Shown piece after piece: positions 1 through 64,000 of a stretch of 64,000 nt of DNA. Positions within the stretch are counted from its first letter, which is position 1, and each line of letters starts with the position of its first letter. Below the pieces are notes generated by a model. The model did no database searches. It was not told the DNA's origin and saw only the letters and a list, made by a program, of their open reading frames with translations. The stretch spans positions 1,922,001 to 1,986,000 of the forward strand of contig NZ_CP107007.1 of assembly GCF_025725645.1 (NCBI RefSeq), in the 5' to 3' direction. The position numbers were made by a program, and so were the translations under genes. Origin of the DNA: Halomonas sp. GD1P12. GTDB lineage: Bacteria > Pseudomonadota > Gammaproteobacteria > Pseudomonadales > Halomonadaceae.

Positions 1-68
1 TCGGCGGTGAGCACGACCCGGAAAACCTCGTGCGCATCGGACCTTTTCAAACCGATCACATCGTCTAG
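1..68 (+). CDS. ectA: L-2,4-diaminobutyrate acetyltransferase, C-terminal end only (partial)
   Basis: The window opens inside a reading frame that ends with TAG at 66-68. The last 21 residues read GGEHDPENLVRIGPFQTDHIV. The short tail alone would not identify the protein. It lies 97 bases before ectB on the same strand, which is the standard ectABC order, so this is very probably EctA, the enzyme that acetylates diaminobutyrate in ectoine synthesis. The family assignment is inferred from context. Confidence 0.8.
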   Translation, partial: GGEHDPENLVRIGPFQTDHIV

Positions 69-90
69 CCAGGTCGAGCGCCGCGCGACA

Positions 91-1437
<1,347 letters not shown>

Positions 1438-1500
1438 CGGATCCAACGCCAAGCCATCGTTTCGGCGGCCATCGACGGCCGCCTTTCAAGGAGCACACCG

Positions 1501-1896
1501 ATGATCGTTCGCAACCTGGAAGAAGCCCGCAAGACCGACCGCCTGGTAACCGCTGAGAACGGTAACTGGGACAGCACGCGTCTGGTGCTGGCCAGCGACA
1601 AGGCCGGTTTCTCGTTTCACATCACCCGGATCTTTCCGGGCACCGAAACCCACATTCACTACAAGAACCACTACGAAGCCGTGTTCTGCTACGAAGGCGA
1701 AGGTGAAGTGGAAACCATCGCCGATGGTAAAATCTGGCCGATCAAGGCCGGCGACATCTATATGCTCGACCAGCACGACGAGCACCTGCTGCGTGGCAAG
1801 GAACAGGGCATGACCGTGGCGTGTGTCTTCACGCCGGCGCTGACCGGCAAGGAAGTACACCGCGAAGACGGCTCCTACGCGCCGCCGGAAGAGTAA
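1501..1896 (+). CDS. ectC: L-ectoine synthase
   Basis: EctC cyclises N-gamma-acetyl-diaminobutyrate to the compatible solute ectoine. The 131-residue protein has the normal length of the family and a single cupin fold. Visible cupin features are the [21 protein letters not shown] stretch (about residues 51-71) and a second motif, [17 protein letters not shown] (about 83-99), containing iron-binding candidate His, Tyr and Glu residues. The N terminus [14 protein letters not shown] is typical. The start at 1501 follows an AAGGAG ribosome site. It is the last gene of the operon; no ectoine hydroxylase or aspartokinase follows, and a strong terminator lies 35 bases downstream. Confidence 0.98.
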
Positions 1897-1930
1897 GCGT
1901 CGCTCGTGACACCATGATGCAGTATCTCGA

Positions 1931-1957
1931 AGACAGCCCAAGCGGGCTGTCTTTTTT
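1931..1957 (+). terminator. Intrinsic terminator of the ectABC operon
   Basis: AGACAGCCC and GGGCTGTCT form a 9-base stem around a short AAGC loop, immediately followed by a T run. It lies 35 bases after the ectC stop codon. Confidence 0.9.
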
Positions 1958-2035
1958 ATGGCCGGGTTCCTGTGACGTTTTAACCTTGCATGGGCAAGCA
2001 GATCTCTACACATCAGACCGGCATCTAATAGTTCG

Positions 2036-2051
2036 CATAATATATATTATG
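2036..2051. promoter_or_regulatory. Perfect 16-base AT palindrome
   Basis: CATAATATATATTATG at 2036-2051 is its own reverse complement. It lies in the AT-rich gap between the ectC terminator and the lipoprotein gene at 2157, about 105 bases before that start. It could be an operator or part of a promoter. No cognate regulator is evident, and AT-rich palindromes can arise by chance. Confidence 0.3.
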
Positions 2052-2156
2052 TTAAATCATATGGCAGTCATTGAGTAAAACCCTTAACATCATTGGACAA
2101 CCGGACGCACTTCTTCATATTATCCCAGCTCTTGTTTGGTAAGGGACTTCCGATCT

Positions 2157-2990
2157 ATGCGCACGAAACTGACCTGGCTGATGGCAGGCATGCCGCTACT
2201 GGTAGCCTGCGCTGCTCAACCGCCAGCGCCTCAAGAGCCCCCGCCGCTTGATGATGCCGCGTTCAACGCGCGCATCACAAAGCTCGAGTCCACGCTTTTA
2301 GAACAGTGTGACACCCAAGCGCTGGAGTCGCGCCAAACGAGCCAGTACGAAACGCTCAGATCCAACATGCATGAAGTGGGCAACCTACTGCGTGTCTTGC
2401 AAAAGGACGTGGCGACTATCGAGGCGCGCGGCGGCGAACCCCTCATCGTGCGTGAAGAGTGCGAAGCTCAGCCGGTACACAACGCCAAAACGGTGCTCGG
2501 GCGCAGCGAATGGGTCGGCTTTCCAGCGATCGGTACCTACCTCAAGGCGCGTATCGACTCCGGGGCCTCGACATCGTCGCTGTCGGCGTCCGATATCACG
2601 CGCTTCGAGCGTGACGGCGAAGACTGGGTACGCTTCAAGCTCGCGCTCAACGACGAAGACGTGGCGGTCGAGCGCGTTAAAGACGAATGGATCGAAGCGC
2701 CGATCCAGCGTCGCGTGCGCATCGTGCAGGCCTCCGGCGAAGAGTCGCGCCCGGTCATTTCGCTGTTGATGACGTTAGGGCCCATTCGCGAAAACGTCGA
2801 ATTCACGCTCAACGACCGTACCCACCTGGATTTCCCGGTGCTGCTGGGACGGCGCTTCATGATGGATATTGCCACCATCGACGTCGCCCAAACCTACGTT
2901 CACGATCGGCCCGAATTCCCCGGCGGCGAACCTGCCGACCAGGCCGCTGACGATGAAGTCTCTGAAGATCAAGACGATACAGAAGAGTAG
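2157..2990 (+). CDS. Retropepsin-like aspartic protease lipoprotein (RimB/'ATP-dependent zinc protease' family, DUF785)
   Basis: This is a predicted lipoprotein with a C-terminal retropepsin-like domain. The ATG at 2157 starts a lipoprotein signal ending in LLVAC, with Cys18 as the lipidation site; an upstream in-frame TTG at 2136 would only lengthen it. Residues 36-95 are helical and probably coiled coil. The protease domain follows, with the retropepsin catalytic triplet as DSGA at 134-137 and the second family motif PVLLGRRFM at about 227-235. The last 25 residues are strongly acidic. It is first in a cassette with the 7TM protein (63-base gap) and the ATP-grasp ligase. Family databases label such proteins 'ATP-dependent zinc protease', but the visible motif is that of an aspartic protease. 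The substrate is unknown. Confidence 0.8.
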   Translation: MRTKLTWLMAGMPLLVACAAQPPAPQEPPPLDDAAFNARITKLESTLLEQCDTQALESRQTSQYETLRSNMHEVGNLLRVLQKDVATIEARGGEPLIVREECEAQPVHNAKTVLGRSEWVGFPAIGTYLKARIDSGASTSSLSASDITRFERDGEDWVRFKLALNDEDVAVERVKDEWIEAPIQRRVRIVQASGEESRPVISLLMTLGPIRENVEFTLNDRTHLDFPVLLGRRFMMDIATIDVAQTYVHDRPEFPGGEPADQAADDEVSEDQDDTEE

Positions 2991-3053
2991 CCGCTCTACC
3001 TCCTAGAGCCACCGCTCTCCCCTGTCGTTTAATGCCGCAAGGAATCAACCTTC

Positions 3054-4577
3054 ATGTCACGCTTGGCGTTTTATTTAATCGTGGGCTTTTTGCTGGTCGT
3101 GGGTATCGCGGCCAGTATTCATCGTCACGTTCAGTTCGAAATCCCCTGGACCCCCGGCGAGCAGCGCCAGGTGTGGGAGATCGAGGCGGTGATCACGTTC
3201 AACGCCCAGGATGGCCCGGTTCAGGTCGATTTGGCGCTGCCGTCGCATCAGGCGGGCTATCGTGTATTGACCGAAAACACAGCCTCATCGGGCTATGGCC
3301 TCGCCTATAGCGCCGACGAGCTGGGCCGCCAGGCGCAGTGGACCATCCGCAACGCCGCCGGTAGCCAGCAGCTTTACTACTCGGTGCAAATGCTGGTATC
3401 GCCCGAAGCGCGCGCGCCTATCCAGACGCCGCCCGGGCTATCGACGCCGACGCCCTGGGGGGCGCCCTACGATAGCGCCGCCGAGCAGATCATCGAGCGG
3501 GCCTGGGCGCGAAGCGCCGATAACGCCACATTTGCCCGCGAATTGATCCTCGATCTCAACGGCGAACGTCAGGCCGAGAACGCGCGGCTGCTGTTGAGCC
3601 AGGAGACGCCGACGGCGCTGATCGTACGGCTATTGAACCAGGCCGGTGTTCAGGCGCGGGAAATTAGCGGCCTCATGCTCGAGGACGCGCGCCGGCGCCA
3701 GTCGCTGACCAGCTGGATTCAGGTGTTCGACGAAACCGGCGAGCAGTGGACAGTGTTCAATCCAAGGACCGGTGAGCGTGGCCGCCCGGATAATCTGCTG
3801 CTATGGGAAACCGGCGGCCGCGCGGTGCTCGAGGTTCAGGGCGGCACCAATTCCCAGGTCAGCTTCTCGATGCTGACCCACAACCAACCGGCGTCGGCGG
3901 CGGTGCGTAACCACCGCTCGGACAGCACGCTCTTGAACTTCTCGATTCACAGCCTACCGCTGGAGGAGCAGGCGCTGTTCCAGACCATTTTGCTGATCCC
4001 CATCGGGGCGCTGGTGGTGGTGCTTTTGCGCGTCTTCATCGGGGTGAAAACCTCGGGTACTTTCATGCCGGTTCTGATCGCGCTGGCGTTCATTCAAACC
4101 ACGCTTTTAACCGGCCTGATCGGCTTTCTGCTCATCGTCGCGGTGGGCCTGGTGATCCGAAACTACCTGTCGCACTTGAATTTGCTGCTGGTGGCGAGGG
4201 TGTCGGCGGTCATCATCACGGTCATCGCGATCATCGCCGCCTTCACCGTGCTCGCCTATCGCATGGGCCTCTCGGCGGGGCTCACCGTCACCTTCTTCCC
4301 GATGATCATTCTGGCCTGGACCATCGAGCGTATGTCGATTCTTTGGGAGGAAGAAGGCCCGAAGCAGGTGCTGATCCAGGGCGGTGGCAGTCTGGTGACC
4401 GCGGTGCTCGCGTATCTGGCCATGAACAACCCCTGGATTCGCCACATCACCTTCAACTTCCTCGGAGTGCAGTTGATTTTGATGGCGTTCATTTTGATGC
4501 TGGGTAACTACACCGGTTATCGCCTGCTCGAACTGCGCCGCTTCAAGCCGATTATTGATGACGAGAAGCCCTCATGA
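3054..4577 (+). CDS. Inactive transglutaminase-like protein fused to seven transmembrane helices
   Basis: The 507-residue inner-membrane protein has three parts. One N-terminal membrane helix (about 5-22) is followed by a periplasmic region to about residue 300 that resembles the transglutaminase fold but shows no clear Cys-His-Asp triad. A block of hydrophobic helices then runs from about 312 to 495. The layout matches the family annotated as 'inactive transglutaminase fused to 7 transmembrane helices'. The stop codon overlaps the start of the next gene by four bases (ATGA), indicating translational coupling with the ATP-grasp ligase. With the upstream retropepsin lipoprotein it forms a recurrent three-gene set in gammaproteobacteria. 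A scaffold or peptide-sensing role in the envelope is inference. Confidence 0.8.
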   Translation: MSRLAFYLIVGFLLVVGIAASIHRHVQFEIPWTPGEQRQVWEIEAVITFNAQDGPVQVDLALPSHQAGYRVLTENTASSGYGLAYSADELGRQAQWTIRNAAGSQQLYYSVQMLVSPEARAPIQTPPGLSTPTPWGAPYDSAAEQIIERAWARSADNATFARELILDLNGERQAENARLLLSQETPTALIVRLLNQAGVQAREISGLMLEDARRRQSLTSWIQVFDETGEQWTVFNPRTGERGRPDNLLLWETGGRAVLEVQGGTNSQVSFSMLTHNQPASAAVRNHRSDSTLLNFSIHSLPLEEQALFQTILLIPIGALVVVLLRVFIGVKTSGTFMPVLIALAFIQTTLLTGLIGFLLIVAVGLVIRNYLSHLNLLLVARVSAVIITVIAIIAAFTVLAYRMGLSAGLTVTFFPMIILAWTIERMSILWEEEGPKQVLIQGGGSLVTAVLAYLAMNNPWIRHITFNFLGVQLILMAFILMLGNYTGYRLLELRRFKPIIDDEKPS

Positions 4578-5575
4578 GCTGGTTCAAGGACTGGACCTGG
4601 CCTTCCAGGCTAAGAGACAAGGGCATCATCGGCATGAACCGGCGCAACATTCGCTACATCGGCCGCTACAATTCGCGCAAGCTCTACCCGCTGGTGGATG
4701 ACAAGCTCAAGACCAAGCTTCTGGCCCAGCGCTATGACATCACCACGCCCGCGCTGATCGGCACGGTGAGCACCCAGTTCGGCGTCAAGCATATCGGCGC
4801 CATGCTCACCGGGCACAAGGGGTTTGTGATCAAGCCCGCCAAGGGCAGTGGCGGCAAGGGGATTCTGGTCATCGAAAACGTTGACGATGACAACGTCTTC
4901 ATCAAACCCAGCGGCGCGCACTTGACCCTGGTCGACCTCGAGCGTCACGTGTCGAACATCCTTTCCGGGCTCTATTCGCTTGGTGGCTCGCCGGACGTCG
5001 CGGTGATCGAGACACTGATCAACTTCGATGAAAGCCTGATGGCTTACACCTACGAAGGCGTGCCGGACATTCGCGTCATCGTTTTCAAGGGCTACCCGGT
5101 GATGGCCATGATGCGCCTGTCCACCGCCGCCTCCGATGGCAAGGCCAACCTGCACCAGGGTGCAGTGGGCGTGGGGCTCAACATCGCCACCGGCGCGGCG
5201 CTCAGAGGCGTTCAGTTCGACCGCCCCTGCTACAGCCACCCGGATACCGGCCACGACCTGGCGAGCCTGGTCGTGCCACAGTGGGACACGCTCCTGAATT
5301 TGGCCGCCGGCTGCTATGAAATGACCGGCCTTGGCTATCTGGGCACCGACATGGTGCTCGACCGGGTACACGGCCCCATGCTGCTGGAGCTCAACGCCCG
5401 GCCCGGGCTTGCCATTCAGATGACCAACGGCGAAGGACTTCGCCGACGCCTCGATCTGATCGAACGCCAGCCCGAGGGCGTCAGCGCCAAGGAGCGCGTG
5501 GCGTTTGCCCAGCATCACTTCGCGCGCCAAAGTGAGCTCGTCAGCGCCCCTGACACAGAGACGGCGAGCGCGTAA
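4574..5575 (+). CDS. RimK-like ATP-grasp ligase (alpha-L-glutamate ligase-like protein)
   Basis: This is a 333-residue cytoplasmic ATP-grasp enzyme, expected to join an amino acid to a peptide or other carboxylate with ATP. The glycine-rich ATP lid is visible as KPAKGSGGKGILVI (about 94-107). The metal-binding end motif LLELNARPGLAIQ is at about 272-284, preceded by GYLGTDMVLD. Its ATG overlaps the stop of the 7TM gene. The family is usually annotated 'alpha-L-glutamate ligase-like', but the ligated residue and acceptor are not known from sequence. Given the periplasmic protease and membrane partners, envelope peptide modification is a reasonable inference. RimK itself (modifier of ribosomal protein S6) is a less likely identity because of this context. 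Confidence 0.82.
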   Translation: MSWFKDWTWPSRLRDKGIIGMNRRNIRYIGRYNSRKLYPLVDDKLKTKLLAQRYDITTPALIGTVSTQFGVKHIGAMLTGHKGFVIKPAKGSGGKGILVIENVDDDNVFIKPSGAHLTLVDLERHVSNILSGLYSLGGSPDVAVIETLINFDESLMAYTYEGVPDIRVIVFKGYPVMAMMRLSTAASDGKANLHQGAVGVGLNIATGAALRGVQFDRPCYSHPDTGHDLASLVVPQWDTLLNLAAGCYEMTGLGYLGTDMVLDRVHGPMLLELNARPGLAIQMTNGEGLRRRLDLIERQPEGVSAKERVAFAQHHFARQSELVSAPDTETASA

Positions 5576-5587
5576 ACTAGGCTCACC

Positions 5588-6070
5588 ATGTTGACCCGGT
5601 CGCTGATGATGAAAACCAATACGTTACTGCAGCAAGCCGAATCGCAATGCATCAATCGCGGCGTGCGCTTCACCCCGATTCGCAAGCGCGTGCTCGAAAT
5701 GATCGCCGACAGCGGCGGTGGGCTGAAAGCCTACGACCTGCTCGACCAGCTCTCCAGCGAACACGCCGCCGCGCGTCCGCCGACGGTGTACCGCGCGCTC
5801 GAGTTTTTGATCACCGAAGGCTTCGTTCATCGCATCGAGTCTCAAAACGCCTACATCGCCTGCGCCTGCCCCGAGCATACCCACGGCTTTCAGCTGTTGA
5901 TTTGTCGCCTTTGCGGTCACGTTGAAGAGCTGCACCTGGATGCCATCAGCGACGAGCTGGTGGGTCTTGCGCGAGAAAAAGGCTTCAACGTCGAGCGTCA
6001 GACCATCGAATTACAGGGCTACTGCGCTACCTGCCGGGAAAGCGGCCAGGCAAACGCCGCCGCCGACTGA
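5588..6070 (+). CDS. zur: Zinc uptake regulator Zur (Fur family)
   Basis: A 160-residue Fur-family repressor that would shut off zinc import genes when zinc is plentiful. The N-terminal winged helix contains RFTPIRKRVLEMI and the recognition segment PPTVYRALEFLITEGFVHRIES, which reads like Zur rather than Fur. The structural zinc site is CRLC (106-109) with CATC (146-149); His97 and His99 in EHTHGF are regulatory-site candidates. The start at 5588 follows an AGG at good distance; MMKTNT at 5606 is possible. No znuABC genes lie in the window, so targets must be elsewhere. hisI follows after 36 bases and may be cotranscribed. Confidence 0.88.
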   Translation: MLTRSLMMKTNTLLQQAESQCINRGVRFTPIRKRVLEMIADSGGGLKAYDLLDQLSSEHAAARPPTVYRALEFLITEGFVHRIESQNAYIACACPEHTHGFQLLICRLCGHVEELHLDAISDELVGLAREKGFNVERQTIELQGYCATCRESGQANAAAD

Positions 6071-6106
6071 CCTTTTTCTTAGCGACCCTTCAAACGAGTA
6101 TCCGTT

Positions 6107-6568
6107 ATGTCCCGTTTCGACCCGCACGCCTCGCTTTTCAAGGCGCTCGAATCCGCCGGATGCGATGAGACGCTGCCGCCGACCCAAACGCTGTTGGACG
6201 CGGCCAGGTTCAATAGCGACGGCCTGATACCCGCCATCGCTCAGCAGCATGACAGCGGCGAAGTACTGATGATGGCCTGGATGAACCGCGAGGCGCTCGA
6301 AGAGACCCTCTCGACCCGCCGGGTCTGCTACTATTCCCGCTCGCGCGGCAAACTCTGGCGCAAGGGCGAAAGCTCCGGCCAGCAGCAGGCGCTGGTGTCC
6401 GCCGCGTTCGACTGCGACGCCGATACCGTGCTTTTGCAGGTAGACCAAACCGGTCCGGCGTGCCACACCGGCCGGCGCAGCTGCTTTTATATCGCCGTCG
6501 ACTTTGAGAAAGCCGCCATCACCAGCGCGCCGCTCATCGACCCGGCCACGCTCTACGCCAAGCGCTAA
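6107..6568 (+). CDS. hisI: Phosphoribosyl-AMP cyclohydrolase
   Basis: HisI opens the purine ring of phosphoribosyl-AMP in the third step of histidine synthesis. The metal-binding segments are clear: [12 protein letters not shown], and the C-terminal cysteine pair in [13 protein letters not shown]. The substrate region [17 protein letters not shown] is also conserved. At 153 residues it is longer than minimal HisI because of an approximately 25-residue N-terminal extension. It is a stand-alone HisI: no HisE (phosphoribosyl-ATP pyrophosphatase) is fused or adjacent. yidD begins two bases after its stop codon. Confidence 0.93.
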
Positions 6569-6569
6569 C

Positions 6570-6914
6570 GTGAACGCCTGGCGGGCGGTCAAGAAAGGGA
6601 TCATCAAAACCCCTGGCGCCCTGATGATCGCGCTGGTTCGGCTCTACCAGCTCATCCTGAGCCCCCTGCTCGGCCCGCGCTGTCGCTTCTGGCCGAGCTG
6701 CTCCTCCTACACGATCGAGGCCATCCAGGTACACGGCCCGCTTAAGGGTGGCTGGATGGCCTTGAAACGACTCGTCAAATGCCATCCGGGCCACCCCGGC
6801 GGCATGGATCCGGTGCCCGGCGGGCGCAGCGAAGCGCTTTGCCGCGACGACGAAATCGAGTGCGATAAATCCAAAACCGGCAACACACACTGCTGCAACG
6901 ATCGATCCGATTAG
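6570..6914 (+). CDS. yidD: Membrane protein insertion efficiency factor YidD
   Basis: A small inner-membrane-associated protein that assists YidC-dependent membrane protein insertion. The diagnostic block is visible: [27 protein letters not shown] followed by the [13 protein letters not shown] motif. I place the start at GTG 6570, two bases after hisI; a longer in-frame extension into hisI would not resemble the family. The resulting 114-residue protein has an unusual Cys-rich, polar C-terminal tail after DPVPGG. Its normal neighbours (rpmH, rnpA, yidC) are absent here. Its 3' end overlaps convergent sufE by four bases. Confidence 0.9.
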
Positions 6915-7327
6915 GCGCTTTGCGCAACCTGATAGATGCGTTCGAGCATGGCGTGCAGGCCGTTACTGCGCGTCGGCGAAAGGTGCTTATCGAGACCCAG
7001 ATCCTGCAAAAAGTGTGGCTGCGTGGCGGTAATCTCGGCCGGAGTGCGCTCGCTGTAGATACGCAGCAGCACGCCGATGAGGCCGGAAACGATGGCCGCG
7101 TCTGAGGTCGCCTTGAATACCAGCTTGTCGCCGTCTTGCTCGTGGTTCATCCAGACGTTGGACTGACACCCCTGAATCTTGTACTCCTCGGTTCGCCACT
7201 CGGCGGGAAAGTCGGGCAGCTGCTTGCCCATATCGATGATGTACTGGTAGCGATCCATCCAGTTGTCGAACATCTCGAACTCTTCGATCAGTTCCTGCTG
7301 GGCGAGCTCGGGGCCTGGCGTGCTCAT
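6911..7327 (-). CDS. sufE: Cysteine desulfurase acceptor SufE/CsdE
   Basis: SufE-family proteins accept persulfide sulfur from a cysteine desulfurase for Fe-S cluster assembly. The acceptor cysteine is Cys54 in [12 protein letters not shown], the family signature. The 138-residue length is typical, and the body ([34 protein letters not shown]) matches SufE/CsdE. No SufS or CsdA lies beside it, so SufE versus CsdE cannot be settled. It starts at 7327 with a GGAGAA ribosome site and converges on yidD with a four-base overlap. Confidence 0.9.
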
Positions 7328-7374
7328 GGTTTCTCCTTGAAGGCATTAGGCAAATTTGGCCGTCATTATAACGC

Positions 7375-8532
7375 TCAATCGCGCCGTTTTGTGGGTGAAG
7401 CGCCCAGACGATGGCGCTGCTGCTCGGTGTGCCACTGCTCGGCCTCGGTATGCAGATAGCGGCTGGTGGTTTCAAGACGCGCATGGCGCGCGCTTTGGGC
7501 CAGGTACCTGAGTTCGATACCCGACTGCGCCTGGTGAGTAATCGACGTATGGCGCAGCCAGTGGGGTGTCGCGTGGCGTAGGGCCTCGATGTGGCCCGGC
7601 GCGCCCTGCTCCGCCTCCAGCGCCTCGGCGGCCTGGGCGAAGGTTTTTTTGATCAGCCGGTAGAGCTGGTTGTCGCTGATACCGCGAACACCGTCGAGCG
7701 CGCGCAGAAGCGGCGTTGCCTCGTCAAACGCAGGAAGCGATGAGAGCCCCAGCGCCAGGCGCCACTCGGCCAGTGCGCCCAGCATATCCTCGGGCAGAGG
7801 AATGCGTGCGGTTTTCTGCCCCTTGCCGGTCACCACCCACCACCAGCGCCCTTCCCTGAAAACGAAATCCTCCATACGGGCGCTGGCCATCTCGCTAATA
7901 CGCGGGGCCAGCAGATAGGCAAAACTGAAAATGAACCGGCACCGCGCCCGCTCATAGCGCTGACGGGTACTCGCGCCCTCCTCCGTATCTCCATTCAGCC
8001 AGCCCCAAAGCCATTGCCAAAGCTCGTACTCCAGGTAACGCTCGACGCCAAGTGTTTGGTTATTGAGCCGACGCGACTTGTCGCGCATCAGCCGAAACGG
8101 GTTGTGCGCGACCCACCCGGCCTCGACCAGCCAGCCGTAAAGCCCTTGAAGTATCACCAGACTTTGACGCCGGCTCGCCGGCGACAGCCCCGCACGAAAC
8201 GGCCGCCAGGCGGGGCTCGAGCGCGGCGCCCCACCCCCCACCCAGCGCGAGGCCGGCTGCGGGTCTTCGAGAAACGCCTCGAATTCACGCAGCCCTTCCC
8301 GATCGAGTTCGCCCAAACGCCGCCGTGTGCTCGAGAGCCACAGCAATAGCCGCTGCGCCTCGCGCCGATACGCCTTGAAGGTTTGCGGGCTCTCGCGGTA
8401 CTCGGCTAGCCATAGTCCGACCGCCTCGGCGTCGCTTGAAGCCGTAATATGGGCAACGCCTTCTGCCCTGCCGACGACGTCAAAAACCCTCGAAATATCA
8501 TTATCTTGAAGGGTGTAAACCTCGTTACTCAC
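7375..8532 (-). CDS. Tyrosine recombinase/integrase
   Basis: A 385-residue site-specific recombinase with a complete catalytic set: Arg211 (LLAPRISEM), Lys238 (GKGQK), His324 and Arg327 (HWLRHT), His350 (ARHARLETT) and nucleophile Tyr359 (TSRYLH). The N-terminal region contains a SAM-like core-binding domain. It looks intact and active. It starts with GTG at 8530-8532 behind an AGAGG ribosome site. Only 20 bases upstream begins an array of 17 seven-base repeats, and beyond it is a divergent KfrA-like gene. No phage, IS or cassette genes accompany it, and it is far from the tRNA gene, so a resident function is more likely than a recent element. XerC/XerD are different in sequence and size. Confidence 0.88.
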   Translation of the reverse strand: MSNEVYTLQDNDISRVFDVVGRAEGVAHITASSDAEAVGLWLAEYRESPQTFKAYRREAQRLLLWLSSTRRRLGELDREGLREFEAFLEDPQPASRWVGGGAPRSSPAWRPFRAGLSPASRRQSLVILQGLYGWLVEAGWVAHNPFRLMRDKSRRLNNQTLGVERYLEYELWQWLWGWLNGDTEEGASTRQRYERARCRFIFSFAYLLAPRISEMASARMEDFVFREGRWWWVVTGKGQKTARIPLPEDMLGALAEWRLALGLSSLPAFDEATPLLRALDGVRGISDNQLYRLIKKTFAQAAEALEAEQGAPGHIEALRHATPHWLRHTSITHQAQSGIELRYLAQSARHARLETTSRYLHTEAEQWHTEQQRHRLGASPTKRRD

Positions 8533-8552
8533 TACGCTTTACCTCTTTAATA

Positions 8553-8671
8553 CCTCACGCCTCACGCCTCACGCCTCACGCCTCACGCCTCACGCCTCAC
8601 GCCTCACGCCTCACGCCTCACGCCTCACGCCTCACGCCTCACGCCTCACGCCTCACGCCTCACGCCTCACG
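8553..8671. repeat. Heptanucleotide tandem array, 17 perfect copies of CCTCACG
   Basis: The unit CCTCACG (plus strand; CGTGAGG on the minus strand) is repeated 17 times without a single mismatch over 119 bases, followed by a partial CC. Every reading frame on the minus strand meets TGA within 21 bases, so it is not coding. It lies 20 bases upstream of the recombinase start codon, within its probable 5' leader. Perfect identity and a unit length that is not a multiple of three fit slippage-prone expansion or contraction. Each minus-strand unit contains GTG and GAGG. Confidence 0.95.
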
Positions 8672-8701
8672 CCAAATTCTGCTGCCACAGCTACAAAAAC
8701 T

Positions 8702-8773
8702 CAAGATAATACGTGTAATCTTGACTTTATTGACAGTATCATAAATAAAATTACATATTACGTTTTACGTAAT
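8702..8773. promoter_or_regulatory. Cluster of dyads between the recombinase and KfrA-like genes (probable operator)
   Basis: An imperfect 22-base palindrome spans 8702-8723, with outer arms CAAGAT and ATCTTG and centre ACGT; two symmetric base pairs mismatch. A second dyad, ATTACGT-TTT-ACGTAAT, spans 8757-8773. Further ATTAC/GTAAT half sites lie between. The stretch is much more AT-rich than its surroundings. KfrA-family proteins are known to repress their own promoters by binding inverted repeats, so binding by the downstream gene's product is a fair inference. Confidence 0.55.
8730..8758 (+). promoter_or_regulatory. Possible promoter of the KfrA-like gene
   Basis: A consensus -35 TTGACA at 8730-8735 is followed after 17 bases by ACATAT at 8753-8758. 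The -10 match is weak, but the site sits among the dyads and about 75 bases before the gene start. TTGACT at 8721-8726 is an alternative -35. Confidence 0.35.
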
Positions 8774-8835
8774 TATTGTTTTAATCGAAAAGCTGCCGCA
8801 AAATGGTGTCTTTACCAGTCATTGGAATCGACATC

Positions 8836-9876
8836 ATGGCGCGTAGCGGTATTCAGTACGGGGACGTTCAACAGGCGATCGATACGCTGTTGAGTCAGGG
8901 AGACACTCCCAGCGTTCAGCGTATTCGCGAGGTGCTGGGCACCGGCAGTTTCACCACCATCAGTGAGCACTTTCGTCAGTGGCGCAGTGAGCGCGAGCAA
9001 AATCGCGACGTGCCGCCGCCCAGAGGCGTGCCGGAAGTGGTGGCCAACGCGGCCAGCTCGCTTTGGGCGCAGGCTCAGGAGGTCGCCAACGAAGCGCTGG
9101 CCCATTATCGGGAGGATGCCAATCGCCAAGTGCTCGAGGCGCGCGAAGCCGCCGAGCAGGCCGACCAGAACGCTCTTGACGCCGAGCAGCGCGAGAAAGC
9201 ACTGACAGAGCATTTGCGTCACACCGAAGCGAGACTCGAAGCGTTGAGCCGTGATCTGGCCACGCTCGAATCGACCCAGAGTCAGCTCGTCGAGCAGGCC
9301 ACCCGCGCCGAACAGCAAACCGAACGCTCTCATCGCGCCTTCGAGGCGTTAGAGAAGCGCTATCACGTGCTGGAAGAGAGCGGCCTAAAGGAGCGTCAGG
9401 CGCTTCAAAGCGGCTGGGAGCAGCGGCTGAGCCAGGAAGAGGAGCGCAACGAGGCCTCGGAAGGCAAGCTCATGGCGCTACTGGATACGCTCAGACAGGA
9501 GCGCGCTCAGCAGGACAAGGCGCACCAAAAGCGTGTGAATCAAATGGAGCAAAAACTGGGCGCTCTGGAAGAGTCGCTGGCAAGCGAAAAGCAGGCGCTG
9601 CAGCAAAAAAGTCGCGACGAGCAAAGCGCCCAGGAGTGCCTGGCGCGACTCGAGCAGGAGAATCAGCGCCTCAAGGAGCAAAACGCGACGCTGGCGCGAG
9701 AACGCGAAGAGACCGAACAGCGTCTGATAACAACGCGCTCGCAAGCGAGCGAGGCTAACGCTTGGCAGCAGACGCTCAATGAGCAGGTCGAGGCGCTTCA
9801 TCGCCAGCTCAAGGAGTTGCCTCAAACCCTTGAAGCGGCGCGCCAAAAAGAAGAAACGAAAAAGCCACTCCGCTGA
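8836..9876 (+). CDS. KfrA-like DNA-binding coiled-coil protein
   Basis: The N-terminal 60 residues (MARSGIQYGDVQQAID...GSFTTISEHFRQWR) match the KfrA N-terminal DNA-binding helix-turn-helix domain known from plasmid regulators. The rest, to residue 346, is almost continuous charged alpha-helix rich in Glu, Gln, Arg and Leu heptads, a long coiled coil. Plasmid KfrA proteins are autoregulators with a proposed filament or partition role; here the gene is chromosomal in context. The start at 8836 fits the family; an in-frame ATG at 8803 would add 11 residues. It is divergent from the tyrosine recombinase across the repeat and dyad region, suggesting shared control. It has no obvious forward terminator. 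Confidence 0.8.
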   Translation: MARSGIQYGDVQQAIDTLLSQGDTPSVQRIREVLGTGSFTTISEHFRQWRSEREQNRDVPPPRGVPEVVANAASSLWAQAQEVANEALAHYREDANRQVLEAREAAEQADQNALDAEQREKALTEHLRHTEARLEALSRDLATLESTQSQLVEQATRAEQQTERSHRAFEALEKRYHVLEESGLKERQALQSGWEQRLSQEEERNEASEGKLMALLDTLRQERAQQDKAHQKRVNQMEQKLGALEESLASEKQALQQKSRDEQSAQECLARLEQENQRLKEQNATLAREREETEQRLITTRSQASEANAWQQTLNEQVEALHRQLKELPQTLEAARQKEETKKPLR

Positions 9877-9885
9877 CGGAGTGGC
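9857..9885 (-). terminator. Intrinsic terminator of the BCCT transporter gene
   Basis: GCCACTCCG (9864-9872) pairs with CGGAGTGGC (9877-9885) around a CTGA loop. Read on the minus strand the stem is followed by a run of T. It lies just after the end of the minus-strand transporter gene and overlaps the last codons of the KfrA-like gene. Confidence 0.8.
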
Positions 9886-9928
9886 CTTCGTAGAGCCCAT
9901 GTGAGGCGAGCCGATTAAAACCAGACGC

Positions 9929-11569
9929 TCAGGTTTGCGGTTTTGGCGCCTCGTCCTCGGCTTCATCGGGCAGCTCCCAGCTGCCTTCCTCGCTCCAGGG
10001 ATCGTTCTCCGGAAACTCCTCGATATTGATCTCGGGATCCGAATAGTCCGGCTGGTAGCGCAGATCGTACTTTGCCGCGCGCACCATCGACATCATCAAC
10101 AGCACCGCGATCAACAAAAGCGGTACGCCGCTAACGATACTGGCGGTTTGCAGCGTCTCGAGCCCGCCCAAAAACAGCAGCGACATGGGCAGAAACGACA
10201 GCGTGAACGCCCAGAACAGGCGGTGGAATTTCCCCGGTTCCTCCTCCAGGTTCTTCTCCGCCGCGGACGAGAGAATGTAGGCAATGGAGTCGAAGGTGGT
10301 TGCGGTAAAGATCGACAGCAGTATCACGACCGCCGCCGTTACCAGCCAGGTCAGCGGCAATTCGCCGAGCACCGCGTAGAACGCCGCGTTGGCGGAGCTG
10401 TCGTTCATGATCTGAATGACGTCCAGGGTGCCGCTCAACTGCAGGTAGAGCCCGTAGTTACCCAGGATGATGAAAAATAGCGCACAGCCCAGCGACCCGA
10501 AAAAGATCGATCCCGCGACCATGGTCTTGATCCGACGCCCCTTGGAAATACGCGCGATGAAAAGCCCGACCGTAGGTGCGAACACCAGCCACCAGGCCCA
10601 GTAGAAAATCGTCCAGCTACGTGAGAAGCCTGTCTCCTCGAAACCGCCAAGCGCGCCGAAGGGTTCGGTCCAGGTCGCCATGCGCACCAGATTGCTCAGC
10701 ATCAGGCCGATCGAGTTGAGCCCGGTCTCCAGAATGAACACCGTGGGGCCGGCCACCAGAACGAACAGCAGCACACCAAGACCCAGCCACATGTTGATGT
10801 CGGACAGAAGCTCGATACCGCCCTTGAGGCCGCGCCAGGCGCTGGCGGCAAAGAGCGCCGTGGTACCTATCAGCACCAGAATCTGACTAAAGGCATTGGG
10901 CGTGAAATTGAAAAGGTTGCCCAGTCCTTCATTGATCAGTGGTACCAGAATGCCCAATGAAGTCGCGCCGCCGCCCAGCATACCGAAGATGAACAGAATA
11001 TTGATGACGTTGCCCAGCCAGCTTCGCGCGAGTTTCTCTCCCAGTACCGGGCGAATCGCTTCGCTGATGCGCAGCACCTTGTTCTTGCGCACATGAAGAA
11101 AGTACGCCATGGGAAGCGCCGGTACGAGATAGATCGACCAGGCGATCGGCCCCCAGTGGAACATGCCATAAGTGGCCGCCCAAGCGGTCGCCTCCTCGGA
11201 AAACGGCTCGAGATGAAACGGCGGCGACTGAAGGTAGTACATCCACTCCACCATGCCCCAGAACACCACCGCCCCGCCGATCCCGGCGGCAAACAGCATC
11301 GCCCCCCAGGAGAGCAGCGAAAACTCCGGCTCGGCATCGATATCGCCGAGCTTGATCTGACCGATGTCGCTGAACACGATATAGATCATGAAGCCTAGTG
11401 ACGCGAGCCCCATTCCCAAGTAGAGCATGCCAAAATTACGCGACACGAACGCCTGCGCCGCCATGACCCACACACGCCCCACTTCTGGAAAGAGAATCAA
11501 GGGTAGCGTTACCAGCAGCAAAAGCCCTAGCGAGCCGAAAAAGATCGGCTTGTGAATGTTGGATAACAT
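9929..11569 (-). CDS. BCCT family betaine/carnitine/choline transporter
   Basis: A 546-residue inner-membrane transporter with about 12 helices, of the betaine-carnitine-choline family that imports quaternary ammonium compounds as osmoprotectants or nutrients. Family hallmarks are AAGIGGAVVFWGMVEWMYYL (about 94-113) and the aromatic box WTIFYWAWWLVFAPTVGLFIARISKGR (about 318-344). The pattern FWGMVEWMYYLQSPPFHLEP is closer to CaiT-type (FWG.IEW.YYY..PPF.LEP) than to BetP-type sequences. The C terminus (about 500-546) is acidic and hydrophilic, unlike the long basic osmosensing tail of BetP. It stands alone, with a terminator behind it. Substrate not resolved: betaine, carnitine or a related compound. 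Confidence 0.88.
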   Translation of the reverse strand: MLSNIHKPIFFGSLGLLLLVTLPLILFPEVGRVWVMAAQAFVSRNFGMLYLGMGLASLGFMIYIVFSDIGQIKLGDIDAEPEFSLLSWGAMLFAAGIGGAVVFWGMVEWMYYLQSPPFHLEPFSEEATAWAATYGMFHWGPIAWSIYLVPALPMAYFLHVRKNKVLRISEAIRPVLGEKLARSWLGNVINILFIFGMLGGGATSLGILVPLINEGLGNLFNFTPNAFSQILVLIGTTALFAASAWRGLKGGIELLSDINMWLGLGVLLFVLVAGPTVFILETGLNSIGLMLSNLVRMATWTEPFGALGGFEETGFSRSWTIFYWAWWLVFAPTVGLFIARISKGRRIKTMVAGSIFFGSLGCALFFIILGNYGLYLQLSGTLDVIQIMNDSSANAAFYAVLGELPLTWLVTAAVVILLSIFTATTFDSIAYILSSAAEKNLEEEPGKFHRLFWAFTLSFLPMSLLFLGGLETLQTASIVSGVPLLLIAVLLMMSMVRAAKYDLRYQPDYSDPEINIEEFPENDPWSEEGSWELPDEAEDEAPKPQT

Positions 11570-11788
11570 CGACGACGTTTTAATGATCCTGTCTCCCGAA
11601 CGTGTTGGTAGAGTTAAGAGTTATTAGTGATTGGGCTCAAGAGAGCGAAACCCAAGTCGCACGTCTCTACTCAACCATACTACCGGGCGCCGTTTTATCA
11701 ATTTTCTGACGCAGCCAAGCGTTGACTGTCGGTTAAAATCCCGCTGTCGACCGGAGCAGCGTGATCGATACCGGTGACCCAAGCGCTA
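11570..11788. other. Intergenic region upstream of the BCCT transporter
   Basis: With the nfuA terminator this makes a 320-base gap without a gene. It presumably carries the leader and promoter of the minus-strand transporter gene. I see no convincing -35/-10 pair, riboswitch or repeat. Confidence 0.4.
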
Positions 11789-11822
11789 AAAAAAGCGCCC
11801 CGCAATGGCGGGGCGCTTTTCA
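11789..11822. terminator. Strong terminator downstream of nfuA
   Basis: GCGCCCCGC (11795-11803) pairs with GCGGGGCGC (11808-11816) around AATG, extended by A and T runs on both sides. On the minus strand it follows nfuA by about 70 bases. The poly-T on either strand makes it potentially bidirectional. Confidence 0.88.
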
Positions 11823-11889
11823 CTGTCAAGCGTGTTCGATAAGGCAGTAAAAACGCCTACAACCTCAGCCGACCATTTACAGACACGTA

Positions 11890-12492
11890 TCAGTAGTAAG
11901 CGTTGGTCGTATCCGAGTGGTCGGTCACGTCGCGGATACCGGCGAGTTCCGGAATGCGCTCGATCAGGGTTTTCTCGACGCCGTCTTTCAATGTCAAATC
12001 CACCGCCGCGCAGCCCTGGCAGCCGCCGCCGAAGGCGAGAACCGCCACCTTCTTGTCGGTCAGCTCGATCAGTTTGATCTCGCCACCGTGAGCGGCAAGA
12101 CCCGGGTTGATCTCGCTGTAGAGCACGTAGTTGATGCGATCTTCCAGCGGGCTATCCGCATTCACCTTGGGCATCTTGGCGTTGGGCGCCTTGATGGTGA
12201 GCTGTCCACCCATGCGGTCGGCGTTGAAATCCACCACTGCCTCTTCCAAAAACGCCAAGCTGTTCTTGTCGAGATAGACGTTGATCTTCTCGAGCTCGAG
12301 CAGCACGTCCGTAGGCTCTTCTTCGCCTGGGCGGCAGTAAGCCAGGCAGGTTTCCGCGTAGGGGGTGCCGGGCTGGGTGATGAAGATACGCACCGCAATG
12401 CCATCCACGTTTTGCTTTTCCAGCAGTTCCGCAAGATAGTCCTGGGCGCTATCGGTGATGTCGATGCCGGGCGCTTCGATAGTCGTGGTCAT
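11890..12492 (-). CDS. nfuA: Fe-S biogenesis protein NfuA
   Basis: NfuA is an Fe-S cluster carrier that delivers clusters to apo-proteins, particularly under stress. The N-terminal A-type-like domain (about 1-95) is followed by the Nfu domain with the cluster-binding pair in [12 protein letters not shown] (about residues 150-161). I choose the ATG at 12492 ([10 protein letters not shown]): a strong AGGAGG ribosome site lies 12 bases upstream, while the ATG four codons earlier directly abuts it. The resulting 200 residues match the normal length of about 190-200. It is a single-gene unit divergent from metH. Confidence 0.95.
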
Positions 12493-12772
12493 GAGCGGTC
12501 TCATCCTCCTGTGGTAGCGGCGGTGCCGCGTCACATGTCATTTGCCTCTATGGTATGCAAAACCGACTGCGGACACAATCCCGACCATTTTAGTAAACTA
12601 TTAGTTCCTGCAGCTCTTGCCAGCCCTTTTACCATCGATATTGGCGCGAAAGCCTGGCCAGTTGACGCCCCGAGTGCTGCCCCGATCAAGCGCGTTTGAT
12701 ATGATAAGTGCCATTTGCGTCGATGTTCGCGCCGAACTTCCCTGATTGCGCTGTTGGAGACTCCCCTTCGCC

Positions 12773-15700
12773 ATGGCTTTACGAGATATGACCGCATCGC
12801 TCACCCAACGTCTTTCCCGAAACATCCTGCTTCTGGATGGCGGTATGGGCACCATGTTGCAAAACGCAGCGCTCAGCGAGGCGGAGTTCCGTGGCGAGCG
12901 CTTCAAGGCGTGGCCATCGGATCTCAAGGGCAACAATGACCTGCTGGCGCTGACCCAGCCCGAACTGGTCGCGCGCATCCACCGCGACTACCTCGAGGCC
13001 GGCGCGGACATACTCGAAACCAACACCTTCAACAGCACCCGCCTCTCCCAGGCCGATTACGGCATGGAGGAGCTGGTAATCGAGCTCAACCGCGAAGCCG
13101 CACGGCTTGCGCGCCAGGTGTGTGACGAGGTGACCGAAGAGACCGGCGTCCCTCGCTTCGTGGCCGGGGTGCTGGGCCCGACCTCGCGCACCGCCTCGCT
13201 CTCGCCAGACGTCAATGATCCGGCCAAGCGCAACGTCACCTTCGATGCGCTGTACGAGAACTATTATGAAGCCGCGGCGGCGCTGATCGATGGCGGCAGC
13301 GACTTGATCATGATCGAAACGATCTTCGACACGCTCAACGCCAAGGCGGCGATCTACGCGCTCGAAGTGCTGTTCGAGGATCTGGGCAAGCGCCTTCCCG
13401 TGATGATCTCCGGCACGATTACCGACGCCTCCGGGCGTACGCTGTCGGGCCAGACCACCGAGGCATTCTGGAACTCGGTGCGCCACGCCAAGCCCTTGAC
13501 CGTCGGGCTCAACTGCGCCCTTGGCGCCGAGGAGCTGCGCCCCTATCTCGAAGAGCTTTCGACCCGCGCCGACACCTATGTCTCCGCGCACCCCAACGCC
13601 GGGCTTCCCAACGAGTTCGGCGAGTACGACCAGACCCCGGAAGAGATGGCCGCCATCGTCGGCGAGTTCGCCCAAAGCGGGCTGGTCAACATCATCGGCG
13701 GCTGCTGTGGCTCGACCCCGGAACACATTCGCGCCATTGCTGACGCGGTGCGTGATGTGGCGCCGCGTCAAATCCCGCAGCGCTCGACGGCGTGCCGACT
13801 CTCCGGGCTCGAGCCGTTCAACATCGAGGCGGACTCGCTGTTCGTCAACGTCGGCGAGCGCACCAACGTCACGGGCTCAGCGCGCTTCAAGCGCCTGATC
13901 GTCGAAGAGGACTTCACCACCGCGCTCGAGGTGGCGCTGGAGCAGGTGGAAAATGGCGCCCAGGTGATCGATATCAACATGGACGAAGGGATGCTCGAAT
14001 CCCGGGAAGCCATGGAGCGTTTTCTGAACCTGATCGCCGGCGAGCCGGACATCGCGCGCGTGCCGATCATGATCGACTCCTCCAAATGGGAGATCATCGA
14101 AACCGGGCTCAAGTGTGTGCAGGGCAAGGCGGTCGTCAACTCGATCTCGTTGAAGGAAGGCGAAGCCGCCTTTCGCGAGCAGGCGACCAAGTGCATGCGC
14201 TACGGTGCGGCGATCGTGGTCATGGCCTTCGATGAGGAAGGCCAGGCAGACACCTTCGCGCGCAAGACCGAAATTTGCGAACGAGCGTATCGCCTGCTGG
14301 TCGATGAAATCGGCTTTCCCGCCGAGGACATCATCTTCGATCCCAACATCTTCGCCATCGCCACCGGCATCGAGGAGCACAACAACTACGCGGTGGACTT
14401 CATCGAAGCGTGCCGCTGGATTCGCGAGAACCTGCCCCACGCCATGATCTCCGGCGGCGTCTCCAACGTGTCGTTCTCCTTTCGCGGCAACAACCCGGTG
14501 CGCGAAGCGATCCACTCGGTGTTCTTGTTCCACGCGATCAAGAACGGTCTTTCCATGGGCATCGTCAACGCCGGCCAGCTCGCGGTCTACGACGACCTGC
14601 CGGCCAAGCTTCGCGACGCGGTCGAGGACGTGGTGCTCAACCGCCGTGATGACGCCACCGAGCGCCTTCTGGACATTGCCGACGAGTACAAGGGCGACGG
14701 CAGCAGCGGCCCGAAAAAGGAGGACCTGGAGTGGCGCGGCCTACCGGTGAACAAGCGCATCGAGCATGCGCTGGTCAAGGGCATCACCGCCCACATCGAA
14801 GCCGACACCGAAGAGGCCCGCGCCCAGGCCGCGCGCCCCATCGAGGTGATCGAAGGCCCCCTGATGGACGGCATGAACGTGGTCGGCGATCTGTTCGGCG
14901 CCGGCAAGATGTTTTTGCCACAGGTGGTTAAATCCGCCCGCGTCATGAAGCAGGCGGTAGCGTATCTGATTCCCTACATCGAGGCGGAAAAGAGCGAGGA
15001 CACCCAGGCCAAGGGCAAGATCGTCATGGCCACGGTAAAAGGCGATGTTCACGACATCGGTAAGAACATCGTCGGCGTGGTGCTCCAGTGCAACAACTAT
15101 GAGGTGATCGACCTGGGCGTGATGGTGCCCGCCGAAAAGATCCTCAAGGCCGCCGAAGAGCACAATGCCGATATCATCGGCCTCTCCGGGCTGATCACGC
15201 CGTCGCTGGACGAGATGGTTCACGTGGCCAAGGAGATGCAGCGCCGCGGCATGGATTTGCCGCTTCTGATCGGTGGCGCCACCACGTCGAAAGCGCACAC
15301 CGCGGTGAAGATCGAGCCGCAGTACGAGCACCCGGTGATCTACGTCACCGACGCCTCGCGGGCCGTCGGCGTGGCCGGGCGGCTGTTGACGCCGAGCCTG
15401 AAGGCGGAGTATGTCCAGAGCATTCGCGATGAGTACGTGGTGGTGCGCGAGCGCAACGCCAAGCGCAGACCCAAGGCGGCGGATCTCGACTACACCCAGG
15501 CGCGCAAGCGCCGCTTCAAGACCGACTGGAACGAGGTGACGCCCGTCCCCCCTTTGCAGCCCGGCATCACCGTGTTCGAAAACTACGATTTGCGTGAGCT
15601 GGTGGAGCGCATCGATTGGACGCCGTTTTTCATGAGCTGGCAGCTCGCCGGCAAGTATCCGAAGATTCTCAACGATGAAGTCGTCGGCGAGGCGGCGCGC

Positions 15701-16489
15701 AACCTGTTCGAGGATGCCCAGGTGATGCTCGAGAAGTTGCTCTCCGAGGGCCATATCCACGCCCGCGGGGTAATCGGGCTGTGGCCGGCCAACACGGTCG
15801 ATGACGATGTGATCGAGGTCTACGCCGATGAAAGCCGCGAGCAGGTCGTCGAGCGGCTGCACCATATTCGCCAGCAGACCACCAAGGGCCGCGACGGGCT
15901 TTGTTACAGCCTGGCGGACTTCGTCGCGCCCAGGGAGAGCGGCAAACCCGACTGGATCGGCGGCTTTGCGGTCACCACCGGTCATGGCGTCGATGAGCTC
16001 TCGAAAGCCTATGAAAAAGCCGGTGACGACTACAGCGCGATCATGGTCCAGGCACTCACCGACCGGCTGGCGGAGGCGTTTGCCGAGCGCATCCACGAGC
16101 GCGTGCGTAAGGAGTTCTGGGGCTACGTGAAAGATGAAACGCTCGATAACGACGCGCTGATCGCCGAAAAGTACCAGGGCATTCGCCCGGCGCCGGGGTA
16201 TCCGGCCTGCCCCGACCACACCGAGAAGGCGACCCTGTTCAGGCTTTTGGATGCCACCGAGAACACCGGGCTGGCGCTGACGGAGAACTTCGCCATGTGG
16301 CCAGCCGCGGCGGTGTCCGGCTGGTACTTCGCCCACCCGCAGTCGAAGTACTTCTCCACGGGCAAGATTACTCGCGACCAGGTCGAGGCGCTGGCGGCGC
16401 GCAAGGCCATGAGCCTCGAGGAGCTCGAGCGCTGGCTCTCGCCAGTGCTCTCCTACGAGCCGGAACCGGCGGCCAGCGCCGCGGTTTGA
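12773..16489 (+). CDS. metH: Cobalamin-dependent methionine synthase
   Basis: MetH transfers a methyl group from 5-methyltetrahydrofolate through cobalamin to homocysteine, giving methionine. All modules are present in 1238 residues. The homocysteine domain has zinc ligands in GLNCALG and Cys311-Cys312 of GGCCGSTP; the pterin domain follows (around 350-640). The cobalamin module has the axial-ligand motif DVHDIGKNI with His760, and the C-terminal reactivation domain contains [15 protein letters not shown]. The ATG at 12773 follows [14 protein letters not shown] at 12788 is an alternative. A -10-like TATGAT lies at 12700-12705 but no clear -35. I see no SAM, SAH or cobalamin riboswitch in the leader. 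Its use implies B12 uptake or synthesis elsewhere. Confidence 0.98.
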
Positions 16490-16668
16490 AGTGCCGCCAC
16501 CCGGCGCCGGCTTTACAACCGGTGCCGGCGTGCATACGCTTTATAAATATCATTCAAGAATAAAAAGATAATTATATATTCTTTCATAGAATATGACGAT
16601 CTGCGTTAAGGTGGCGGTACTCGACCGTCCGTCTCGACGTGACCATTTCGCCATGCAGGACCGTGCAC

Positions 16669-18324
16669 ATGTACCGTTACGATATTCACGACCAAACGCT
16701 CGTCGATGAGCGGGTCGCTCAGTTCCGCGATCAGATGGAGCGTTACCAGGCCGGCAAGCTCGGAGAAGAGGAATTTCGCCCGCTGCGCCTGCAAAACGGT
16801 TTGTATATTCAGCGCCATGCGCCGATGCTGCGCATCGCCATTCCCTACGGCATGCTCGCCGGCCATCAGTTGAAAGCGCTGGCCGAGATCACGCGGCGCT
16901 ACGACCGTGGCTACGGCCACTTCACCACGCGCCAGAACCTGCAGCTCAACTGGCCGGCGCTGGAAGACGTGCCGGACATTCTGGGCGAGCTCGCCAAGGT
17001 GCAGATGCACGCCATCCAGACCAGCGGCAACTGTATTCGTAACACGACCAGCGATCAGTTCGCCGGTATCGCCAACGACGAGGTCGAAGACCCGCGCCCG
17101 TGGTGCGAGCTGATTCGCCAGTGGTCCACGCTGCACCCGGAATTCGCCTACCTTCCGCGCAAGTTCAAGATCGCGGTCAGCGGCGCCAGTCACGACCGCG
17201 CGGCAATTCAGGTTCACGATATCGGCCTGCGCTTCTGGTACAACGCAGACCGCGAGCTACGCGTGAAGGTACTCGCCGGGGGCGGGCTGGGCCGTACGCC
17301 GATGATCGCCGAAACCGTACGCGAGGACCTGCCCTGGCAGCACCTGCTCACCTATCTCGAGGCCTGCGTTCGCGTCTATAACCAGTTCGGCCGCCGCGAC
17401 AACAAGTTCAAGGCGCGCATCAAGATTCTGGTCAAGGCGCTGGGCGTCGAAGAGTATCGCCGCCGCGTCGAAGAGGAGTGGGCGCATCTGAAAGACGGCC
17501 CGCAGACGCTGAACCAGGCCGCGGTGGATGACGCCAAACGCCACTTCCCCGAGCCCGAGCGCCGCGAAGTGGCACAAAGCTCAATCGACGCTTTCGAGGC
17601 GTTACGCGGCGAGAACCGCGCCTTTGCGCGCTTTGTCACCAACAACGTGACCGACCACAAGGTGCCGGGCTACAAGGCGGTAACGCTCTCGCTCAAGCGC
17701 CGCGAGCACGCCCCGGGCGATGTGACCGCCGATCAGATGGACGCGGTCGCGGATCTGGCCGACCGTTATGGCTTCGGCGAAATTCGCGTGACCCACGAAC
17801 AGAACCTGGTGCTGTCCGACGTGCCGGTCGACGAGATCGAAACGCTCTGGCACGAGCTCGAGGCGCTCGGCATGGCCAACCCCACCGTCGGCACGCTCAA
17901 CGACATCATCTGCTGCCCCGGCGGCGATTACTGCTCTTTGGCCAACGCGGTCTCGATCCCGATCGCCCAGTCGCTGCAGGAGCGCTTCGAGGATCTGGAT
18001 TTCCTCTATGATTTGGGCCCGATCGATCTCAATATTTCGGGCTGCATGAACGCCTGCGGCCACCACCACGTCGGCCACATCGGCATTCTCGGGGTCGATA
18101 AAAAAGGCGAGGAGTATTATCAGGTCTCGATCGGCGGTAACTCCACCGACGACGCCTCGCTTGGCAAGATTCTGGGCCCGTCGTTCTTCCGCGAAGACGT
18201 GCCTGACGTGGTCGAAAAAGTGCTCGAAGTGTACGTGGCCGAGCGCCACGAGGACGAGCGCTTTCTCGATACCTACCGCCGCATCGGCCTGAAACCCTTC
18301 AAGGAGCGCGTGTATGCCCACTGA
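16669..18324 (+). CDS. cysI: Sulfite reductase hemoprotein (siroheme/4Fe-4S)
   Basis: The 551-residue enzyme belongs to the nitrite/sulfite reductase family and would reduce sulfite to sulfide for cysteine synthesis. The two halves of the 4Fe-4S/siroheme site are Cys416-x5-Cys422 (CPGGDYC) and Cys459-x3-Cys463 (CMNACG), followed by HHHVGHIG. The start at 16669 has AGGA upstream. No flavoprotein subunit (cysJ) is adjacent. The partner is the DUF934 gene, overlapping by 11 bases, an arrangement also known from Pseudomonas. The electron donor is therefore uncertain, possibly ferredoxin. The AT-rich gap upstream (16540-16610) may hold CysB-type regulation, but I cannot define a site. Confidence 0.92.
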   Translation: MYRYDIHDQTLVDERVAQFRDQMERYQAGKLGEEEFRPLRLQNGLYIQRHAPMLRIAIPYGMLAGHQLKALAEITRRYDRGYGHFTTRQNLQLNWPALEDVPDILGELAKVQMHAIQTSGNCIRNTTSDQFAGIANDEVEDPRPWCELIRQWSTLHPEFAYLPRKFKIAVSGASHDRAAIQVHDIGLRFWYNADRELRVKVLAGGGLGRTPMIAETVREDLPWQHLLTYLEACVRVYNQFGRRDNKFKARIKILVKALGVEEYRRRVEEEWAHLKDGPQTLNQAAVDDAKRHFPEPERREVAQSSIDAFEALRGENRAFARFVTNNVTDHKVPGYKAVTLSLKRREHAPGDVTADQMDAVADLADRYGFGEIRVTHEQNLVLSDVPVDEIETLWHELEALGMANPTVGTLNDIICCPGGDYCSLANAVSIPIAQSLQERFEDLDFLYDLGPIDLNISGCMNACGHHHVGHIGILGVDKKGEEYYQVSIGGNSTDDASLGKILGPSFFREDVPDVVEKVLEVYVAERHEDERFLDTYRRIGLKPFKERVYAH

Positions 18325-18862
18325 TGCCAAAGACGCCGCGGCACAGGATACCGCCCCGGCGCCGGTTCACGTCGACCATTTGATCAATGACGGCGAGCTC
18401 GCCGCCGAGAACGCCTGGTGCGTCTCGTATGACGATGAGGCCCTGCCCGAGCAGCTGCCGGCGTTCGTACCGCTGGCGCTCTGGCGCGAGCACTTGGGTG
18501 ACACCGACCTCGCCCCGCTGTTGACCAGCGACACCGAGCTTACACCGGCGCTGGGTGAAGAGCTGAAAAAGGCTCACGCGGTGGCGATCGACTTCCCCGC
18601 CTTCACCGACGGGCGCGGCTACAGCCTGGCGCGGCTTCTGCGCGAGCGCTACGGCTTTACGGGCGAGCTTCGCGCGGTGGGCGATGTGCTGATCGATCAG
18701 CTCAACTACATGGAGCGCTGCGGCTTCAACGCCATGGCGCTGCGCCAAGATCAGGATCCGGAAACCGCCCTGCGCGCGCTCAGTGCGTTCAGCGTGCGCT
18801 ATCAGACCGATGTCCAGACGCGCTCAGCGCTGTTCGAGCGCCGCCTGGCCGCTGCAGAGTAA
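18314..18862 (+). CDS. DUF934 protein, putative sulfite-reduction accessory
   Basis: A 182-residue protein of the DUF934 family, commonly annotated as an oxidoreductase probably involved in sulfite reduction because it follows cysI. The family core is visible as FPAFTDGRGYSLARLLRERYGFTGELRAVGDVLIDQLNYMERCGFNAM (about residues 94-138). The N-terminal approximately 25 residues are an Ala/Pro/Asp-rich extension. It overlaps cysI by 11 bases, indicating coupled translation. No cofactor motif (flavin, Fe-S) is recognisable, so a direct redox role is unproven. A terminator follows. Confidence 0.9.
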   Translation: MPTDAKDAAAQDTAPAPVHVDHLINDGELAAENAWCVSYDDEALPEQLPAFVPLALWREHLGDTDLAPLLTSDTELTPALGEELKKAHAVAIDFPAFTDGRGYSLARLLRERYGFTGELRAVGDVLIDQLNYMERCGFNAMALRQDQDPETALRALSAFSVRYQTDVQTRSALFERRLAAAE

Positions 18863-18908
18863 ACGCTTTATAAAACCGAGCGGCGCGTTTCTGGCCGCTA
18901 ATCGAAAG

Positions 18909-18932
18909 GGCAGCCTACGGGCTGCCTTTTTT
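18909..18932 (+). terminator. Intrinsic terminator of the cysI-DUF934 operon
   Basis: GGCAGCC (18909-18915) pairs with GGCTGCC (18920-18926), followed by six T. It lies about 45 bases after the DUF934 stop. Confidence 0.88.
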
Positions 18933-18952
18933 GTCGTTGCGCATTGAGCGCG

Positions 18953-19567
18953 TTAGCCGCGGCGCTTTTGCTGGCGCTCGCGGTTGTTGGCCTTGGCGCG
19001 GTCACTTTTGCGCAGCATTACCCAGGTCGCCCCGAGCCCCCCGTCGGAAGACTGCGCCGAAACGTATGCCTGCACCTCGTCGAACTGGCAAAGCCACTTG
19101 GCCAGATACGAGCGCAGCACGTTGGCGGGGCTGTCGATCTCACGCCCGCGGCCGTGAACGATCATCACCGAGCGCAGATCATGACCAAAAGCGTCCTGGA
19201 TAAAGGGAAAGAGCATCCGCCGGCACTCGGCGAGCGGGCGCCTGAGCAGGTGGAGCTGCGCCTGAACGGGGTAGCCGCCGTGCTTGAGTTTATCGACCAC
19301 GCCCTGCTGGATACCCTCGCGGCGGTACTCGAGCGGGTCGAACGGCGGCAATAGATCGACGAAGTCGTCGGACAGAAAGTTGTTCTGATCAATAGCCGCC
19401 TCGGCGCTTTCTCGCCGGGCCAGCTGCGCCTCGGAGGGCCTGGAGCGCCGGTCGCCCGTATCCGCCCGGCGGCCCTTCGCCAGGGGTTTCACATCACCGA
19501 CAAAAGCGCGAAAATCCATGTCTTCACGAAAGTCTTCACGAAAATCATCACGAAGTGGCTGATTCAT
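18953..19567 (-). CDS. smrA: Smr-domain protein, SmrA-type
   Basis: A 204-residue protein with a C-terminal Smr (small MutS-related) domain, a fold found in nicking endonucleases and in ribosome-rescue nucleases. The domain (about 95-195) shows AQLHLLRRPLAECRRML, VMIVHGRGRE and the end VQAYVSAQSSDGGLGATWVMLRKS, which align with SmrA (YdaL) rather than SmrB: the first motif is LHLL instead of the SmrB DLHG. The N-terminal part is charged and probably disordered, with a DDFREDFRED repeat near the start. Function in cells is not established. It converges on the cysI operon terminator. Confidence 0.85.
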   Translation of the reverse strand: MNQPLRDDFREDFREDMDFRAFVGDVKPLAKGRRADTGDRRSRPSEAQLARRESAEAAIDQNNFLSDDFVDLLPPFDPLEYRREGIQQGVVDKLKHGGYPVQAQLHLLRRPLAECRRMLFPFIQDAFGHDLRSVMIVHGRGREIDSPANVLRSYLAKWLCQFDEVQAYVSAQSSDGGLGATWVMLRKSDRAKANNRERQQKRRG

Positions 19568-19717
19568 GGCGGGCTCCTCGGAGTGGGTGCAATCGATATC
19601 CTGGCATAAAGCGGCGCCGGGCTTAAGGGCTCTCTTTTCAAGACTCTCTTTTCATGGGCTATCTTGCATGACACGTTTTGCATCATGCAGGGACGGCGGA
19701 CACTACAAGGATAGAAC

Positions 19718-21308
<1,591 letters not shown>

Positions 21309-21379
21309 CCGGCTCGATGAAAAAACGACGACACCGATCAAAATAACGACACTCAACCACGCTTCAGGGAGCAGCGATC

Positions 21380-22024
21380 ATGAACCGTAATATTGCCGAT
21401 GTTCGGCGTGACTACGAAGGCGGGCTGTTGGAAGAAGCCGCCATGCCGGACGATCCCTTCACGCTTTTCGACCAGTGGTTTGAAGCCGCTCTCGAAAGCG
21501 ATGGCCAGGACGCCAACGCCATGACGCTGGCCACCGCCGACAGCCAGGGCCGTCCTCACGCCCGCGTGGTGCTGTTAAAAGGTGTTGATGCCCAAGGGTT
21601 GACGTTTTACACCAACTACCACAGCCATAAGGGTAGCGAGCTTGCCAACGTGCCCTTCGCGGCGGCAACGTTCTGGTGGCCGGGGCTTTCTCGCCAGGTA
21701 CGGGTCGAGGGCGCAGTCGAGCAAGTCGCGCCTGAAGAGTCCGACGCCTACTTTCAGAGCCGGCCGCGAGGTAGTCAGCTGGGCGCCTGGATCGCGACCC
21801 AAAGCGTGGTGATCCCGGATCGCAAATGGATCGAGGAGCGCCAGGTACGTTTTGAGCATGCCTACGATGGCCAAACGATACCGCGGCCGATCCACTGGGG
21901 CGGCTATCGCATCAAGCCGGACATGATCGAGTTCTGGCAGGGCCAACCCAGCCGCCTGCACGATCGGATACGCTTCGAGCGCCAGGACGACGGCCCCTGG
22001 AGCCGCTTTCGCCTCGCGCCTTGA
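21380..22024 (+). CDS. pdxH: Pyridoxamine 5'-phosphate oxidase
   Basis: PdxH oxidises pyridoxine or pyridoxamine phosphate to PLP with FMN and oxygen. At 214 residues it is full length. Family blocks are visible: NAMTLATADSQGRPHARVVLLKGVD (about 51-75), FYTNYHSHKGSELANVPFAA (about 80-99), the SRPRGSQLGAWIATQS segment, and the C-terminal WGGYRIKPDMIEFWQG...RLHDRIRF that binds substrate and FMN. It follows DUF2069 after 71 bases and ends at a shared terminator. Confidence 0.96.
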   Translation: MNRNIADVRRDYEGGLLEEAAMPDDPFTLFDQWFEAALESDGQDANAMTLATADSQGRPHARVVLLKGVDAQGLTFYTNYHSHKGSELANVPFAAATFWWPGLSRQVRVEGAVEQVAPEESDAYFQSRPRGSQLGAWIATQSVVIPDRKWIEERQVRFEHAYDGQTIPRPIHWGGYRIKPDMIEFWQGQPSRLHDRIRFERQDDGPWSRFRLAP

Positions 22025-22037
22025 TACCCGCATCGAC

Positions 22038-22076
22038 AAACGCCCCTGCCCGCCTTGGGCTGCCAGGGGCGTTTTT
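22038..22076. terminator. Bidirectional terminator between pdxH and the PatZ-type gene
   Basis: AAACGCCCCTG (22038-22048) pairs with CAGGGGCGTTT (22064-22074), with T on the plus side and A on the other side of the stem, so it can serve both convergent genes. Confidence 0.88.
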
Positions 22077-22084
22077 GATGCAGC

Positions 22085-24832
22085 TCAATCCGGCAGGCTT
22101 TCAAGGCGATGGCGCTGCCAATCGCTGTCCGGCTCGTTGAGGCGAAGGACGGCGTCGATCACCTGCTCGTCCATGTTGTAGCGGCTGGTGAACCCCAGAT
22201 GTTTCATCAGCGCGCGCATCGGATGATTATCCATCATGATCTTGCCGATCATTTCGATGGTGCCCACGCTCTTGCAGTAGCTGATCATTTTTTCCATCAA
22301 TAGCTTACCGATTCCCAGCCCCTGCAGATCGTCACGCACGATGATCGAGAACTCGGTCCGCAGGTTGTCGGCGTCGTTGTAGACCCGTACCACCCCCAGC
22401 ATCTCCTTGCTACCGTCATCGTGCTGGTGCTCGGCGATGAACGCCATCTGGCGGTCGTAGTTGATGTGCGAAAGGATCGACAGATCTCGCTGGGACAGGT
22501 TCGACTTGTTGTGGAAGTAGCGAAACCGGATGCTCTCCTCGGAAAGCCGAGTGTGAAAGCGGGTAATCAGCGGCGCATCCTCGGCGCGAATCGGGCGCAC
22601 CTCGACCTGCCAACCGTTTTTGAGCGTGACCCACTCACGAAGCTCCTCCGGATACGGCATGATCGCAAAGCGCGCCGGCGGGCCCAGATCCATGGCGAAA
22701 TCGACCGCGAGCAGCCCATCGCGGTTCAACAAAAGCGGATTGAGCTCGAGCCCGCGCAGATCAACCAGATCCGAAGCCATCTGCGAAAGCTTGACCAGCA
22801 ACTGGCAGAGCCGCTCGATATCGCGCTCCGCCTCGCCCGAGTGTTCGCGAATCAGCGAGGCGGCGTGGGTGCGCCCCACCATGTCCGCGGCGAGGCTCAT
22901 GTTGAGCGGCGGCAGCGCCACCTGGCGATCCGCCAACACGTTCACCTTGTAGCCGCCGATACCGAACACGATCAAGGGGCCGAACACCGGATCACGGGTG
23001 ATGCCCGCACAGATCTGCATCGAGTGTTTGCCGCGCTGCATGGGCTGCAGGCAGTACTCCTGGATGGTGTACTCGGGAAACTTCTCGCGCACCTTGTCGC
23101 CCAGACGCTGAACGCCTTCGGCGACCTGGCTTGGGGTGACCAGATCCTGCAGCAGCCCGGCAGAAATCTTGTGCGGGTGGCGGCGGTAACGGTACGGGTG
23201 GCAGTTGCCATCGTGTACCACCTTTAGAGCCTTGGGGCCGGCGAAGTGCCCCTGCTCCTTGAGCGCATCGCTCGGGTTTTGCAAATAGACGCTCGGCGCG
23301 GTGGGGATACCGTAGGCCTCGAGCACTGTCGCGGTTTCCGAGTGGGTGAGCGTGTAGCGGCGCTGTTCCTTGGCTTTCGCGATCAGTTCCCGGCAGGCCT
23401 GACGGTCAGCGGCGCGAGTGTCGAAGGTCAAACTGGGCGGAATCTCGTGCAAAAGCGCCTGTACCCGCTGGTAGTCGACCATGTGCATGAACGCCTTGAC
23501 CGCTTTTTCCGGCGAAATATAGGTAGGAATACCCGCGGCGCTAAACGTGCTTCTCGCTTTGAGCGCCTCCTTGAGGCCCATCCAACTGGTCAGCAGGTTA
23601 CGCTTGAAGCGTTTGCGGCTGTCGATCAGCGCCTGGGCGGTTTCGACCGACGGCGCCAGGCGGGTCGGCGCATGGACGACCAGTACCGCGTCCACGTTAG
23701 GGTCGGCGGTGACGATCTCCAGTGCCTCGACGAAGCGCCTGGGGGTGGCGTTGCCGCCCAGATCCACCGGGTTCTCGCCGGGCTTGCTGCGATCGACCTT
23801 ACGCTCGGTCAGCGCGGCCTGGGTTTCATCGCTAAAGCGTGCGAGTGTGCCGCCGGCGCTGATGAGCTTGTCGATGGCGAGCATCGCCGGGCCAAGGCCG
23901 TTGGAGACCACCGCAAGGCGGTCGCCGCGCAGCGGGCGCATGCGTGAAAGCGTCTCCAGCGCGTCGAAGAGCTCGTCGGAATCGTTGACGCGCACGACGC
24001 CGGCACGGGCGAAGGCAGCATCGAACACCACGTCCCGGTGGGTGATACCCGGCGTCGGCGCCATACCGGAGATATCCGACTCCGGCGTGCGCCCGCTTTT
24101 GATCGCCAGCACCAACCGGTTACGCGAGGCGTCGCGTACCGACGTCATGAAGTGCTGCGCGTCCTTGATACGCTCCAGGTGGAGCAAGATGGCCTGGGCC
24201 GGCGAGAACTGGTTCACGTAGTCGATCAGATCCGGCAGCAGCACATCGACGCTATCACCCACGCTGATCAGGTGAGAAAAGCCTACTTCGCGCCCCGCCG
24301 CCCAGTCGATCATGGCGTTAGCGAGCATCCCGGACTGGCCCAGATACGCCACCCGCCCGGGCTTGACCGGCTGGCTGGCGTAGGAGGCGTTGAGCTTTTT
24401 GCTGGGCACGATCAGCCCCATGCACTCCGGGCCCAGCACGCGAATGCCCGAGACACGAGCGGCCTGAAGCATTTGCTCTCGAATCGAGCCTTCGCTGCCC
24501 TGCTCGCGATCGAGATACGCCCCGCCCGAGAGTACCAGCGCCGCCTTGACGCCCTTGCGACCGAGCTTTTCGATGAGCCCGGGCGCCCCTTCCACCGGCG
24601 AGCAGATCACCGCAAGCCCCGGCGGCTCGGGAAGCTCATCGACGCCTTTGAAACAGGGAACGCCGAAAACCTCGTCGTAGCCTTTTAAATTGACCGCCCA
24701 AAGTTTACCTTTGAACCCACCCTCCTGAAGATTGCCGAGCACCAGCCCGCCCAGAGACTCCGGCTTTTCAGAGGCGCCAAAGACGGCGATCGTTTGCGGC
24801 TCGAAAAAGTGATGTAAAAAGCGGGTGCTCAC
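22085..24832 (-). CDS. patZ: Protein lysine acetyltransferase, PatZ-type (acyl-CoA synthetase-like + GNAT)
   Basis: A 915-residue cytoplasmic enzyme with the PatZ/Pka (YfiQ) architecture. The N-terminal CoA-binding and ligase-like domains (FFEPQTIAVFGASEKPESLGG at 9-29; GPECMGLI) resemble ADP-forming acetyl-CoA synthetase, then an ATP-grasp region spans roughly 490-720. A C-terminal GNAT domain (about 745-890) has the acetyl-CoA loop RDDLQGLGIGKLL. Such enzymes acetylate lysines, the classical target being the SGK motif of acyl-CoA synthetases; prpE in this window carries that motif. It is divergent from a histone-deacetylase-family gene across a 99-base gap, a possible writer-eraser pair. 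Confidence 0.92.
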   Translation of the reverse strand: MSTRFLHHFFEPQTIAVFGASEKPESLGGLVLGNLQEGGFKGKLWAVNLKGYDEVFGVPCFKGVDELPEPPGLAVICSPVEGAPGLIEKLGRKGVKAALVLSGGAYLDREQGSEGSIREQMLQAARVSGIRVLGPECMGLIVPSKKLNASYASQPVKPGRVAYLGQSGMLANAMIDWAAGREVGFSHLISVGDSVDVLLPDLIDYVNQFSPAQAILLHLERIKDAQHFMTSVRDASRNRLVLAIKSGRTPESDISGMAPTPGITHRDVVFDAAFARAGVVRVNDSDELFDALETLSRMRPLRGDRLAVVSNGLGPAMLAIDKLISAGGTLARFSDETQAALTERKVDRSKPGENPVDLGGNATPRRFVEALEIVTADPNVDAVLVVHAPTRLAPSVETAQALIDSRKRFKRNLLTSWMGLKEALKARSTFSAAGIPTYISPEKAVKAFMHMVDYQRVQALLHEIPPSLTFDTRAADRQACRELIAKAKEQRRYTLTHSETATVLEAYGIPTAPSVYLQNPSDALKEQGHFAGPKALKVVHDGNCHPYRYRRHPHKISAGLLQDLVTPSQVAEGVQRLGDKVREKFPEYTIQEYCLQPMQRGKHSMQICAGITRDPVFGPLIVFGIGGYKVNVLADRQVALPPLNMSLAADMVGRTHAASLIREHSGEAERDIERLCQLLVKLSQMASDLVDLRGLELNPLLLNRDGLLAVDFAMDLGPPARFAIMPYPEELREWVTLKNGWQVEVRPIRAEDAPLITRFHTRLSEESIRFRYFHNKSNLSQRDLSILSHINYDRQMAFIAEHQHDDGSKEMLGVVRVYNDADNLRTEFSIIVRDDLQGLGIGKLLMEKMISYCKSVGTIEMIGKIMMDNHPMRALMKHLGFTSRYNMDEQVIDAVLRLNEPDSDWQRHRLESLPD

Positions 24833-24931
24833 GAACGCATCTCCTGGGGGTATTTCATGTACGACTTATGATCAGTGTCGCGCACGCACTCATAGCGATT
24901 AAGGTAGCCTGACATTGAATGGAGCGCCTGC

Positions 24932-25885
24932 ATGATTACCGCCTACCTTACCCATCCCGACTGCGTGTTGCACCACATGGGCCCGGACCACCCGGAAAGC
25001 CCTGCGCGGCTCGAGGCCATACGGGCGCGCCTGTCGCTGGATGGGCTCTTGCAGCAAACCATGCAGGGCGAAGCCAGGGAAGTCGAGCCGGCAGCGCTTG
25101 CGCGGGTTCACGCAAAGCGCCATCTCGAGGCGCTGGAGCGCTGCCTCCCCGAGCAAGGCCTCACATCGCTCGATAGCGACACGCTGATGAACCCGGATAC
25201 GCTTAGAGCCGCCCGGGTGGCGGCGGGCGCGGTGGTCAAGGGCATCGACCAGGTGTTCAAGCGTCAGGCCGACAACGTGTTCTGCGCCGTGCGCCCGCCG
25301 GGCCACCACGCCGAGACCGCCGACGCCATGGGATTTTGCTTTTACAACAACGTCGCCGTTGGCGCGGCCCACGCCCGCGAACATTACGGCGCAAAGCGCG
25401 TCGCGATTCTGGATTTCGACGTTCACCAGTGCAACGGCACCATCGATATCTTCAAAAACGACCCAGACGTGTTGATCTGCACAAGCTACCAGTTTCCCTT
25501 CTACCCCTGGCGCTATCTCAAAAGCGAGTGGCCGAATGTAGTCAATACGCCGCTGGAGGCAGGGACCAAAAGCGCAGGCTTTCGATCGGCCGTCGAGCAG
25601 CAATGGCTGCCCGCGCTTCACGACTTCAAGCCGGATCTGGTACTGCTCTCCACCGGTTTTGATGCCCACCGCGACGACCCCATGGGCGAGCTCGAGCTCG
25701 AGGATGAGGATTACTACTGGATCACGTGCCAGGCCATGGAGATTGCAAAACTCTACGCTGAAAACCGACTGGTGTCTGTTCTCGAGGGCGGCTACAACCC
25801 GAAGTCGTTGGCCAGCGGCTGCAGCGCGCATCTCAAGGCACTATTGGGTCTGCCTTTCGAGGCCGCCCCCGGGGCTAGCGCATGA
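24932..25885 (+). CDS. Histone deacetylase family protein
   Basis: A 317-residue arginase/deacetylase-fold hydrolase. The catalytic His pair is in RPPGHHA (His125, His126), and zinc ligands are Asp163 and His165 in DFDVHQCNGT and Asp244 in GFDAH. The usual DVHHGNGT is altered to DVHQCNGT, so the position after the zinc histidine is Gln and the next is Cys; the ligands themselves are kept. Bacterial members hydrolyse acetyl-lysine, acetylpolyamines or other amides, so protein deacetylation is not certain. Divergence from the PatZ-type acetyltransferase favours a role in reversible acetylation. It starts at 24932 behind GGAGCG. Confidence 0.88.
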   Translation: MITAYLTHPDCVLHHMGPDHPESPARLEAIRARLSLDGLLQQTMQGEAREVEPAALARVHAKRHLEALERCLPEQGLTSLDSDTLMNPDTLRAARVAAGAVVKGIDQVFKRQADNVFCAVRPPGHHAETADAMGFCFYNNVAVGAAHAREHYGAKRVAILDFDVHQCNGTIDIFKNDPDVLICTSYQFPFYPWRYLKSEWPNVVNTPLEAGTKSAGFRSAVEQQWLPALHDFKPDLVLLSTGFDAHRDDPMGELELEDEDYYWITCQAMEIAKLYAENRLVSVLEGGYNPKSLASGCSAHLKALLGLPFEAAPGASA

Positions 25886-25976
25886 AAGACCGTGCATGGA
25901 AACGGTATAAAAGGCAATCGTGTTAACATGGCGCCTTGATCATGGTAACGACAGGCAAACAGGACGGCGCTGATTC

Positions 25977-26609
25977 ATGACCGAGACGTATGACGAGCAC
26001 GCGGCCTTAAGGATCGCATCGGGGCGCAAGGAGTTCGTCGAGCCGCTGCGCCTTGGCGCCAGGCTCAAGGAGATTCGCCTGGCCAATACCTGGACACTCG
26101 AAGACGTCAGCCGTCGCACTGGCATCGCCCGCTCGACGCTATCAAAAATCGAAAACGACCAGGTCTCGCCGACGTTTAGCGTCGTCCAGAAACTCACCTC
26201 CGGGCTTGCCATCGACCTGCCCCAACTATTCACCCCGCCCAAGCGCGAACATTACACCATGGGCCGGCGTGACTTGACGCCCAAGGGTAAAGGACAGCTT
26301 CACCCTACCCCGACTTATGAACACGAGCTTTTGGGCCACCAGTTGGCGCAAAAGCGCATGATACCTTTCAAGACGGTCGTGCGGGCGCGGAGTTTCGAGG
26401 CGTACCAGCAGTGGGTACGCCATGACGGTGAAGAGTTTTTGATGGTGCTGGAAGGCGACATACTGCTCTACAGCGAGTTCTACGCCCCGCAGGCGCTCAC
26501 CGAGGGCGACAGCATCTACTTCGACAGCGACATGGGCCACGCGCTGGTATCGACCAGTGTCGAGGATGCGGTGGTATTGTCCGTATGTACGCGGGGCGAC
26601 TTGATCTAG
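25977..26609 (+). CDS. XRE-family regulator with C-terminal cupin
   Basis: A 210-residue transcription regulator. A Cro/C1-type helix-turn-helix occupies about residues 25-80 (LGARLKEIRLANTWTLEDVSRRTGIARSTLSKIE), and a cupin sensor domain lies at about 135-208 (RHDGEEFLMVLEGDILL; EGDSIYFDSDMGHALVS). This type often controls nearby catabolic or amine-metabolism genes in response to a small ligand. It follows the deacetylase-family gene in the same direction after 91 bases and could regulate it, but neither ligand nor operator is evident. Confidence 0.88.
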   Translation: MTETYDEHAALRIASGRKEFVEPLRLGARLKEIRLANTWTLEDVSRRTGIARSTLSKIENDQVSPTFSVVQKLTSGLAIDLPQLFTPPKREHYTMGRRDLTPKGKGQLHPTPTYEHELLGHQLAQKRMIPFKTVVRARSFEAYQQWVRHDGEEFLMVLEGDILLYSEFYAPQALTEGDSIYFDSDMGHALVSTSVEDAVVLSVCTRGDLI

Positions 26610-26618
26610 CCCCGGCTC

Positions 26619-26969
26619 TCAAAGGCAGTTGGTCGGTTTGGGGAGCCCGGCCAAGCGCGCCACGCGCCGCGCCGGACTTTCCGGGAACAGCGACATCAAA
26701 TAAAGCGAATTGCCCTTCTCTTCACCCAGCGCCTGGCGCGTGGCCTTGACCAGCGCACGCATGGCCGGTGCCATCTCAAAACGAGCGTAGAATTCCCGCA
26801 CGACGGCAATGATTTCCCAATGTGCCGGCGTCAACGCCAACCCTTCATCACGCGCCAACGCCTCGGCAACCTCATTACTCCATGACTCTTGATCTACCAG
26901 ATATCCCTCAGGATCCAGTTTCAGATTTTCGTTGCAATCAAGATAACGGTATAAATTTTCATCTTTCAT
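26619..26969 (-). CDS. tusE: Sulfurtransferase TusE (DsrC family)
   Basis: TusE takes persulfide sulfur from TusD and passes it to MnmA for 2-thiolation of tRNA wobble uridine. This 116-residue protein has the DsrC fold and the essential C-terminal tail with Cys115 in KPTNCL. Conserved stretches are LDPEGYLVDQESWSNEVAEALA and the HWEIIAVVREFYARF helix. It is last in tusDCBE, one base after tusB. Oxidative-sulfur DsrC proteins usually have a second tail Cys about ten residues earlier; none is seen, fitting TusE. Confidence 0.93.
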   Translation of the reverse strand: MKDENLYRYLDCNENLKLDPEGYLVDQESWSNEVAEALARDEGLALTPAHWEIIAVVREFYARFEMAPAMRALVKATRQALGEEKGNSLYLMSLFPESPARRVARLAGLPKPTNCL

Positions 26970-26970
26970 A

Positions 26971-27258
26971 TCAATACCAGGTCACACACTGTTCATGGCG
27001 CTCCGAGAGCGCTAAAAATCCTGCCATGTCCACTATGGAAAACGTCTGCCGCTTGGCGACATCAATGAGCCCTCGTGACGCCAGGTCTTCCTGGAGTAAA
27101 TATACCCGGCCCTTGCACTGCTCGAACCCTGTCCACTCAGGCTTCAGGCACGCCTGAACGGCTTTTTCGATCAGCACGACCTCGTCGCTTTTGGCGACCA
27201 CGCGCAGCATGTTCGTTGCGCAATTCGCATCGACCCGCTGATTCAAGATATGCAGCAT
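26971..27258 (-). CDS. tusB: Sulfur relay protein TusB (DsrH family)
   Basis: A 95-residue subunit of the TusBCD complex in the tRNA thiolation relay. It begins MLHILNQ as is typical and ends with the family's aromatic WY. It is placed between tusC and tusE on the same strand, with 25 bases to tusC and one to tusE. Sequence conservation in this family is low, so the assignment relies on size, start, and position in the operon. Confidence 0.88.
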   Translation of the reverse strand: MLHILNQRVDANCATNMLRVVAKSDEVVLIEKAVQACLKPEWTGFEQCKGRVYLLQEDLASRGLIDVAKRQTFSIVDMAGFLALSERHEQCVTWY

Positions 27259-27283
27259 GCGTCCTCTTTAATATCGGCAACCA

Positions 27284-27649
27284 TCAGAAATGAAGAACGT
27301 CTCGCGCGCGCTGATAAAGCGCGGCCAGCTCGCTTTCAGAAATCACGCGCGCGGCATCGATCAGCAGACCGGCGTCGAGCCCTTGCTCTACCAGGCTGCT
27401 TTCGGGCACCAGCAGTTCCTCGATATCGTACATCTCTAACATCTCGAGCGTGGGTAGCACGGCCTTCTGCCCCGGCGCACCGGCCTGTTGCGATTTCAGT
27501 AGTGCCAAAGCGCCCTCGCCGGCGAATAAAAGCGTGACCGGCTCACCGAACGCCGCGGCCACCAGCGCCACGTCAAGGCCTTCTCTGAGCGCGTTGGACG
27601 CAAAGGGGGCGCTTCTTAGCGTAATCAGGCGGGCGGGGTGCTCGGTCAT
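27284..27649 (-). CDS. tusC: Sulfur relay protein TusC (DsrF family)
   Basis: A 121-residue subunit of TusBCD. Family traits are RSAPFASNALREGLDVALVAAAFGEPVTLLF near the N terminus, matching the DsrE/F fold, and a C-terminal LYQRARDVLHF. TusC has no catalytic cysteine and none is seen here. It is 49 bases after tusD and 25 before tusB. Confidence 0.9.
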   Translation of the reverse strand: MTEHPARLITLRSAPFASNALREGLDVALVAAAFGEPVTLLFAGEGALALLKSQQAGAPGQKAVLPTLEMLEMYDIEELLVPESSLVEQGLDAGLLIDAARVISESELAALYQRARDVLHF

Positions 27650-27698
27650 CGTTTGCCTCGAGTGGAGAGTTCGGGAATCACGCTCGGGGAGTGAAGCG

Positions 27699-28088
27699 TC
27701 AGGCGAAGGTAATGAATCGGTCGCAGCTTTTTTGCAGCGTCAAAAGCTGGCCCAGCCCCGTGAGCTCGAAGGGCGCTTCAAGCGTGTGCTGGGTCAGACC
27801 ATGGCGTTTGGCCTCGGCTCGGTCGAGCACGCCTCGGCGAAGCGACGCCGCCACGCATACGTCAAGCGCCGTGGCGTGATCACGATTGAGCGCTGCCCAC
27901 GCCTCTCTTAAATTAAGCTCATCCTGGGGCGGGCTCATTAGCGACGAGGCATTGTGCACGCCATCCTGATAGAAAAACACGCCGATTAGCGTGTGGCCCC
28001 TGTCGATTACGGCGTGGGCGAAGCGTAGCGCCGAATGCGGTGCCGGGCTCGTATAGGGTGCGCCGGTCACCAGTAGTCCGTATTTCAT
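27699..28088 (-). CDS. tusD: Sulfurtransferase TusD (DsrE family)
   Basis: The sulfur-carrying subunit of TusBCD, 129 residues. It starts with MKYGLLVTGAPYTS and carries the active cysteine at position 78 (LDVCVAASLRRG), the same position as in E. coli TusD. The segment VFFYQDGVHNAS is also characteristic. It is the first gene of tusDCBE. The complex receives sulfur from TusA and hands it to TusE. Confidence 0.94.
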   Translation of the reverse strand: MKYGLLVTGAPYTSPAPHSALRFAHAVIDRGHTLIGVFFYQDGVHNASSLMSPPQDELNLREAWAALNRDHATALDVCVAASLRRGVLDRAEAKRHGLTQHTLEAPFELTGLGQLLTLQKSCDRFITFA

Positions 28089-28119
28089 TTCGCTCTCGTT
28101 GCGGGCATGAACTGCCTAT

Positions 28120-28150
28120 AAAAAAACAGACCCTACCGAAGTAGGGTCTG
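28120..28150 (-). terminator. Terminator of yccA, upstream of tusD
   Basis: CAGACCCTAC and GTAGGGTCTG form a 10-base stem around CGAA. Read on the minus strand it is followed by seven T. It separates yccA from tusDCBE. Confidence 0.88.
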
Positions 28151-28175
28151 TTTGGGTAGCGGGTCGACCAAAAAA

Positions 28176-28856
28176 TCAGTCGCTGCTCATGATGCCCAGA
28201 ATGGAGAGAAGGCTTACGAACAGGTTGTAAATGGAGACATAGAGCGTAACGGTCGCCAGAATGTAGTTGGTTTCGCCCGCGCGGTGAACGATCTCGCTGG
28301 TCTGGTACAAAATCGCCGCCGAGGCGAAAAGTACGAAACCGGCAGAAACCATCAATGACAGCGCCGGAATTTGGAAGATCAGTCCAGCCACCATGGCCAG
28401 GATCAGCACGATGGCGCCCGCCATCAGGAAGTTGCCAAGGAAGCTGAAGTCCTTTTTGGTCATCAGCGCGACGGCGGAAAGACCGATGAAGGTCAGGCCG
28501 GTCATGGCCAGCGCGTTCATGATCAGCGCACCGCCGTTGGGCAGCGTCAGATAGGCCGAGATGATCGGGCCAAGGGTAAAGCCCATGAAACCGGTGAAGG
28601 CAAACGTGGCCAGAAGCCCAGCGGCGGAGTTGGCGGTTTTATGCACCAAAAACATCAGCCCATAAGCGCCGATGAAGAAGACGAAAATGTTCATCTGCTG
28701 TACGCCGAGCGCGACAGAAGCGCCAGCGGTAACGGCCGAGAACAGCAGCGTCATGGCCAAAAGTGCGTAGGTATTACGCAGTACCTTGTTGGCTCTAGCG
28801 CCGCTAACCGCCTGATCCTGCTGCGGTCGTACGGTGTGCGAATCGTTGAACGCCAT
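28176..28856 (-). CDS. yccA: Bax inhibitor-1/YccA family membrane protein
   Basis: A 226-residue inner-membrane protein with seven predicted helices. In E. coli YccA is a substrate and modulator of the FtsH protease and protects SecY when translocons jam. The N terminus (VLRNTYALLAMTLLFSAVTA) and the LGPIISAYLTLPNGGALIMNAL segment are typical, and the C terminus ending in an aspartate-bearing ILGIMSSD fits the BI-1 family. I use the ATG at 28856 with GGGAG nine bases upstream; a longer frame from 28895 lacks support. It has its own terminator, and tus genes follow downstream, as near yccA in E. coli. Confidence 0.9.
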   Translation of the reverse strand: MAFNDSHTVRPQQDQAVSGARANKVLRNTYALLAMTLLFSAVTAGASVALGVQQMNIFVFFIGAYGLMFLVHKTANSAAGLLATFAFTGFMGFTLGPIISAYLTLPNGGALIMNALAMTGLTFIGLSAVALMTKKDFSFLGNFLMAGAIVLILAMVAGLIFQIPALSLMVSAGFVLFASAAILYQTSEIVHRAGETNYILATVTLYVSIYNLFVSLLSILGIMSSD

Positions 28857-29008
28857 GGTTATAAACTCCCTGGTAGTCGTACTAACAACGGACAAGCATG
28901 CCGTGACGTAGTTCCCGGTGCAAGCCCTTCAAATTCAAAAAAAGCTCATCGTTGGACGAAGATTCAACGCAATGTGTCTATGCTAACTTAATGGATATAC
29001 CACGCCCC

Positions 29009-29028
29009 GAATAAATGAGAGTTTATTC
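29009..29028. promoter_or_regulatory. Short inverted repeat in the leader of the exported hydrolase gene
   Basis: GAATAAA (29009-29015) and TTTATTC (29022-29028) flank TGAGAG, about 30 bases before the start at 29060. It could be a leader hairpin or an operator half-site pair. The repeat is short, so chance is possible. Confidence 0.25.
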
Positions 29029-29059
29029 GCTCTACTTACACCTGATAAAAGGAGTCACC

Positions 29060-29830
29060 ATGACGCTATCCACTCATCGTATCCTGAAACTCAACGCGCT
29101 GACTGTTGCAGTTCTTCTAAGTACCCAGGCATTTGGCTTTGACCCTCAAGGGGAAGACGTTACCTACCAGGTCGGTGACGAGAGCTTCGAAGGTTATTTC
29201 GTCGAAGCCCAGGGCGAGTCGAAAGGCAGCGTATTGATCGTGCACGACTGGGACGGCGTCGACGACTACGAGCGCGAGCGCGCCGACATGCTAGCCGAAC
29301 AGGGCTACGATGCGTTCGCGGTGGATCTCTTCGGTCAGGGTAACCGCCCCCAGGAAGTGGAAGCGAAGCAGGCCGCTACCAGCGCGCTATACGAAGATCG
29401 TGAGCGGATGCGCGAACTGACGCTGGCAGGCTTGACGCAGGCGCGCGAGCAGGGTGCGGAAAGCGCAACCGTCATTATGGGCTACTGTTTCGGCGGCACC
29501 GTGGCGCTTGAGATGGCACGCTCCGGTGAAGCCGATGACATCGCCGCCTACACGAGTTTTCACGGCGGCCTGGATACGCCCGAGGGTCAGTCCTACGCAA
29601 GCGATACGCCGCCGATTTTTATCGCTCACGGCGGCGCTGATGAAATGGTGAGTTTGGACGATGTTGCAACGCTGGCCTCAGAGCTCGAAGAGGCCAACAT
29701 CACCTATGAGATCGGCATCTACTCTGGAGCCCCCCACGCCTTTAGCGTTTTTGGCAGCGACCGCTATGACGAACGCGCCGATCAACGCTCCTGGGCCACG
29801 TTCCAGAAGTGGCTCGAGGAGATGCTTTGA
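29060..29830 (+). CDS. Exported dienelactone hydrolase family protein
   Basis: A 256-residue alpha/beta hydrolase with an N-terminal signal peptide (about 1-26, cleavage near STQAFG), so it acts outside the cytoplasm. The dienelactone-hydrolase triad is visible: Cys143 in GYCFGG, Asp194 in AHGGADEMV and His226 in SGAPHAFS. The nucleophile is Cys, as in true dienelactone hydrolases. The ATG at 29060 follows AAAGGAG; an upstream frame from 29015 has no ribosome site. Mature protein is acidic, common for exported proteins of halophiles. The substrate is unknown and the gene stands alone. Confidence 0.88.
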   Translation: MTLSTHRILKLNALTVAVLLSTQAFGFDPQGEDVTYQVGDESFEGYFVEAQGESKGSVLIVHDWDGVDDYERERADMLAEQGYDAFAVDLFGQGNRPQEVEAKQAATSALYEDRERMRELTLAGLTQAREQGAESATVIMGYCFGGTVALEMARSGEADDIAAYTSFHGGLDTPEGQSYASDTPPIFIAHGGADEMVSLDDVATLASELEEANITYEIGIYSGAPHAFSVFGSDRYDERADQRSWATFQKWLEEML

Positions 29831-29864
29831 ATCCATCGGGTTAGAAACGCCCATTTCTTCGTAC

Positions 29865-29900
29865 CCGCCCCTTTTGAAAAATTGGAGGGGCGGATTTTTT
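29865..29900 (+). terminator. Terminator of the exported hydrolase gene
   Basis: CCGCCCCT (29865-29872) pairs with AGGGGCGG (29886-29893) and is followed by ATTTTTT. Its last bases overlap the stop codon of the small minus-strand gene. Confidence 0.85.
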
Positions 29901-30075
29901 AGCTTTCAACCTCCCGCAAGTCCTCGATCTCGACGCCCTCGGGCAGTTCGTCGGCTTCGGCGGGCAGCCAGACCGGGTGTAGATCGCTATCCTCGCGGCC
30001 GTCCTCGAGGGTTTGTCCGGGAACGCGGTATACGATGCGTTCGCGCTTGACATCCCAGGCATAGATTTTATCCAT
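29899..30075 (-). CDS. Hypothetical small acidic protein (58 aa)
   Basis: A 58-residue reading frame beginning MDKIYAWDVKRERIVYRVPG, rich in Asp and Glu, with no membrane segment. The start at 30075 is supported by an excellent AAGGAGG ribosome site five bases upstream; the open frame extends further upstream but without one. I do not recognise the family. It has no operon partner and its 3' end touches the terminator of the hydrolase gene. Confidence 0.6.
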   Translation of the reverse strand: MDKIYAWDVKRERIVYRVPGQTLEDGREDSDLHPVWLPAEADELPEGVEIEDLREVES

Positions 30076-30176
30076 CGGTCCTCCTTGCGGGTTCGTATGC
30101 ATACAGCCGATGCCCAAAGAGAGGCAGGACTGCTATCATCGCACGGTGTTAAACAAGTCAATGTCAGGAGAAAGTT

Positions 30177-30350
30177 ATGAAGTCCATGTTCGCTCTGGGT
30201 CTGGTGGCCATCATGCTGGTAAGCGCCGGCTGCGCCTCTGGCACTAGCTCTTCGCGCTCGGCAGAGTGTCGTAAACAGGCAGAACAGCTCGGTGATACCA
30301 TGCACTATGGCGACTGCCTGCGCGGCTCACGTACGGAGGCGACCTACTAG
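30177..30350 (+). CDS. Small lipoprotein (57 aa)
   Basis: A 57-residue predicted lipoprotein starting at ATG 30177 behind AGGAG. The signal peptide MKSMFALGLVAIMLVSAGC ends in a lipobox with Cys19. The mature part is about 39 residues, Ser/Arg-rich, and contains two further cysteines (AECRKQ and GDCLRG) that could form a disulfide in the periplasm. The family is not recognised. It is followed by a strong bidirectional terminator. Confidence 0.65.
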   Translation: MKSMFALGLVAIMLVSAGCASGTSSSRSAECRKQAEQLGDTMHYGDCLRGSRTEATY

Positions 30351-30380
30351 GCTACGCATCTAAACGCCTCGACCGCATAA

Positions 30381-30412
30381 AAAAACGGTTCAGCTTAAGC
30401 TGAACCGTTTTT
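30381..30412. terminator. Bidirectional terminator between two small genes
   Basis: A near-perfect palindrome with arms AACGGTTCAGCTT and AAGCTGAACCGTT is flanked by A and T runs, serving the plus-strand lipoprotein gene and the minus-strand zinc-ribbon gene. Confidence 0.9.
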
Positions 30413-30414
30413 GT

Positions 30415-30642
30415 TTAATCGTCTGTGTCGGCCTTGTGAGAGGCTTCTCTCAGCGTTTTTTCAAGGCTGTGCTCGCCGCCGTCTTCTTCGTTGCTGTCAT
30501 CGACCAGAAAGCTCGAATGACGCCCTTTGGGCTTGATGTCGGCGCCGCAGCTACCGCAATTGTCCGGGTCTTCCGGCGCTCCCTTGGGTTCAGAGGGGTC
30601 ATACTCCTTGCCACACTGCTCGCACTTCTCAAGATGCTTCAT
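30415..30642 (-). CDS. Small zinc-ribbon-like protein (75 aa)
   Basis: A 75-residue protein starting MKHLEKCEQCGKEYDPSEPKG with a second pair in DNCGSCGADI. The CxxC...CxxC arrangement over about 25 residues predicts a rubredoxin-like or zinc-ribbon knuckle. The C-terminal half is acidic and hydrophilic. The start at 30642 has an AAAGGAG ribosome site; an upstream in-frame extension to 30750 lacks one. Function unknown. Confidence 0.68.
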   Translation of the reverse strand: MKHLEKCEQCGKEYDPSEPKGAPEDPDNCGSCGADIKPKGRHSSFLVDDSNEEDGGEHSLEKTLREASHKADTDD

Positions 30643-31076
30643 TGGTTTCTCCTTTCCTGACCACCTGATGATATTGAACACGCCAAGTGCCAATAGGTTC
30701 CTGAAAATACCCTCAATCACCGCTGACGCGGTGTGAGTGGTTCCGGCCATTTTTTATCGCGGTATTCAAGCGAGTGTCGCCCATCATCCATGGTCGCGTC
30801 TATTCAACTATCTTTCTAATTCAATCTTATAGATAACCCTCGATGCCACCGCCCGATAAAGTCAGCGGCAACTCAACACCTTTGGTTTTACTCGCCAACA
30901 TCTCGCTTTTCGAGGTCTATTAGCGCGCTTGGCCACAGGCTTCGATGCTCAAGAATAACCACCTTGCCACGCCTGCAGGACGCGACGTATAGCCGCAGTT
31001 TGGAAACAAGGGAGCACCTGCCAAAAAGAGCAAGCCTCGAAAAGAGGCATCCGCTTTAATTGGCCGGGGGTTTGCG
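30643..31076. other. Intergenic region without a supported gene
   Basis: About 430 bases between the zinc-ribbon gene and the yhhQ promoter. It contains no convincing reading frame with a ribosome site. It must hold the promoter of the minus-strand zinc-ribbon gene near its left end. No repeat or conserved RNA was recognised. Confidence 0.4.
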
Positions 31077-31082
31077 TATAAT
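31077..31082 (+). promoter_or_regulatory. -10 element of the yhhQ promoter
   Basis: TATAAT at 31077-31082 is a perfect -10 hexamer. A weak -35 candidate, TTTAAT, lies 16 bases upstream at 31055-31060. Transcription would begin near 31089, about 18 bases before the preQ1 aptamer. Confidence 0.55.
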
Positions 31083-31106
31083 GCGCGGCCCCGGCGCTTG
31101 CGCCTA

Positions 31107-31145
31107 TCAGAGGGTTCCCTAACCCCTCCTGCTATTAAAAAGGCC
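31107..31145 (+). ncRNA. preQ1-I riboswitch (candidate)
   Basis: The leader has a GC-rich stem starting CAGAGGG (31108-31114), a loop with TTCCCTAA, the returning CCCCTCCTG (31123-31131), then an A-rich tail AAAAAGG (31137-31143). This matches the small preQ1-I architecture: stem P1, a loop that pairs with the 3' tail, and an adenosine-rich tail. The tail's AAGG is also the ribosome site for the ATG at 31152, so ligand-induced pseudoknot formation would block translation. The downstream gene is a queuosine-precursor transporter, a known preQ1 regulon member. Confidence 0.72.
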
Positions 31146-31151
31146 GTTCAC

Positions 31152-31820
31152 ATGTTTGCACTGACCGACGCTCAGCACCGCCGCTGCCTTCTGATCATGG
31201 TGCTGTTTCATATTGGCGTTATTGCCGCCAGCAACTACCTCGTTCAGCTACCTTTCACGCTTTTCGGGTTTCACACCACCTGGGGGGCGTTTAGCTTCCC
31301 ATTCATCTTTCTGGCCACCGATCTGACCGTTCGCCTGTTCGGCAAGGGGCCGGCGCGGTCGATCATCTTGCGTGTCATGTTCCCGGCGCTTGCGATCTCC
31401 TACGTGGTATCGGTCATTTTCCCTCAAGGAAGCTTCGCCGGCATCGGCGCGCTTGGTGAGTGGAACCTGTTCGTGGCGCGCATCGCACTGGCAAGCTTTC
31501 TGGCCTACTTTCTCGGCCAACTGCTCGACGTTCAAGTGTTCGACCGGCTGCGCCAGTGGGCCTGGTGGGTCGCGCCGGTCTTCTCGACGGTACTGGGCAA
31601 CCTGGCGGACACGTTCGCCTTTTTCTTCACCGCTTTCTACAATAGCCCGGACCCGTTCATGGCGGCCCACTGGGTGGAAATCGCCGCGGTGGACTATGCG
31701 ATCAAGCTGGCCATCAGCCTGCTGTTCTTTTTGCCGCTGTACGGCCTGCTGCTGGCCTGGCTAACCCGGCGTCTCGTGGTCTGGACAGGACAGCGCGACC
31801 GCGCCCCACGAGTCGCCTGA
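31152..31820 (+). CDS. yhhQ: Queuosine precursor (preQ0/preQ1) transporter YhhQ
   Basis: A 222-residue inner-membrane protein with about six helices that imports 7-cyano- or 7-aminomethyl-7-deazaguanine for queuosine modification of tRNA. The COG1738 signature is clear: FHTTWGAFSFPFIFLATDLTVRLFGKGPAR (about 40-69) and STVLGNLADTFAFFFTAF. I choose MFALTDAQHRR at 31152 because the frame further upstream runs through the preQ1 leader. Control by the leader riboswitch is inferred from structure and known regulons. ybfF follows after 31 bases. Confidence 0.94.
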   Translation: MFALTDAQHRRCLLIMVLFHIGVIAASNYLVQLPFTLFGFHTTWGAFSFPFIFLATDLTVRLFGKGPARSIILRVMFPALAISYVVSVIFPQGSFAGIGALGEWNLFVARIALASFLAYFLGQLLDVQVFDRLRQWAWWVAPVFSTVLGNLADTFAFFFTAFYNSPDPFMAAHWVEIAAVDYAIKLAISLLFFLPLYGLLLAWLTRRLVVWTGQRDRAPRVA

Positions 31821-31851
31821 TTCAAAAAAACGTGCCCATCAAGGAGGCTCA

Positions 31852-32658
31852 ATGAGCCGCGTTACTCCGGTTGATCTTCATTTCATCGAGGCCCTCGAAG
31901 GCGCTGACCCCGACAAAACGCCGCTCGTCGTGCTGCACGGCCTTCTCGGTAGCGCCGACAACTGGCGCTCGCACCTGAAGGTATGGCAACAGCAGCGCCG
32001 AGTGCTGGCGGTGGATCTTCGCAACCACGGCCGCTCCCCCCACGCCGACGGCATGGACTACCAGGCGATGAGTCAGGACGTGATTGCGCTGCTCAAAAAG
32101 GAGAAGATCGAGCGGGCACACATCCTGGGTCACTCGATGGGCGGCAAAGTCGCCATCAGCCTGGCGCGGCTGGCGCCGGAGCTTACGGCATCATTGATCG
32201 TCGGCGACATCGCCCCGGTGCGCTACGACCACGGCCACGACGACGTTTTTAGCGCCTTGAACGCGGTGCGCGAAGCCAAACCTACCGATCGCAAGCGTGC
32301 CGATGCGGTCATGGCCGAGCACGTTAGCGCTCGCCCTACTCGACTCTTTCTGGCGACCAATCTGGTGCGCAATGACGACAAACAGATGTCGCTGCGCGTG
32401 GGCCTCGACGAGATTCAGGCAGGTTATGACGCCATCATCGGCCTGCCCGCCGGCGAAGAGCCCTACCAGGGCCCAACGCTGGTGCTGCGCGGCGCCGACT
32501 CACACTACGTCACCGATGACATGATCCCGGCCTTGAAAGAGATGCTGCCGACCGCGCGAGTGATCACGCTAAAAGAGGCGGGCCACTGGCTGCACGCCGA
32601 CCAGCCCGAGGCGTTCCAGCAAGCGGTCAGCGCTTTCATGAATGAAGAGGATAAATAA
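31852..32658 (+). CDS. ybfF: Alpha/beta hydrolase, YbfF-type esterase
   Basis: A 268-residue cytoplasmic esterase. The oxyanion region HGLLGSADNW, the nucleophile elbow GHSMGGK, and the C-terminal His in EAGHWLHADQPEAF outline the catalytic set. E. coli YbfF hydrolyses short acyl-CoA and ester substrates in vitro; the physiological substrate is unclear. The ATG at 31852 has an AAGGAGG site. It may be cotranscribed with yhhQ. It ends three bases from the convergent exonuclease gene. Confidence 0.9.
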   Translation: MSRVTPVDLHFIEALEGADPDKTPLVVLHGLLGSADNWRSHLKVWQQQRRVLAVDLRNHGRSPHADGMDYQAMSQDVIALLKKEKIERAHILGHSMGGKVAISLARLAPELTASLIVGDIAPVRYDHGHDDVFSALNAVREAKPTDRKRADAVMAEHVSARPTRLFLATNLVRNDDKQMSLRVGLDEIQAGYDAIIGLPAGEEPYQGPTLVLRGADSHYVTDDMIPALKEMLPTARVITLKEAGHWLHADQPEAFQQAVSAFMNEEDK

Positions 32659-32661
32659 GGC

Positions 32662-34047
32662 CTAGAGCGGCGTGATGCTTAGCCCATGCTCCTCGGGGCT
32701 TCGCAAAAAGCGGTTCAGGATGCGATAGGTATCCACGTCGAACTGAACTGCCTCGAAATCGAGCCGTCTGGCCTTGGCAAGCGACACCGCGCTGCCGAGG
32801 TAGCACCAGTGATCCACCGTGTGATAGGCGCTTTTACGGGTATGAACGCTTTTTTCGCGGATGACGATCCTGTTGGGCCAGGGCCAGGCACTCACCTTCA
32901 AACGCTCGAGTGCCGCCTGCGCTCTTTGGGTATGTGCCTCGAGCGACTCCTTCTCACAGCACGCGCCGGCGCACTTGCCGAGCTGATTGGCAAAGCAGCG
33001 CCCTTTTCCCTTCTCGAGCCCCAGCACCTGCGGGCAGAGTTTGTGCTCCTCGATGATCGTCTTGAGCGCCTGTTTGGCCTCGCGCGCGTGGCGAAAAAGC
33101 CCGAAACGCTCGCCCGGCGCCGAGCTGATCAGTACGGCGCTTCCGGCAAGCGTCGGCACGTGATCGCCGTCGGGCCAGAACCAGGTTTTCAGGCCGCCCT
33201 GACGGCGTAGCTGGCGATTCATGATCGGCATCAGCTCCTTGATCAGCTGCGCCTCGCGGAGCTGGGCGCCCAAATCGCCGGCGGTCTCCTCCCACTCGAT
33301 GTGCTGAATCTGCTGGAGCATGCGCATCGCCTTGTCGTCCTGGTGGTCGCGCTGAAAGTGCCCCTTCACCCGATTTTTCAGGTTGATACTTTTACCCACG
33401 TAAAGCGGCAGCCGATTGTGGCCATAGAAGAGATACACTCCAGGACGCGGCGGGAGCTCGCTCATCAGAGCGCTGTCGAGATGCGCTGGCAGGTTGCGGT
33501 GCTCTCGCTCCTGACCGGTAGCGGCCTGCCACTGCTCGGCGGGAAAGCGCTGCTGCCAGGCCTGCCACAGCCGCCAAAGCGCCTCGGCATCGTCCTCGGC
33601 GCGGTGGGCGCGCGCGGTCTGAATATCGAAGCGCGCGAGCAGGCTTTTCAGGTTGTGCTGGCGCTGCTCGGGTTCGAGCCTTCGCGAGATACGCAGGGTA
33701 CACATCAGCCGGGGGCGATAGTCGAGCCCGGCGCGCTTGAAGGCGTTGCGCAAAAAGCTCGCGTCGAAGCGGGCGTTATGCGCCACCAGACAGCTCTCAC
33801 CAAGCCACGTTTTGAACGCCTCGGCGATCGTCTCGAAACGCGGGGCGTCGGCGACCATATCGTCGTGAATGCCAGTGAGCTTCGAGATGAACGGGGGAAT
33901 GCTGGTGCCCGGGTCGATCAGGCTCACCCAGCGATCGACGATCTCCCCTTCAACCACCTTCAGCGCGGCGATTTCGGTGATGCGATCGCGGGTGGCTCTC
34001 GTACCGGTGGTTTCCACGTCGATAAACGTCAGGGCGGGTTCGCTCAT
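32662..34047 (-). CDS. DnaQ-like exonuclease fused to a GIY-YIG (Cho/UvrC-type) nuclease
   Basis: A 461-residue fusion. Residues 1-165 are a DEDD exonuclease: FIDVETTG (Asp10, Glu12), HNARFD around 90-95 and HRAEDD around 148-153. Residues 200-290 are a GIY-YIG endonuclease domain as in UvrC and Cho, with GVYLFYG (203-209) and YVGKS (216-220). A cysteine cluster, Cys351, 359, 363 and 364, follows in CFANQLGKCAGACC. Its partners in nucleotide excision repair would be UvrA/UvrB, so it may incise and then trim DNA; that activity is inferred. Its GTG/ATG start overlaps the upstream binding-protein gene by four bases. Confidence 0.88.
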   Translation of the reverse strand: MSEPALTFIDVETTGTRATRDRITEIAALKVVEGEIVDRWVSLIDPGTSIPPFISKLTGIHDDMVADAPRFETIAEAFKTWLGESCLVAHNARFDASFLRNAFKRAGLDYRPRLMCTLRISRRLEPEQRQHNLKSLLARFDIQTARAHRAEDDAEALWRLWQAWQQRFPAEQWQAATGQEREHRNLPAHLDSALMSELPPRPGVYLFYGHNRLPLYVGKSINLKNRVKGHFQRDHQDDKAMRMLQQIQHIEWEETAGDLGAQLREAQLIKELMPIMNRQLRRQGGLKTWFWPDGDHVPTLAGSAVLISSAPGERFGLFRHAREAKQALKTIIEEHKLCPQVLGLEKGKGRCFANQLGKCAGACCEKESLEAHTQRAQAALERLKVSAWPWPNRIVIREKSVHTRKSAYHTVDHWCYLGSAVSLAKARRLDFEAVQFDVDTYRILNRFLRSPEEHGLSITPL

Positions 34048-35228
34048 GGCTCTGCGCCCAGCGTGTGCGGGTCGACCGCCAGCCGCGATACCGGTAACGC
34101 CTCCTCGATAAGGCCTCGCTTTTGCAAGTAGGTCTCAAACGCCTGGTAGCGGCGCGTGTTCACCGCTGCCGGGCTCAACGACAGGCGGCGCAGAAGCGAC
34201 TCCCAGTTCGCCTCATTGATCGCATTATCGAGAATCGGGTGCTGCTCGGCGACCAGCGTCCAGGACGCTTCGGGGTTTTCGATCATCCAGTGGCTCGCCT
34301 GCTCGACGGCGCTCATGAAGCGCGCCCAGGTCGCGCCATGGCGACCAAGCGTTTGGCTGTTGGCCACGACGATGACGCCATCGTGACGGGGAATGTCGAT
34401 CTCCTCAAAACGAATGACGTGGCTCTCGATCCCCTCAGGTGCGAGCTGCTGGGGAAGCGAGGCAAAGTAGCCGTCGGCGATCACGTTGGCGTCACCGCGC
34501 ACCACGGCAGCGGCGGCATCGAAGTGCACATTGACCGGCGCCTTGAAGCCATCGGTTTGACGCAGCGACTGAGGGATGAGCCGCTCGGCTACGATGGTCT
34601 CGCCTTCTCGGGTAGAAAAGCCGTAATCGCGCCCGGCCAGCAAGGCAACGTCGTCCGTTTCGGCAACGCTGCCGGTCACGATCACCGCGTTCAAGGGCGT
34701 TTCGATCAGCGTTCCCACCCGCGTAAGAGGCTCGCCCTGATGTGCCTGCAGATGCAGTATGGGCTGGCGAGTCAGCGCCAGGTCCACCTCTTCGGCCACC
34801 AATAGCTTGAGCGGAATGGTCGGGTCCGCCGGGCTCAAAAGCTCTACCGCCAGCCCCTGCGCCTTGAACAGTTCCCGCGCCTGGGCGATCAAAAGCATGG
34901 CGTGCTGTGGACTCAGGTACCAGTCCAGCATGACCGTCACTTCGGTCAGCGGCGGCGGATCAAGCGGCGGCGGCAGCGCCAGGGTGGCCGAAGGCACCGG
35001 CGCGGCTTGAGGCTCGGCGCCGGCGGTGCTTTCATCGCGGGCCAGGGGGGCGGCGTCGGGCCATAGCTCGGGCGGTAGCATGACCTCGCTTTCGAGCGAC
35101 ACAGCCCCAGCATCTTGATCAGACCCCGCCTCCCCCTCTGCGGCCAGCGCCGGCCAGGAAAAAAACAATAGACAAAACGCACCGGCGAACAGCAAGCGCG
35201 CTTGCCGGCGGATAGTCAGGTGAGGCAT
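34044..35228 (-). CDS. NMT1/THI5-like ABC substrate-binding protein with a long linker
   Basis: A 394-residue exported protein. Residues 1-30 are a signal peptide (cleavage near WPALAA). Residues 31-95 are a low-complexity Ala/Pro/Glu-rich linker, unusual for this family. The binding domain starts near 97 with VTVMLDWYLSPQHAMLLIAQARELF, the NMT1/THI5-like signature shared by thiamine-precursor, nitrate and sulfonate binding proteins. No permease or ATPase gene is adjacent. I start at 35228 with GGAG upstream. It overlaps the exonuclease gene by four bases, so the two are coupled. Ligand unknown; a formylaminopyrimidine-type ligand is one possibility. Confidence 0.8.
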   Translation of the reverse strand: MPHLTIRRQARLLFAGAFCLLFFSWPALAAEGEAGSDQDAGAVSLESEVMLPPELWPDAAPLARDESTAGAEPQAAPVPSATLALPPPLDPPPLTEVTVMLDWYLSPQHAMLLIAQARELFKAQGLAVELLSPADPTIPLKLLVAEEVDLALTRQPILHLQAHQGEPLTRVGTLIETPLNAVIVTGSVAETDDVALLAGRDYGFSTREGETIVAERLIPQSLRQTDGFKAPVNVHFDAAAAVVRGDANVIADGYFASLPQQLAPEGIESHVIRFEEIDIPRHDGVIVVANSQTLGRHGATWARFMSAVEQASHWMIENPEASWTLVAEQHPILDNAINEANWESLLRRLSLSPAAVNTRRYQAFETYLQKRGLIEEALPVSRLAVDPHTLGAEP

Positions 35229-35373
35229 CGCTACACTCCAGGGGCGTGAAGCCGGAGTGTAGCGGGTGGCCGCCGGCCCTGACCAGCCCTGGCCCGCCAT
35301 AAAGCCTTAAGGCGCAGTAAAATAGCGGGGGGCGTGCAATAATAGAGCGGCATTGATGTAGAGACGGAGAGAC

Positions 35374-37080
35374 ATGGACGCACTGTATACCTTTTTTTTG
35401 ATCGGCGGCATTCTCATGACGCTGAGCATTCTGGCCAGCCGGCTCTCATCAATGTTTGGCGTTCCGCTGCTGCTGATCTTTCTGGGGCTGGGCATGCTCG
35501 CCGGCGAAGAGGGGTTGCTTGGCGTCGTATTCGACGACTACAGCATGGCCTTCGTCATCGGCCACCTGGCACTGGCGATGATTCTGCTCGACGGCGGGCT
35601 TCGCACTCGCCTCAAAACTTTTAGGGTCGGCTTCAAACCGGCGCTGTCGCTGGCCACCGCCGGGGTGTTCATCACCAGCGCCATCGTCGGCATCATCGCC
35701 ATGTGGGTGTTTCAGCTCAGCCTGATTCAAGGCCTGTTGGTCGGGGCGATCGTCGGCTCCACCGACGCGGCGGCGGTGTTCTCGATGCTCAGCGGCCGCG
35801 GAGTCAGCCTCAACGAGCGGGTCAGCGCCACGCTCGAGATCGAGTCCGGTACCAACGATCCGATGGCGATCTTTCTCACGCTGATGCTGGTCGAGCTGCT
35901 CGTCGGCGACATGGGCGGCATCGTCGAAACCCTCGTATTCTTCGTTTCGCAATTTGGCATCGGCCTGGTCGTGGGCCTGGGCGGCGGCTGGCTTTCTGCG
36001 AAGCTCTTGCGCTGGCTCGACCTGGCGCCGGGGCTCTACGCCATGCTGGCTCTGGCGCTGGGCTTTAGCGTCTTCGGGTTGACCAGCGTTCTCGGCGGCA
36101 GCGGCTTTTTGGCGATCTATCTGGCGGGGCTAATGATCGGCAACCAGCCGGGGCGGCATTTGAACTTCATCCTGCCCGTCCACGACGGCCTGGCCTGGCT
36201 TAGCCAGATCGGCCTGTTTTTGGTGCTGGGGCTTTTGGTTACGCCGAGCCAGCTGGTCGAGGTCATCCTGCCGGCGGGGCTGGTGGCGCTGGCGCTGATT
36301 TTCATCGCTCGCCCCCTGGCGGTGTTCATCACCATCAAGCCGTTTTTCAAGTTTCGCTGGCGCGAGACGTTCTTCATCGCCTGGGTCGGGCTTCGCGGCG
36401 CGGTGCCGATCGTGCTGGCGATCTTTCCGGTGATCGGCGGCGTGGAGAACGCCTCGCTCTACTTCAACGTCGCCTTTGCGGTAGTGCTGATGTCGCTTTT
36501 GATCCAAGGGGGGTCGCTCACGCTGGTCGCCCGCTGGCTCAAGATCCAGGTGCCCGCCGGCACGACGCCCAACCGGCGCGGGCCGTTGGGCATTCTGCCG
36601 GAGAACGACTTCGAGATGTTCGTCTACGTGGTCGAAAACCAGGATCTCGAGGACGTGCCGATCCGCCTGCTGCGCTTCCCTTCCGGCGCGCTCATCTCGG
36701 CGCTGTTTCGTAATCACGTCATGCTCCACCCCAAGGGCAACACCCGGCTGAAACTCGAGGATGTGATCTGCGTCATCGGTCGGTCGGAAGATTTAACCGC
36801 GCTCAACCGGCTGTTCAACGGCGACGCCAAGCTCAAGCAGGAGCGCGCTTTCTTCGGTACCTTCACTCTGGAAGGCAGCGCTTACATGCGGGACATCGCC
36901 CAGGCCTACGGGCTGACCTTGAGTCCCGGCGAACAGGAAATGAGCCTGGCGGAATTCGTTTCGCTGCGCGTGGGCGGCCACCCGGTGGTCGGCGACGACA
37001 TCGACTGGCACGGCATCCACTGGGTCGTAAGCGAAATGCAGGGTGGCAATATCACCCGCGTCGGCCTAAGGCTTTACTAA
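35374..37080 (+). CDS. nhaP2: K+/H+ antiporter NhaP2 (CvrA) family
   Basis: A 568-residue monovalent cation/proton antiporter of the CPA1 family. Twelve to thirteen helices occupy about 1-390, with GLGMLAGEEGLLG and the conserved ESGTNDPMAIFLT segment carrying the ion-binding acidic residues. A TrkA-C (RCK-C) domain follows at about 400-485 (FVYVVENQDLEDVPIRLLRFPSGALISALFRN), the arrangement of NhaP2, and a C-terminal extension runs to 568. It likely expels K+ for volume and pH control, fitting a halophile. It lies directly before tRNA-Ser with no terminator seen in between. Confidence 0.9.
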   Translation: MDALYTFFLIGGILMTLSILASRLSSMFGVPLLLIFLGLGMLAGEEGLLGVVFDDYSMAFVIGHLALAMILLDGGLRTRLKTFRVGFKPALSLATAGVFITSAIVGIIAMWVFQLSLIQGLLVGAIVGSTDAAAVFSMLSGRGVSLNERVSATLEIESGTNDPMAIFLTLMLVELLVGDMGGIVETLVFFVSQFGIGLVVGLGGGWLSAKLLRWLDLAPGLYAMLALALGFSVFGLTSVLGGSGFLAIYLAGLMIGNQPGRHLNFILPVHDGLAWLSQIGLFLVLGLLVTPSQLVEVILPAGLVALALIFIARPLAVFITIKPFFKFRWRETFFIAWVGLRGAVPIVLAIFPVIGGVENASLYFNVAFAVVLMSLLIQGGSLTLVARWLKIQVPAGTTPNRRGPLGILPENDFEMFVYVVENQDLEDVPIRLLRFPSGALISALFRNHVMLHPKGNTRLKLEDVICVIGRSEDLTALNRLFNGDAKLKQERAFFGTFTLEGSAYMRDIAQAYGLTLSPGEQEMSLAEFVSLRVGGHPVVGDDIDWHGIHWVVSEMQGGNITRVGLRLY

Positions 37081-37137
37081 TTTGGCCAAAGGCGTTGACT
37101 TCCAAGGAAATAGTGGTAGTATACGCACCCATAAGCC

Positions 37138-37228
37138 GGAGGGATGGCAGAGCGGTTGAATGCACCGGTCTTGAAAACCGGCATAGGTTAATAGCCTATC
37201 CAGGGTTCGAATCCCTGTCCCTCCGCCA
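37138..37228 (+). tRNA. tRNA-Ser (anticodon TGA)
   Basis: A 91-base class II tRNA including encoded CCA (37226-37228). The acceptor stem pairs GGAGGGA with TCCCTCC. The anticodon loop CTTGAAA lies between CCGGT and ACCGG, with anticodon TGA at 37172-37174. A long variable arm (CATAGGTTAATAGCCTAT region) and the T loop GGTTCGAATCC confirm serine. Confidence 0.98.
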
Positions 37229-37236
37229 CTTATACT

Positions 37237-37268
37237 GGGGAATCAGCTACTTAGCTGGTTCCCTTTTT
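37237..37268 (+). terminator. Terminator after tRNA-Ser
   Basis: GGGAATCAGC (37238-37247) pairs with GCTGGTTCCC (37254-37263) with one G-T pair, followed by TTTTT. Confidence 0.85.
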
Positions 37269-37552
37269 AGTTTCTAGCCCTCCAAGAATGGCGAAAGTAT
37301 TACGAGGGGAATACCTGCCGTTATAATGCTTGAGCCAGACTCGTGCACAATAGATAAAAATCAGAATAAAGCATGGGTTGTTAAGGCATTTTAGCCCGAC
37401 CCTTGCCTTATTATTCACCCACGCCCACTTTCGGGTTAATCGCAACGCCATACCCGAACGATGGCGCACTATTCTGAGCCACGCGCCAGCATCGGCCAGG
37501 GATAACCAGAGAAAAAAGCCAGGATCTCGCTGGCCGCTGAGGATACTTTCGC
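37269..37552. other. Intergenic region downstream of tRNA-Ser, no supported gene
   Basis: About 280 bases, somewhat AT-richer than the surroundings. A 72-codon frame on the minus strand runs through it (37251-37469) but has no ribosome site and no recognisable family; a decayed insertion remnant cannot be excluded. No integrase or att repeat is visible beside the tRNA. Confidence 0.35.
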
Positions 37553-37912
37553 TTAAATCCTTGAGCGCGGCGATAGCGAGTCGATAAACGCTTCCATCTT
37601 GCCGATTTCGTCGATTTTGCGAAACATCTCGTCGATCCGCGACTCCTTGATGCCGCCGTAGACGTTGTAATCAGCCGTGTTCATTTCCTGGCCGAATTTC
37701 AAAAGCCCAGTGGAATAACGGTCGATGTGAAAACCCCTGAACGCTTCGCATTCCGGCGTCATCACCTCATCGGTGCTGGCCTGGCACTCCACTCCTTTAG
37801 CGAAGGCTTCGTTCACCGTTTGCTCCATGTCATCGAAGGTGTAGCGATTGTCCTGAGCGTGGGCCGCGCTCATCAGCAACAGCGCCGCGAGCAAGCCTAC
37901 CGGTTTCATCAT
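37553..37912 (-). CDS. Hypothetical exported protein (119 aa)
   Basis: A small secreted protein. The signal peptide MMKPVGLLAALLLMSAAHAQ ends at an AHA-Q type cleavage site; the mature part is about 100 residues, acidic, with two cysteines (VECQAS and PECEAF) that could form a disulfide. I use the ATG at 37912 with GGAG eight bases upstream; a GTG three codons earlier is too close to that site. I do not recognise the family. It stands alone between tRNA-Ser and prpE. Confidence 0.7.
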   Translation of the reverse strand: MMKPVGLLAALLLMSAAHAQDNRYTFDDMEQTVNEAFAKGVECQASTDEVMTPECEAFRGFHIDRYSTGLLKFGQEMNTADYNVYGGIKESRIDEMFRKIDEIGKMEAFIDSLSPRSRI

Positions 37913-38034
37913 CCCATTCACTCCGCATGTGTGCTTAAACGATCCCTATTTGGCTCGCATCCTTTAGCATGCGATTTTACCTGCTCACCGGCCTGCAGGA
38001 TATTGCTCTTGGCCACTTCAGGGCCGCGCCTGGC

Positions 38035-39951
38035 TTACTGCTCCGCCAGTCTGGCTTCATCGACACGCCCTACGCCGTGGCGAGCCATGGCGACCTGGGC
38101 GTCGTCGAGGCTTGTCGGGTCGTCGATGGTCGAGGGTACGGTATAGGGCTTGCCGTCGGCCAACGTGCGCAGCAGTTTGCGCAAAATCTTGCCCGAGCGG
38201 GTCTTGGGCAGGCGGTTGACGATCAGTACCTGCTTGAAAGCGGCTACCGGGCCGATCGTCTCGCGCACCTGCTGAATGAGCGCGGCTTCCAAAGCGGCCT
38301 CGTCGCCGTCGAAGCCGTCCTTGGGAATCACAAGCCCCACCGGGCGCTGGCCTTTCAGGTCGTCATGAATACCGATGACCGCGCACTCGGCCACCGCCGG
38401 GTGCGCACCGAGCACGCCCTCCATCTTGCCGGTCGAGAGCCGATGGCCAGCCACGTTGATCACATCGTCCGTGCGCCCCATGATGAAGAGATAACCGTCG
38501 TCGTCGAAATAGCCGCCGTCGCCGGTCAGGTAGTAGCCGGGAAACGCGGCCATGTAGGCGCTGTGAAAACGCGCCGGGTCGCGCCAGATACCGCTCAAGC
38601 AGCCTGGCGGCAGCGGCTGCTTGATCAATACGCTACCCTCCTCCATCGCCGCGCTCTTTTCGCCTTCGCGGCCAATGATCTCGACGTTGAAGCCCGGCAC
38701 CGGGTAGGTTGCCGAACCCGCTTTGGCCGGGGCGAGCTCGATGCCCGCCAAATTGGCGGCGATGGGCCAGCCGGTTTCGGTTTGCCACCAGTGATCGATG
38801 ATCGGCACGCTCAACACGTCGCTTAGCCAGTGAAACGTTGGCGGGTCGAGGCGTTCGCCGGCAACGAAGACGTGCTCAAGGCTCGCAAGCGAGTAGCGGC
38901 GCCGCTCGAGCGCCTCCGGATCCTCCTTCTTGATAGCGCGAAAGGCGGTGGGCGCGGTGAAAAAGCTTTTCACCCTGTATTCATCGATGATGCGCCAGAA
39001 ACTGCCGGCGTCGGGCGTTTTTACCGGCTTGCCCTCATACACCACGCTTGCGCAGCCGCGCAAAAGCGGCCCGTAGACGATATAGGAGTGGCCCACCACC
39101 CAGCCGACGTCAGAGGCGGTAAAGCATACGTCCCCCGGCGCCAGGCCATACACCGCCTCCATGGAGTAGGCAAGCGCCACGGCGTAGCCGCCGGTATCGC
39201 GCACCACGCCCTTGGGCTTGCCGGTAGTGCCGGAGGTGTAAAGGATATAGAGCGGGTGGGTCGCCTCGACCTCGACGCACTCGGCGAACACGCCGCTCTG
39301 CTCGAGAGTTTGCCAGTCGTGTTCGCCCTCGTTCAACGGGGCGCGCTCGGCCTCGCGCTGGAACACTACCAGCGCCTCGGGTTTGAAGACGCTCTGGGCA
39401 ATGGCATGATCGACGATTGGCTTGTAAGGCAGCACCGTGTTCACCTCGATCCCGCAGGAAGCGCTGATCACCACTTTGGGCTCGGCGTCCTCGATACGAA
39501 GCGCAAGCTCCCTGGCGGCGAAGCCGCCGAACACCACCGAGTGAACCGCGCCGATCCGCGCGCAGGCCAGCATGGCGATGACCGCCTCCGGCACCATGGG
39601 CATATAGATCACGACCCGGTCGCCCTTGCCAACGCCCAGCTTCTCGAGCCCGCCGGCCACGTAGGCCACCCGGTCGCGCAGCGCACGGTAGGTGAGCACT
39701 TCCCGGGCGCCGGTGACCGGCGAGTCGTAGTAGAGTGCCACCTGCTCGCCACGGCCTTTTTCAACATGGTGATCGAGCGCGGCGTAACAGATGTTGAGCG
39801 TGCCGTCCTCGAACCAGCGGGCGTGGCGCTGTTCGTCCCAGGAAAGAATGGTCTCGGGAAAGCGCTTCCAGGGAATGCGTTGGGCCTGCTCCTGCCAAAA
39901 CTCGGCGGGCGATTCGATGGAGTATGCGTGGGTAGCGTGATAGCGGCTCAT
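38035..39951 (-). CDS. prpE: Propionyl-CoA synthetase (propionate--CoA ligase)
   Basis: A 638-residue AMP-forming acyl-CoA synthetase. The ATP loop YILYTSGTTGKPKGVVRDTGGY is PrpE-like (the GVVRD.GG pattern separates it from Acs, which has GV.HT.GGY). DHWWQTETGWPIAAN and the C-terminal hinge/lysine motif PKTRSGKILRKLLRTL complete the enzyme. The SGK lysine is the residue acetylated by Pat enzymes in this family, and a PatZ-type gene lies at 22085. No prpBCD genes are adjacent. The start at 39951 follows AGGG; a GTG two codons earlier is possible. Confidence 0.9.
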   Translation of the reverse strand: MSRYHATHAYSIESPAEFWQEQAQRIPWKRFPETILSWDEQRHARWFEDGTLNICYAALDHHVEKGRGEQVALYYDSPVTGAREVLTYRALRDRVAYVAGGLEKLGVGKGDRVVIYMPMVPEAVIAMLACARIGAVHSVVFGGFAARELALRIEDAEPKVVISASCGIEVNTVLPYKPIVDHAIAQSVFKPEALVVFQREAERAPLNEGEHDWQTLEQSGVFAECVEVEATHPLYILYTSGTTGKPKGVVRDTGGYAVALAYSMEAVYGLAPGDVCFTASDVGWVVGHSYIVYGPLLRGCASVVYEGKPVKTPDAGSFWRIIDEYRVKSFFTAPTAFRAIKKEDPEALERRRYSLASLEHVFVAGERLDPPTFHWLSDVLSVPIIDHWWQTETGWPIAANLAGIELAPAKAGSATYPVPGFNVEIIGREGEKSAAMEEGSVLIKQPLPPGCLSGIWRDPARFHSAYMAAFPGYYLTGDGGYFDDDGYLFIMGRTDDVINVAGHRLSTGKMEGVLGAHPAVAECAVIGIHDDLKGQRPVGLVIPKDGFDGDEAALEAALIQQVRETIGPVAAFKQVLIVNRLPKTRSGKILRKLLRTLADGKPYTVPSTIDDPTSLDDAQVAMARHGVGRVDEARLAEQ

Positions 39952-39978
39952 GGTCACCCTGTCTTTATTGTGTTAGCG

Positions 39979-39997
39979 GTCAACCCCTGTTGTTGAC
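39979..39997. promoter_or_regulatory. Dyad upstream of prpE
   Basis: GTCAAC (39979-39984) and GTTGAC (39992-39997) are inverted across seven bases, 28 bases upstream of the prpE start. It is well placed to be an operator on the minus strand. The regulator is unknown. Confidence 0.35.
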
Positions 39998-40264
39998 ACT
40001 TTAACCACAAAACCGGGAGCTTCGCCGTTAAACCATCGGATAATCCGGCACCCTTGGGTGCGAAATGGTGAAAATTGTCGACAGTCAGCTGTATTTACTA
40101 TCATTGACTCAGCGTTAAACGCCGATTTGGACAAAATTCGCTAATTTACCGACTATTGATTAACAATATTTCAACGAAAGACCGCTGACCGCTACCAAAC
40201 CGCATCGCCGCGATGGCATTTTGACGGGAACACGCGTTTCCCTCGTCTCGGCAAGGAGAAAACC
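39998..40264. other. Rest of the divergent prpE/arsR-type intergenic region
   Basis: With the dyad this makes a 313-base gap between two divergent genes. It is relatively AT-rich and should carry both promoters. TTGACT at about 40108 is a possible plus-strand -35 but I see no matching -10. Confidence 0.35.
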
Positions 40265-40585
40265 ATGGCTACTCACTCAAGCGCCGCCGCTCGCCTTCTC
40301 GAGCATAATGGGCAGGCGTTGGAAGCGGGCACCCTGCTTCTCAAGGCGCTCGCCAATGAAAAACGCTTGCAGATTCTTTGCCTGCTGGCCGAGGCCGAAC
40401 TTTCGGTCACGCAGATCAACCAGCAGCTTGCGCTAAGCCAGTCCGCGCTTTCCCAGCATCTGGCCATTCTGCGTCGCGATGGGCTGGTACAAACCCGGCG
40501 GGAGTCGCAAACCATCTATTACTCGCTCAAAAGCGAAAGCGCCAGGGCGATACTTTCCGCCCTGGCGCTTCACTACGCGGCTTGA
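40265..40585 (+). CDS. ArsR/SmtB-family transcriptional regulator
   Basis: A 106-residue winged-helix repressor. The ArsR signature is clear: LLKALANEKRLQILCLLAEAELSVTQINQQLALSQSALSQHLAILRRDGLVQTRRESQTIYYSL, with the recognition helix at about 58-72. It has a single cysteine (Cys39) and lacks the ELCVCDL metal site of ArsR or the two-cysteine persulfide switch of BigR/SqrR. It therefore probably senses something else or uses Cys39 alone. It is divergent from prpE, which it might regulate. The start at 40265 has an AAGGAG site. A 12-base perfect hairpin lies within its last codons. Confidence 0.85.
   Translation: MATHSSAAARLLEHNGQALEAGTLLLKALANEKRLQILCLLAEAELSVTQINQQLALSQSALSQHLAILRRDGLVQTRRESQTIYYSLKSESARAILSALALHYAA
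40538..40569 (-). terminator. Hairpin inside the end of the ArsR-type gene, probable sohB terminator
   Basis: AGCGCCAGGGCG (40538-40549) and CGCCCTGGCGCT (40558-40569) form a perfect 12-base stem around eight bases. Read on the minus strand it follows sohB by about 45 bases and is followed by TTCGCTTTTG. It would then be encoded within the convergent gene's coding sequence. Confidence 0.5.
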
Positions 40586-40611
40586 TTTTCAAAGACCGAT
40601 ATCGACAGGCG

Positions 40612-41652
40612 CTAACGCCGCTGCCAGCCGGTCGCGTCGATGGCGCCCAGCGCTTTGGTCACGGCCTGCTCGATACCGCTGGATACTGCGATACTAATGC
40701 GCCGCCCCAGGGTGTTGGGCGGCTCGAGCTTGACCGTGAACGCTTCAACCTCTTTCATACGCTCGACCAGATACGCTTCGCTGGTGCCGACGCTATCGAT
40801 TAGCCGCTCGTCCAGCGCTTCGCTGCCGTACCAGATCTCGCCGGTGGCCAAGCGGTCGATATCCATGGCCGGACGATGACGGGCCACGTACTGCTTGAAG
40901 AGTTTATGCGTATTTTCAAGATCGTCGATGAACTTGGCCCGGCCCTCTTCGGTGTTTTCACCCAGCACCGTCAGCGTGCGTTTGTAGCGCCCGGCGGTGA
41001 GCATCTCGACGTCGATATCATTGCGTTTCAACAAACGATGGATGTTGGGCACCTGGGCGACCACGCCGATCGAGCCGATCACCGCAAAGGGTGCGGCCTT
41101 TATATGATGCGCCGTGCACGCCATCATGTAGCCACCGCTGGCGGCGACCTTGTCGATACACACCGTGGTGGTAATACCCGCCTCGCGAAGTCGGTCGAGC
41201 TGTGCGGCGGCAAGCCCATAGGCATGCACCAGCCCGCCGCCGGACTCGAGACGGATCACCGCTTCATCCTGAGCGCCCGCCACTTCGATCACCGCCGATA
41301 CTTCCTCGGCGAACTGCTCGGTGCGAGAGGCCTTGATATCGCCGTGAAAATCGAGCACCCAGAGGCGCGCGGCCGCGCCCTCTTCGCTCTTTTTGGCCGT
41401 TTTCTGGCGCTCCTTCTCCTCGCGGCGCAGCTGCTTGATCAGCTTCTTACGCGCGCCCTGAGCGGTGGCGTTCACCTTGAGGCGCCGGTTGCGCGCGCGG
41501 CGCTGATCGTTGAGCGACTCGACCTTTAGCGAGGCGCCGCGCTCCCCACCACGTTTTCCGCGCATGAGAAGAAAGCCTGCCAACAGCACCAGCAGGGTAA
41601 GAATCACGCTCTGAACCAGAAAGGTGCCTATCTCAGCCGTCCATTCACTCAT
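40612..41652 (-). CDS. sohB: Inner-membrane peptidase SohB (S49 family)
   Basis: A 346-residue membrane-anchored serine protease related to signal peptide peptidase A. One helix at about 10-30 is followed by a basic coiled linker (40-95) and the S49 catalytic domain. The nucleophile is Ser172 in KVAASGGYMMA, and the general base is Lys224 in GRYKRTLT. PFAVIGSIGVVAQVPN is a family block. The start at 41652 has an AAGGAGAGGG site; a longer frame from 41682 lacks one. It is a single gene, with its likely terminator inside the convergent regulator gene. Confidence 0.92.
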   Translation of the reverse strand: MSEWTAEIGTFLVQSVILTLLVLLAGFLLMRGKRGGERGASLKVESLNDQRRARNRRLKVNATAQGARKKLIKQLRREEKERQKTAKKSEEGAAARLWVLDFHGDIKASRTEQFAEEVSAVIEVAGAQDEAVIRLESGGGLVHAYGLAAAQLDRLREAGITTTVCIDKVAASGGYMMACTAHHIKAAPFAVIGSIGVVAQVPNIHRLLKRNDIDVEMLTAGRYKRTLTVLGENTEEGRAKFIDDLENTHKLFKQYVARHRPAMDIDRLATGEIWYGSEALDERLIDSVGTSEAYLVERMKEVEAFTVKLEPPNTLGRRISIAVSSGIEQAVTKALGAIDATGWQRR

Positions 41653-41847
41653 GTCCCTCTCCTTTGGGTCGATACGCCTCAATGCGCAAGTACGAAGCCA
41701 GGATAGCCCAATATACTCGCTTGATTAAAACGCGTGTTTTAAATAGGCTCTTCGCGGGCGCCACGCTAGACTCCTTCTATCCAGTATCCTCCTATCGTGG
41801 CGAAACATCGCCCAATTTTTGAAACGACACGCTACAGGAAACCCTCG

Positions 41848-42159
41848 ATGTCCTCGACCACCTTTGAAAAGCTCGAATCGCGCTTCGACCCACAAGCGGC
41901 GAAGGGCATGGATGAAATCTTTCAGTTTCACTTCACTGACGAGCAGAGCCACTACCTGCACGTTCAGGACGGCACCCTCGGCATTCACGAAGGCGAGCAC
42001 GATGACCCGTCGGTGACGTTGACCACCAGCACGGAGACGCTACGCGGCATCATGACCGGCGACATCAGCGGCATGAGCGCGTTCATGAGCGGTAAACTCA
42101 AGGCCTCCGGCAACGTCATGCTGGCAACCAAACTGACGAGCCTGTTCCCCAGCCAGTAG
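41848..42159 (+). CDS. SCP2 sterol-binding domain protein
   Basis: A 103-residue single-domain SCP2 protein (lipid/sterol carrier fold). The typical C-terminal half, DPSVTLTTSTETLRGIMTGDISGMSAFMSGKLKASGNVMLATKL (about 56-99), is well conserved. Bacterial members are thought to bind acyl chains or ubiquinone-like lipids, though function here is unproven. The ATG at 41848 is preceded by AGGAA; a 17-codon upstream extension is unsupported. It is four bases from the convergent nudC stop. Confidence 0.88.
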   Translation: MSSTTFEKLESRFDPQAAKGMDEIFQFHFTDEQSHYLHVQDGTLGIHEGEHDDPSVTLTTSTETLRGIMTGDISGMSAFMSGKLKASGNVMLATKLTSLFPSQ

Positions 42160-42163
42160 AGGC

Positions 42164-42964
42164 CTATCCAGTCAAGTAGTCGTCGCCGCGCACGCGCGCC
42201 AGGTGTGTCTCGATCAACTCGCGGGAAATGGAGTAGGCCGGGGGAAGCGTTGGCAGCTTGCGCGGTGAAAACCAGGCCGCATCGCTGATCTCGACGCCGT
42301 CAATGTGGATGCGCCGGGTCGTGGCCTCGGCAAAATAGCCCAGCATCAGCGAGTGCGGAAACGGCCACGCCTGGCTCTTGTGATAGCGCAGATTATCGAT
42401 GTACACACCCACCTCTTCAAACACCTCGCGGTGAACCGCCTCCTCCGCCGACTCGCCGGGTTCGATGAAGCCGGCAAGCGTGGAGTAGCGCCCGGGCGCA
42501 AAGCGCGGGCTGCGTGCCAGCAGCATCGCCTCACCCCGGGTCACCAGCGTGATGATACAAGGCGAAATGCGCGGGTAGTTGCGGTGGCCGCAGGCATCAC
42601 AGTGCATGGCGAACTCGGCGCCCAGCCGCGTTGCCTGTGCGCCGCAACGCCCGCAGAAACGGTGGTTGTCGAGCCACGCGCTGACCTGCAGCGCCGTCGA
42701 TAGCAGACTGAACCAGCTCTCCGGCAACAGCGAGAGCCACTCCCGGCCTTCGATCCAGCTCTCCTGCGGCGTCTGCTCGATAGAGAGCGCCACCGGCTCG
42801 TCATCCCAATAGCAAAGCGGCTGCATATCGGCGCTCCAGGGCTGCCACGGCTGAAGCGGCGTCAGCGTACCCTCTTGCGTGCTGACGCCGGGCGCCAGCC
42901 GCCCACGCGCCAAGCGAATCACATGGCCTTCGCCGGCATTCAGGGGGATGTTGCGTTTAAGCAT
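42164..42964 (-). CDS. nudC: NADH pyrophosphatase / NAD-RNA decapping hydrolase NudC
   Basis: A 266-residue Nudix hydrolase cleaving NADH and NAD-capped RNA. A four-cysteine zinc ribbon, CGRCG...CDACGH (about 109-130), is followed by the Nudix box GFIEPGESAEEAVHREVFEEVGV (about 166-188) and the downstream YHKSQAWPFPHSLMLGY that confers NADH specificity (SQPWPFPxS type). I start at 42964 (MLKRNIPLN); the frame continues upstream inside dnaQ without support. It overlaps the dnaQ end by eight bases, so the two are probably coupled. Confidence 0.94.
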   Translation of the reverse strand: MLKRNIPLNAGEGHVIRLARGRLAPGVSTQEGTLTPLQPWQPWSADMQPLCYWDDEPVALSIEQTPQESWIEGREWLSLLPESWFSLLSTALQVSAWLDNHRFCGRCGAQATRLGAEFAMHCDACGHRNYPRISPCIITLVTRGEAMLLARSPRFAPGRYSTLAGFIEPGESAEEAVHREVFEEVGVYIDNLRYHKSQAWPFPHSLMLGYFAEATTRRIHIDGVEISDAAWFSPRKLPTLPPAYSISRELIETHLARVRGDDYLTG

Positions 42965-43694
42965 TGGGGGTAGCGCTCTCAAGCCAGTGAAGCGAATGCG
43001 CCTGGCACTTGGCAGCGTGGGCCGCCTCCTCTTCCTCGGTGGGGCGAACCACCTTGAGCGCGCCGGGCTTAAGCGACAGGCGCTGGATCGATAGCCCCTC
43101 GCTTGCCGCGGAAGACTCTTCGCGCTCGGCGCCCGCTTCGGCATCGAGGCTAAGCGCGGTCTGGCCGCCGGTCATCGCCAGATAGACGTCGGCGAGAATC
43201 TCGGCGTCAAGCAGAGCGCCGTGAAGGACGCGGTGGCCGTTGTCGATATCATAACGCTTGCACAGCGCGTCCAGGCTGTTGCGCTGGCCCGGGTGCATCT
43301 GGCGCGCCATGGTCAGCGTATCGAGCACGCGACAGTGATCGCGCACCGGGCCAAGCGCCGGGCCCTGGCGACGCTGATTGGCCAGGTTCAGCTCGTGATC
43401 GATAAAGCCTACGTCGAACGGTGCGTTGTGTATGACCAGCTCCGCCCCTTCGATGAACGCCCAGAACTCATCGGCGATCTGGGAAAACACCGGCTCGTTG
43501 GCCACCTTCGCGTCGTCAATACCGTGGACCGCCACGACTTCTGCGTCGATGTGGCGTTCCGGGTTGATGTACTGGTGATAGGTGCGTCCGGTCAGGCGGC
43601 GGTTGATCATCTCTACCGCGCCGATCTCGACCATGCGGTGGCCGTCTCGGGTTTCGATCCCCGTGGTTTCGGTGTCGAGGATTACTTGCCGCAT
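42957..43694 (-). CDS. dnaQ: DNA polymerase III epsilon subunit (proofreading exonuclease)
   Basis: DnaQ is the 3'-5' proofreading subunit of the replicative polymerase. The 245-residue protein has the DEDDh motifs: ILDTETTG (Asp7, Glu9), HNAPFDVGF (Exo II), and HGALLDAE (Exo III). The C-terminal part after about 185 is a flexible linker ending in a short tail expected to bind the alpha subunit. It overlaps rnhA by 13 bases and nudC by eight, giving a compact rnhA-dnaQ-nudC run. Confidence 0.95.
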
Positions 43695-44182
43695 GCGCTG
43701 CTCCTTTTCTGATCGTCGCTGGCCTCATCGATCGCTTCGTTGGCCAAGTCATCAGCTTTTTCGTTGCCCGGGTGACCGCTGTGCCCCTTGATCCAGTGCC
43801 ACTCGACGCGGTGACGCCTGGTCTCCTCGTGCAGGGTTTTCCAAAGCTCGGCGTTCTTGACCGGCTGCTTCGAGGCAGTTTTCCAGCCGCGCTTGATCCA
43901 GTTGTGAATCCACTGGGTAATGCCTTGGCGCACGTACTGGGAGTCGGTCCAGAGCTCGACCTGACAGGCAGTGTTGAGCGTGCGCAGCGCCATGATGGCG
44001 GCCATCAGCTCCATACGATTGTTGGTCGTCTGCGGCTCGAATCCCTTGAGGGTCTTTTGGTGCGGGCCGCTTTCAAGTACCACGCCCCAGCCGCCGGGGC
44101 CTGGATTGCCACGGCAGGCGCCGTCGGTGTACACCACCACACGGGGCTCTTTCACACCGGGCTCTTTATCTTGCTTGGTCAC
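43682..44182 (-). CDS. rnhA: Ribonuclease HI
   Basis: RNase HI degrades RNA in RNA-DNA hybrids. The 166-residue enzyme is slightly longer than the 155 of E. coli and has all catalytic acids in context: [18 protein letters not shown] (Asp), NNRMELMA (Glu), WTDSQYV (Asp) and [12 protein letters not shown] (Asp). The start is GTG at 44182, which overlaps the methyltransferase stop (GTGA); AAGGAAC lies upstream. The neighbouring rnhA-dnaQ pair is typical of gammaproteobacteria. Confidence 0.95.
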
Positions 44183-44973
44183 TGACGTTCCTTTGACATA
44201 CGAGAGGAGGATTCGCCTGGGGGCGCAAGTCGGGCACCGTGGCGCGAGGCGCCAAGCGATGAGGACGGCGCCCGCGAGGGCAGCTTGAACCGAACCCGCT
44301 CGATAGGCGCGCCGCGCTCTCGCCGGCAGGCCTGGATCATGTAGCTTTGCCCCAGCGGCAGGTTATGGCGCCGCCCCCAGGCCTCCCAGCGCTCGCCACA
44401 GGCTGCGCTCATACGGGCGCGAAAACAGCAGTAGTCTACGCGTTTCACCTCGAAGTCGACAAACGCCAGCCAGTCGCGCAGCCGGTTCACGCCCTGCCAG
44501 TCACCGTTGAAAGGAAACGCCGAGTGGCCCTGGTGCCGTCGCTTCAAAAGCCCGCTGGCGCACAGTGGGTTGAAGCCAAATAGTACCAGTACGCCGTGGT
44601 CACTCGTCACCCGGGCGGCTTCCTTGAGTGTGAAGTGGGCATCCGGCAGCTGTTCGAGCCAGTGATGGAGGATCACGGTATCCATGGACCGCTCCGGCAG
44701 CGCAAAGCAGTCCGGCGGACACACCAGTGTCGAGTCCGACTCGGCAAGCTCATGAGTCGGCGCCCAGCGCACGCGATGAGGAATTTGAGAAAGCGACATC
44801 AGCGAACGGCCCATGCTCATCTCCAGGCAGTGCTGGCCGCGGCGATTTTCGACTACCGGCCCAAGGCAGGCGCGCTGGGCTTCCCAAAGCGAGCGACCCG
44901 CCGGGCCCTGCCAATAAGGTTGGCTTTGGACCATACGCCGAGCAAGCTCTGCGGCCATCGGGGAATTTGACAT
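44179..44973 (-). CDS. SAM-dependent methyltransferase-like protein of the rnhA-dnaQ locus
   Basis: A 264-residue class I methyltransferase-like protein of unknown target, found beside rnhA and opposite gloB in Pseudomonas and relatives. The C-terminal half of the fold is recognisable: [42 protein letters not shown] (about 94-135). The glycine-rich SAM loop is poor, with [13 protein letters not shown] in place of a DxGxGxG motif, so SAM binding is uncertain. A 30-residue Ser/Arg-rich tail ends the protein. The start at 44973 has GGAGGG eight to nine bases upstream. Confidence 0.8.
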
Positions 44974-45085
44974 GAAACGCGCTTCCCTCCAAAGTAGCGA
45001 CTTTTTTGCGCGGCTACGTGCGAATTCTTGCAGACGCGGCAGGCACACGCAGTAGCGTTTTGAAAAACGTTAAAGGATCTCGCCC

Positions 45086-45853
45086 ATGATGAGCGTGACA
45101 CCGATTCCCGCCCTTAGCGACAACTATATTTGGTTGCTAAGACAGGATACCAGCCCCAACGTTTGTGTCGTGGACCCCGGTGAAGCCGCCCCCGTCATCG
45201 AGCTTCTGGAGCGTGAGGGCCTGACGCTCGCCACTATCCTGATCACCCACCACCATCACGACCATACCGGTGGGATCAAGGAGCTCAAAAAACGCTATTC
45301 GCCTCACGTCATCGGCCCGAAGGACTCCACCATCGAAGGACTCGATGAGGTGGTCGGTCACGGCGACGAAATTCGCGTCATGGGCCGCATGTTCGAGGTC
45401 ATCGCCACCCCCGGCCACACCCTGGATCATGTGAGCTACTTTGCCGCGGGCATTCCAGCGCTTCTGTTTTGCGGCGACACGCTCTTTTGCGCCGGGTGCG
45501 GGCGGCTGTTCGAAGGCGAGCCCGCGCAGATGCACGCCTCGCTCCAAACGCTTGCCAAACTTCCCGACGATACGCTGGTGTTTGGCGGGCATGAATATAC
45601 GAAGGCCAACCTCACCTTCGCCCGGGCGGCCGACCCGGACAACAAGGCCATTCCCAACGCACTGGATGAGTGCGAGAAAGCGCGTGCGATGGATCGCCCC
45701 ACCCTCCCAAGCACCATTGGGCGCGAGCTTGCCATCAATCCCTATCTGCGCGTGGGCACCGACAGCGTGCGCCGCGCCGCCGGGGAACAGGGCCCAAATG
45801 GTGACGACCTCGCGACGTTTACCACGCTTCGCGAGTGGAAAAACCGTTTCTAA
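45086..45853 (+). CDS. gloB: Hydroxyacylglutathione hydrolase (glyoxalase II)
   Basis: GloB hydrolyses S-lactoylglutathione to lactate and glutathione in methylglyoxal detoxification. The 255-residue protein has the metallo-beta-lactamase motif THHHHDHTGG (54-63), the bridging aspartate region LLFCGDTLFCAGCGRLFEG, and the C-terminal FGGHEYTKANLTFA with arginine/lysine glutathione-binding residues. Two start codons are adjacent (45086, 45089). It is divergent from the methyltransferase-rnhA-dnaQ genes, and mltD follows after 24 bases, the same order as in Pseudomonas. Confidence 0.96.
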   Translation: MMSVTPIPALSDNYIWLLRQDTSPNVCVVDPGEAAPVIELLEREGLTLATILITHHHHDHTGGIKELKKRYSPHVIGPKDSTIEGLDEVVGHGDEIRVMGRMFEVIATPGHTLDHVSYFAAGIPALLFCGDTLFCAGCGRLFEGEPAQMHASLQTLAKLPDDTLVFGGHEYTKANLTFARAADPDNKAIPNALDECEKARAMDRPTLPSTIGRELAINPYLRVGTDSVRRAAGEQGPNGDDLATFTTLREWKNRF

Positions 45854-45877
45854 CGCCTTTACCCGACAAGATTTGCT

Positions 45878-47110
45878 ATGACCTATCAAACGATTCGCCA
45901 GCGCTTTGTGCTAAGCGCTGGCAGCACCGTCATCATGGGCCTTTTGATGGCCGCTGCGACGAACTCCGAAGCCTCTGCCAACCGCCCGACTTTCACGCCG
46001 GCCCCAACCGCGCCGAGCGTTTCACAGCGCGCCGCCGAGCGCCCGGCCAGACTCGATGCCTATCACGCTCACTTTTGGGATTCACTCACTCTGGAGCCGC
46101 AAAGCGTCTGGACCACGCTTCGCACCTCCTTTCAGTGGCAGGACAAAACACTGCGCCCGGACGCCCAGGCCCGTGTCGACGAGTGGATCGAACACTACCG
46201 CGCGCGCCCGGAAAACATCGTCGCCATTATCGAGCGGGCAACGCCTTGGCTTGCCTATATCACCGAGCAGGTCAGCGAACGCGGCTTGCCCGGCGAGCTT
46301 GCGCTGATTCCTTTTGTGGAAAGCTCGTTTGACCCCAGCGCGAAAAGCCACATGGGCGCGGCGGGGCTCTGGCAGTTCATGCCACGGACCGGCGACGCGC
46401 TGGGCTTGACCCGCAACAGCCGCTACGACGGCCGGCTGGACGTGCTAACCTCGACCCAGGCGGCGCTCGACTATCTCGAATCCCAGGCCGAGCAGTGGTA
46501 CCACGGCGACATGATGCTCTCGCTTGCCGCCTATAATGCTGGCGCCGGTACGGTGAACAAGGCGGTGCGCCGCGCCCAGGGACAAGGGCTGGAAGGCAGC
46601 TACTGGGATCTCAGTCTGCCTTCGGAGACGCTGCAGTACGTGCCCAAGCTCAAGGCGATTTCGACCATCATTCAGGATCCTGAGCGCTACGGCGTGACGC
46701 TGCCCGACATTCACGCCTCGCCGGCCTTCGCCAAGGTGCAGCTGGCAACGCCCTTGAGCCTGGCCGAGGCGTCGGCCCTTTTGGACGTCAGCCAGCAGCG
46801 TCTGGTGGAGCTGAACCCGGGGCTTCTGGCGGCACAGGCCGGCCCGCGCAGCGCCCAGACGCTGCTGGTTCCCGAGGAGGCCGACACCGCGCTAATCGCC
46901 GAGCTTTCGCAAAACAGCGCCCCGGTGCTCGCCTCGACGCAGACGCCGTCGGTGCACCGCGTTGAAAGCGGCGATAGCCTTTCTGCCATCGCTGCGCGCT
47001 ATAATCTTGACCAGCGCGACCTGATTCGCTGGAATGCACTCGAGCGGCCGAGTGCGATCCAGCCGGGCCAGCTTTTGGCACTGTCGGCGCGTCAGGAGAG
47101 CAACACATAA
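45878..47110 (+). CDS. mltD: Membrane-bound lytic murein transglycosylase D
   Basis: MltD cleaves peptidoglycan glycan strands in the periplasm, leaving 1,6-anhydromuramic ends. The 410-residue protein has an N-terminal signal (about 1-34), an SLT domain with catalytic Glu in ALIPFVESSFDPSAKSHMGAAGLWQFMPRTG (about 142-172) and SLAAYNAGAGTVNKAV, and one C-terminal LysM repeat (HRVESGDSLSAIAARYNLDQRDLIRWN, about 360-405). E. coli MltD has two LysM repeats, so this is a shorter version. No lipobox cysteine is obvious in the signal. Confidence 0.92.
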   Translation: MTYQTIRQRFVLSAGSTVIMGLLMAAATNSEASANRPTFTPAPTAPSVSQRAAERPARLDAYHAHFWDSLTLEPQSVWTTLRTSFQWQDKTLRPDAQARVDEWIEHYRARPENIVAIIERATPWLAYITEQVSERGLPGELALIPFVESSFDPSAKSHMGAAGLWQFMPRTGDALGLTRNSRYDGRLDVLTSTQAALDYLESQAEQWYHGDMMLSLAAYNAGAGTVNKAVRRAQGQGLEGSYWDLSLPSETLQYVPKLKAISTIIQDPERYGVTLPDIHASPAFAKVQLATPLSLAEASALLDVSQQRLVELNPGLLAAQAGPRSAQTLLVPEEADTALIAELSQNSAPVLASTQTPSVHRVESGDSLSAIAARYNLDQRDLIRWNALERPSAIQPGQLLALSARQESNT

Positions 47111-47159
47111 CGCTTTCAGGCTGCTGCGTCGTGACTTTTTAACCCCAAGGACATCCTCG

Positions 47160-49082
47160 ATGCGAAGCGGTGTGGCCTTTGTAAAGAGCTTTTGGATAAA
47201 GAGCTTACGGGTAACGAGCTTGCGCGCGCTGGCGCTTACCGCCTGGGCGCTAGCGCTACCGGCGCTGGCGCAGAGCGAGCACGTGCCCCAGGCACTTCTG
47301 GACGAACCCGAAAGCGCGATGGTCGAAACCACTCATGCGCTCTCGCTCTATGATAGCCCGGAGCTTGACGACGGCTTCGCCTACTTTCCCCACGTCAATC
47401 CCCAGGCGCCGAAGGGCGGCTCCATCGTGCACACCGCGGTGGGTTCGAGCTTCGATTCGACCAACCCGTTCATCATTCGCGGCACCCCTGCCACTGGGGT
47501 GAGCAGCTACGTCTATGATACCCTCATGGCGAGCAACCCGAACGAGCCCTTCAGCCTCTACGGGCTTCTCGCCGAAGGCGTGCGCCTGGACCCGGAGCGC
47601 GAGTGGATCGAGTTCGACCTGCGCCCGGAGGCGCGCTTTCAGGACAACGAGCCGGTCACCGCCTACGACGTGGTGTTTACGTTCAACCTGTTGCGCGAAG
47701 AAGGTAACCCGTTTTTTGCCAGCTACTACGCGGGGGTCTCGAACGTGATCGCCCAGAGCGAGCACCAGGTACGCTTCGAGTTCAGCGACACCACCTCCCG
47801 AGAGCTTCCGCTGATCGTGGCGCAGCTGCCGATCCTGCCGCGCCACTACTGGGAGCCCAGGGATTTCACCTCGCCCACCCTCGCCGCCCACCCGGGCTCC
47901 GGGCCCTACCGCATCGGCGAGGTCGACCCGGGCCGGCGTATCGTGTTCGAGCGCGACGAGAACTATTGGGGCAAGGACCTGCCGGTCAATATCGGCCGCT
48001 ACAATTTCGATCGCATCGTCTACGACTACTATCGCGACCGCGATATCGCCTGGGAGGCGTTCAAGGCGGGACTGATCGATTTTCGCGAAGACGCCCGCGC
48101 AGCGACCTGGGCGATCGGCTACGACTTTCCCGCCTACAACGAAGGGCTGATCAAGCGTATCACCGTGCCGGACGTCAACCCGGCCATGATGCAGGCCTTC
48201 GTTTTCAACCTGAAAAAAGAGAAATTCCAGGACCCGCGGGTACGCGAGGCGCTCTCTCTCACCTTCGATTTCCCCTGGCTCAATACCAATATTTTCTACA
48301 ACGCCTACCAGCGCACCGAAAGCTACTTCCAGGACTCGGAGATGGAAGCGACCGGGCTGCCCTCGCAAGCCGAGCTTGCGCTTCTCGAGCCGCACCGTGA
48401 GGAACTGCTGGCCTCCCACGGCTCGGATCGGCTTTTCACCGAGCCGCTGCCCATTGATGAGCCTACCGCGCTTCGCGAACGCCTGCGCCGGGCGCTCACG
48501 CTTTTGCGCGAGGCCGGCTACGAGGTGGAGGACGGCGAGCTGATCCACCGTGAAACGGGCAGGCCGCTGCGGCTGGAAGTGCTGATGTATGACGCCGCGC
48601 TCGAGCGCGTGGTGCAGCCGATGCTCCGGAACATGGCGCGCCTCGGTATCGAGACCTCGATGCGCATCGTCGATATCAACCAGTACCTGAACCGGGTGCG
48701 CAACTACGACTACGATATCGTCATCAGCCACTATCCGCAGTCGAACAACCCGGGCAACGAGCAGCGCGACTATTGGACGAGCGCCGCCGCCGAGGCGCCG
48801 CAAAGCCGCAACCGCATGGCGCTGGCCCATCCGGCGGTGGACGATCTGGTCGACCACATCATCTCGGCCTCCGACCGTGAGGAGCTCGACACCGCGACAA
48901 GAGCGCTGGATCGCGTGCTGCGCTGGGGCTTTTATGCCATCCCGCACTACTACTCCGGCGAGACGCGTATCGCCGTGTGGGACAAGTTCGGCTATCCGGA
49001 GCCGTTTCCCGCCTACGCCATGGACCTCGACGCCTGGTGGGTGGACCGCGAACGCGAAGCCCGGCTCGAGCGCCACCGCTAG
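47160..49082 (+). CDS. yejA: Peptide ABC transporter substrate-binding protein, YejA-like
   Basis: A 640-residue periplasmic binding protein of the family 5 (oligopeptide) group. A signal peptide spans about 1-35 (cleavage near ALPALAQ). The sequence HALSLYDSPELDDGFAYFPHVNPQAPKGGSI (about 58-88) is characteristic of the YejA/microcin C uptake branch. It begins the yejABEF operon, 49 bases after mltD, with AAGGA before the ATG at 47160. Ligands of YejABEF transporters are peptides and peptide antibiotics such as microcin C; the natural ligand here is unknown. Confidence 0.92.
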   Translation: MRSGVAFVKSFWIKSLRVTSLRALALTAWALALPALAQSEHVPQALLDEPESAMVETTHALSLYDSPELDDGFAYFPHVNPQAPKGGSIVHTAVGSSFDSTNPFIIRGTPATGVSSYVYDTLMASNPNEPFSLYGLLAEGVRLDPEREWIEFDLRPEARFQDNEPVTAYDVVFTFNLLREEGNPFFASYYAGVSNVIAQSEHQVRFEFSDTTSRELPLIVAQLPILPRHYWEPRDFTSPTLAAHPGSGPYRIGEVDPGRRIVFERDENYWGKDLPVNIGRYNFDRIVYDYYRDRDIAWEAFKAGLIDFREDARAATWAIGYDFPAYNEGLIKRITVPDVNPAMMQAFVFNLKKEKFQDPRVREALSLTFDFPWLNTNIFYNAYQRTESYFQDSEMEATGLPSQAELALLEPHREELLASHGSDRLFTEPLPIDEPTALRERLRRALTLLREAGYEVEDGELIHRETGRPLRLEVLMYDAALERVVQPMLRNMARLGIETSMRIVDINQYLNRVRNYDYDIVISHYPQSNNPGNEQRDYWTSAAAEAPQSRNRMALAHPAVDDLVDHIISASDREELDTATRALDRVLRWGFYAIPHYYSGETRIAVWDKFGYPEPFPAYAMDLDAWWVDREREARLERHR

Positions 49083-49112
49083 GGCTTTTTCGACCATCGC
49101 CAGGAGCGCACC

Positions 49113-50186
49113 GTGGCCCGCTACACTCTTCGCCGACTGCTGCTGATGATCCCCACGCTGCTGGGGATCATGCTGCTCAACTTCATCATCGTGCAGGCCG
49201 CGCCAGGCGGGCCGATCGATCAGATGCTGGCGCGCTTCGAAGGCGCGAACGCCATGGCCAGCACGCGACTGGACATGGGCGGCGCCGACATCCAGGTCAA
49301 CGACGACTCCCGCGGGGCGCGAGGGATCGACCCGCGCTTCATCGAACAGCTCGAGCAGCAGTTCGGCTTCGACAAGCCCGCTCACGAGCGCTTTTTCACC
49401 ATGCTGTGGGACTACGCGCGGCTGGATTTCGGCACCAGCTTCTTTCGCGACCGCCCGGTGATCGACCTGATGATCGAGCGCCTGCCGGTGTCGATTTCGC
49501 TCGGGCTCTGGTCGACGCTGCTGGTCTATGTGATCTCGATCCCACTGGGCATTCGCAAGGCGCTGCATCACGGCTCGCGCTTTGACGTGTGGAGTTCGGG
49601 GCTTGTCATTGTGGGCTATGCGATCCCCGCCTTTCTATTCGCGATCCTGCTGATCGTGGTGTTCGCCGGCGGCAGCTACCTGGACTGGTTTCCGCTCAGA
49701 GGCCTCACCTCGCCCAATTTCGACGAGCTCTCGACGCTTGGCAAAATCAAGGACTACTTCTGGCACATTGCACTGCCGGTCGCGGCCACCGCGATTGGCA
49801 GCTTCGCCACGCTCACTATGCTGACCAAGAACAGCTTTCTCGACGAGATCCACAAGCAGTACGTGCTCACCGCCCGCGCCAAGGGCGCAAGCGAAAATCG
49901 CATTCTCTACGGCCACGTGTTTCGTAATGCGATGCTGATCATCATCGCGGGGCTTCCCGCGGCGCTGATCGGCATTTTCTTCACCGGGGCGCTCTTGATC
50001 GAGGTCATCTTCTCGCTCGACGGGCTGGGCCTGCTCGGGTTCGAGGCGGTGATGCAGCGCGACTACCCGGTGATTTTCGGCACGCTGTTTCTCTATACCG
50101 TCATCGGGCTGCTATTGAAGCTGCTGTCCGATTTGACCTACGTCTGGGTCGATCCGCGCATCGACTTTGCGACCAGGGAGTCCTGA
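49113..50186 (+). CDS. yejB: Peptide ABC transporter permease, YejB-like
   Basis: A 357-residue inner-membrane permease of the DppB/OppB class with about six helices. It begins [38 protein letters not shown], the standard N terminus. A long periplasmic insert (about 45-125) matches YejB. The ATPase-contact EAA loop is in [23 protein letters not shown] (about 250-272). It starts with GTG at 49113 behind CAGGAG. It lies between yejA and yejE, two bases before the latter. Confidence 0.93.
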
Positions 50187-50188
50187 CC

Positions 50189-51259
50189 ATGGCCGCTGCT
50201 CACCGCCTCTCGCCCATTACCCGACGCCGCCTGGCGGCGTTTCGCGCCAACCGCCGCGCCCGGGTCTCGCTCTGGATCTTTGGCGTACTGTTCGTCGTAA
50301 GCTTAGCCTCCGAGCTGATCGCCAACGATAAGCCGCTGGTCATGCACTTCGATGGCCAATGGTACGCCCCGCTTCTCATCGACTACCCGGAAACCGAGTT
50401 CGGCGGCTTCTTACCGACCCGCACCGACTATCTCGACCCCTTCATTCGCGAGCAGATCGCGGACAACGGCTGGGCGCTGTGGCCGCTGATTCCGTTCTCC
50501 TATCAAACGCTCGACATGCAGATGAGCCGGCCCTCGCCGGCACCGCCGGATTCGCGCCATTGGCTGGGCACCGACGACCAGGGCCGCGACGTGCTGGCCC
50601 GGGTCATTTATGGCTTTCGTTTGTCGGTGGCGTTCGCCCTGGTGCTCACCGCCGGGTCGATCGTGATGGGCGTACTCGCCGGCGGCGTGCAGGGCTATTT
50701 TGGCGGCAAGGTGGACCTGATCGGCCAGCGCATTACCGAGATCTGGTCGGGGCTTCCGGTGCTGTTTCTACTGATCATTCTGGCAAGCTTCGTGCAACCC
50801 GGATTCTGGTGGCTGTTGGGCATCATGCTGCTCTTCTCCTGGCTGGGGCTCGTCGATATCGTGCGCGCCGAGTTTCTGCGCGCGCGTAATTTGGAGTACG
50901 TGCGCGCGGCCAAAGCCATGGGGCTACCCTCACGGCTGATCATGTGGCGCCACGTGCTCCCCAACGCCATGGTCGCCACGCTCACCTTCATCCCGTTTCT
51001 GTTCACTGGTGCCATCGGCACGCTAACCGCGCTGGACTTTCTCGGCTTTGGCCTGCCGCCGGGCGCGCCCTCGCTTGGTGAGCTGGCGGCCCAGGGCAAG
51101 AACAACCTGCACGCGCCCTGGCTTGGCATCACGGCCTTCATGACGCTTGCCATCATGCTCTCGCTGCTGGTGTTCATCGGCGAGGGTTTGAGAGACGCTT
51201 TCGATCCTCGCCACGTCAGCCACGGCGCCACGCCTGCGCCGGGAGCCTCGCATGCCTGA
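50189..51259 (+). CDS. yejE: Peptide ABC transporter permease, YejE-like
   Basis: A 356-residue second permease of the DppC/OppC class. The N terminus is basic (RRRLAAFRANRRARVSLWIFGVLF), with one helix and then a large periplasmic segment before the core helices (about 145-340). The HWLGTDDQGRDVLARVIYGFRLS motif (about 125-147) is diagnostic, and the EAA loop is in YVRAAKAMGLPSRLIMWRHVLPNA. Its end overlaps yejF by eight bases. Confidence 0.93.
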   Translation: MAAAHRLSPITRRRLAAFRANRRARVSLWIFGVLFVVSLASELIANDKPLVMHFDGQWYAPLLIDYPETEFGGFLPTRTDYLDPFIREQIADNGWALWPLIPFSYQTLDMQMSRPSPAPPDSRHWLGTDDQGRDVLARVIYGFRLSVAFALVLTAGSIVMGVLAGGVQGYFGGKVDLIGQRITEIWSGLPVLFLLIILASFVQPGFWWLLGIMLLFSWLGLVDIVRAEFLRARNLEYVRAAKAMGLPSRLIMWRHVLPNAMVATLTFIPFLFTGAIGTLTALDFLGFGLPPGAPSLGELAAQGKNNLHAPWLGITAFMTLAIMLSLLVFIGEGLRDAFDPRHVSHGATPAPGASHA

Positions 51260-52844
51260 ACCGCTTTTTCGCCTCGACCATTTTAGCGTTGCCTTCGACG
51301 GTCAGCCGGTGGTGGACGGGCTTTCACTCGAGGTTCATCGCGGCGAAACGCTGGCGATCGTGGGGGAATCCGGCTCGGGCAAGTCGGTGTCGGCGCTGGG
51401 AGCGATCGATCTGCTGCCCGCCAGCGCCCGGGTGAGCGGCGAGCGCTGGCTGGAGGGCACCGACCTCAACCGTCAAAGCAAGGCGCAGTGGAGCGGACTT
51501 CGCGGCAGCCGCGTGGGCTTCGTGTTTCAGGAGCCCATGACCTCACTGAATCCGCTACACCGCATCGGCAAGCAGTTGTTTGAGGCGCTGCGCTTGCATC
51601 AGGGATTGAGAGGTCAGGCCGCCCACCGGCGGGCGAAGGAGCTACTGGAGCAGGTCAAACTGCCCCGCGCCGACGAGCTTTTGAGTGCCTGGCCGCACCA
51701 GCTCTCCGGCGGGCAGCGCCAGCGGGTGATGATCGCCATGGCGATCGCCAACAACCCGGCCCTCTTGATCGCCGACGAACCCACCACCGCGCTCGACGTT
51801 ACCGTGCAGCAGGAGATTCTGGCGCTGTTGAAAGCACTTCGCGACGAGTACGGCATGGGCATGCTGTTCATCACCCACGACTTGAACCTGGTACGCCGCT
51901 TCGCCGAGCGGGTGTGTGTCATGAAGGCGGGCCGCGTTGAGGAGACCGGCCGGGTCGAGGAGGTGTTTCGCCACCCACAAAGCGCCTATACCCAAGCGCT
52001 GATCGATGCCGAGCCTACCGGGCAGCCAGCGCCGGTCAGCGCCACCAAGCCGCTTTTGCGTGCCCGCGGGCTCAGCGTGCGCTTCGAGCGCCCCGCCGCC
52101 GGGCTATTCAAACGCAAGCGCCCCGCGTTCGAGGCAGTCAAAACGGTAGACCTCGACATCGCCCCGGGGGAAACCCTGGGCGTGGTGGGCGAATCCGGCT
52201 CTGGCAAAACGACACTGGCCTCGGCGATCATGCGTTTGGTGCCTTCTCGGGGTGAAATCACCCTGGGCGAGACGCCGCTGGGTAGGCTGGGCGGTCGCGC
52301 CTTGAGAGCCGAGCGCCACCGCCTGCAGATGGTGTTTCAGGACCCTTACGGCGCACTGTCACCGCGTATGTCGGTGTTCGATATTGTCAGCGAAGGGCTG
52401 CGCTTTCACTACCCAAAACTCTCAAGCGAAGAGGTCGCGCGCCGCGTGACGCACACGCTCAAGGAGGTGGGTTTGCCCGAAAGCTGTGCGGCGCGCTACC
52501 CGCATGAGTTCTCCGGCGGCCAGCGCCAGCGCATCGCGGTGGCCCGGGCGATCATTCTGGAGCCCGAGCTTCTGGTGCTGGACGAGCCGACCTCGGCGCT
52601 GGACCGCACGGTGCAAAAGCAGCTCATCGCCCTTCTGCGCGAGCTGCAGGCCAAGCGCCAGCTCAGCTACCTGTTCATCAGCCACGACCTGGCCGTGGTC
52701 CGCGCCATGGCGCACCGCGTACTGGTATTAAAGGATGGTGAAGTCGTCGAACAGGGACCTACACACGAGGTGCTGGCAAACCCGCAGCACGCCTACACCC
52801 GCGCGCTGCTCGACGCCGCTCAGCTCGCTGCCGTAGAACCCTAG
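51252..52844 (+). CDS. yejF: Peptide ABC transporter ATPase with duplicated domains, YejF-like
   Basis: A 530-residue cytoplasmic protein carrying two complete ABC ATPase domains that energise YejBE. Each has Walker A (GESGSGKS at about 36-43; GESGSGKT at about 315-322), the ABC signature (LSGGQRQRV; FSGGQRQRI) and Walker B (LLIADEPTTALD; LLVLDEPTSALD). Such tandem fusions are usual for YejF. It is last in the operon. No terminator with a T tract is seen behind it; only a dyad at 52897. Confidence 0.95.
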   Translation: MPEPLFRLDHFSVAFDGQPVVDGLSLEVHRGETLAIVGESGSGKSVSALGAIDLLPASARVSGERWLEGTDLNRQSKAQWSGLRGSRVGFVFQEPMTSLNPLHRIGKQLFEALRLHQGLRGQAAHRRAKELLEQVKLPRADELLSAWPHQLSGGQRQRVMIAMAIANNPALLIADEPTTALDVTVQQEILALLKALRDEYGMGMLFITHDLNLVRRFAERVCVMKAGRVEETGRVEEVFRHPQSAYTQALIDAEPTGQPAPVSATKPLLRARGLSVRFERPAAGLFKRKRPAFEAVKTVDLDIAPGETLGVVGESGSGKTTLASAIMRLVPSRGEITLGETPLGRLGGRALRAERHRLQMVFQDPYGALSPRMSVFDIVSEGLRFHYPKLSSEEVARRVTHTLKEVGLPESCAARYPHEFSGGQRQRIAVARAIILEPELLVLDEPTSALDRTVQKQLIALLRELQAKRQLSYLFISHDLAVVRAMAHRVLVLKDGEVVEQGPTHEVLANPQHAYTRALLDAAQLAAVEP

Positions 52845-52896
52845 CAGGCGCGACTAAAACGGGTTTCAGCCCAAAACGGGCATTGCGTCGACTCAA

Positions 52897-52923
52897 ATGC
52901 ACCGGTTTTCATGACCGGTGCAT
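52897..52923. repeat. Ten-base inverted repeat between yejF and rsuA
   Basis: ATGCACCGGT (52897-52906) and ACCGGTGCAT (52914-52923) pair perfectly around seven bases. No T tract follows on either strand, so it is not a classical terminator. It may act as an mRNA 3'-end stabilising hairpin or a protein site. Confidence 0.5.
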
Positions 52924-53051
52924 AGCACTGCTCGAAAACTCTGTTTAACGATTTCCAATTTCGCCACTACTTTGCAGCTTGTAGCCAGCGGGCAAGATAA
53001 CGGTATAAATTGAGCTTGTGAGTACGCAGTTATGGGTGGCCTCTGAAATAC

Positions 53052-53756
53052 TCAGAAACGCGCTATCTCCTCCGCCGTCAGTTCGCGCCACTCGCCCGGG
53101 GCGAGTTCGTCGGGTAGCGCGATCGGCCCGATCGATTGACGATGAAGCGACACCACGCGGTTGCCGAGCGCGGCGAACATCCGCTTGACCTGGTGATAGC
53201 GCCCCTCGGTGATCACAAGCGATGCCCGCATCGGGCTCAGAAATTCGAGTGTCGCCGGTGCGGTAGGCGTATCGTCGTCATCGAGCAGCACGCCTTCGGC
53301 TATTTGCGCAACGGCGCGCTCTGCTGCGGCCCCTTCGACGGGCTCGGCAAGGTCAGCAATGTAAACCTTGGCACAGCGGTGCTTCGGTGAGGTGATGCGG
53401 TGAGACCACTGTCCGTCATCGGTCAACAGCAAAAGCCCGGTGGTATCCACATCGAGGCGTCCGACCGGCTGTAGCCGCTCCGCCCTGGGCAGATCGATCA
53501 AATCTATCGCGCGCGGGTAGAGCCCGCGCCGTGCGGTGCACTCCACGTCTTCGGGCTTGTGGAGCATCACGTAACGAAGCCCAACGAGCGCCAGCCGTTC
53601 ACCGCTTAACTCGATGACATCCTGGGCGGTATCGACGTGAATGGATGCCTGCTTGACCGGTTCGCCGTTGAGTGTCACTTCGCCATTTTTGAGCGCGCGC
53701 TTGGCCAGGCTTCGCGTGAGTTCGGTGGTTTCACTAAGAAAACGATCCAGACGCAT
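53052..53756 (-). CDS. rsuA: 16S rRNA pseudouridine(516) synthase
   Basis: RsuA makes pseudouridine 516 in 16S rRNA. The 234-residue protein has an N-terminal S4 RNA-binding domain (MRLDRFLSETTELTRSLAKRALKNGEVTLNG, 1-31) and the RsuA-type catalytic core with the nucleophile Asp in PVGRLDVDTTGLLLLTDDG (about 98-116), ending with EGRYHQVKRMFAALGNRVVSLHR. Its ATG shares one base with the upstream omega-amidase stop (TAATG). Confidence 0.92.
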   Translation of the reverse strand: MRLDRFLSETTELTRSLAKRALKNGEVTLNGEPVKQASIHVDTAQDVIELSGERLALVGLRYVMLHKPEDVECTARRGLYPRAIDLIDLPRAERLQPVGRLDVDTTGLLLLTDDGQWSHRITSPKHRCAKVYIADLAEPVEGAAAERAVAQIAEGVLLDDDDTPTAPATLEFLSPMRASLVITEGRYHQVKRMFAALGNRVVSLHRQSIGPIALPDELAPGEWRELTAEEIARF

Positions 53757-54571
53757 TACTGGCCCACTCCTGGCAAAAGCTCGAAGCGGTCCGCGTCCTG
53801 CCAGGCGGGAAACTTCTCACGAAATTCATCGAGGGCGGTTTTATCGAGCGTGCCGGTTTCAATGAAGGCGCTATGCGCGGGCCGGTCAATGAGCGGCTCG
53901 CCCTTGAAGTCGACCAGCATCGAATCGCCGCTGTAGGCGAGCCCCTTGGCGTCTTCGCCCACGCGGTTGACGCCGATGACGTAGCTCAGGTTCTCGACGG
54001 CCCGCGCCTGAAGCAGCGTACGCCAAGGATTGCGCCGCGGCGACGGCCAGTTGGCCACGCACAAAAGCGCGTCGTACTCGAAGTGCTCGCCCTCGCCCGG
54101 CTGCTGGCGCGACCAGACTGGAAAGCGCAGGTCGTAGCAGACGCTGAGCAGGATTTTGAAGCCCTTGAGTTCGACGAGTTTGCGCTCGCGGCCCATACCG
54201 TAACGCTCGTGCTCGCCGGCCATGCGAAACAGATGGCGCTTGTCGTAATAGTCGATCTTGCCGTCCGGAGTGGCCCAGATCATGCGGTTGTAGTACTCAC
54301 CGTCATCGACGATTGCCACGCTCCCGGTGATCACGCAGTCGCGCGCCTTCGCCTGGTCCAAGAGCCAGGCCACGCTCTCGCTCTGCGCCATGGGCTGGGC
54401 CATGTCTCGGGAGTTCATGGTAAAGCCGGTGGCAAACATTTCCGGCAGCACGATCAGGTCGGTATCGCGGCCGTCGAGCTCGCCAAGTAGCGTTTGAAGA
54501 TGCGTGTGATTGGCCCTGGGGTCTTCCCAGCGCAGGTCGCACTGCACCAGGCTCGTTTTCAACTCGGCCAT
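53756..54571 (-). CDS. yafV: Omega-amidase, YafV-type nitrilase family
   Basis: A 271-residue carbon-nitrogen hydrolase that removes the amide from 2-oxoglutaramate or 2-oxosuccinamate, a metabolite repair and methionine-salvage step. The catalytic triad is Glu44 (VLPEMFATGF), Lys111 (YYDKRHLF) and Cys145 (LLSVCYDLRFP), all in family context. The start at 54571 has an AAGGAG site seven bases upstream. It is translationally linked to rsuA and divergent from rarD. Confidence 0.9.
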   Translation of the reverse strand: MAELKTSLVQCDLRWEDPRANHTHLQTLLGELDGRDTDLIVLPEMFATGFTMNSRDMAQPMAQSESVAWLLDQAKARDCVITGSVAIVDDGEYYNRMIWATPDGKIDYYDKRHLFRMAGEHERYGMGRERKLVELKGFKILLSVCYDLRFPVWSRQQPGEGEHFEYDALLCVANWPSPRRNPWRTLLQARAVENLSYVIGVNRVGEDAKGLAYSGDSMLVDFKGEPLIDRPAHSAFIETGTLDKTALDEFREKFPAWQDADRFELLPGVGQ

Positions 54572-54648
54572 ACCGGGTCTCCTTGTTGCTCTACCGATGA
54601 ATGATGACATTGTGTGCTAGATTAGCATTTTTTGATGATGAGGCCGTC

Positions 54649-55551
54649 ATGCTATCGCCCCCTACTCGCGACCCGGAAGCCGTCAAGGGCGTTACCTTTG
54701 GACTGACCGCCTATGTGATGTGGGGCTGTTTTCCGCTCTATTTCGCACTGTTTAGCGGCGTGCCCGCTTTTGAGGTGCTGCTTCACCGCATCGTCTGGTC
54801 CTGCGTGTTTTTGATCGCGGTGATTACGCTGCTCAAGCGCTGGGCGCCGGTGACGAGTGCATTGAGAGCGCCCAGGCGGCTGGGGCGGGTATTGATCTGC
54901 GCGGTGCTGATCGGCGCCAACTGGGGGCTCTATATCTACGCGGTGGAAAGCCACCAGGTGCTTCAGGCGAGCCTTGGCTACTTTTTGACGCCGCTAATCA
55001 ACGTCGCCCTTGGGGTGATCGTGCTGCGTGAAACGATGGGCAAAACGCAGCTCGCCGCCCTCGGGCTTGCGAGCAGCGCGATCGTCATTCAGCTCGTCAC
55101 GCTTGGCGAGCTGCCCTGGATCAGCCTGATGCTGGCACTGAGTTTCGGAAGCTACGGGCTCTTTCGCAAGCAGGTGCCTTTGGACGGCCTTTCGGGGCTG
55201 TTCGTCGAAACGCTATTGCTGTTGCCACTGGCACTGCTCGCGCTGGCCTGGCTCAGCGCCCAGGGCGCCTCGCATTTCCTAATGGATGCGCCGACCAGCG
55301 CGCTTTTGATCAGCTGTGGTGTCGCAACGGCGCTTCCGCTTTTGGCCTTTGCTGGCGCCGCCCGACGGCTGCGCCTGTCGACCATCGGCTTTTTGATGTA
55401 CATCAACCCGAGCATGCAGTTTCTGATTGCGTTGACCGTGTTCGACGAGCCGCTCGGCACCATCCAACTCATCACGTTCATCATGATCTGGCTGGGGCTT
55501 GCGCTCTACTCCTGGTCCTCCTGGCGGTCACGTCCGCGCGCCGGCGCTTAG
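54649..55551 (+). CDS. rarD: EamA-family transporter RarD
   Basis: A 300-residue inner-membrane protein with ten helices in two EamA repeats. It matches Rar[35 protein letters not shown] near the N terminus and [18 protein letters not shown] near the C terminus. RarD was named for chloramphenicol resistance in Pseudomonas, but its physiological substrate is unknown. I use the ATG at 54649 with GAGG upstream. Its 3' end overlaps the convergent chemoreceptor gene by 24 bases. Confidence 0.9.
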
Positions 55552-57171
55552 CGAGGCAAGCGCCGGGGGCCTGAGCTTCTCGCCTTGCTCGCGCTCGATG
55601 CGTTCGGGCGGGTAGCCCACGCGAAAACCACCCCAATGTTTGCCGTTGATGAAAATCGGCACCGACAGATCGTGCATGATCTCGCCGGTGTCGCGCCGGT
55701 ACGTTTGCAGCAGAAGTGGCTGGGTGTGCGCGCCGCAGCGCTTTCCCGTCGGGTCGTCGAAAATTCGCTTGCTGCGGCAATACTTCAGATCGTGGGCCGG
55801 GTCGCCGGTGGGCGCGCGGCTCACCGCCGCGTTATGAGTGGGTACGTATCCCTGACGGTCGCAGGCGATGGCGTAGTTCACCCCCAGCGACATCAGCAGC
55901 GGCTCCTGAAGCGTGGGTAGATGCGCATCGGTGAAGGCATCGAAACCGGTTCGATAAAGCGGTGGGTCGGTATTCGGCACGGGCTGATAATTCTGGGCAA
56001 ACAGCGCCTCTTGAGTGAGTTCGCCGCGGGCGATCGCTTTTTCAAACAGGGCCTGGATGCGATCGGCACTTTCGCGCGCGGCGGCGAAAACCGTTTGATG
56101 GCGGCCGTGCAGGCGCTGTTGAGCAAGTTCACCATCCACGCCTTCGGCGGCGGCCATGAGCTCTCGCGCCTGAACCGCCAGGTCGTGCATGTCGCGATTG
56201 CCCTCGTCTACATCGCGCTCGAGCTGGGAGAGCGTTCGGGTCACCGTCTCGCTGTGAGCCTTCGTATTCTCCATTGCCTTTGCCACCCCGCCGATCTCCT
56301 CACCGACATCATCGAATTCGCGGGTCGTGTCATCAAGCCCAGCCCCGACCGCCTGCATGCCTCTGGAGCGCTCGCGAACCCGTACCATCAGTTCGTTCAT
56401 GGTCGACATGACGCGTTGACCGCTCTGGTGCATGTCACGCACCAGCTCGTCGACCCGCTGAGTCGCTTCAGAGCTTTTCTGTGCCAGACTTCGCACTTCG
56501 CCGGCCACCACGGCAAAGCCACGGCCGTGCTCACCGGCGCGGGCCGCCTCGATCGACGCATTGAGCGAAAGAAGATGTGTTTGCTCGGAAATGGCTTCGA
56601 TCATCGACGTCACGCTGCGCACTCGCTCGATTCTATCGTTGAGTGCGGCCAGCTCATCGAGGGCCTCGACGGATTGCTTCGCCACGTCGTTCATGTCGTC
56701 CACGATCGCCGTTAGGCTCGACTGATGATGATGGCTTGCATGGCGTGCCTTTTCGGCGAGCTCGGCGACCCGCGTCGCACTGGCGCTGACCTGTAGAATC
56801 GTCGCGTTGATCGACGCCATGCTCGATGCCGCCTCGCTTGCCATGCGCTCCTGATTGACAAGCCGCTGATCCATCAGATCGGCGGTGTGCGACACCTGTG
56901 CCGAGGCGATCGCCGTGCTGCTGGCCCGCCCCATCAACCGGTAGGCCATCGCCTTGAGCGAGGCGTAGTCGGCAAGTGGCTTGAAGTGCCCCGCGCGGGC
57001 CGCCCCCTGATCCCGTGAATCGTACACACGCTGTAAAAAAGCGGCGAGCGCCAGCGCGCCTGCCAGCACGCCTAGAAGCTGGGCAAGATAGCCAAAATGC
57101 CCCCCAAGCGTCACCAGCCAAAAAGCAAGCATTAAAAGCACAGCTGGCATCAGCCATCGGAGTAAAAACAT
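55528..57171 (-). CDS. Methyl-accepting chemotaxis protein with C-terminal sensor region
   Basis: A 547-residue chemoreceptor with unusual order. Two short N-terminal hydrophobic segments (about 3-20 and 24-45) anchor it, with no room for a periplasmic sensor. The signalling domain follows, with the conserved tip [45 protein letters not shown] (about 184-228). A C-terminal region (about 405-520) reads [30 protein letters not shown] and [10 protein letters not shown], resembling Cache-like sensor modules that sit after the signalling domain in some MCPs. Sensing is therefore predicted to be cytoplasmic. No adaptation pentapeptide is evident at the end. Ligand unknown. Confidence 0.88.
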
Positions 57172-57421
57172 AAAATTCCCTTTTCAACATGATTATTATG
57201 GTTATAAAGGTGGCGTATATTAAAACGTGTGGCAGTACTTTTTACTGACAGTGCACCCTCGAAAAGCCTGGTACTTGCCATCGAGATTACCCCGTAATGC
57301 GCGGTCTGAAAGTAGCACTTTGGGAGAATGGCGCTCTTTTTTTATCGATAAGCTCTAAGGTTAGATCGAACGCGCTACTATAGAGGCGTAATGCAACGTT
57401 TCAGAGGCCGACTCCTTTTTT

Positions 57422-59122
57422 ATGCTCAAGCGTTACTTCCCCATCCTTACCTGGCTGCCCCACTACCACCGGGGGCTTTTTAGCGCGGACCTTCTGGCCG
57501 GACTCATCGTGACGGTCATGGTGATTCCGCAATCACTCGCCTACGCGCTGCTGGCGGGTCTGCCTGCGGTGGTGGGGCTTTACGCCAGCATTCTGCCGCA
57601 GCTTTTCTATACCTTGATGGGCACCAGCCGCACGCTGGCGGTCGGGCCAGTGGCGATCATCGCGCTGATGACCGGCGCGGCGCTGAGCGCAGTCGCCGAG
57701 CCCGGCTCCGCACTGTACCTAGAGGCGGCGCTGGTGCTGTCGCTACTTTCCGGGCTGATACTCGTGGGTATGGGCATCGCCCGCATGGGCTTTTTTAGCA
57801 ACTTTTTGAGCCATCCGGTGATTTCCGGCTTTTTGACCGCCTCGGGCATTTTGATCGCCGCCAGTCAGCTTGGAAGCCTGCTGGGCATCCAGAGCAGCGG
57901 CTTCACCCTCGTCGAGCGCGTCGTAACGCTTGCGCCCAACCTGATGTCCATCAATGTTTTCACGGTCGTGATCGGCGTGGGCACGCTGCTCTTTTTGGTC
58001 GGCATGCGTCGATTTGGCAAACGGGCGTTTGCGAAGATTGGCGTTCCAGCGGGGCTTGCGGATCTTCTGACCAAAGCGGGGCCGGTATTCGCAGTGATCG
58101 TGACTACGCTCGTCTGCTGGCATTGGGATCTGGCGTCACAAGGTGTGGCCGTGGTCGGCGACGTACCCGGCGGCCTTCCCGCGTTCAGCTTTCCGCTAAG
58201 CGACATTACGCTGTGGAAGGCGCTGTTTATTCCCGCACTACTGATCAGCCTGGTGGGCTTTGTAGAGTCGGTCTCGATGGGACAGATGCTCGCCGCCAAA
58301 CGGCGCCAGCGCATTTCACCCAATCAGGAGCTGGTGGGTTTGGGTGCGGCGAACCTGGCCGCTGGGGTGACCAGCGGCATGCCGGTGACCGGTGGGCTCT
58401 CGCGCACGGTAATCAATTTCGATGCCGGCGCGCAAACGCCCGCGGCCGGCGCTTTTACTGCCCTCGGCATTGCGCTGGTCACGCTGGCGTTCACCGGCTG
58501 GCTGTTTTATCTCCCTATCGCGACGCTGTCCGCGACCATCACGGTGTCGATTTTGACCCTCGTCGACATCCCCATGTTGCGTCAGACCTGGCGCTACTCC
58601 CGCAGTGACTTTGCCGCCATGGCGCTCACCATCGTGCTGACCCTGGTGGAAGGCGTCGAGGCGGGGATTATCGGCGGCGTAACGCTCTCGCTTGCGCTGT
58701 TTCTCTACCGTACCAGCCGGCCGCATAGTGCGCTGGTCGGGCGGGTGCCGGACACCGAGCACTTTCGCAATATCCAGCGCCACGATGTGCAGGCGCCGAA
58801 GAGCGCCGCGCTCTTGCGTATCGACGAAAGCCTCTATTTCGCCAACGCGCGCTACCTGGAAGATACCGTCTACAATCTGGTGGCCAGCCGCCCGGAAATC
58901 GAGCACGTGGTGTTGATCTGCTCGGCGGTCAACCTGATCGACGCCTCGGCACTCGAAAGTCTGGATGCGATCAACGCACGTCTAAAAGACTCAAACGTGA
59001 AGCTCCACCTTTCCGAAGTAAAGGGGCCGGTCATGGACCGGCTCAAGCAGAGCGACTTTCTGGATGCGCTCACCGGACGGGTGTTTCTGAGTACTTACAC
59101 CGCTTGGCGCGAATTTTTCTGA
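57422..59122 (+). CDS. SulP family anion transporter with STAS domain
   Basis: A 566-residue inner-membrane transporter. About 12 helices occupy 10-420, with the SulP signature DLLAGLIVTVMVIPQSLAYALLAGLPAVVGLYASILP (about 24-60). The C-terminal STAS domain (about 440-555) contains ICSAVNLIDASALESLDAINARL. SulP proteins carry sulfate, bicarbonate, dicarboxylates or other anions; sequence alone does not fix which. Sulfate is attractive given the cysI genes but they are not linked. A -10-like TACTAT lies at 57376-57381. It has its own terminator. Confidence 0.9.
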   Translation: MLKRYFPILTWLPHYHRGLFSADLLAGLIVTVMVIPQSLAYALLAGLPAVVGLYASILPQLFYTLMGTSRTLAVGPVAIIALMTGAALSAVAEPGSALYLEAALVLSLLSGLILVGMGIARMGFFSNFLSHPVISGFLTASGILIAASQLGSLLGIQSSGFTLVERVVTLAPNLMSINVFTVVIGVGTLLFLVGMRRFGKRAFAKIGVPAGLADLLTKAGPVFAVIVTTLVCWHWDLASQGVAVVGDVPGGLPAFSFPLSDITLWKALFIPALLISLVGFVESVSMGQMLAAKRRQRISPNQELVGLGAANLAAGVTSGMPVTGGLSRTVINFDAGAQTPAAGAFTALGIALVTLAFTGWLFYLPIATLSATITVSILTLVDIPMLRQTWRYSRSDFAAMALTIVLTLVEGVEAGIIGGVTLSLALFLYRTSRPHSALVGRVPDTEHFRNIQRHDVQAPKSAALLRIDESLYFANARYLEDTVYNLVASRPEIEHVVLICSAVNLIDASALESLDAINARLKDSNVKLHLSEVKGPVMDRLKQSDFLDALTGRVFLSTYTAWREFF

Positions 59123-59141
59123 CACCTCCTGAACACTGAAT

Positions 59142-59165
59142 AGCCGGGTAACACTCGGCTTTTTT
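59142..59165 (+). terminator. Terminator of the SulP gene
   Basis: AGCCGGGT (59142-59149) pairs with ACTCGGCT (59153-59160) with one G-T pair, followed by TTTTTT. Confidence 0.85.
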
Positions 59166-59204
59166 ACGTCTTCTTCACCTTACCCGCCCCTACAAACGTT
59201 GGCG

Positions 59205-59234
59205 TTGACATTGTCCGCCGGATATCTCTACTAT
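59205..59234 (+). promoter_or_regulatory. Promoter of the TAXI-TRAP transporter operon
   Basis: A perfect -35 TTGACA (59205-59210) is followed after 18 bases by TACTAT (59229-59234). Transcription would start near 59241, about 100 bases before the first gene. Confidence 0.65.
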
Positions 59235-59259
59235 CAATTGAAATATGCAAAACCAAGTA

Positions 59260-59270
59260 CCGCTAAGCGG
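59260..59270. promoter_or_regulatory. Palindromic operator candidate in the TAXI-TRAP leader
   Basis: CCGCTAAGCGG at 59260-59270 is a perfect dyad with a single central base, about 20 bases after the predicted transcription start. Position and symmetry suit a repressor site, for example of an IclR- or GntR-type regulator, but none is encoded nearby. GCGGAATA recurs at 63837 before the downstream enoyl-CoA hydratase-family gene. Confidence 0.45.
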
Positions 59271-59339
59271 AATAAAAAGTAAACAAATGTAACTAATTAA
59301 TCGCCATAGCGGCCTATAACCACAATAAAGGAGCTCTCC

Positions 59340-60494
59340 ATGCGCTCGCTCACTCAACGCCTGCTCATCGCTACTCTGCCTCTTTCGTTCGTCGGCCCTG
59401 TGCTCGCCAATGAGATCGATCTTCCGAGTACCATGGCTTGGACGGCCTATGGCACCAACTCCAGTGGCTACGCCCAAGCGGTAGCCATTGGCAATATGCT
59501 ACAGAACGAGTACGGCTCGTCGGTTCGCGTGCTGCCTGGTGAAAACGATGTGTCGCGGATGACACCGCTCAAACAGGGGCGCGTCGATCTTTGCGCCTGT
59601 GGTATCGCAAGCTACTACGGCGCCGAAGGCGTATTGATGTTCGCTGACCGCGACTGGGGCCCGCAGCCGATTCGCGTGATCACCACATCGACCGCTTCCT
59701 TTGGGCTATCGCTTGCAGTGGCCGGGGATCTGGACGTCGAGACGCCTGCGGATCTCGCCGGCAAGCGTATCGCCTATATCCGCGGCGACGATGCGCTCAA
59801 CAAGGGCACCGAAGCATATTTGGCCTTTGGTGGTCTCACGTGGGATGACGTAGAGCGGGTGGATTACCCCGGCTACGCGCGTTCCTTCGATGGCATCATC
59901 GCCGGCGACGTGGATGCCTCTTTCACCACGACCGTCACGCCGCCTGCCCAGCAGCTAGCCAGCAGCCCACGCGGCATCAGTTGGCCGGTACTGGATCCAA
60001 ACGACGAAGCGGGCTGGGAACGCATGGCCGCCGTCGCCCCTTATTTCCGTCCTCATGAAGTTACTGCCGGCGCCGGCGATATTAGCCCGGAGAATCCGCT
60101 GGCCAGCGCCAGCTATCCCTACCCGATCGTGGTCGCCAATGAGGATTTGGAGGACAACGTCGCTTACGGACTGATCCGCGCGCTTCAGGAGCATTACGAC
60201 GACTACAAGGATAACGCCCCTGGTGCCAACGGCTACGCGTTGGAATTCCAGGACCTGGAGTGGGTGGTGCCGTTTCACGATGCGGTAGTCGAGTACTATA
60301 AGGAAACCGGCGTCTGGAACGATGAGCTGCAAGCGCACCAGAACCAATTGGTCGAGCGCCAGCAAGTATTGATGCAAGCCTGGCAGACGTTCATGCAGGA
60401 TGCACCCGACGATGACGATGCCTTCACCTCAGAGTGGATGGCTGCACGTGCGACCGCGCTAAGCGACGCCGGCTTCGAACCGGTTTTTGAGTGA
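59340..60494 (+). CDS. TAXI family TRAP transporter substrate-binding protein (first copy)
   Basis: A 384-residue periplasmic binding protein of the TAXI type. A signal peptide spans about 1-23 (VGPVLAN). The mature N terminus binds substrate through MAWTAYGTNSSGYAQAVAIGNMLQ, and the LAGKRIAYIRGDDALNKGTEAYLA segment is typical. The sequence LCACGIASYYG has two closely spaced cysteines, kept in the second copy at 62612. Ligands of TAXI proteins are poorly known, and glutamate-like compounds or other organic acids have been proposed. It is first in a binding protein-permease-binding protein operon. Confidence 0.9.
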   Translation: MRSLTQRLLIATLPLSFVGPVLANEIDLPSTMAWTAYGTNSSGYAQAVAIGNMLQNEYGSSVRVLPGENDVSRMTPLKQGRVDLCACGIASYYGAEGVLMFADRDWGPQPIRVITTSTASFGLSLAVAGDLDVETPADLAGKRIAYIRGDDALNKGTEAYLAFGGLTWDDVERVDYPGYARSFDGIIAGDVDASFTTTVTPPAQQLASSPRGISWPVLDPNDEAGWERMAAVAPYFRPHEVTAGAGDISPENPLASASYPYPIVVANEDLEDNVAYGLIRALQEHYDDYKDNAPGANGYALEFQDLEWVVPFHDAVVEYYKETGVWNDELQAHQNQLVERQQVLMQAWQTFMQDAPDDDDAFTSEWMAARATALSDAGFEPVFE

Positions 60495-60540
60495 CTCGCC
60501 CGGGGCGGCGCCCGCCGCCCCTGCTGATGGACGACCCCCT

Positions 60541-62547
60541 ATGACTACCCATACGCCACCTGCCCACCAGAATGGGCAGGTAAAAGAGAAGATCAGCCAG
60601 ATTCGCGAGCTGCCCGCTGCGCTTCGTTGGATCCCCGCCGCGGTCACCGTCGCTCTGATGCTGATGACCTTGGACTACCTGTTCAATATGGGGCTTCTGA
60701 CCTTCGTCACCGGCCTCGAGACCCAGTTTTACTACGCCGTGGTGGCGCTACTGCTGCCGCTGGTGTTTCTGCTTTGGCCCTTGAGCGCGAGCCGACAGGA
60801 GCAGCCAATACCGTGGTACGACTATCTGCTCAGCGCCGTTACCCTGATCGTGGGCGGCTACTTCGTCTATAACGCCGTCCCTATTCTGGAGCGCGGCTGG
60901 GCATTCTCGGCCCCAGAGACCGCCATCTACGCAAGCTACGCCTATTGGGTATTGATCATCGAGGCGGCGCGCCGGGCCGGGGGCTTGCCGATCGCTATCA
61001 TCGCCGGGGTCTTTTCGCTCTACCCCCTGGTGGCGGATAAAGTGCCCGGTCCGATTCAGGCGTTTCCCTCGACGCTCGAACAGACCGCGATGTACCACAC
61101 CATGAGCAACGAGAGCATCATGGGCGTGCCGCTCCAAGCCTTCGCGGGGCTGGTCATCGGCTTTTTGGTATTTGGCGTCGTACTGCAGAAAAGCGGCGGC
61201 GGCAAGTTTTTTATCAACCTCGCCTTCGCGCTTCTGGGCCACGTGCGCGGTGGGCCGGCTAAAGTCTCCATTTTTTCGAGCGGTTTGATGGGATCGATGA
61301 GCGGCAGTGTGATCAGTAATGTCCTAACCACTGGCGTACTGTCGATTCCAGCGATGCGGCGTATCGGCATGAGCCGGTCGTTTGCCGGCGGTGTCGAGGC
61401 CTGCGCCTCGACCGGTGGTGTGCTGATGCCCCCGGTGATGGGCGCGACCGCCTTCGTCATGGCGATGTTTCTGGATATTCCTTACTCGGCGGTGGCGCTA
61501 GCGGCGGTAATTCCCTCCATCCTCTACTTTTTGGGGCTATTCATCCAGATCGATGCTTACGCCGCGCGCAACGATATTCAAGGCCTGCCCGAGATCGAGC
61601 TGCCTTCGCTAAAACAGACGCTGAAAGAGGGCTGGTACTTTGTCTTCGTTTTCGCCCTACTGGTCTGGATGCTGCTGGTGATGCAGCGTGAAGCCGTCGC
61701 GCCCTTCTACGCCACCGCGCTGCTTTTAGTACTCAACCAGCTCTCCAAACACAACCGTTGGGGCTGGTCGGATGTGAGCGATACGCTCTCTTCAGCGGCC
61801 AAACTCTTTGCCGAGCTGATCGCTATACTCGCCGGCGTGGGCATGCTGGTGGGCGCGCTTTCCATGACGGGGCTCTCTGGCACCATCGCCAACGACTTCA
61901 TCAACATCGCCGGCGGCAGCGTCCCGCTTCTGTTGATCATGGGCGCGGTTACAAGCTTCGTACTGGGCATCGGCATGACCGTGACGGCGGCCTACATCTT
62001 CCTGGCCGTGGCGCTAGCGCCGGCGCTGATTCAAGGCGGTGGGCTGGATCCCATGGCGGTGCACATGTTCATTCTCTATTGGGGCATGTTGAGCTTCATC
62101 ACACCGCCCGTGGCGCTCGGCGCGTTCGCCGCCGCCACGGTAGCAGGCGCCCGCCCCATGGCCACTGGCCTGCAGGCCATGCGCTTGGGCAGCGTGATCT
62201 ATTTCATTCCGTTCTTGTTCGTACTCAACCCAGCGCTGATCATGCAAGGCGCGCCGCTGCTGATTCTGGCTGTGTTCGTACAAGCGGTCATCGGCATCGT
62301 GCTGTTCGCCTCCGCCATGCAGGGCTATTTGATCGGCGTGGGCCGTTTGGGCTACGGCGTGGTGCAGGAGAGCATCATTCGCACCCTGGTGCTGTTGGCA
62401 GGGCTGCTGCTGGCACTGCCTGGTGGCGGTTTGGTGCCGCTAAGCCAACTCGAGCTTATCGGCTTGGCGCTTGCCGCGCTCATACCCGGCGTACTGCTCG
62501 CCCGCTTGAGCCAGCGTCGGCAAAAGCCTGCGCATCAGCTGGGCTAA
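60541..62547 (+). CDS. TRAP transporter permease, fused small and large subunits (4TM/12TM)
   Basis: A 668-residue inner-membrane protein in which the DctQ-like four-helix part (about 30-170) is fused to the DctM-like twelve-helix part, normal for TAXI-type TRAP systems. Family blocks are GSMSGSVISNVLTTGVLSIPAMRRIGMSRSFAGGVEACASTGGVLMPPVMGATAFVMA and the repeat TPPVALGAFAAATVAGARPM. Uptake is driven by the sodium gradient in characterised systems. I prefer ATG 60541; a GTG at 60487 overlapping the previous gene would add 18 low-complexity residues. Confidence 0.9.
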   Translation: MTTHTPPAHQNGQVKEKISQIRELPAALRWIPAAVTVALMLMTLDYLFNMGLLTFVTGLETQFYYAVVALLLPLVFLLWPLSASRQEQPIPWYDYLLSAVTLIVGGYFVYNAVPILERGWAFSAPETAIYASYAYWVLIIEAARRAGGLPIAIIAGVFSLYPLVADKVPGPIQAFPSTLEQTAMYHTMSNESIMGVPLQAFAGLVIGFLVFGVVLQKSGGGKFFINLAFALLGHVRGGPAKVSIFSSGLMGSMSGSVISNVLTTGVLSIPAMRRIGMSRSFAGGVEACASTGGVLMPPVMGATAFVMAMFLDIPYSAVALAAVIPSILYFLGLFIQIDAYAARNDIQGLPEIELPSLKQTLKEGWYFVFVFALLVWMLLVMQREAVAPFYATALLLVLNQLSKHNRWGWSDVSDTLSSAAKLFAELIAILAGVGMLVGALSMTGLSGTIANDFINIAGGSVPLLLIMGAVTSFVLGIGMTVTAAYIFLAVALAPALIQGGGLDPMAVHMFILYWGMLSFITPPVALGAFAAATVAGARPMATGLQAMRLGSVIYFIPFLFVLNPALIMQGAPLLILAVFVQAVIGIVLFASAMQGYLIGVGRLGYGVVQESIIRTLVLLAGLLLALPGGGLVPLSQLELIGLALAALIPGVLLARLSQRRQKPAHQLG

Positions 62548-62611
62548 CAGCACTGGCTACGGCGCTACGCAGGACAACGACAATCATAAAAATAGCCAAA
62601 AGGTATTCGTG

Positions 62612-63757
62612 ATGAAAACAACTTTTCGATCAGTTGCCATCGCCGTGCTCTGTGCCGGCCCGGTGGGCATGCCCTTAGCCGGTGCGGATATGCCCACCAC
62701 CTTGAACTGGACTTCTTATGGAACCGGTACCAGCGCCAATGCCCAGATCATGGCTATCAGTCAACTTCTGCAAACTGAGTACGGCACGCAGTCCCGGGTG
62801 ATTCCCGGGGAGAACGACACCATGCGCATGACCCCACTCAAGACGGGACGGGTGGATCTTTGCGCCTGCGGCATCGCCAGCTACTACGGCTCGGAAGGCG
62901 TGATGATGTTCGCGCGGCCAGACTGGGGGCCGCAACCGATTCGCGTGATCACAACCTCCATGGCGGGTTTTGGCCTCGGCATGGCGGTGGCGGGCGATGT
63001 CGAACTCGAAACGCTGGCCGATCTAAAAGGCAAGCGGCTTGCCTACCTGCGCGGCGACGATGCGCTGAACAAGGCTGCCGAAGCGTACCTCGCTTTCGCC
63101 GGGCTTACCTGGGATGACGTGGAGAGGGTCGATTTTCCCGGCTATAACGCCGCCTTCGATGGCATCATCAGCGGCCGTGCCGATGCGGCTATTACCACCA
63201 CCGTCACCCCGGCAGCGCAGCGCTTGGCCGCCAGCCCTCGCGGTTTGCAATGGCCAGTACTTTCGGCCGACGACACAGCGGGCTGGGAGAGGATGCTTGA
63301 CGTAGCGCCTTACTTTCAGCCTCACACTGTCACCTCAGGCGCCGGCATCGATCAAAGTGCGCCGCTCGCCAGTGCAAGCTACCCCTATCCTATCGTCGTC
63401 AGCAACGCAGACCTTACCGACGAGACCGTTCACGGGCTCATCTCGACGATGGTCGAATCCTATGACGATTATAAGGACAACGCACCAGGCGCTAGCGGCT
63501 ATGCGCTAGAAAACCAGAACATGGCTTGGGTGATTCCGTTTCACGATGCAGTGGTCGATTACTATCGCGATACCGGTATTTGGACCGACGCCATGGAGGA
63601 ACATCAGCAAGCTCTGATCGCGCGACAGACGCTGCTCATGGAAGCCTGGCAACGCTATAAAAGCGATGCACCCGAGAACGAAGATGCTTTCATCGAGGGC
63701 TGGATGGAGCAGCGTCGTAGTGCGCTGCAATCAGCCGACATGGCCCCAGTCTTCTAA
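62612..63757 (+). CDS. TAXI family TRAP transporter substrate-binding protein (second copy)
   Basis: A 381-residue paralogue of the protein at 59340, collinear over its length. It has a signal peptide (about 1-26), LNWTSYGTGTSANAQIMAISQLLQ, the same LCACGIASYYG cysteine pair, GKRLAYLRGDDALNKAAEAYLA, and an almost identical YDDYKDNAPGASGYALENQ region. Differences concentrate in the N terminus and the TSGAG region, so ligand preference may differ. It starts at ATG 62612 with AAAAGG eight bases upstream; the preceding GTG is possible. It shares the single permease upstream. Confidence 0.9.
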   Translation: MKTTFRSVAIAVLCAGPVGMPLAGADMPTTLNWTSYGTGTSANAQIMAISQLLQTEYGTQSRVIPGENDTMRMTPLKTGRVDLCACGIASYYGSEGVMMFARPDWGPQPIRVITTSMAGFGLGMAVAGDVELETLADLKGKRLAYLRGDDALNKAAEAYLAFAGLTWDDVERVDFPGYNAAFDGIISGRADAAITTTVTPAAQRLAASPRGLQWPVLSADDTAGWERMLDVAPYFQPHTVTSGAGIDQSAPLASASYPYPIVVSNADLTDETVHGLISTMVESYDDYKDNAPGASGYALENQNMAWVIPFHDAVVDYYRDTGIWTDAMEEHQQALIARQTLLMEAWQRYKSDAPENEDAFIEGWMEQRRSALQSADMAPVF

Positions 63758-63920
63758 ATCAGAACGGTAGTTAGACGTTGGCGGTTCAACCTCTTCGTCA
63801 TTAATTACATGAATGAAATAATCTTAATTTTGCATTGCGGAATATAATTTCGCTATATTGACTCGCTGCGTCGCATTCGCCATGATTTGACGATCCACCA
63901 TTTATTCAAGCGAGAAAGCC

Positions 63921-64000
63921 ATGACCGTTTCTTACCAGCGCCACGGGGATATTGGCGTCATTGAAATCGACAACCCGCCGGTCAACGCACTGGGGCACGC
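63921..64000 (+). CDS. Enoyl-CoA hydratase/isomerase-family protein, start only (partial)
   Basis: The first 26 residues, MTVSYQRHGDIGVIEIDNPPVNALGH, show the start of a crotonase fold (VIEIDNPPVNAL). It may be a stand-alone enoyl-CoA hydratase or the front of a FadB/FadJ-type fusion with 3-hydroxyacyl-CoA dehydrogenase; the window ends too early to tell. A TATAAT at 63843-63848 lies upstream. It follows the TAXI-TRAP operon in the same direction after 163 bases, suggesting that the transporter may feed an acyl-CoA degradation route. Confidence 0.8.
   Translation, partial: MTVSYQRHGDIGVIEIDNPPVNALGH

Follow-up and report, generated by a model that had tools for sequence, protein, structure and literature searches.

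The recombinase-KfrA locus and its control region

The window analysed here (64,000 nucleotides of the Halomonas sp. GD1P12 genome, which is one contig of 3.78 Mb) carries a tyrosine recombinase gene, for which we use the working name xerK, facing a divergent kfrA-like gene across a shared control region (Table 1). An earlier note, made from the sequence alone, had described this arrangement, and both the positions of the open reading frames and Pfam searches bear it out, the recombinase matching Phage_integrase (E 9.5e-16) and the product of the divergent gene matching KfrA_N (E 3.8e-26). The note's statement that no phage, IS or plasmid genes surround the pair also holds, as a Pfam scan of nine neighbouring genes found no such family and the neighbours of the locus are core-type genes.

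Table 1. Positions of the features discussed, numbered from the first letter of the window.
Feature	Position	Strand	Description
Canonical XerCD dif	2030..2057	+	Sole match in own genome at ≤3 mismatches
Tyrosine recombinase gene xerK (working name)	7375..8532	-	385 aa, GTG start, full catalytic set
Heptamer array (CCTCACG)17	8553..8673	.	Genome-specific expansion, outside module
28-bp dif-like site, putative XerK crossover site	8699..8726	.	11-bp arms, 6-bp centre
Promoter-like match for kfrA	8730..8759	+	10/12 consensus, overlaps second dyad
Second dyad, putative KfrA operator	8748..8775	.	Centre 49 bp from centre of 28-bp site
kfrA-like gene	8836..9876	+	KfrA_N DNA-binding domain and long coiled-coil tail; ATG at 8836

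The catalytic residues R211, H324, R327, H350 and Y359 are those named in the note, with the lysine being K237 and not K238 (residue 238 is a glycine), and all six are invariant in a set of 20 XerK sequences. XerK thus has the full catalytic set of a tyrosine recombinase, as would be expected in a single-recombinase Xer/dif system. It is neither XerC nor XerD, since it scores far under the cut-offs of the equivalog models (72.7 bits against a cut-off of 335 for XerC, 50.2 bits against 330 for XerD) and falls into a separate clade in the recombinase tree. The AlphaFold model has a mean pLDDT of 78.7 and is weak in the catalytic tyrosine loop (residues 351-359, pLDDT <50). Its best Foldseek match is XerH on difH (E 9.3e-8, TM 0.36 and 0.40), a predicted structural similarity that fits an Xer-type role of XerK and does not prove it.

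The divergent protein combines a KfrA_N domain with a long helical tail, as does KfrA of plasmid RA3, which represses its own gene via an operator over its promoter and must bind DNA for the plasmid to be stably maintained (PMC7783346). The window gene likewise has a putative operator over its own promoter-like sequence. The RA3 operator consists of five 9-bp direct repeats (PMC7783346), whereas that of the window is a dyad; the window gene is moreover chromosomal and paired with a recombinase. Of the several dyads reported between the two genes, two are kept across relatives. One is a 28-bp dif-like site, which was absent from the earlier account, and the other is a TTACGTA-type dyad that begins 51 bases from the start of this site in 40 of 45 loci, at a centre distance of 49 bp. 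The second dyad is a putative KfrA operator and overlaps a promoter-like match for kfrA (promoter-like matches were called by consensus alone, with 2 found against 0.5 expected in shuffles). In predicted DNA folding the region around the site does not stand out (z -1.68).

The heptamer array to which the note had drawn attention is real, comprising 17.3 copies of CCTCACG with 100% matches, and a 14-mer taken from it is matched 16 times, whereas 100 shuffles gave no match. Among the loci compared it is confined to the window genome, a 91%-identical relative having about three degenerate units in its place. We therefore rejected the array as a functional part of the module, because it is missing from the loci of relatives.

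A 28-bp two-arm site near the terminus

A near-palindromic 28-bp site (≤3 mismatches) was found in 45 of 47 recombinase-bearing loci scanned in the family (Halomonadaceae). Its commonest arms are ATTCAAGATAA (28/45) and ATTCAAGATTA (31/45), and in the window 9 of 11 arm positions match; the six central bases vary, taking 25 forms in 45 loci. Conserved arms around a variable centre give the site the appearance of a tyrosine-recombinase crossover site, and a two-arm site of about 28 bp with a short centre, placed beside the gene and present once per chromosome at the terminus, is what a single-recombinase Xer/dif system has. The two loci missing the site, L127 (G098) and L130 (G116), belong to genomes in which, as in G096, kfrA lies 9-19 kb from the recombinase, and in all three the 28-bp site adjoins the relocated kfrA. 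Apart from these exceptions the two genes are far from rarely adjacent: kfrA is divergent from and adjacent to the recombinase in all of the best 30 own-family matches.

At ≤2 mismatches the site occurs in 70 of 80 family genomes, with exactly one copy in 55, and the window chromosome likewise has one. The remaining 15 have further matches; the good ones among the matches listed are on small contigs, and some at 2 mismatches, found on large contigs of G006, G007 and G085, are no more than chance would give, as a reversed control matched in 3 genomes. No site was found at ≤2 mismatches in seven genomes without XerK, so that site and recombinase co-occur (Fisher p 3.8e-8, kinship ignored). Three genomes have the recombinase without the site at this threshold (G100, G112, G118), of which G100 and G112 match at 3 mismatches. 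When three recombinase-less genomes were read directly, no site was seen upstream of kfrA; the operator dyad was kept in two of them and was weaker in the third.

The canonical XerCD dif, overlooked in the earlier note, lies 5.3 kb from xerK. In the stretch 1501-2057 of the window, it follows the ectoine synthase gene at a distance of about 130 bp. The genome encodes a XerD scoring 357.6 bits, over the cut-off, and a second gene that is XerC-like (237.6 bits) and groups with the XerC rows of the tree. The peak of cumulative GC skew, computed over 204 kb of this genome, is 26 kb away from dif and 33 kb away from the 28-bp site. Across 103 family genomes with both features on one contig, the distance between XerK and dif spans 2.9-32.7 kb with a median of 5.4 kb, although these values are not independent because they largely reflect shared synteny; G016, G059 and G069, with the two on different contigs, and family genomes without a dif search were left out.

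XerK itself is encoded by 112 of 121 family genomes (E 4e-81 or better, counting three broken or split copies). The nine genomes without it comprise two poor assemblies (G041, G048) and seven good ones (G084, G097, G101, G104, G107, G117, G119), five of which retain kfrA. Since kfrA persists without XerK and the site, it is not merely the partner of XerK. Six well-assembled genomes of the 121 manage without XerK with XerCD alone. The seventh, G104 (L119), was found without XerD over the cut-off, dif, XerK or the 28-bp site, and this situation falls outside the account of replacement given below.

The reverse loss is seen in three draft genomes (98-100% complete), G083 and G106 of one genus and G108 of another, in which we found no XerC or XerD (best scores 81-87 bits, against 341-366 for XerD in relatives) and no dif at ≤2 mismatches. 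All three keep a XerK 43-45% identical to that of the window together with the 28-bp site, which is perfectly symmetric in G083 and G106 and matches at 8/11 in G108. The site is 4.3, 5.8 and 15.4 kb from the GC-skew peak in G083, G106 and G108, respectively, the skew being weak in the last. These genomes represent two lineages, and no Xer/dif system other than that of XerK was recognised in them. The tree places G108 with G085, and G083 together with G106 beside G102; as both sisters have XerD, two losses of XerCD are the simplest account.

Relatives in other families, on plasmids and in known Xer systems

Within the order, XerK was found at E<1e-40 in 23 of 390 genomes, 17 of them from the family of the window. 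The triad of XerK, an ATTCATGATWA-type site and a divergent KfrA-like gene is present in G250, G337, G439 and G455, so that the pairing extends to four genomes of other families. It is also present in two Oleispira MAGs (L155, L156), with KfrA_N confirmed by Pfam in both; Pfam did not confirm this domain in L160, the G439 contig (L160 and L254 are the same contig and were counted once). The triad lies within about 2 kb of xerL in G439, G455 and both Oleispira MAGs, and 94 kb from dif in G250. The kfrA-side dyad of these other Pseudomonadales triads is not of the TTACGTA type. G465 and G338 have weaker homologues and no clear site. A search with phmmer and a home-made profile beside 20 order-level homologues found kfrA clearly in L052 and weakly in L046, KfrA_N being confirmed in both, and no clear adjoining kfrA beside the rest. 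In G169 (L046:3298-3325) a perfect 28-bp palindrome with other arms lies between a more distant recombinase and a KfrA_N gene.

On plasmids, XerK has matches in 1350 PLSDB records at E ≤1e-20. When 45 rows were taken from across this ranking, 29 (H49-H77) proved to be the same 33.5%-identical protein, in 24 cases annotated as Tn4401 TnpR; the protein so named is a tyrosine recombinase. Seven plasmid loci were opened, of which five have the pairing. In four betaproteobacterial plasmids a KfrA_N gene is divergent from the recombinase. Their palindromes match at 11, 9, 10 and 8 arm positions, the 8/11 case being weak (0.15 chance matches expected per 150 bp), and the centre is separated from an operator-like core by 49, 49, 49 and 50 bp. 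L310 has two palindromes scoring 8/11, of which the one giving the 50-bp operator distance was chosen. A Halioglobus plasmid has a KfrA-like gene, a site of the chromosomal type and a recombinase 90.5% identical to the chromosomal one of G250, an identity that indicates that the module moves. The other two loci opened have no KfrA in view.

The pairs on pA81, pBPHY02, pMSMB2035, pRK1-2 and pRR3-57 thus resemble the window in having a divergent KfrA-like gene with a palindrome between the two genes, and plasmid recombinases, including the Tn4401 resolvase, are homologous to XerK at 33-41% identity. They differ in being plasmid-borne and, save for pRR3-57, in their arm sequences, and the palindrome of pBPHY02 is weak (8/11); the Tn4401 resolvase, known here from the search listing alone, is transposon-borne. 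In the open-licence literature, no title or start of an abstract among the matches listed links KfrA with a dif-type site or describes such a module.

The 28-bp site also occurs on its own on small replicons. Eight extra copies (≤1 mismatch) among the matches listed are on contigs of 4.4-46 kb, and site-bearing contigs carry Rep3 initiators (L134, L137, L139, L141, L143), relaxases (L134, L136, L137) or TraI (L140). The stretches of these contigs that were searched, some contigs being covered in part, contain no recognisable XerK homologue. A second match in G193 was left uncounted, as its contig has a dprA-like gene and may be chromosomal. Named Halomonas plasmid records related to two of the site-bearing contigs were also scanned, eight in all and one of them in part; four bear the site at ≤3 mismatches, one of the four being the G002 plasmid itself. 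A contig of G002, a genome of the same genus as that of the window, is identical to a plasmid of Halomonas sp. Bachu 37. One site-bearing contig (contig 2 of G081) encodes an RdgC-FtsK gamma fusion (L135:2913-4112, + strand; E 7e-88 and 8.6e-10).

The closest functional comparison is with XerL, the experimentally shown single-recombinase dif system of Legionella (PMC9765430). Homologues of about 30% identity across the order were considered as XerK orthologues and rejected, as the tree identifies them as XerL and its relatives. XerK (22 rows, 100/95) and XerL (18 rows, 99/97) form two distinct groups, neither of which joins XerC or XerD (two long-branch rows, L051 and L053, were left out), so that XerK does not belong to the XerL clade. 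XerL and its kin occur in Marinomonas, Oleispira, Thalassolituus, Saccharospirillum, Rickettsiella and others. Many of their loci have palindromes of the ATTTCCGATAA type, 32 of 80 named loci passing the threshold (L155 by its XerK-type site alone), with a score that is tilted towards the motif and has no shuffled control. Only 7 of 65 XerL-bearing genomes of the order have XerD over the cut-off, with weaker matches in G436, G394, G322, G398 and G461, and all nine order genomes without XerL have XerD; XerL-type recombinases are widespread in Pseudomonadales, mostly where XerD is missing. In one genome with XerD (G174; L037:9063 and L037:10434), the open reading frame of xerL is preceded at about 80 bp by a palindrome of its own and followed at 45 bp by a canonical dif. 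In G190 the XerL-type palindrome pattern is matched twelve times over many contigs, possibly as a repeated element.

The XerK system shares with XerL/dif of Legionellales (PMC9765430) a single recombinase, related at about 30% identity, and a palindromic site close to the terminus, with two arms and a length of about 28 bp; that paper also reports plasmid copies of the site for Coxiella. It differs in its separate clade, its other arms, the placement of its site beside the gene and kfrA, and its co-residence, in most genomes, with XerCD and dif. With XerCD/dif it shares the 28-bp 11-6-11 layout, the terminus position and a tyrosine recombinase, whereas XerCD/dif has two recombinases and asymmetric arms. 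XerH/difH and XerS/difSL belong to other phyla and are the sole systems of their hosts. Like the XerK system, each has a single recombinase whose gene adjoins the site (PMC9765430).

A second candidate system for chromosome dimer resolution

Tyrosine recombinases need two sites, which limits a single chromosomal site to recombining with its sister copy or with a site on another replicon. XerK would bind the 11-bp arms of two copies of the site and exchange strands within the 6-bp centre. Two copies would be present only when the chromosome is dimeric or has a sister, when a plasmid has formed a multimer, or when a plasmid and the chromosome each carry one. The main outcome would be resolution of chromosome dimers by a system that stands beside XerCD and can take its place; plasmids that have borrowed the 28-bp site could have their multimers resolved as well. 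KfrA would bind the dyad overlapping the kfrA promoter and so repress its own gene, and the near-fixed 49-bp placement of the operator suggests that it may also regulate or steer recombination. To our knowledge, no KfrA partner accompanies XerH/difH or XerS/difSL. Judging from the genome comparisons, the locus is probably a plasmid-type single-recombinase Xer/dif module for dimer resolution located beside dif, constituting a second system able to take the place of XerCD. We infer that its main job is to resolve dimers, redundantly with XerCD, and that KfrA is a repressor and possibly an accessory factor; since most XerK genomes also carry XerCD and dif, dimer resolution by XerK would not be needed there.

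An alternative in which chromosomal XerK mainly recombines site-bearing plasmids, resolving multimers or integrating them reversibly, with no real role for the chromosome, would account for the extra sites (≤1 mismatch) among the matches listed on 4.4-46 kb contigs, several with plasmid genes, and for the triad being found on plasmids. We nevertheless consider it unlikely, as a single chromosomal site near dif is kept in nearly all XerK genomes and persists where XerCD and dif are gone, and most of these genomes show no plasmids. Kinship with plasmids, in particular the 90.5% identity between the recombinases of the Halioglobus plasmid and the G250 chromosome, could point to the integrase of a mobile element, or its remnant, settled near dif. 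The presence of XerK in nearly the whole family at a mostly constant place, the core-type neighbour genes and the scarcity of phage homologues (6 records) make this reading very improbable, and an integrative element or an inversion would have two sites flanking a segment, while the window's own genome has one site and no flanking pair.

The proximity of xerK to dif would also suit an accessory acting with XerCD at dif and not at a site of its own, but XerK has its own conserved two-arm site, which is lost together with it, and XerK is retained in genomes that lack XerCD and dif, so that this role is scarcely credible. The earlier note had proposed a switching module built around the repeat array, an idea that drew on the divergent genes and the dyads in their shared control region. 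It did not survive comparison: inversion or excision needs two sites and the chromosome has one, and the array is specific to this genome and missing in relatives, which leaves a DNA switch with next to no probability. The switch, invertase and island readings were thus rejected on site number and conservation.

We return to the reading of XerK as a second dimer-resolution system. On balance, and with some reserve, we favour the view that the terminus of Halomonadaceae hosts two independent systems, XerCD/dif and a plasmid-derived one made up of XerK, its site and KfrA as built-in regulator or architectural partner, and that this near-universal machinery is in live turnover in the family, some lineages having switched to the latter and others having dropped it. 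A family with two candidate systems a few kilobases apart, and with members that have lost either, makes it testable how one chromosome-dimer-resolution system is exchanged for another. If this view is correct, it would provide a concrete context for KfrA-like proteins of chromosomes, and would point to plasmid multimer-resolution modules as a source of new chromosome systems.
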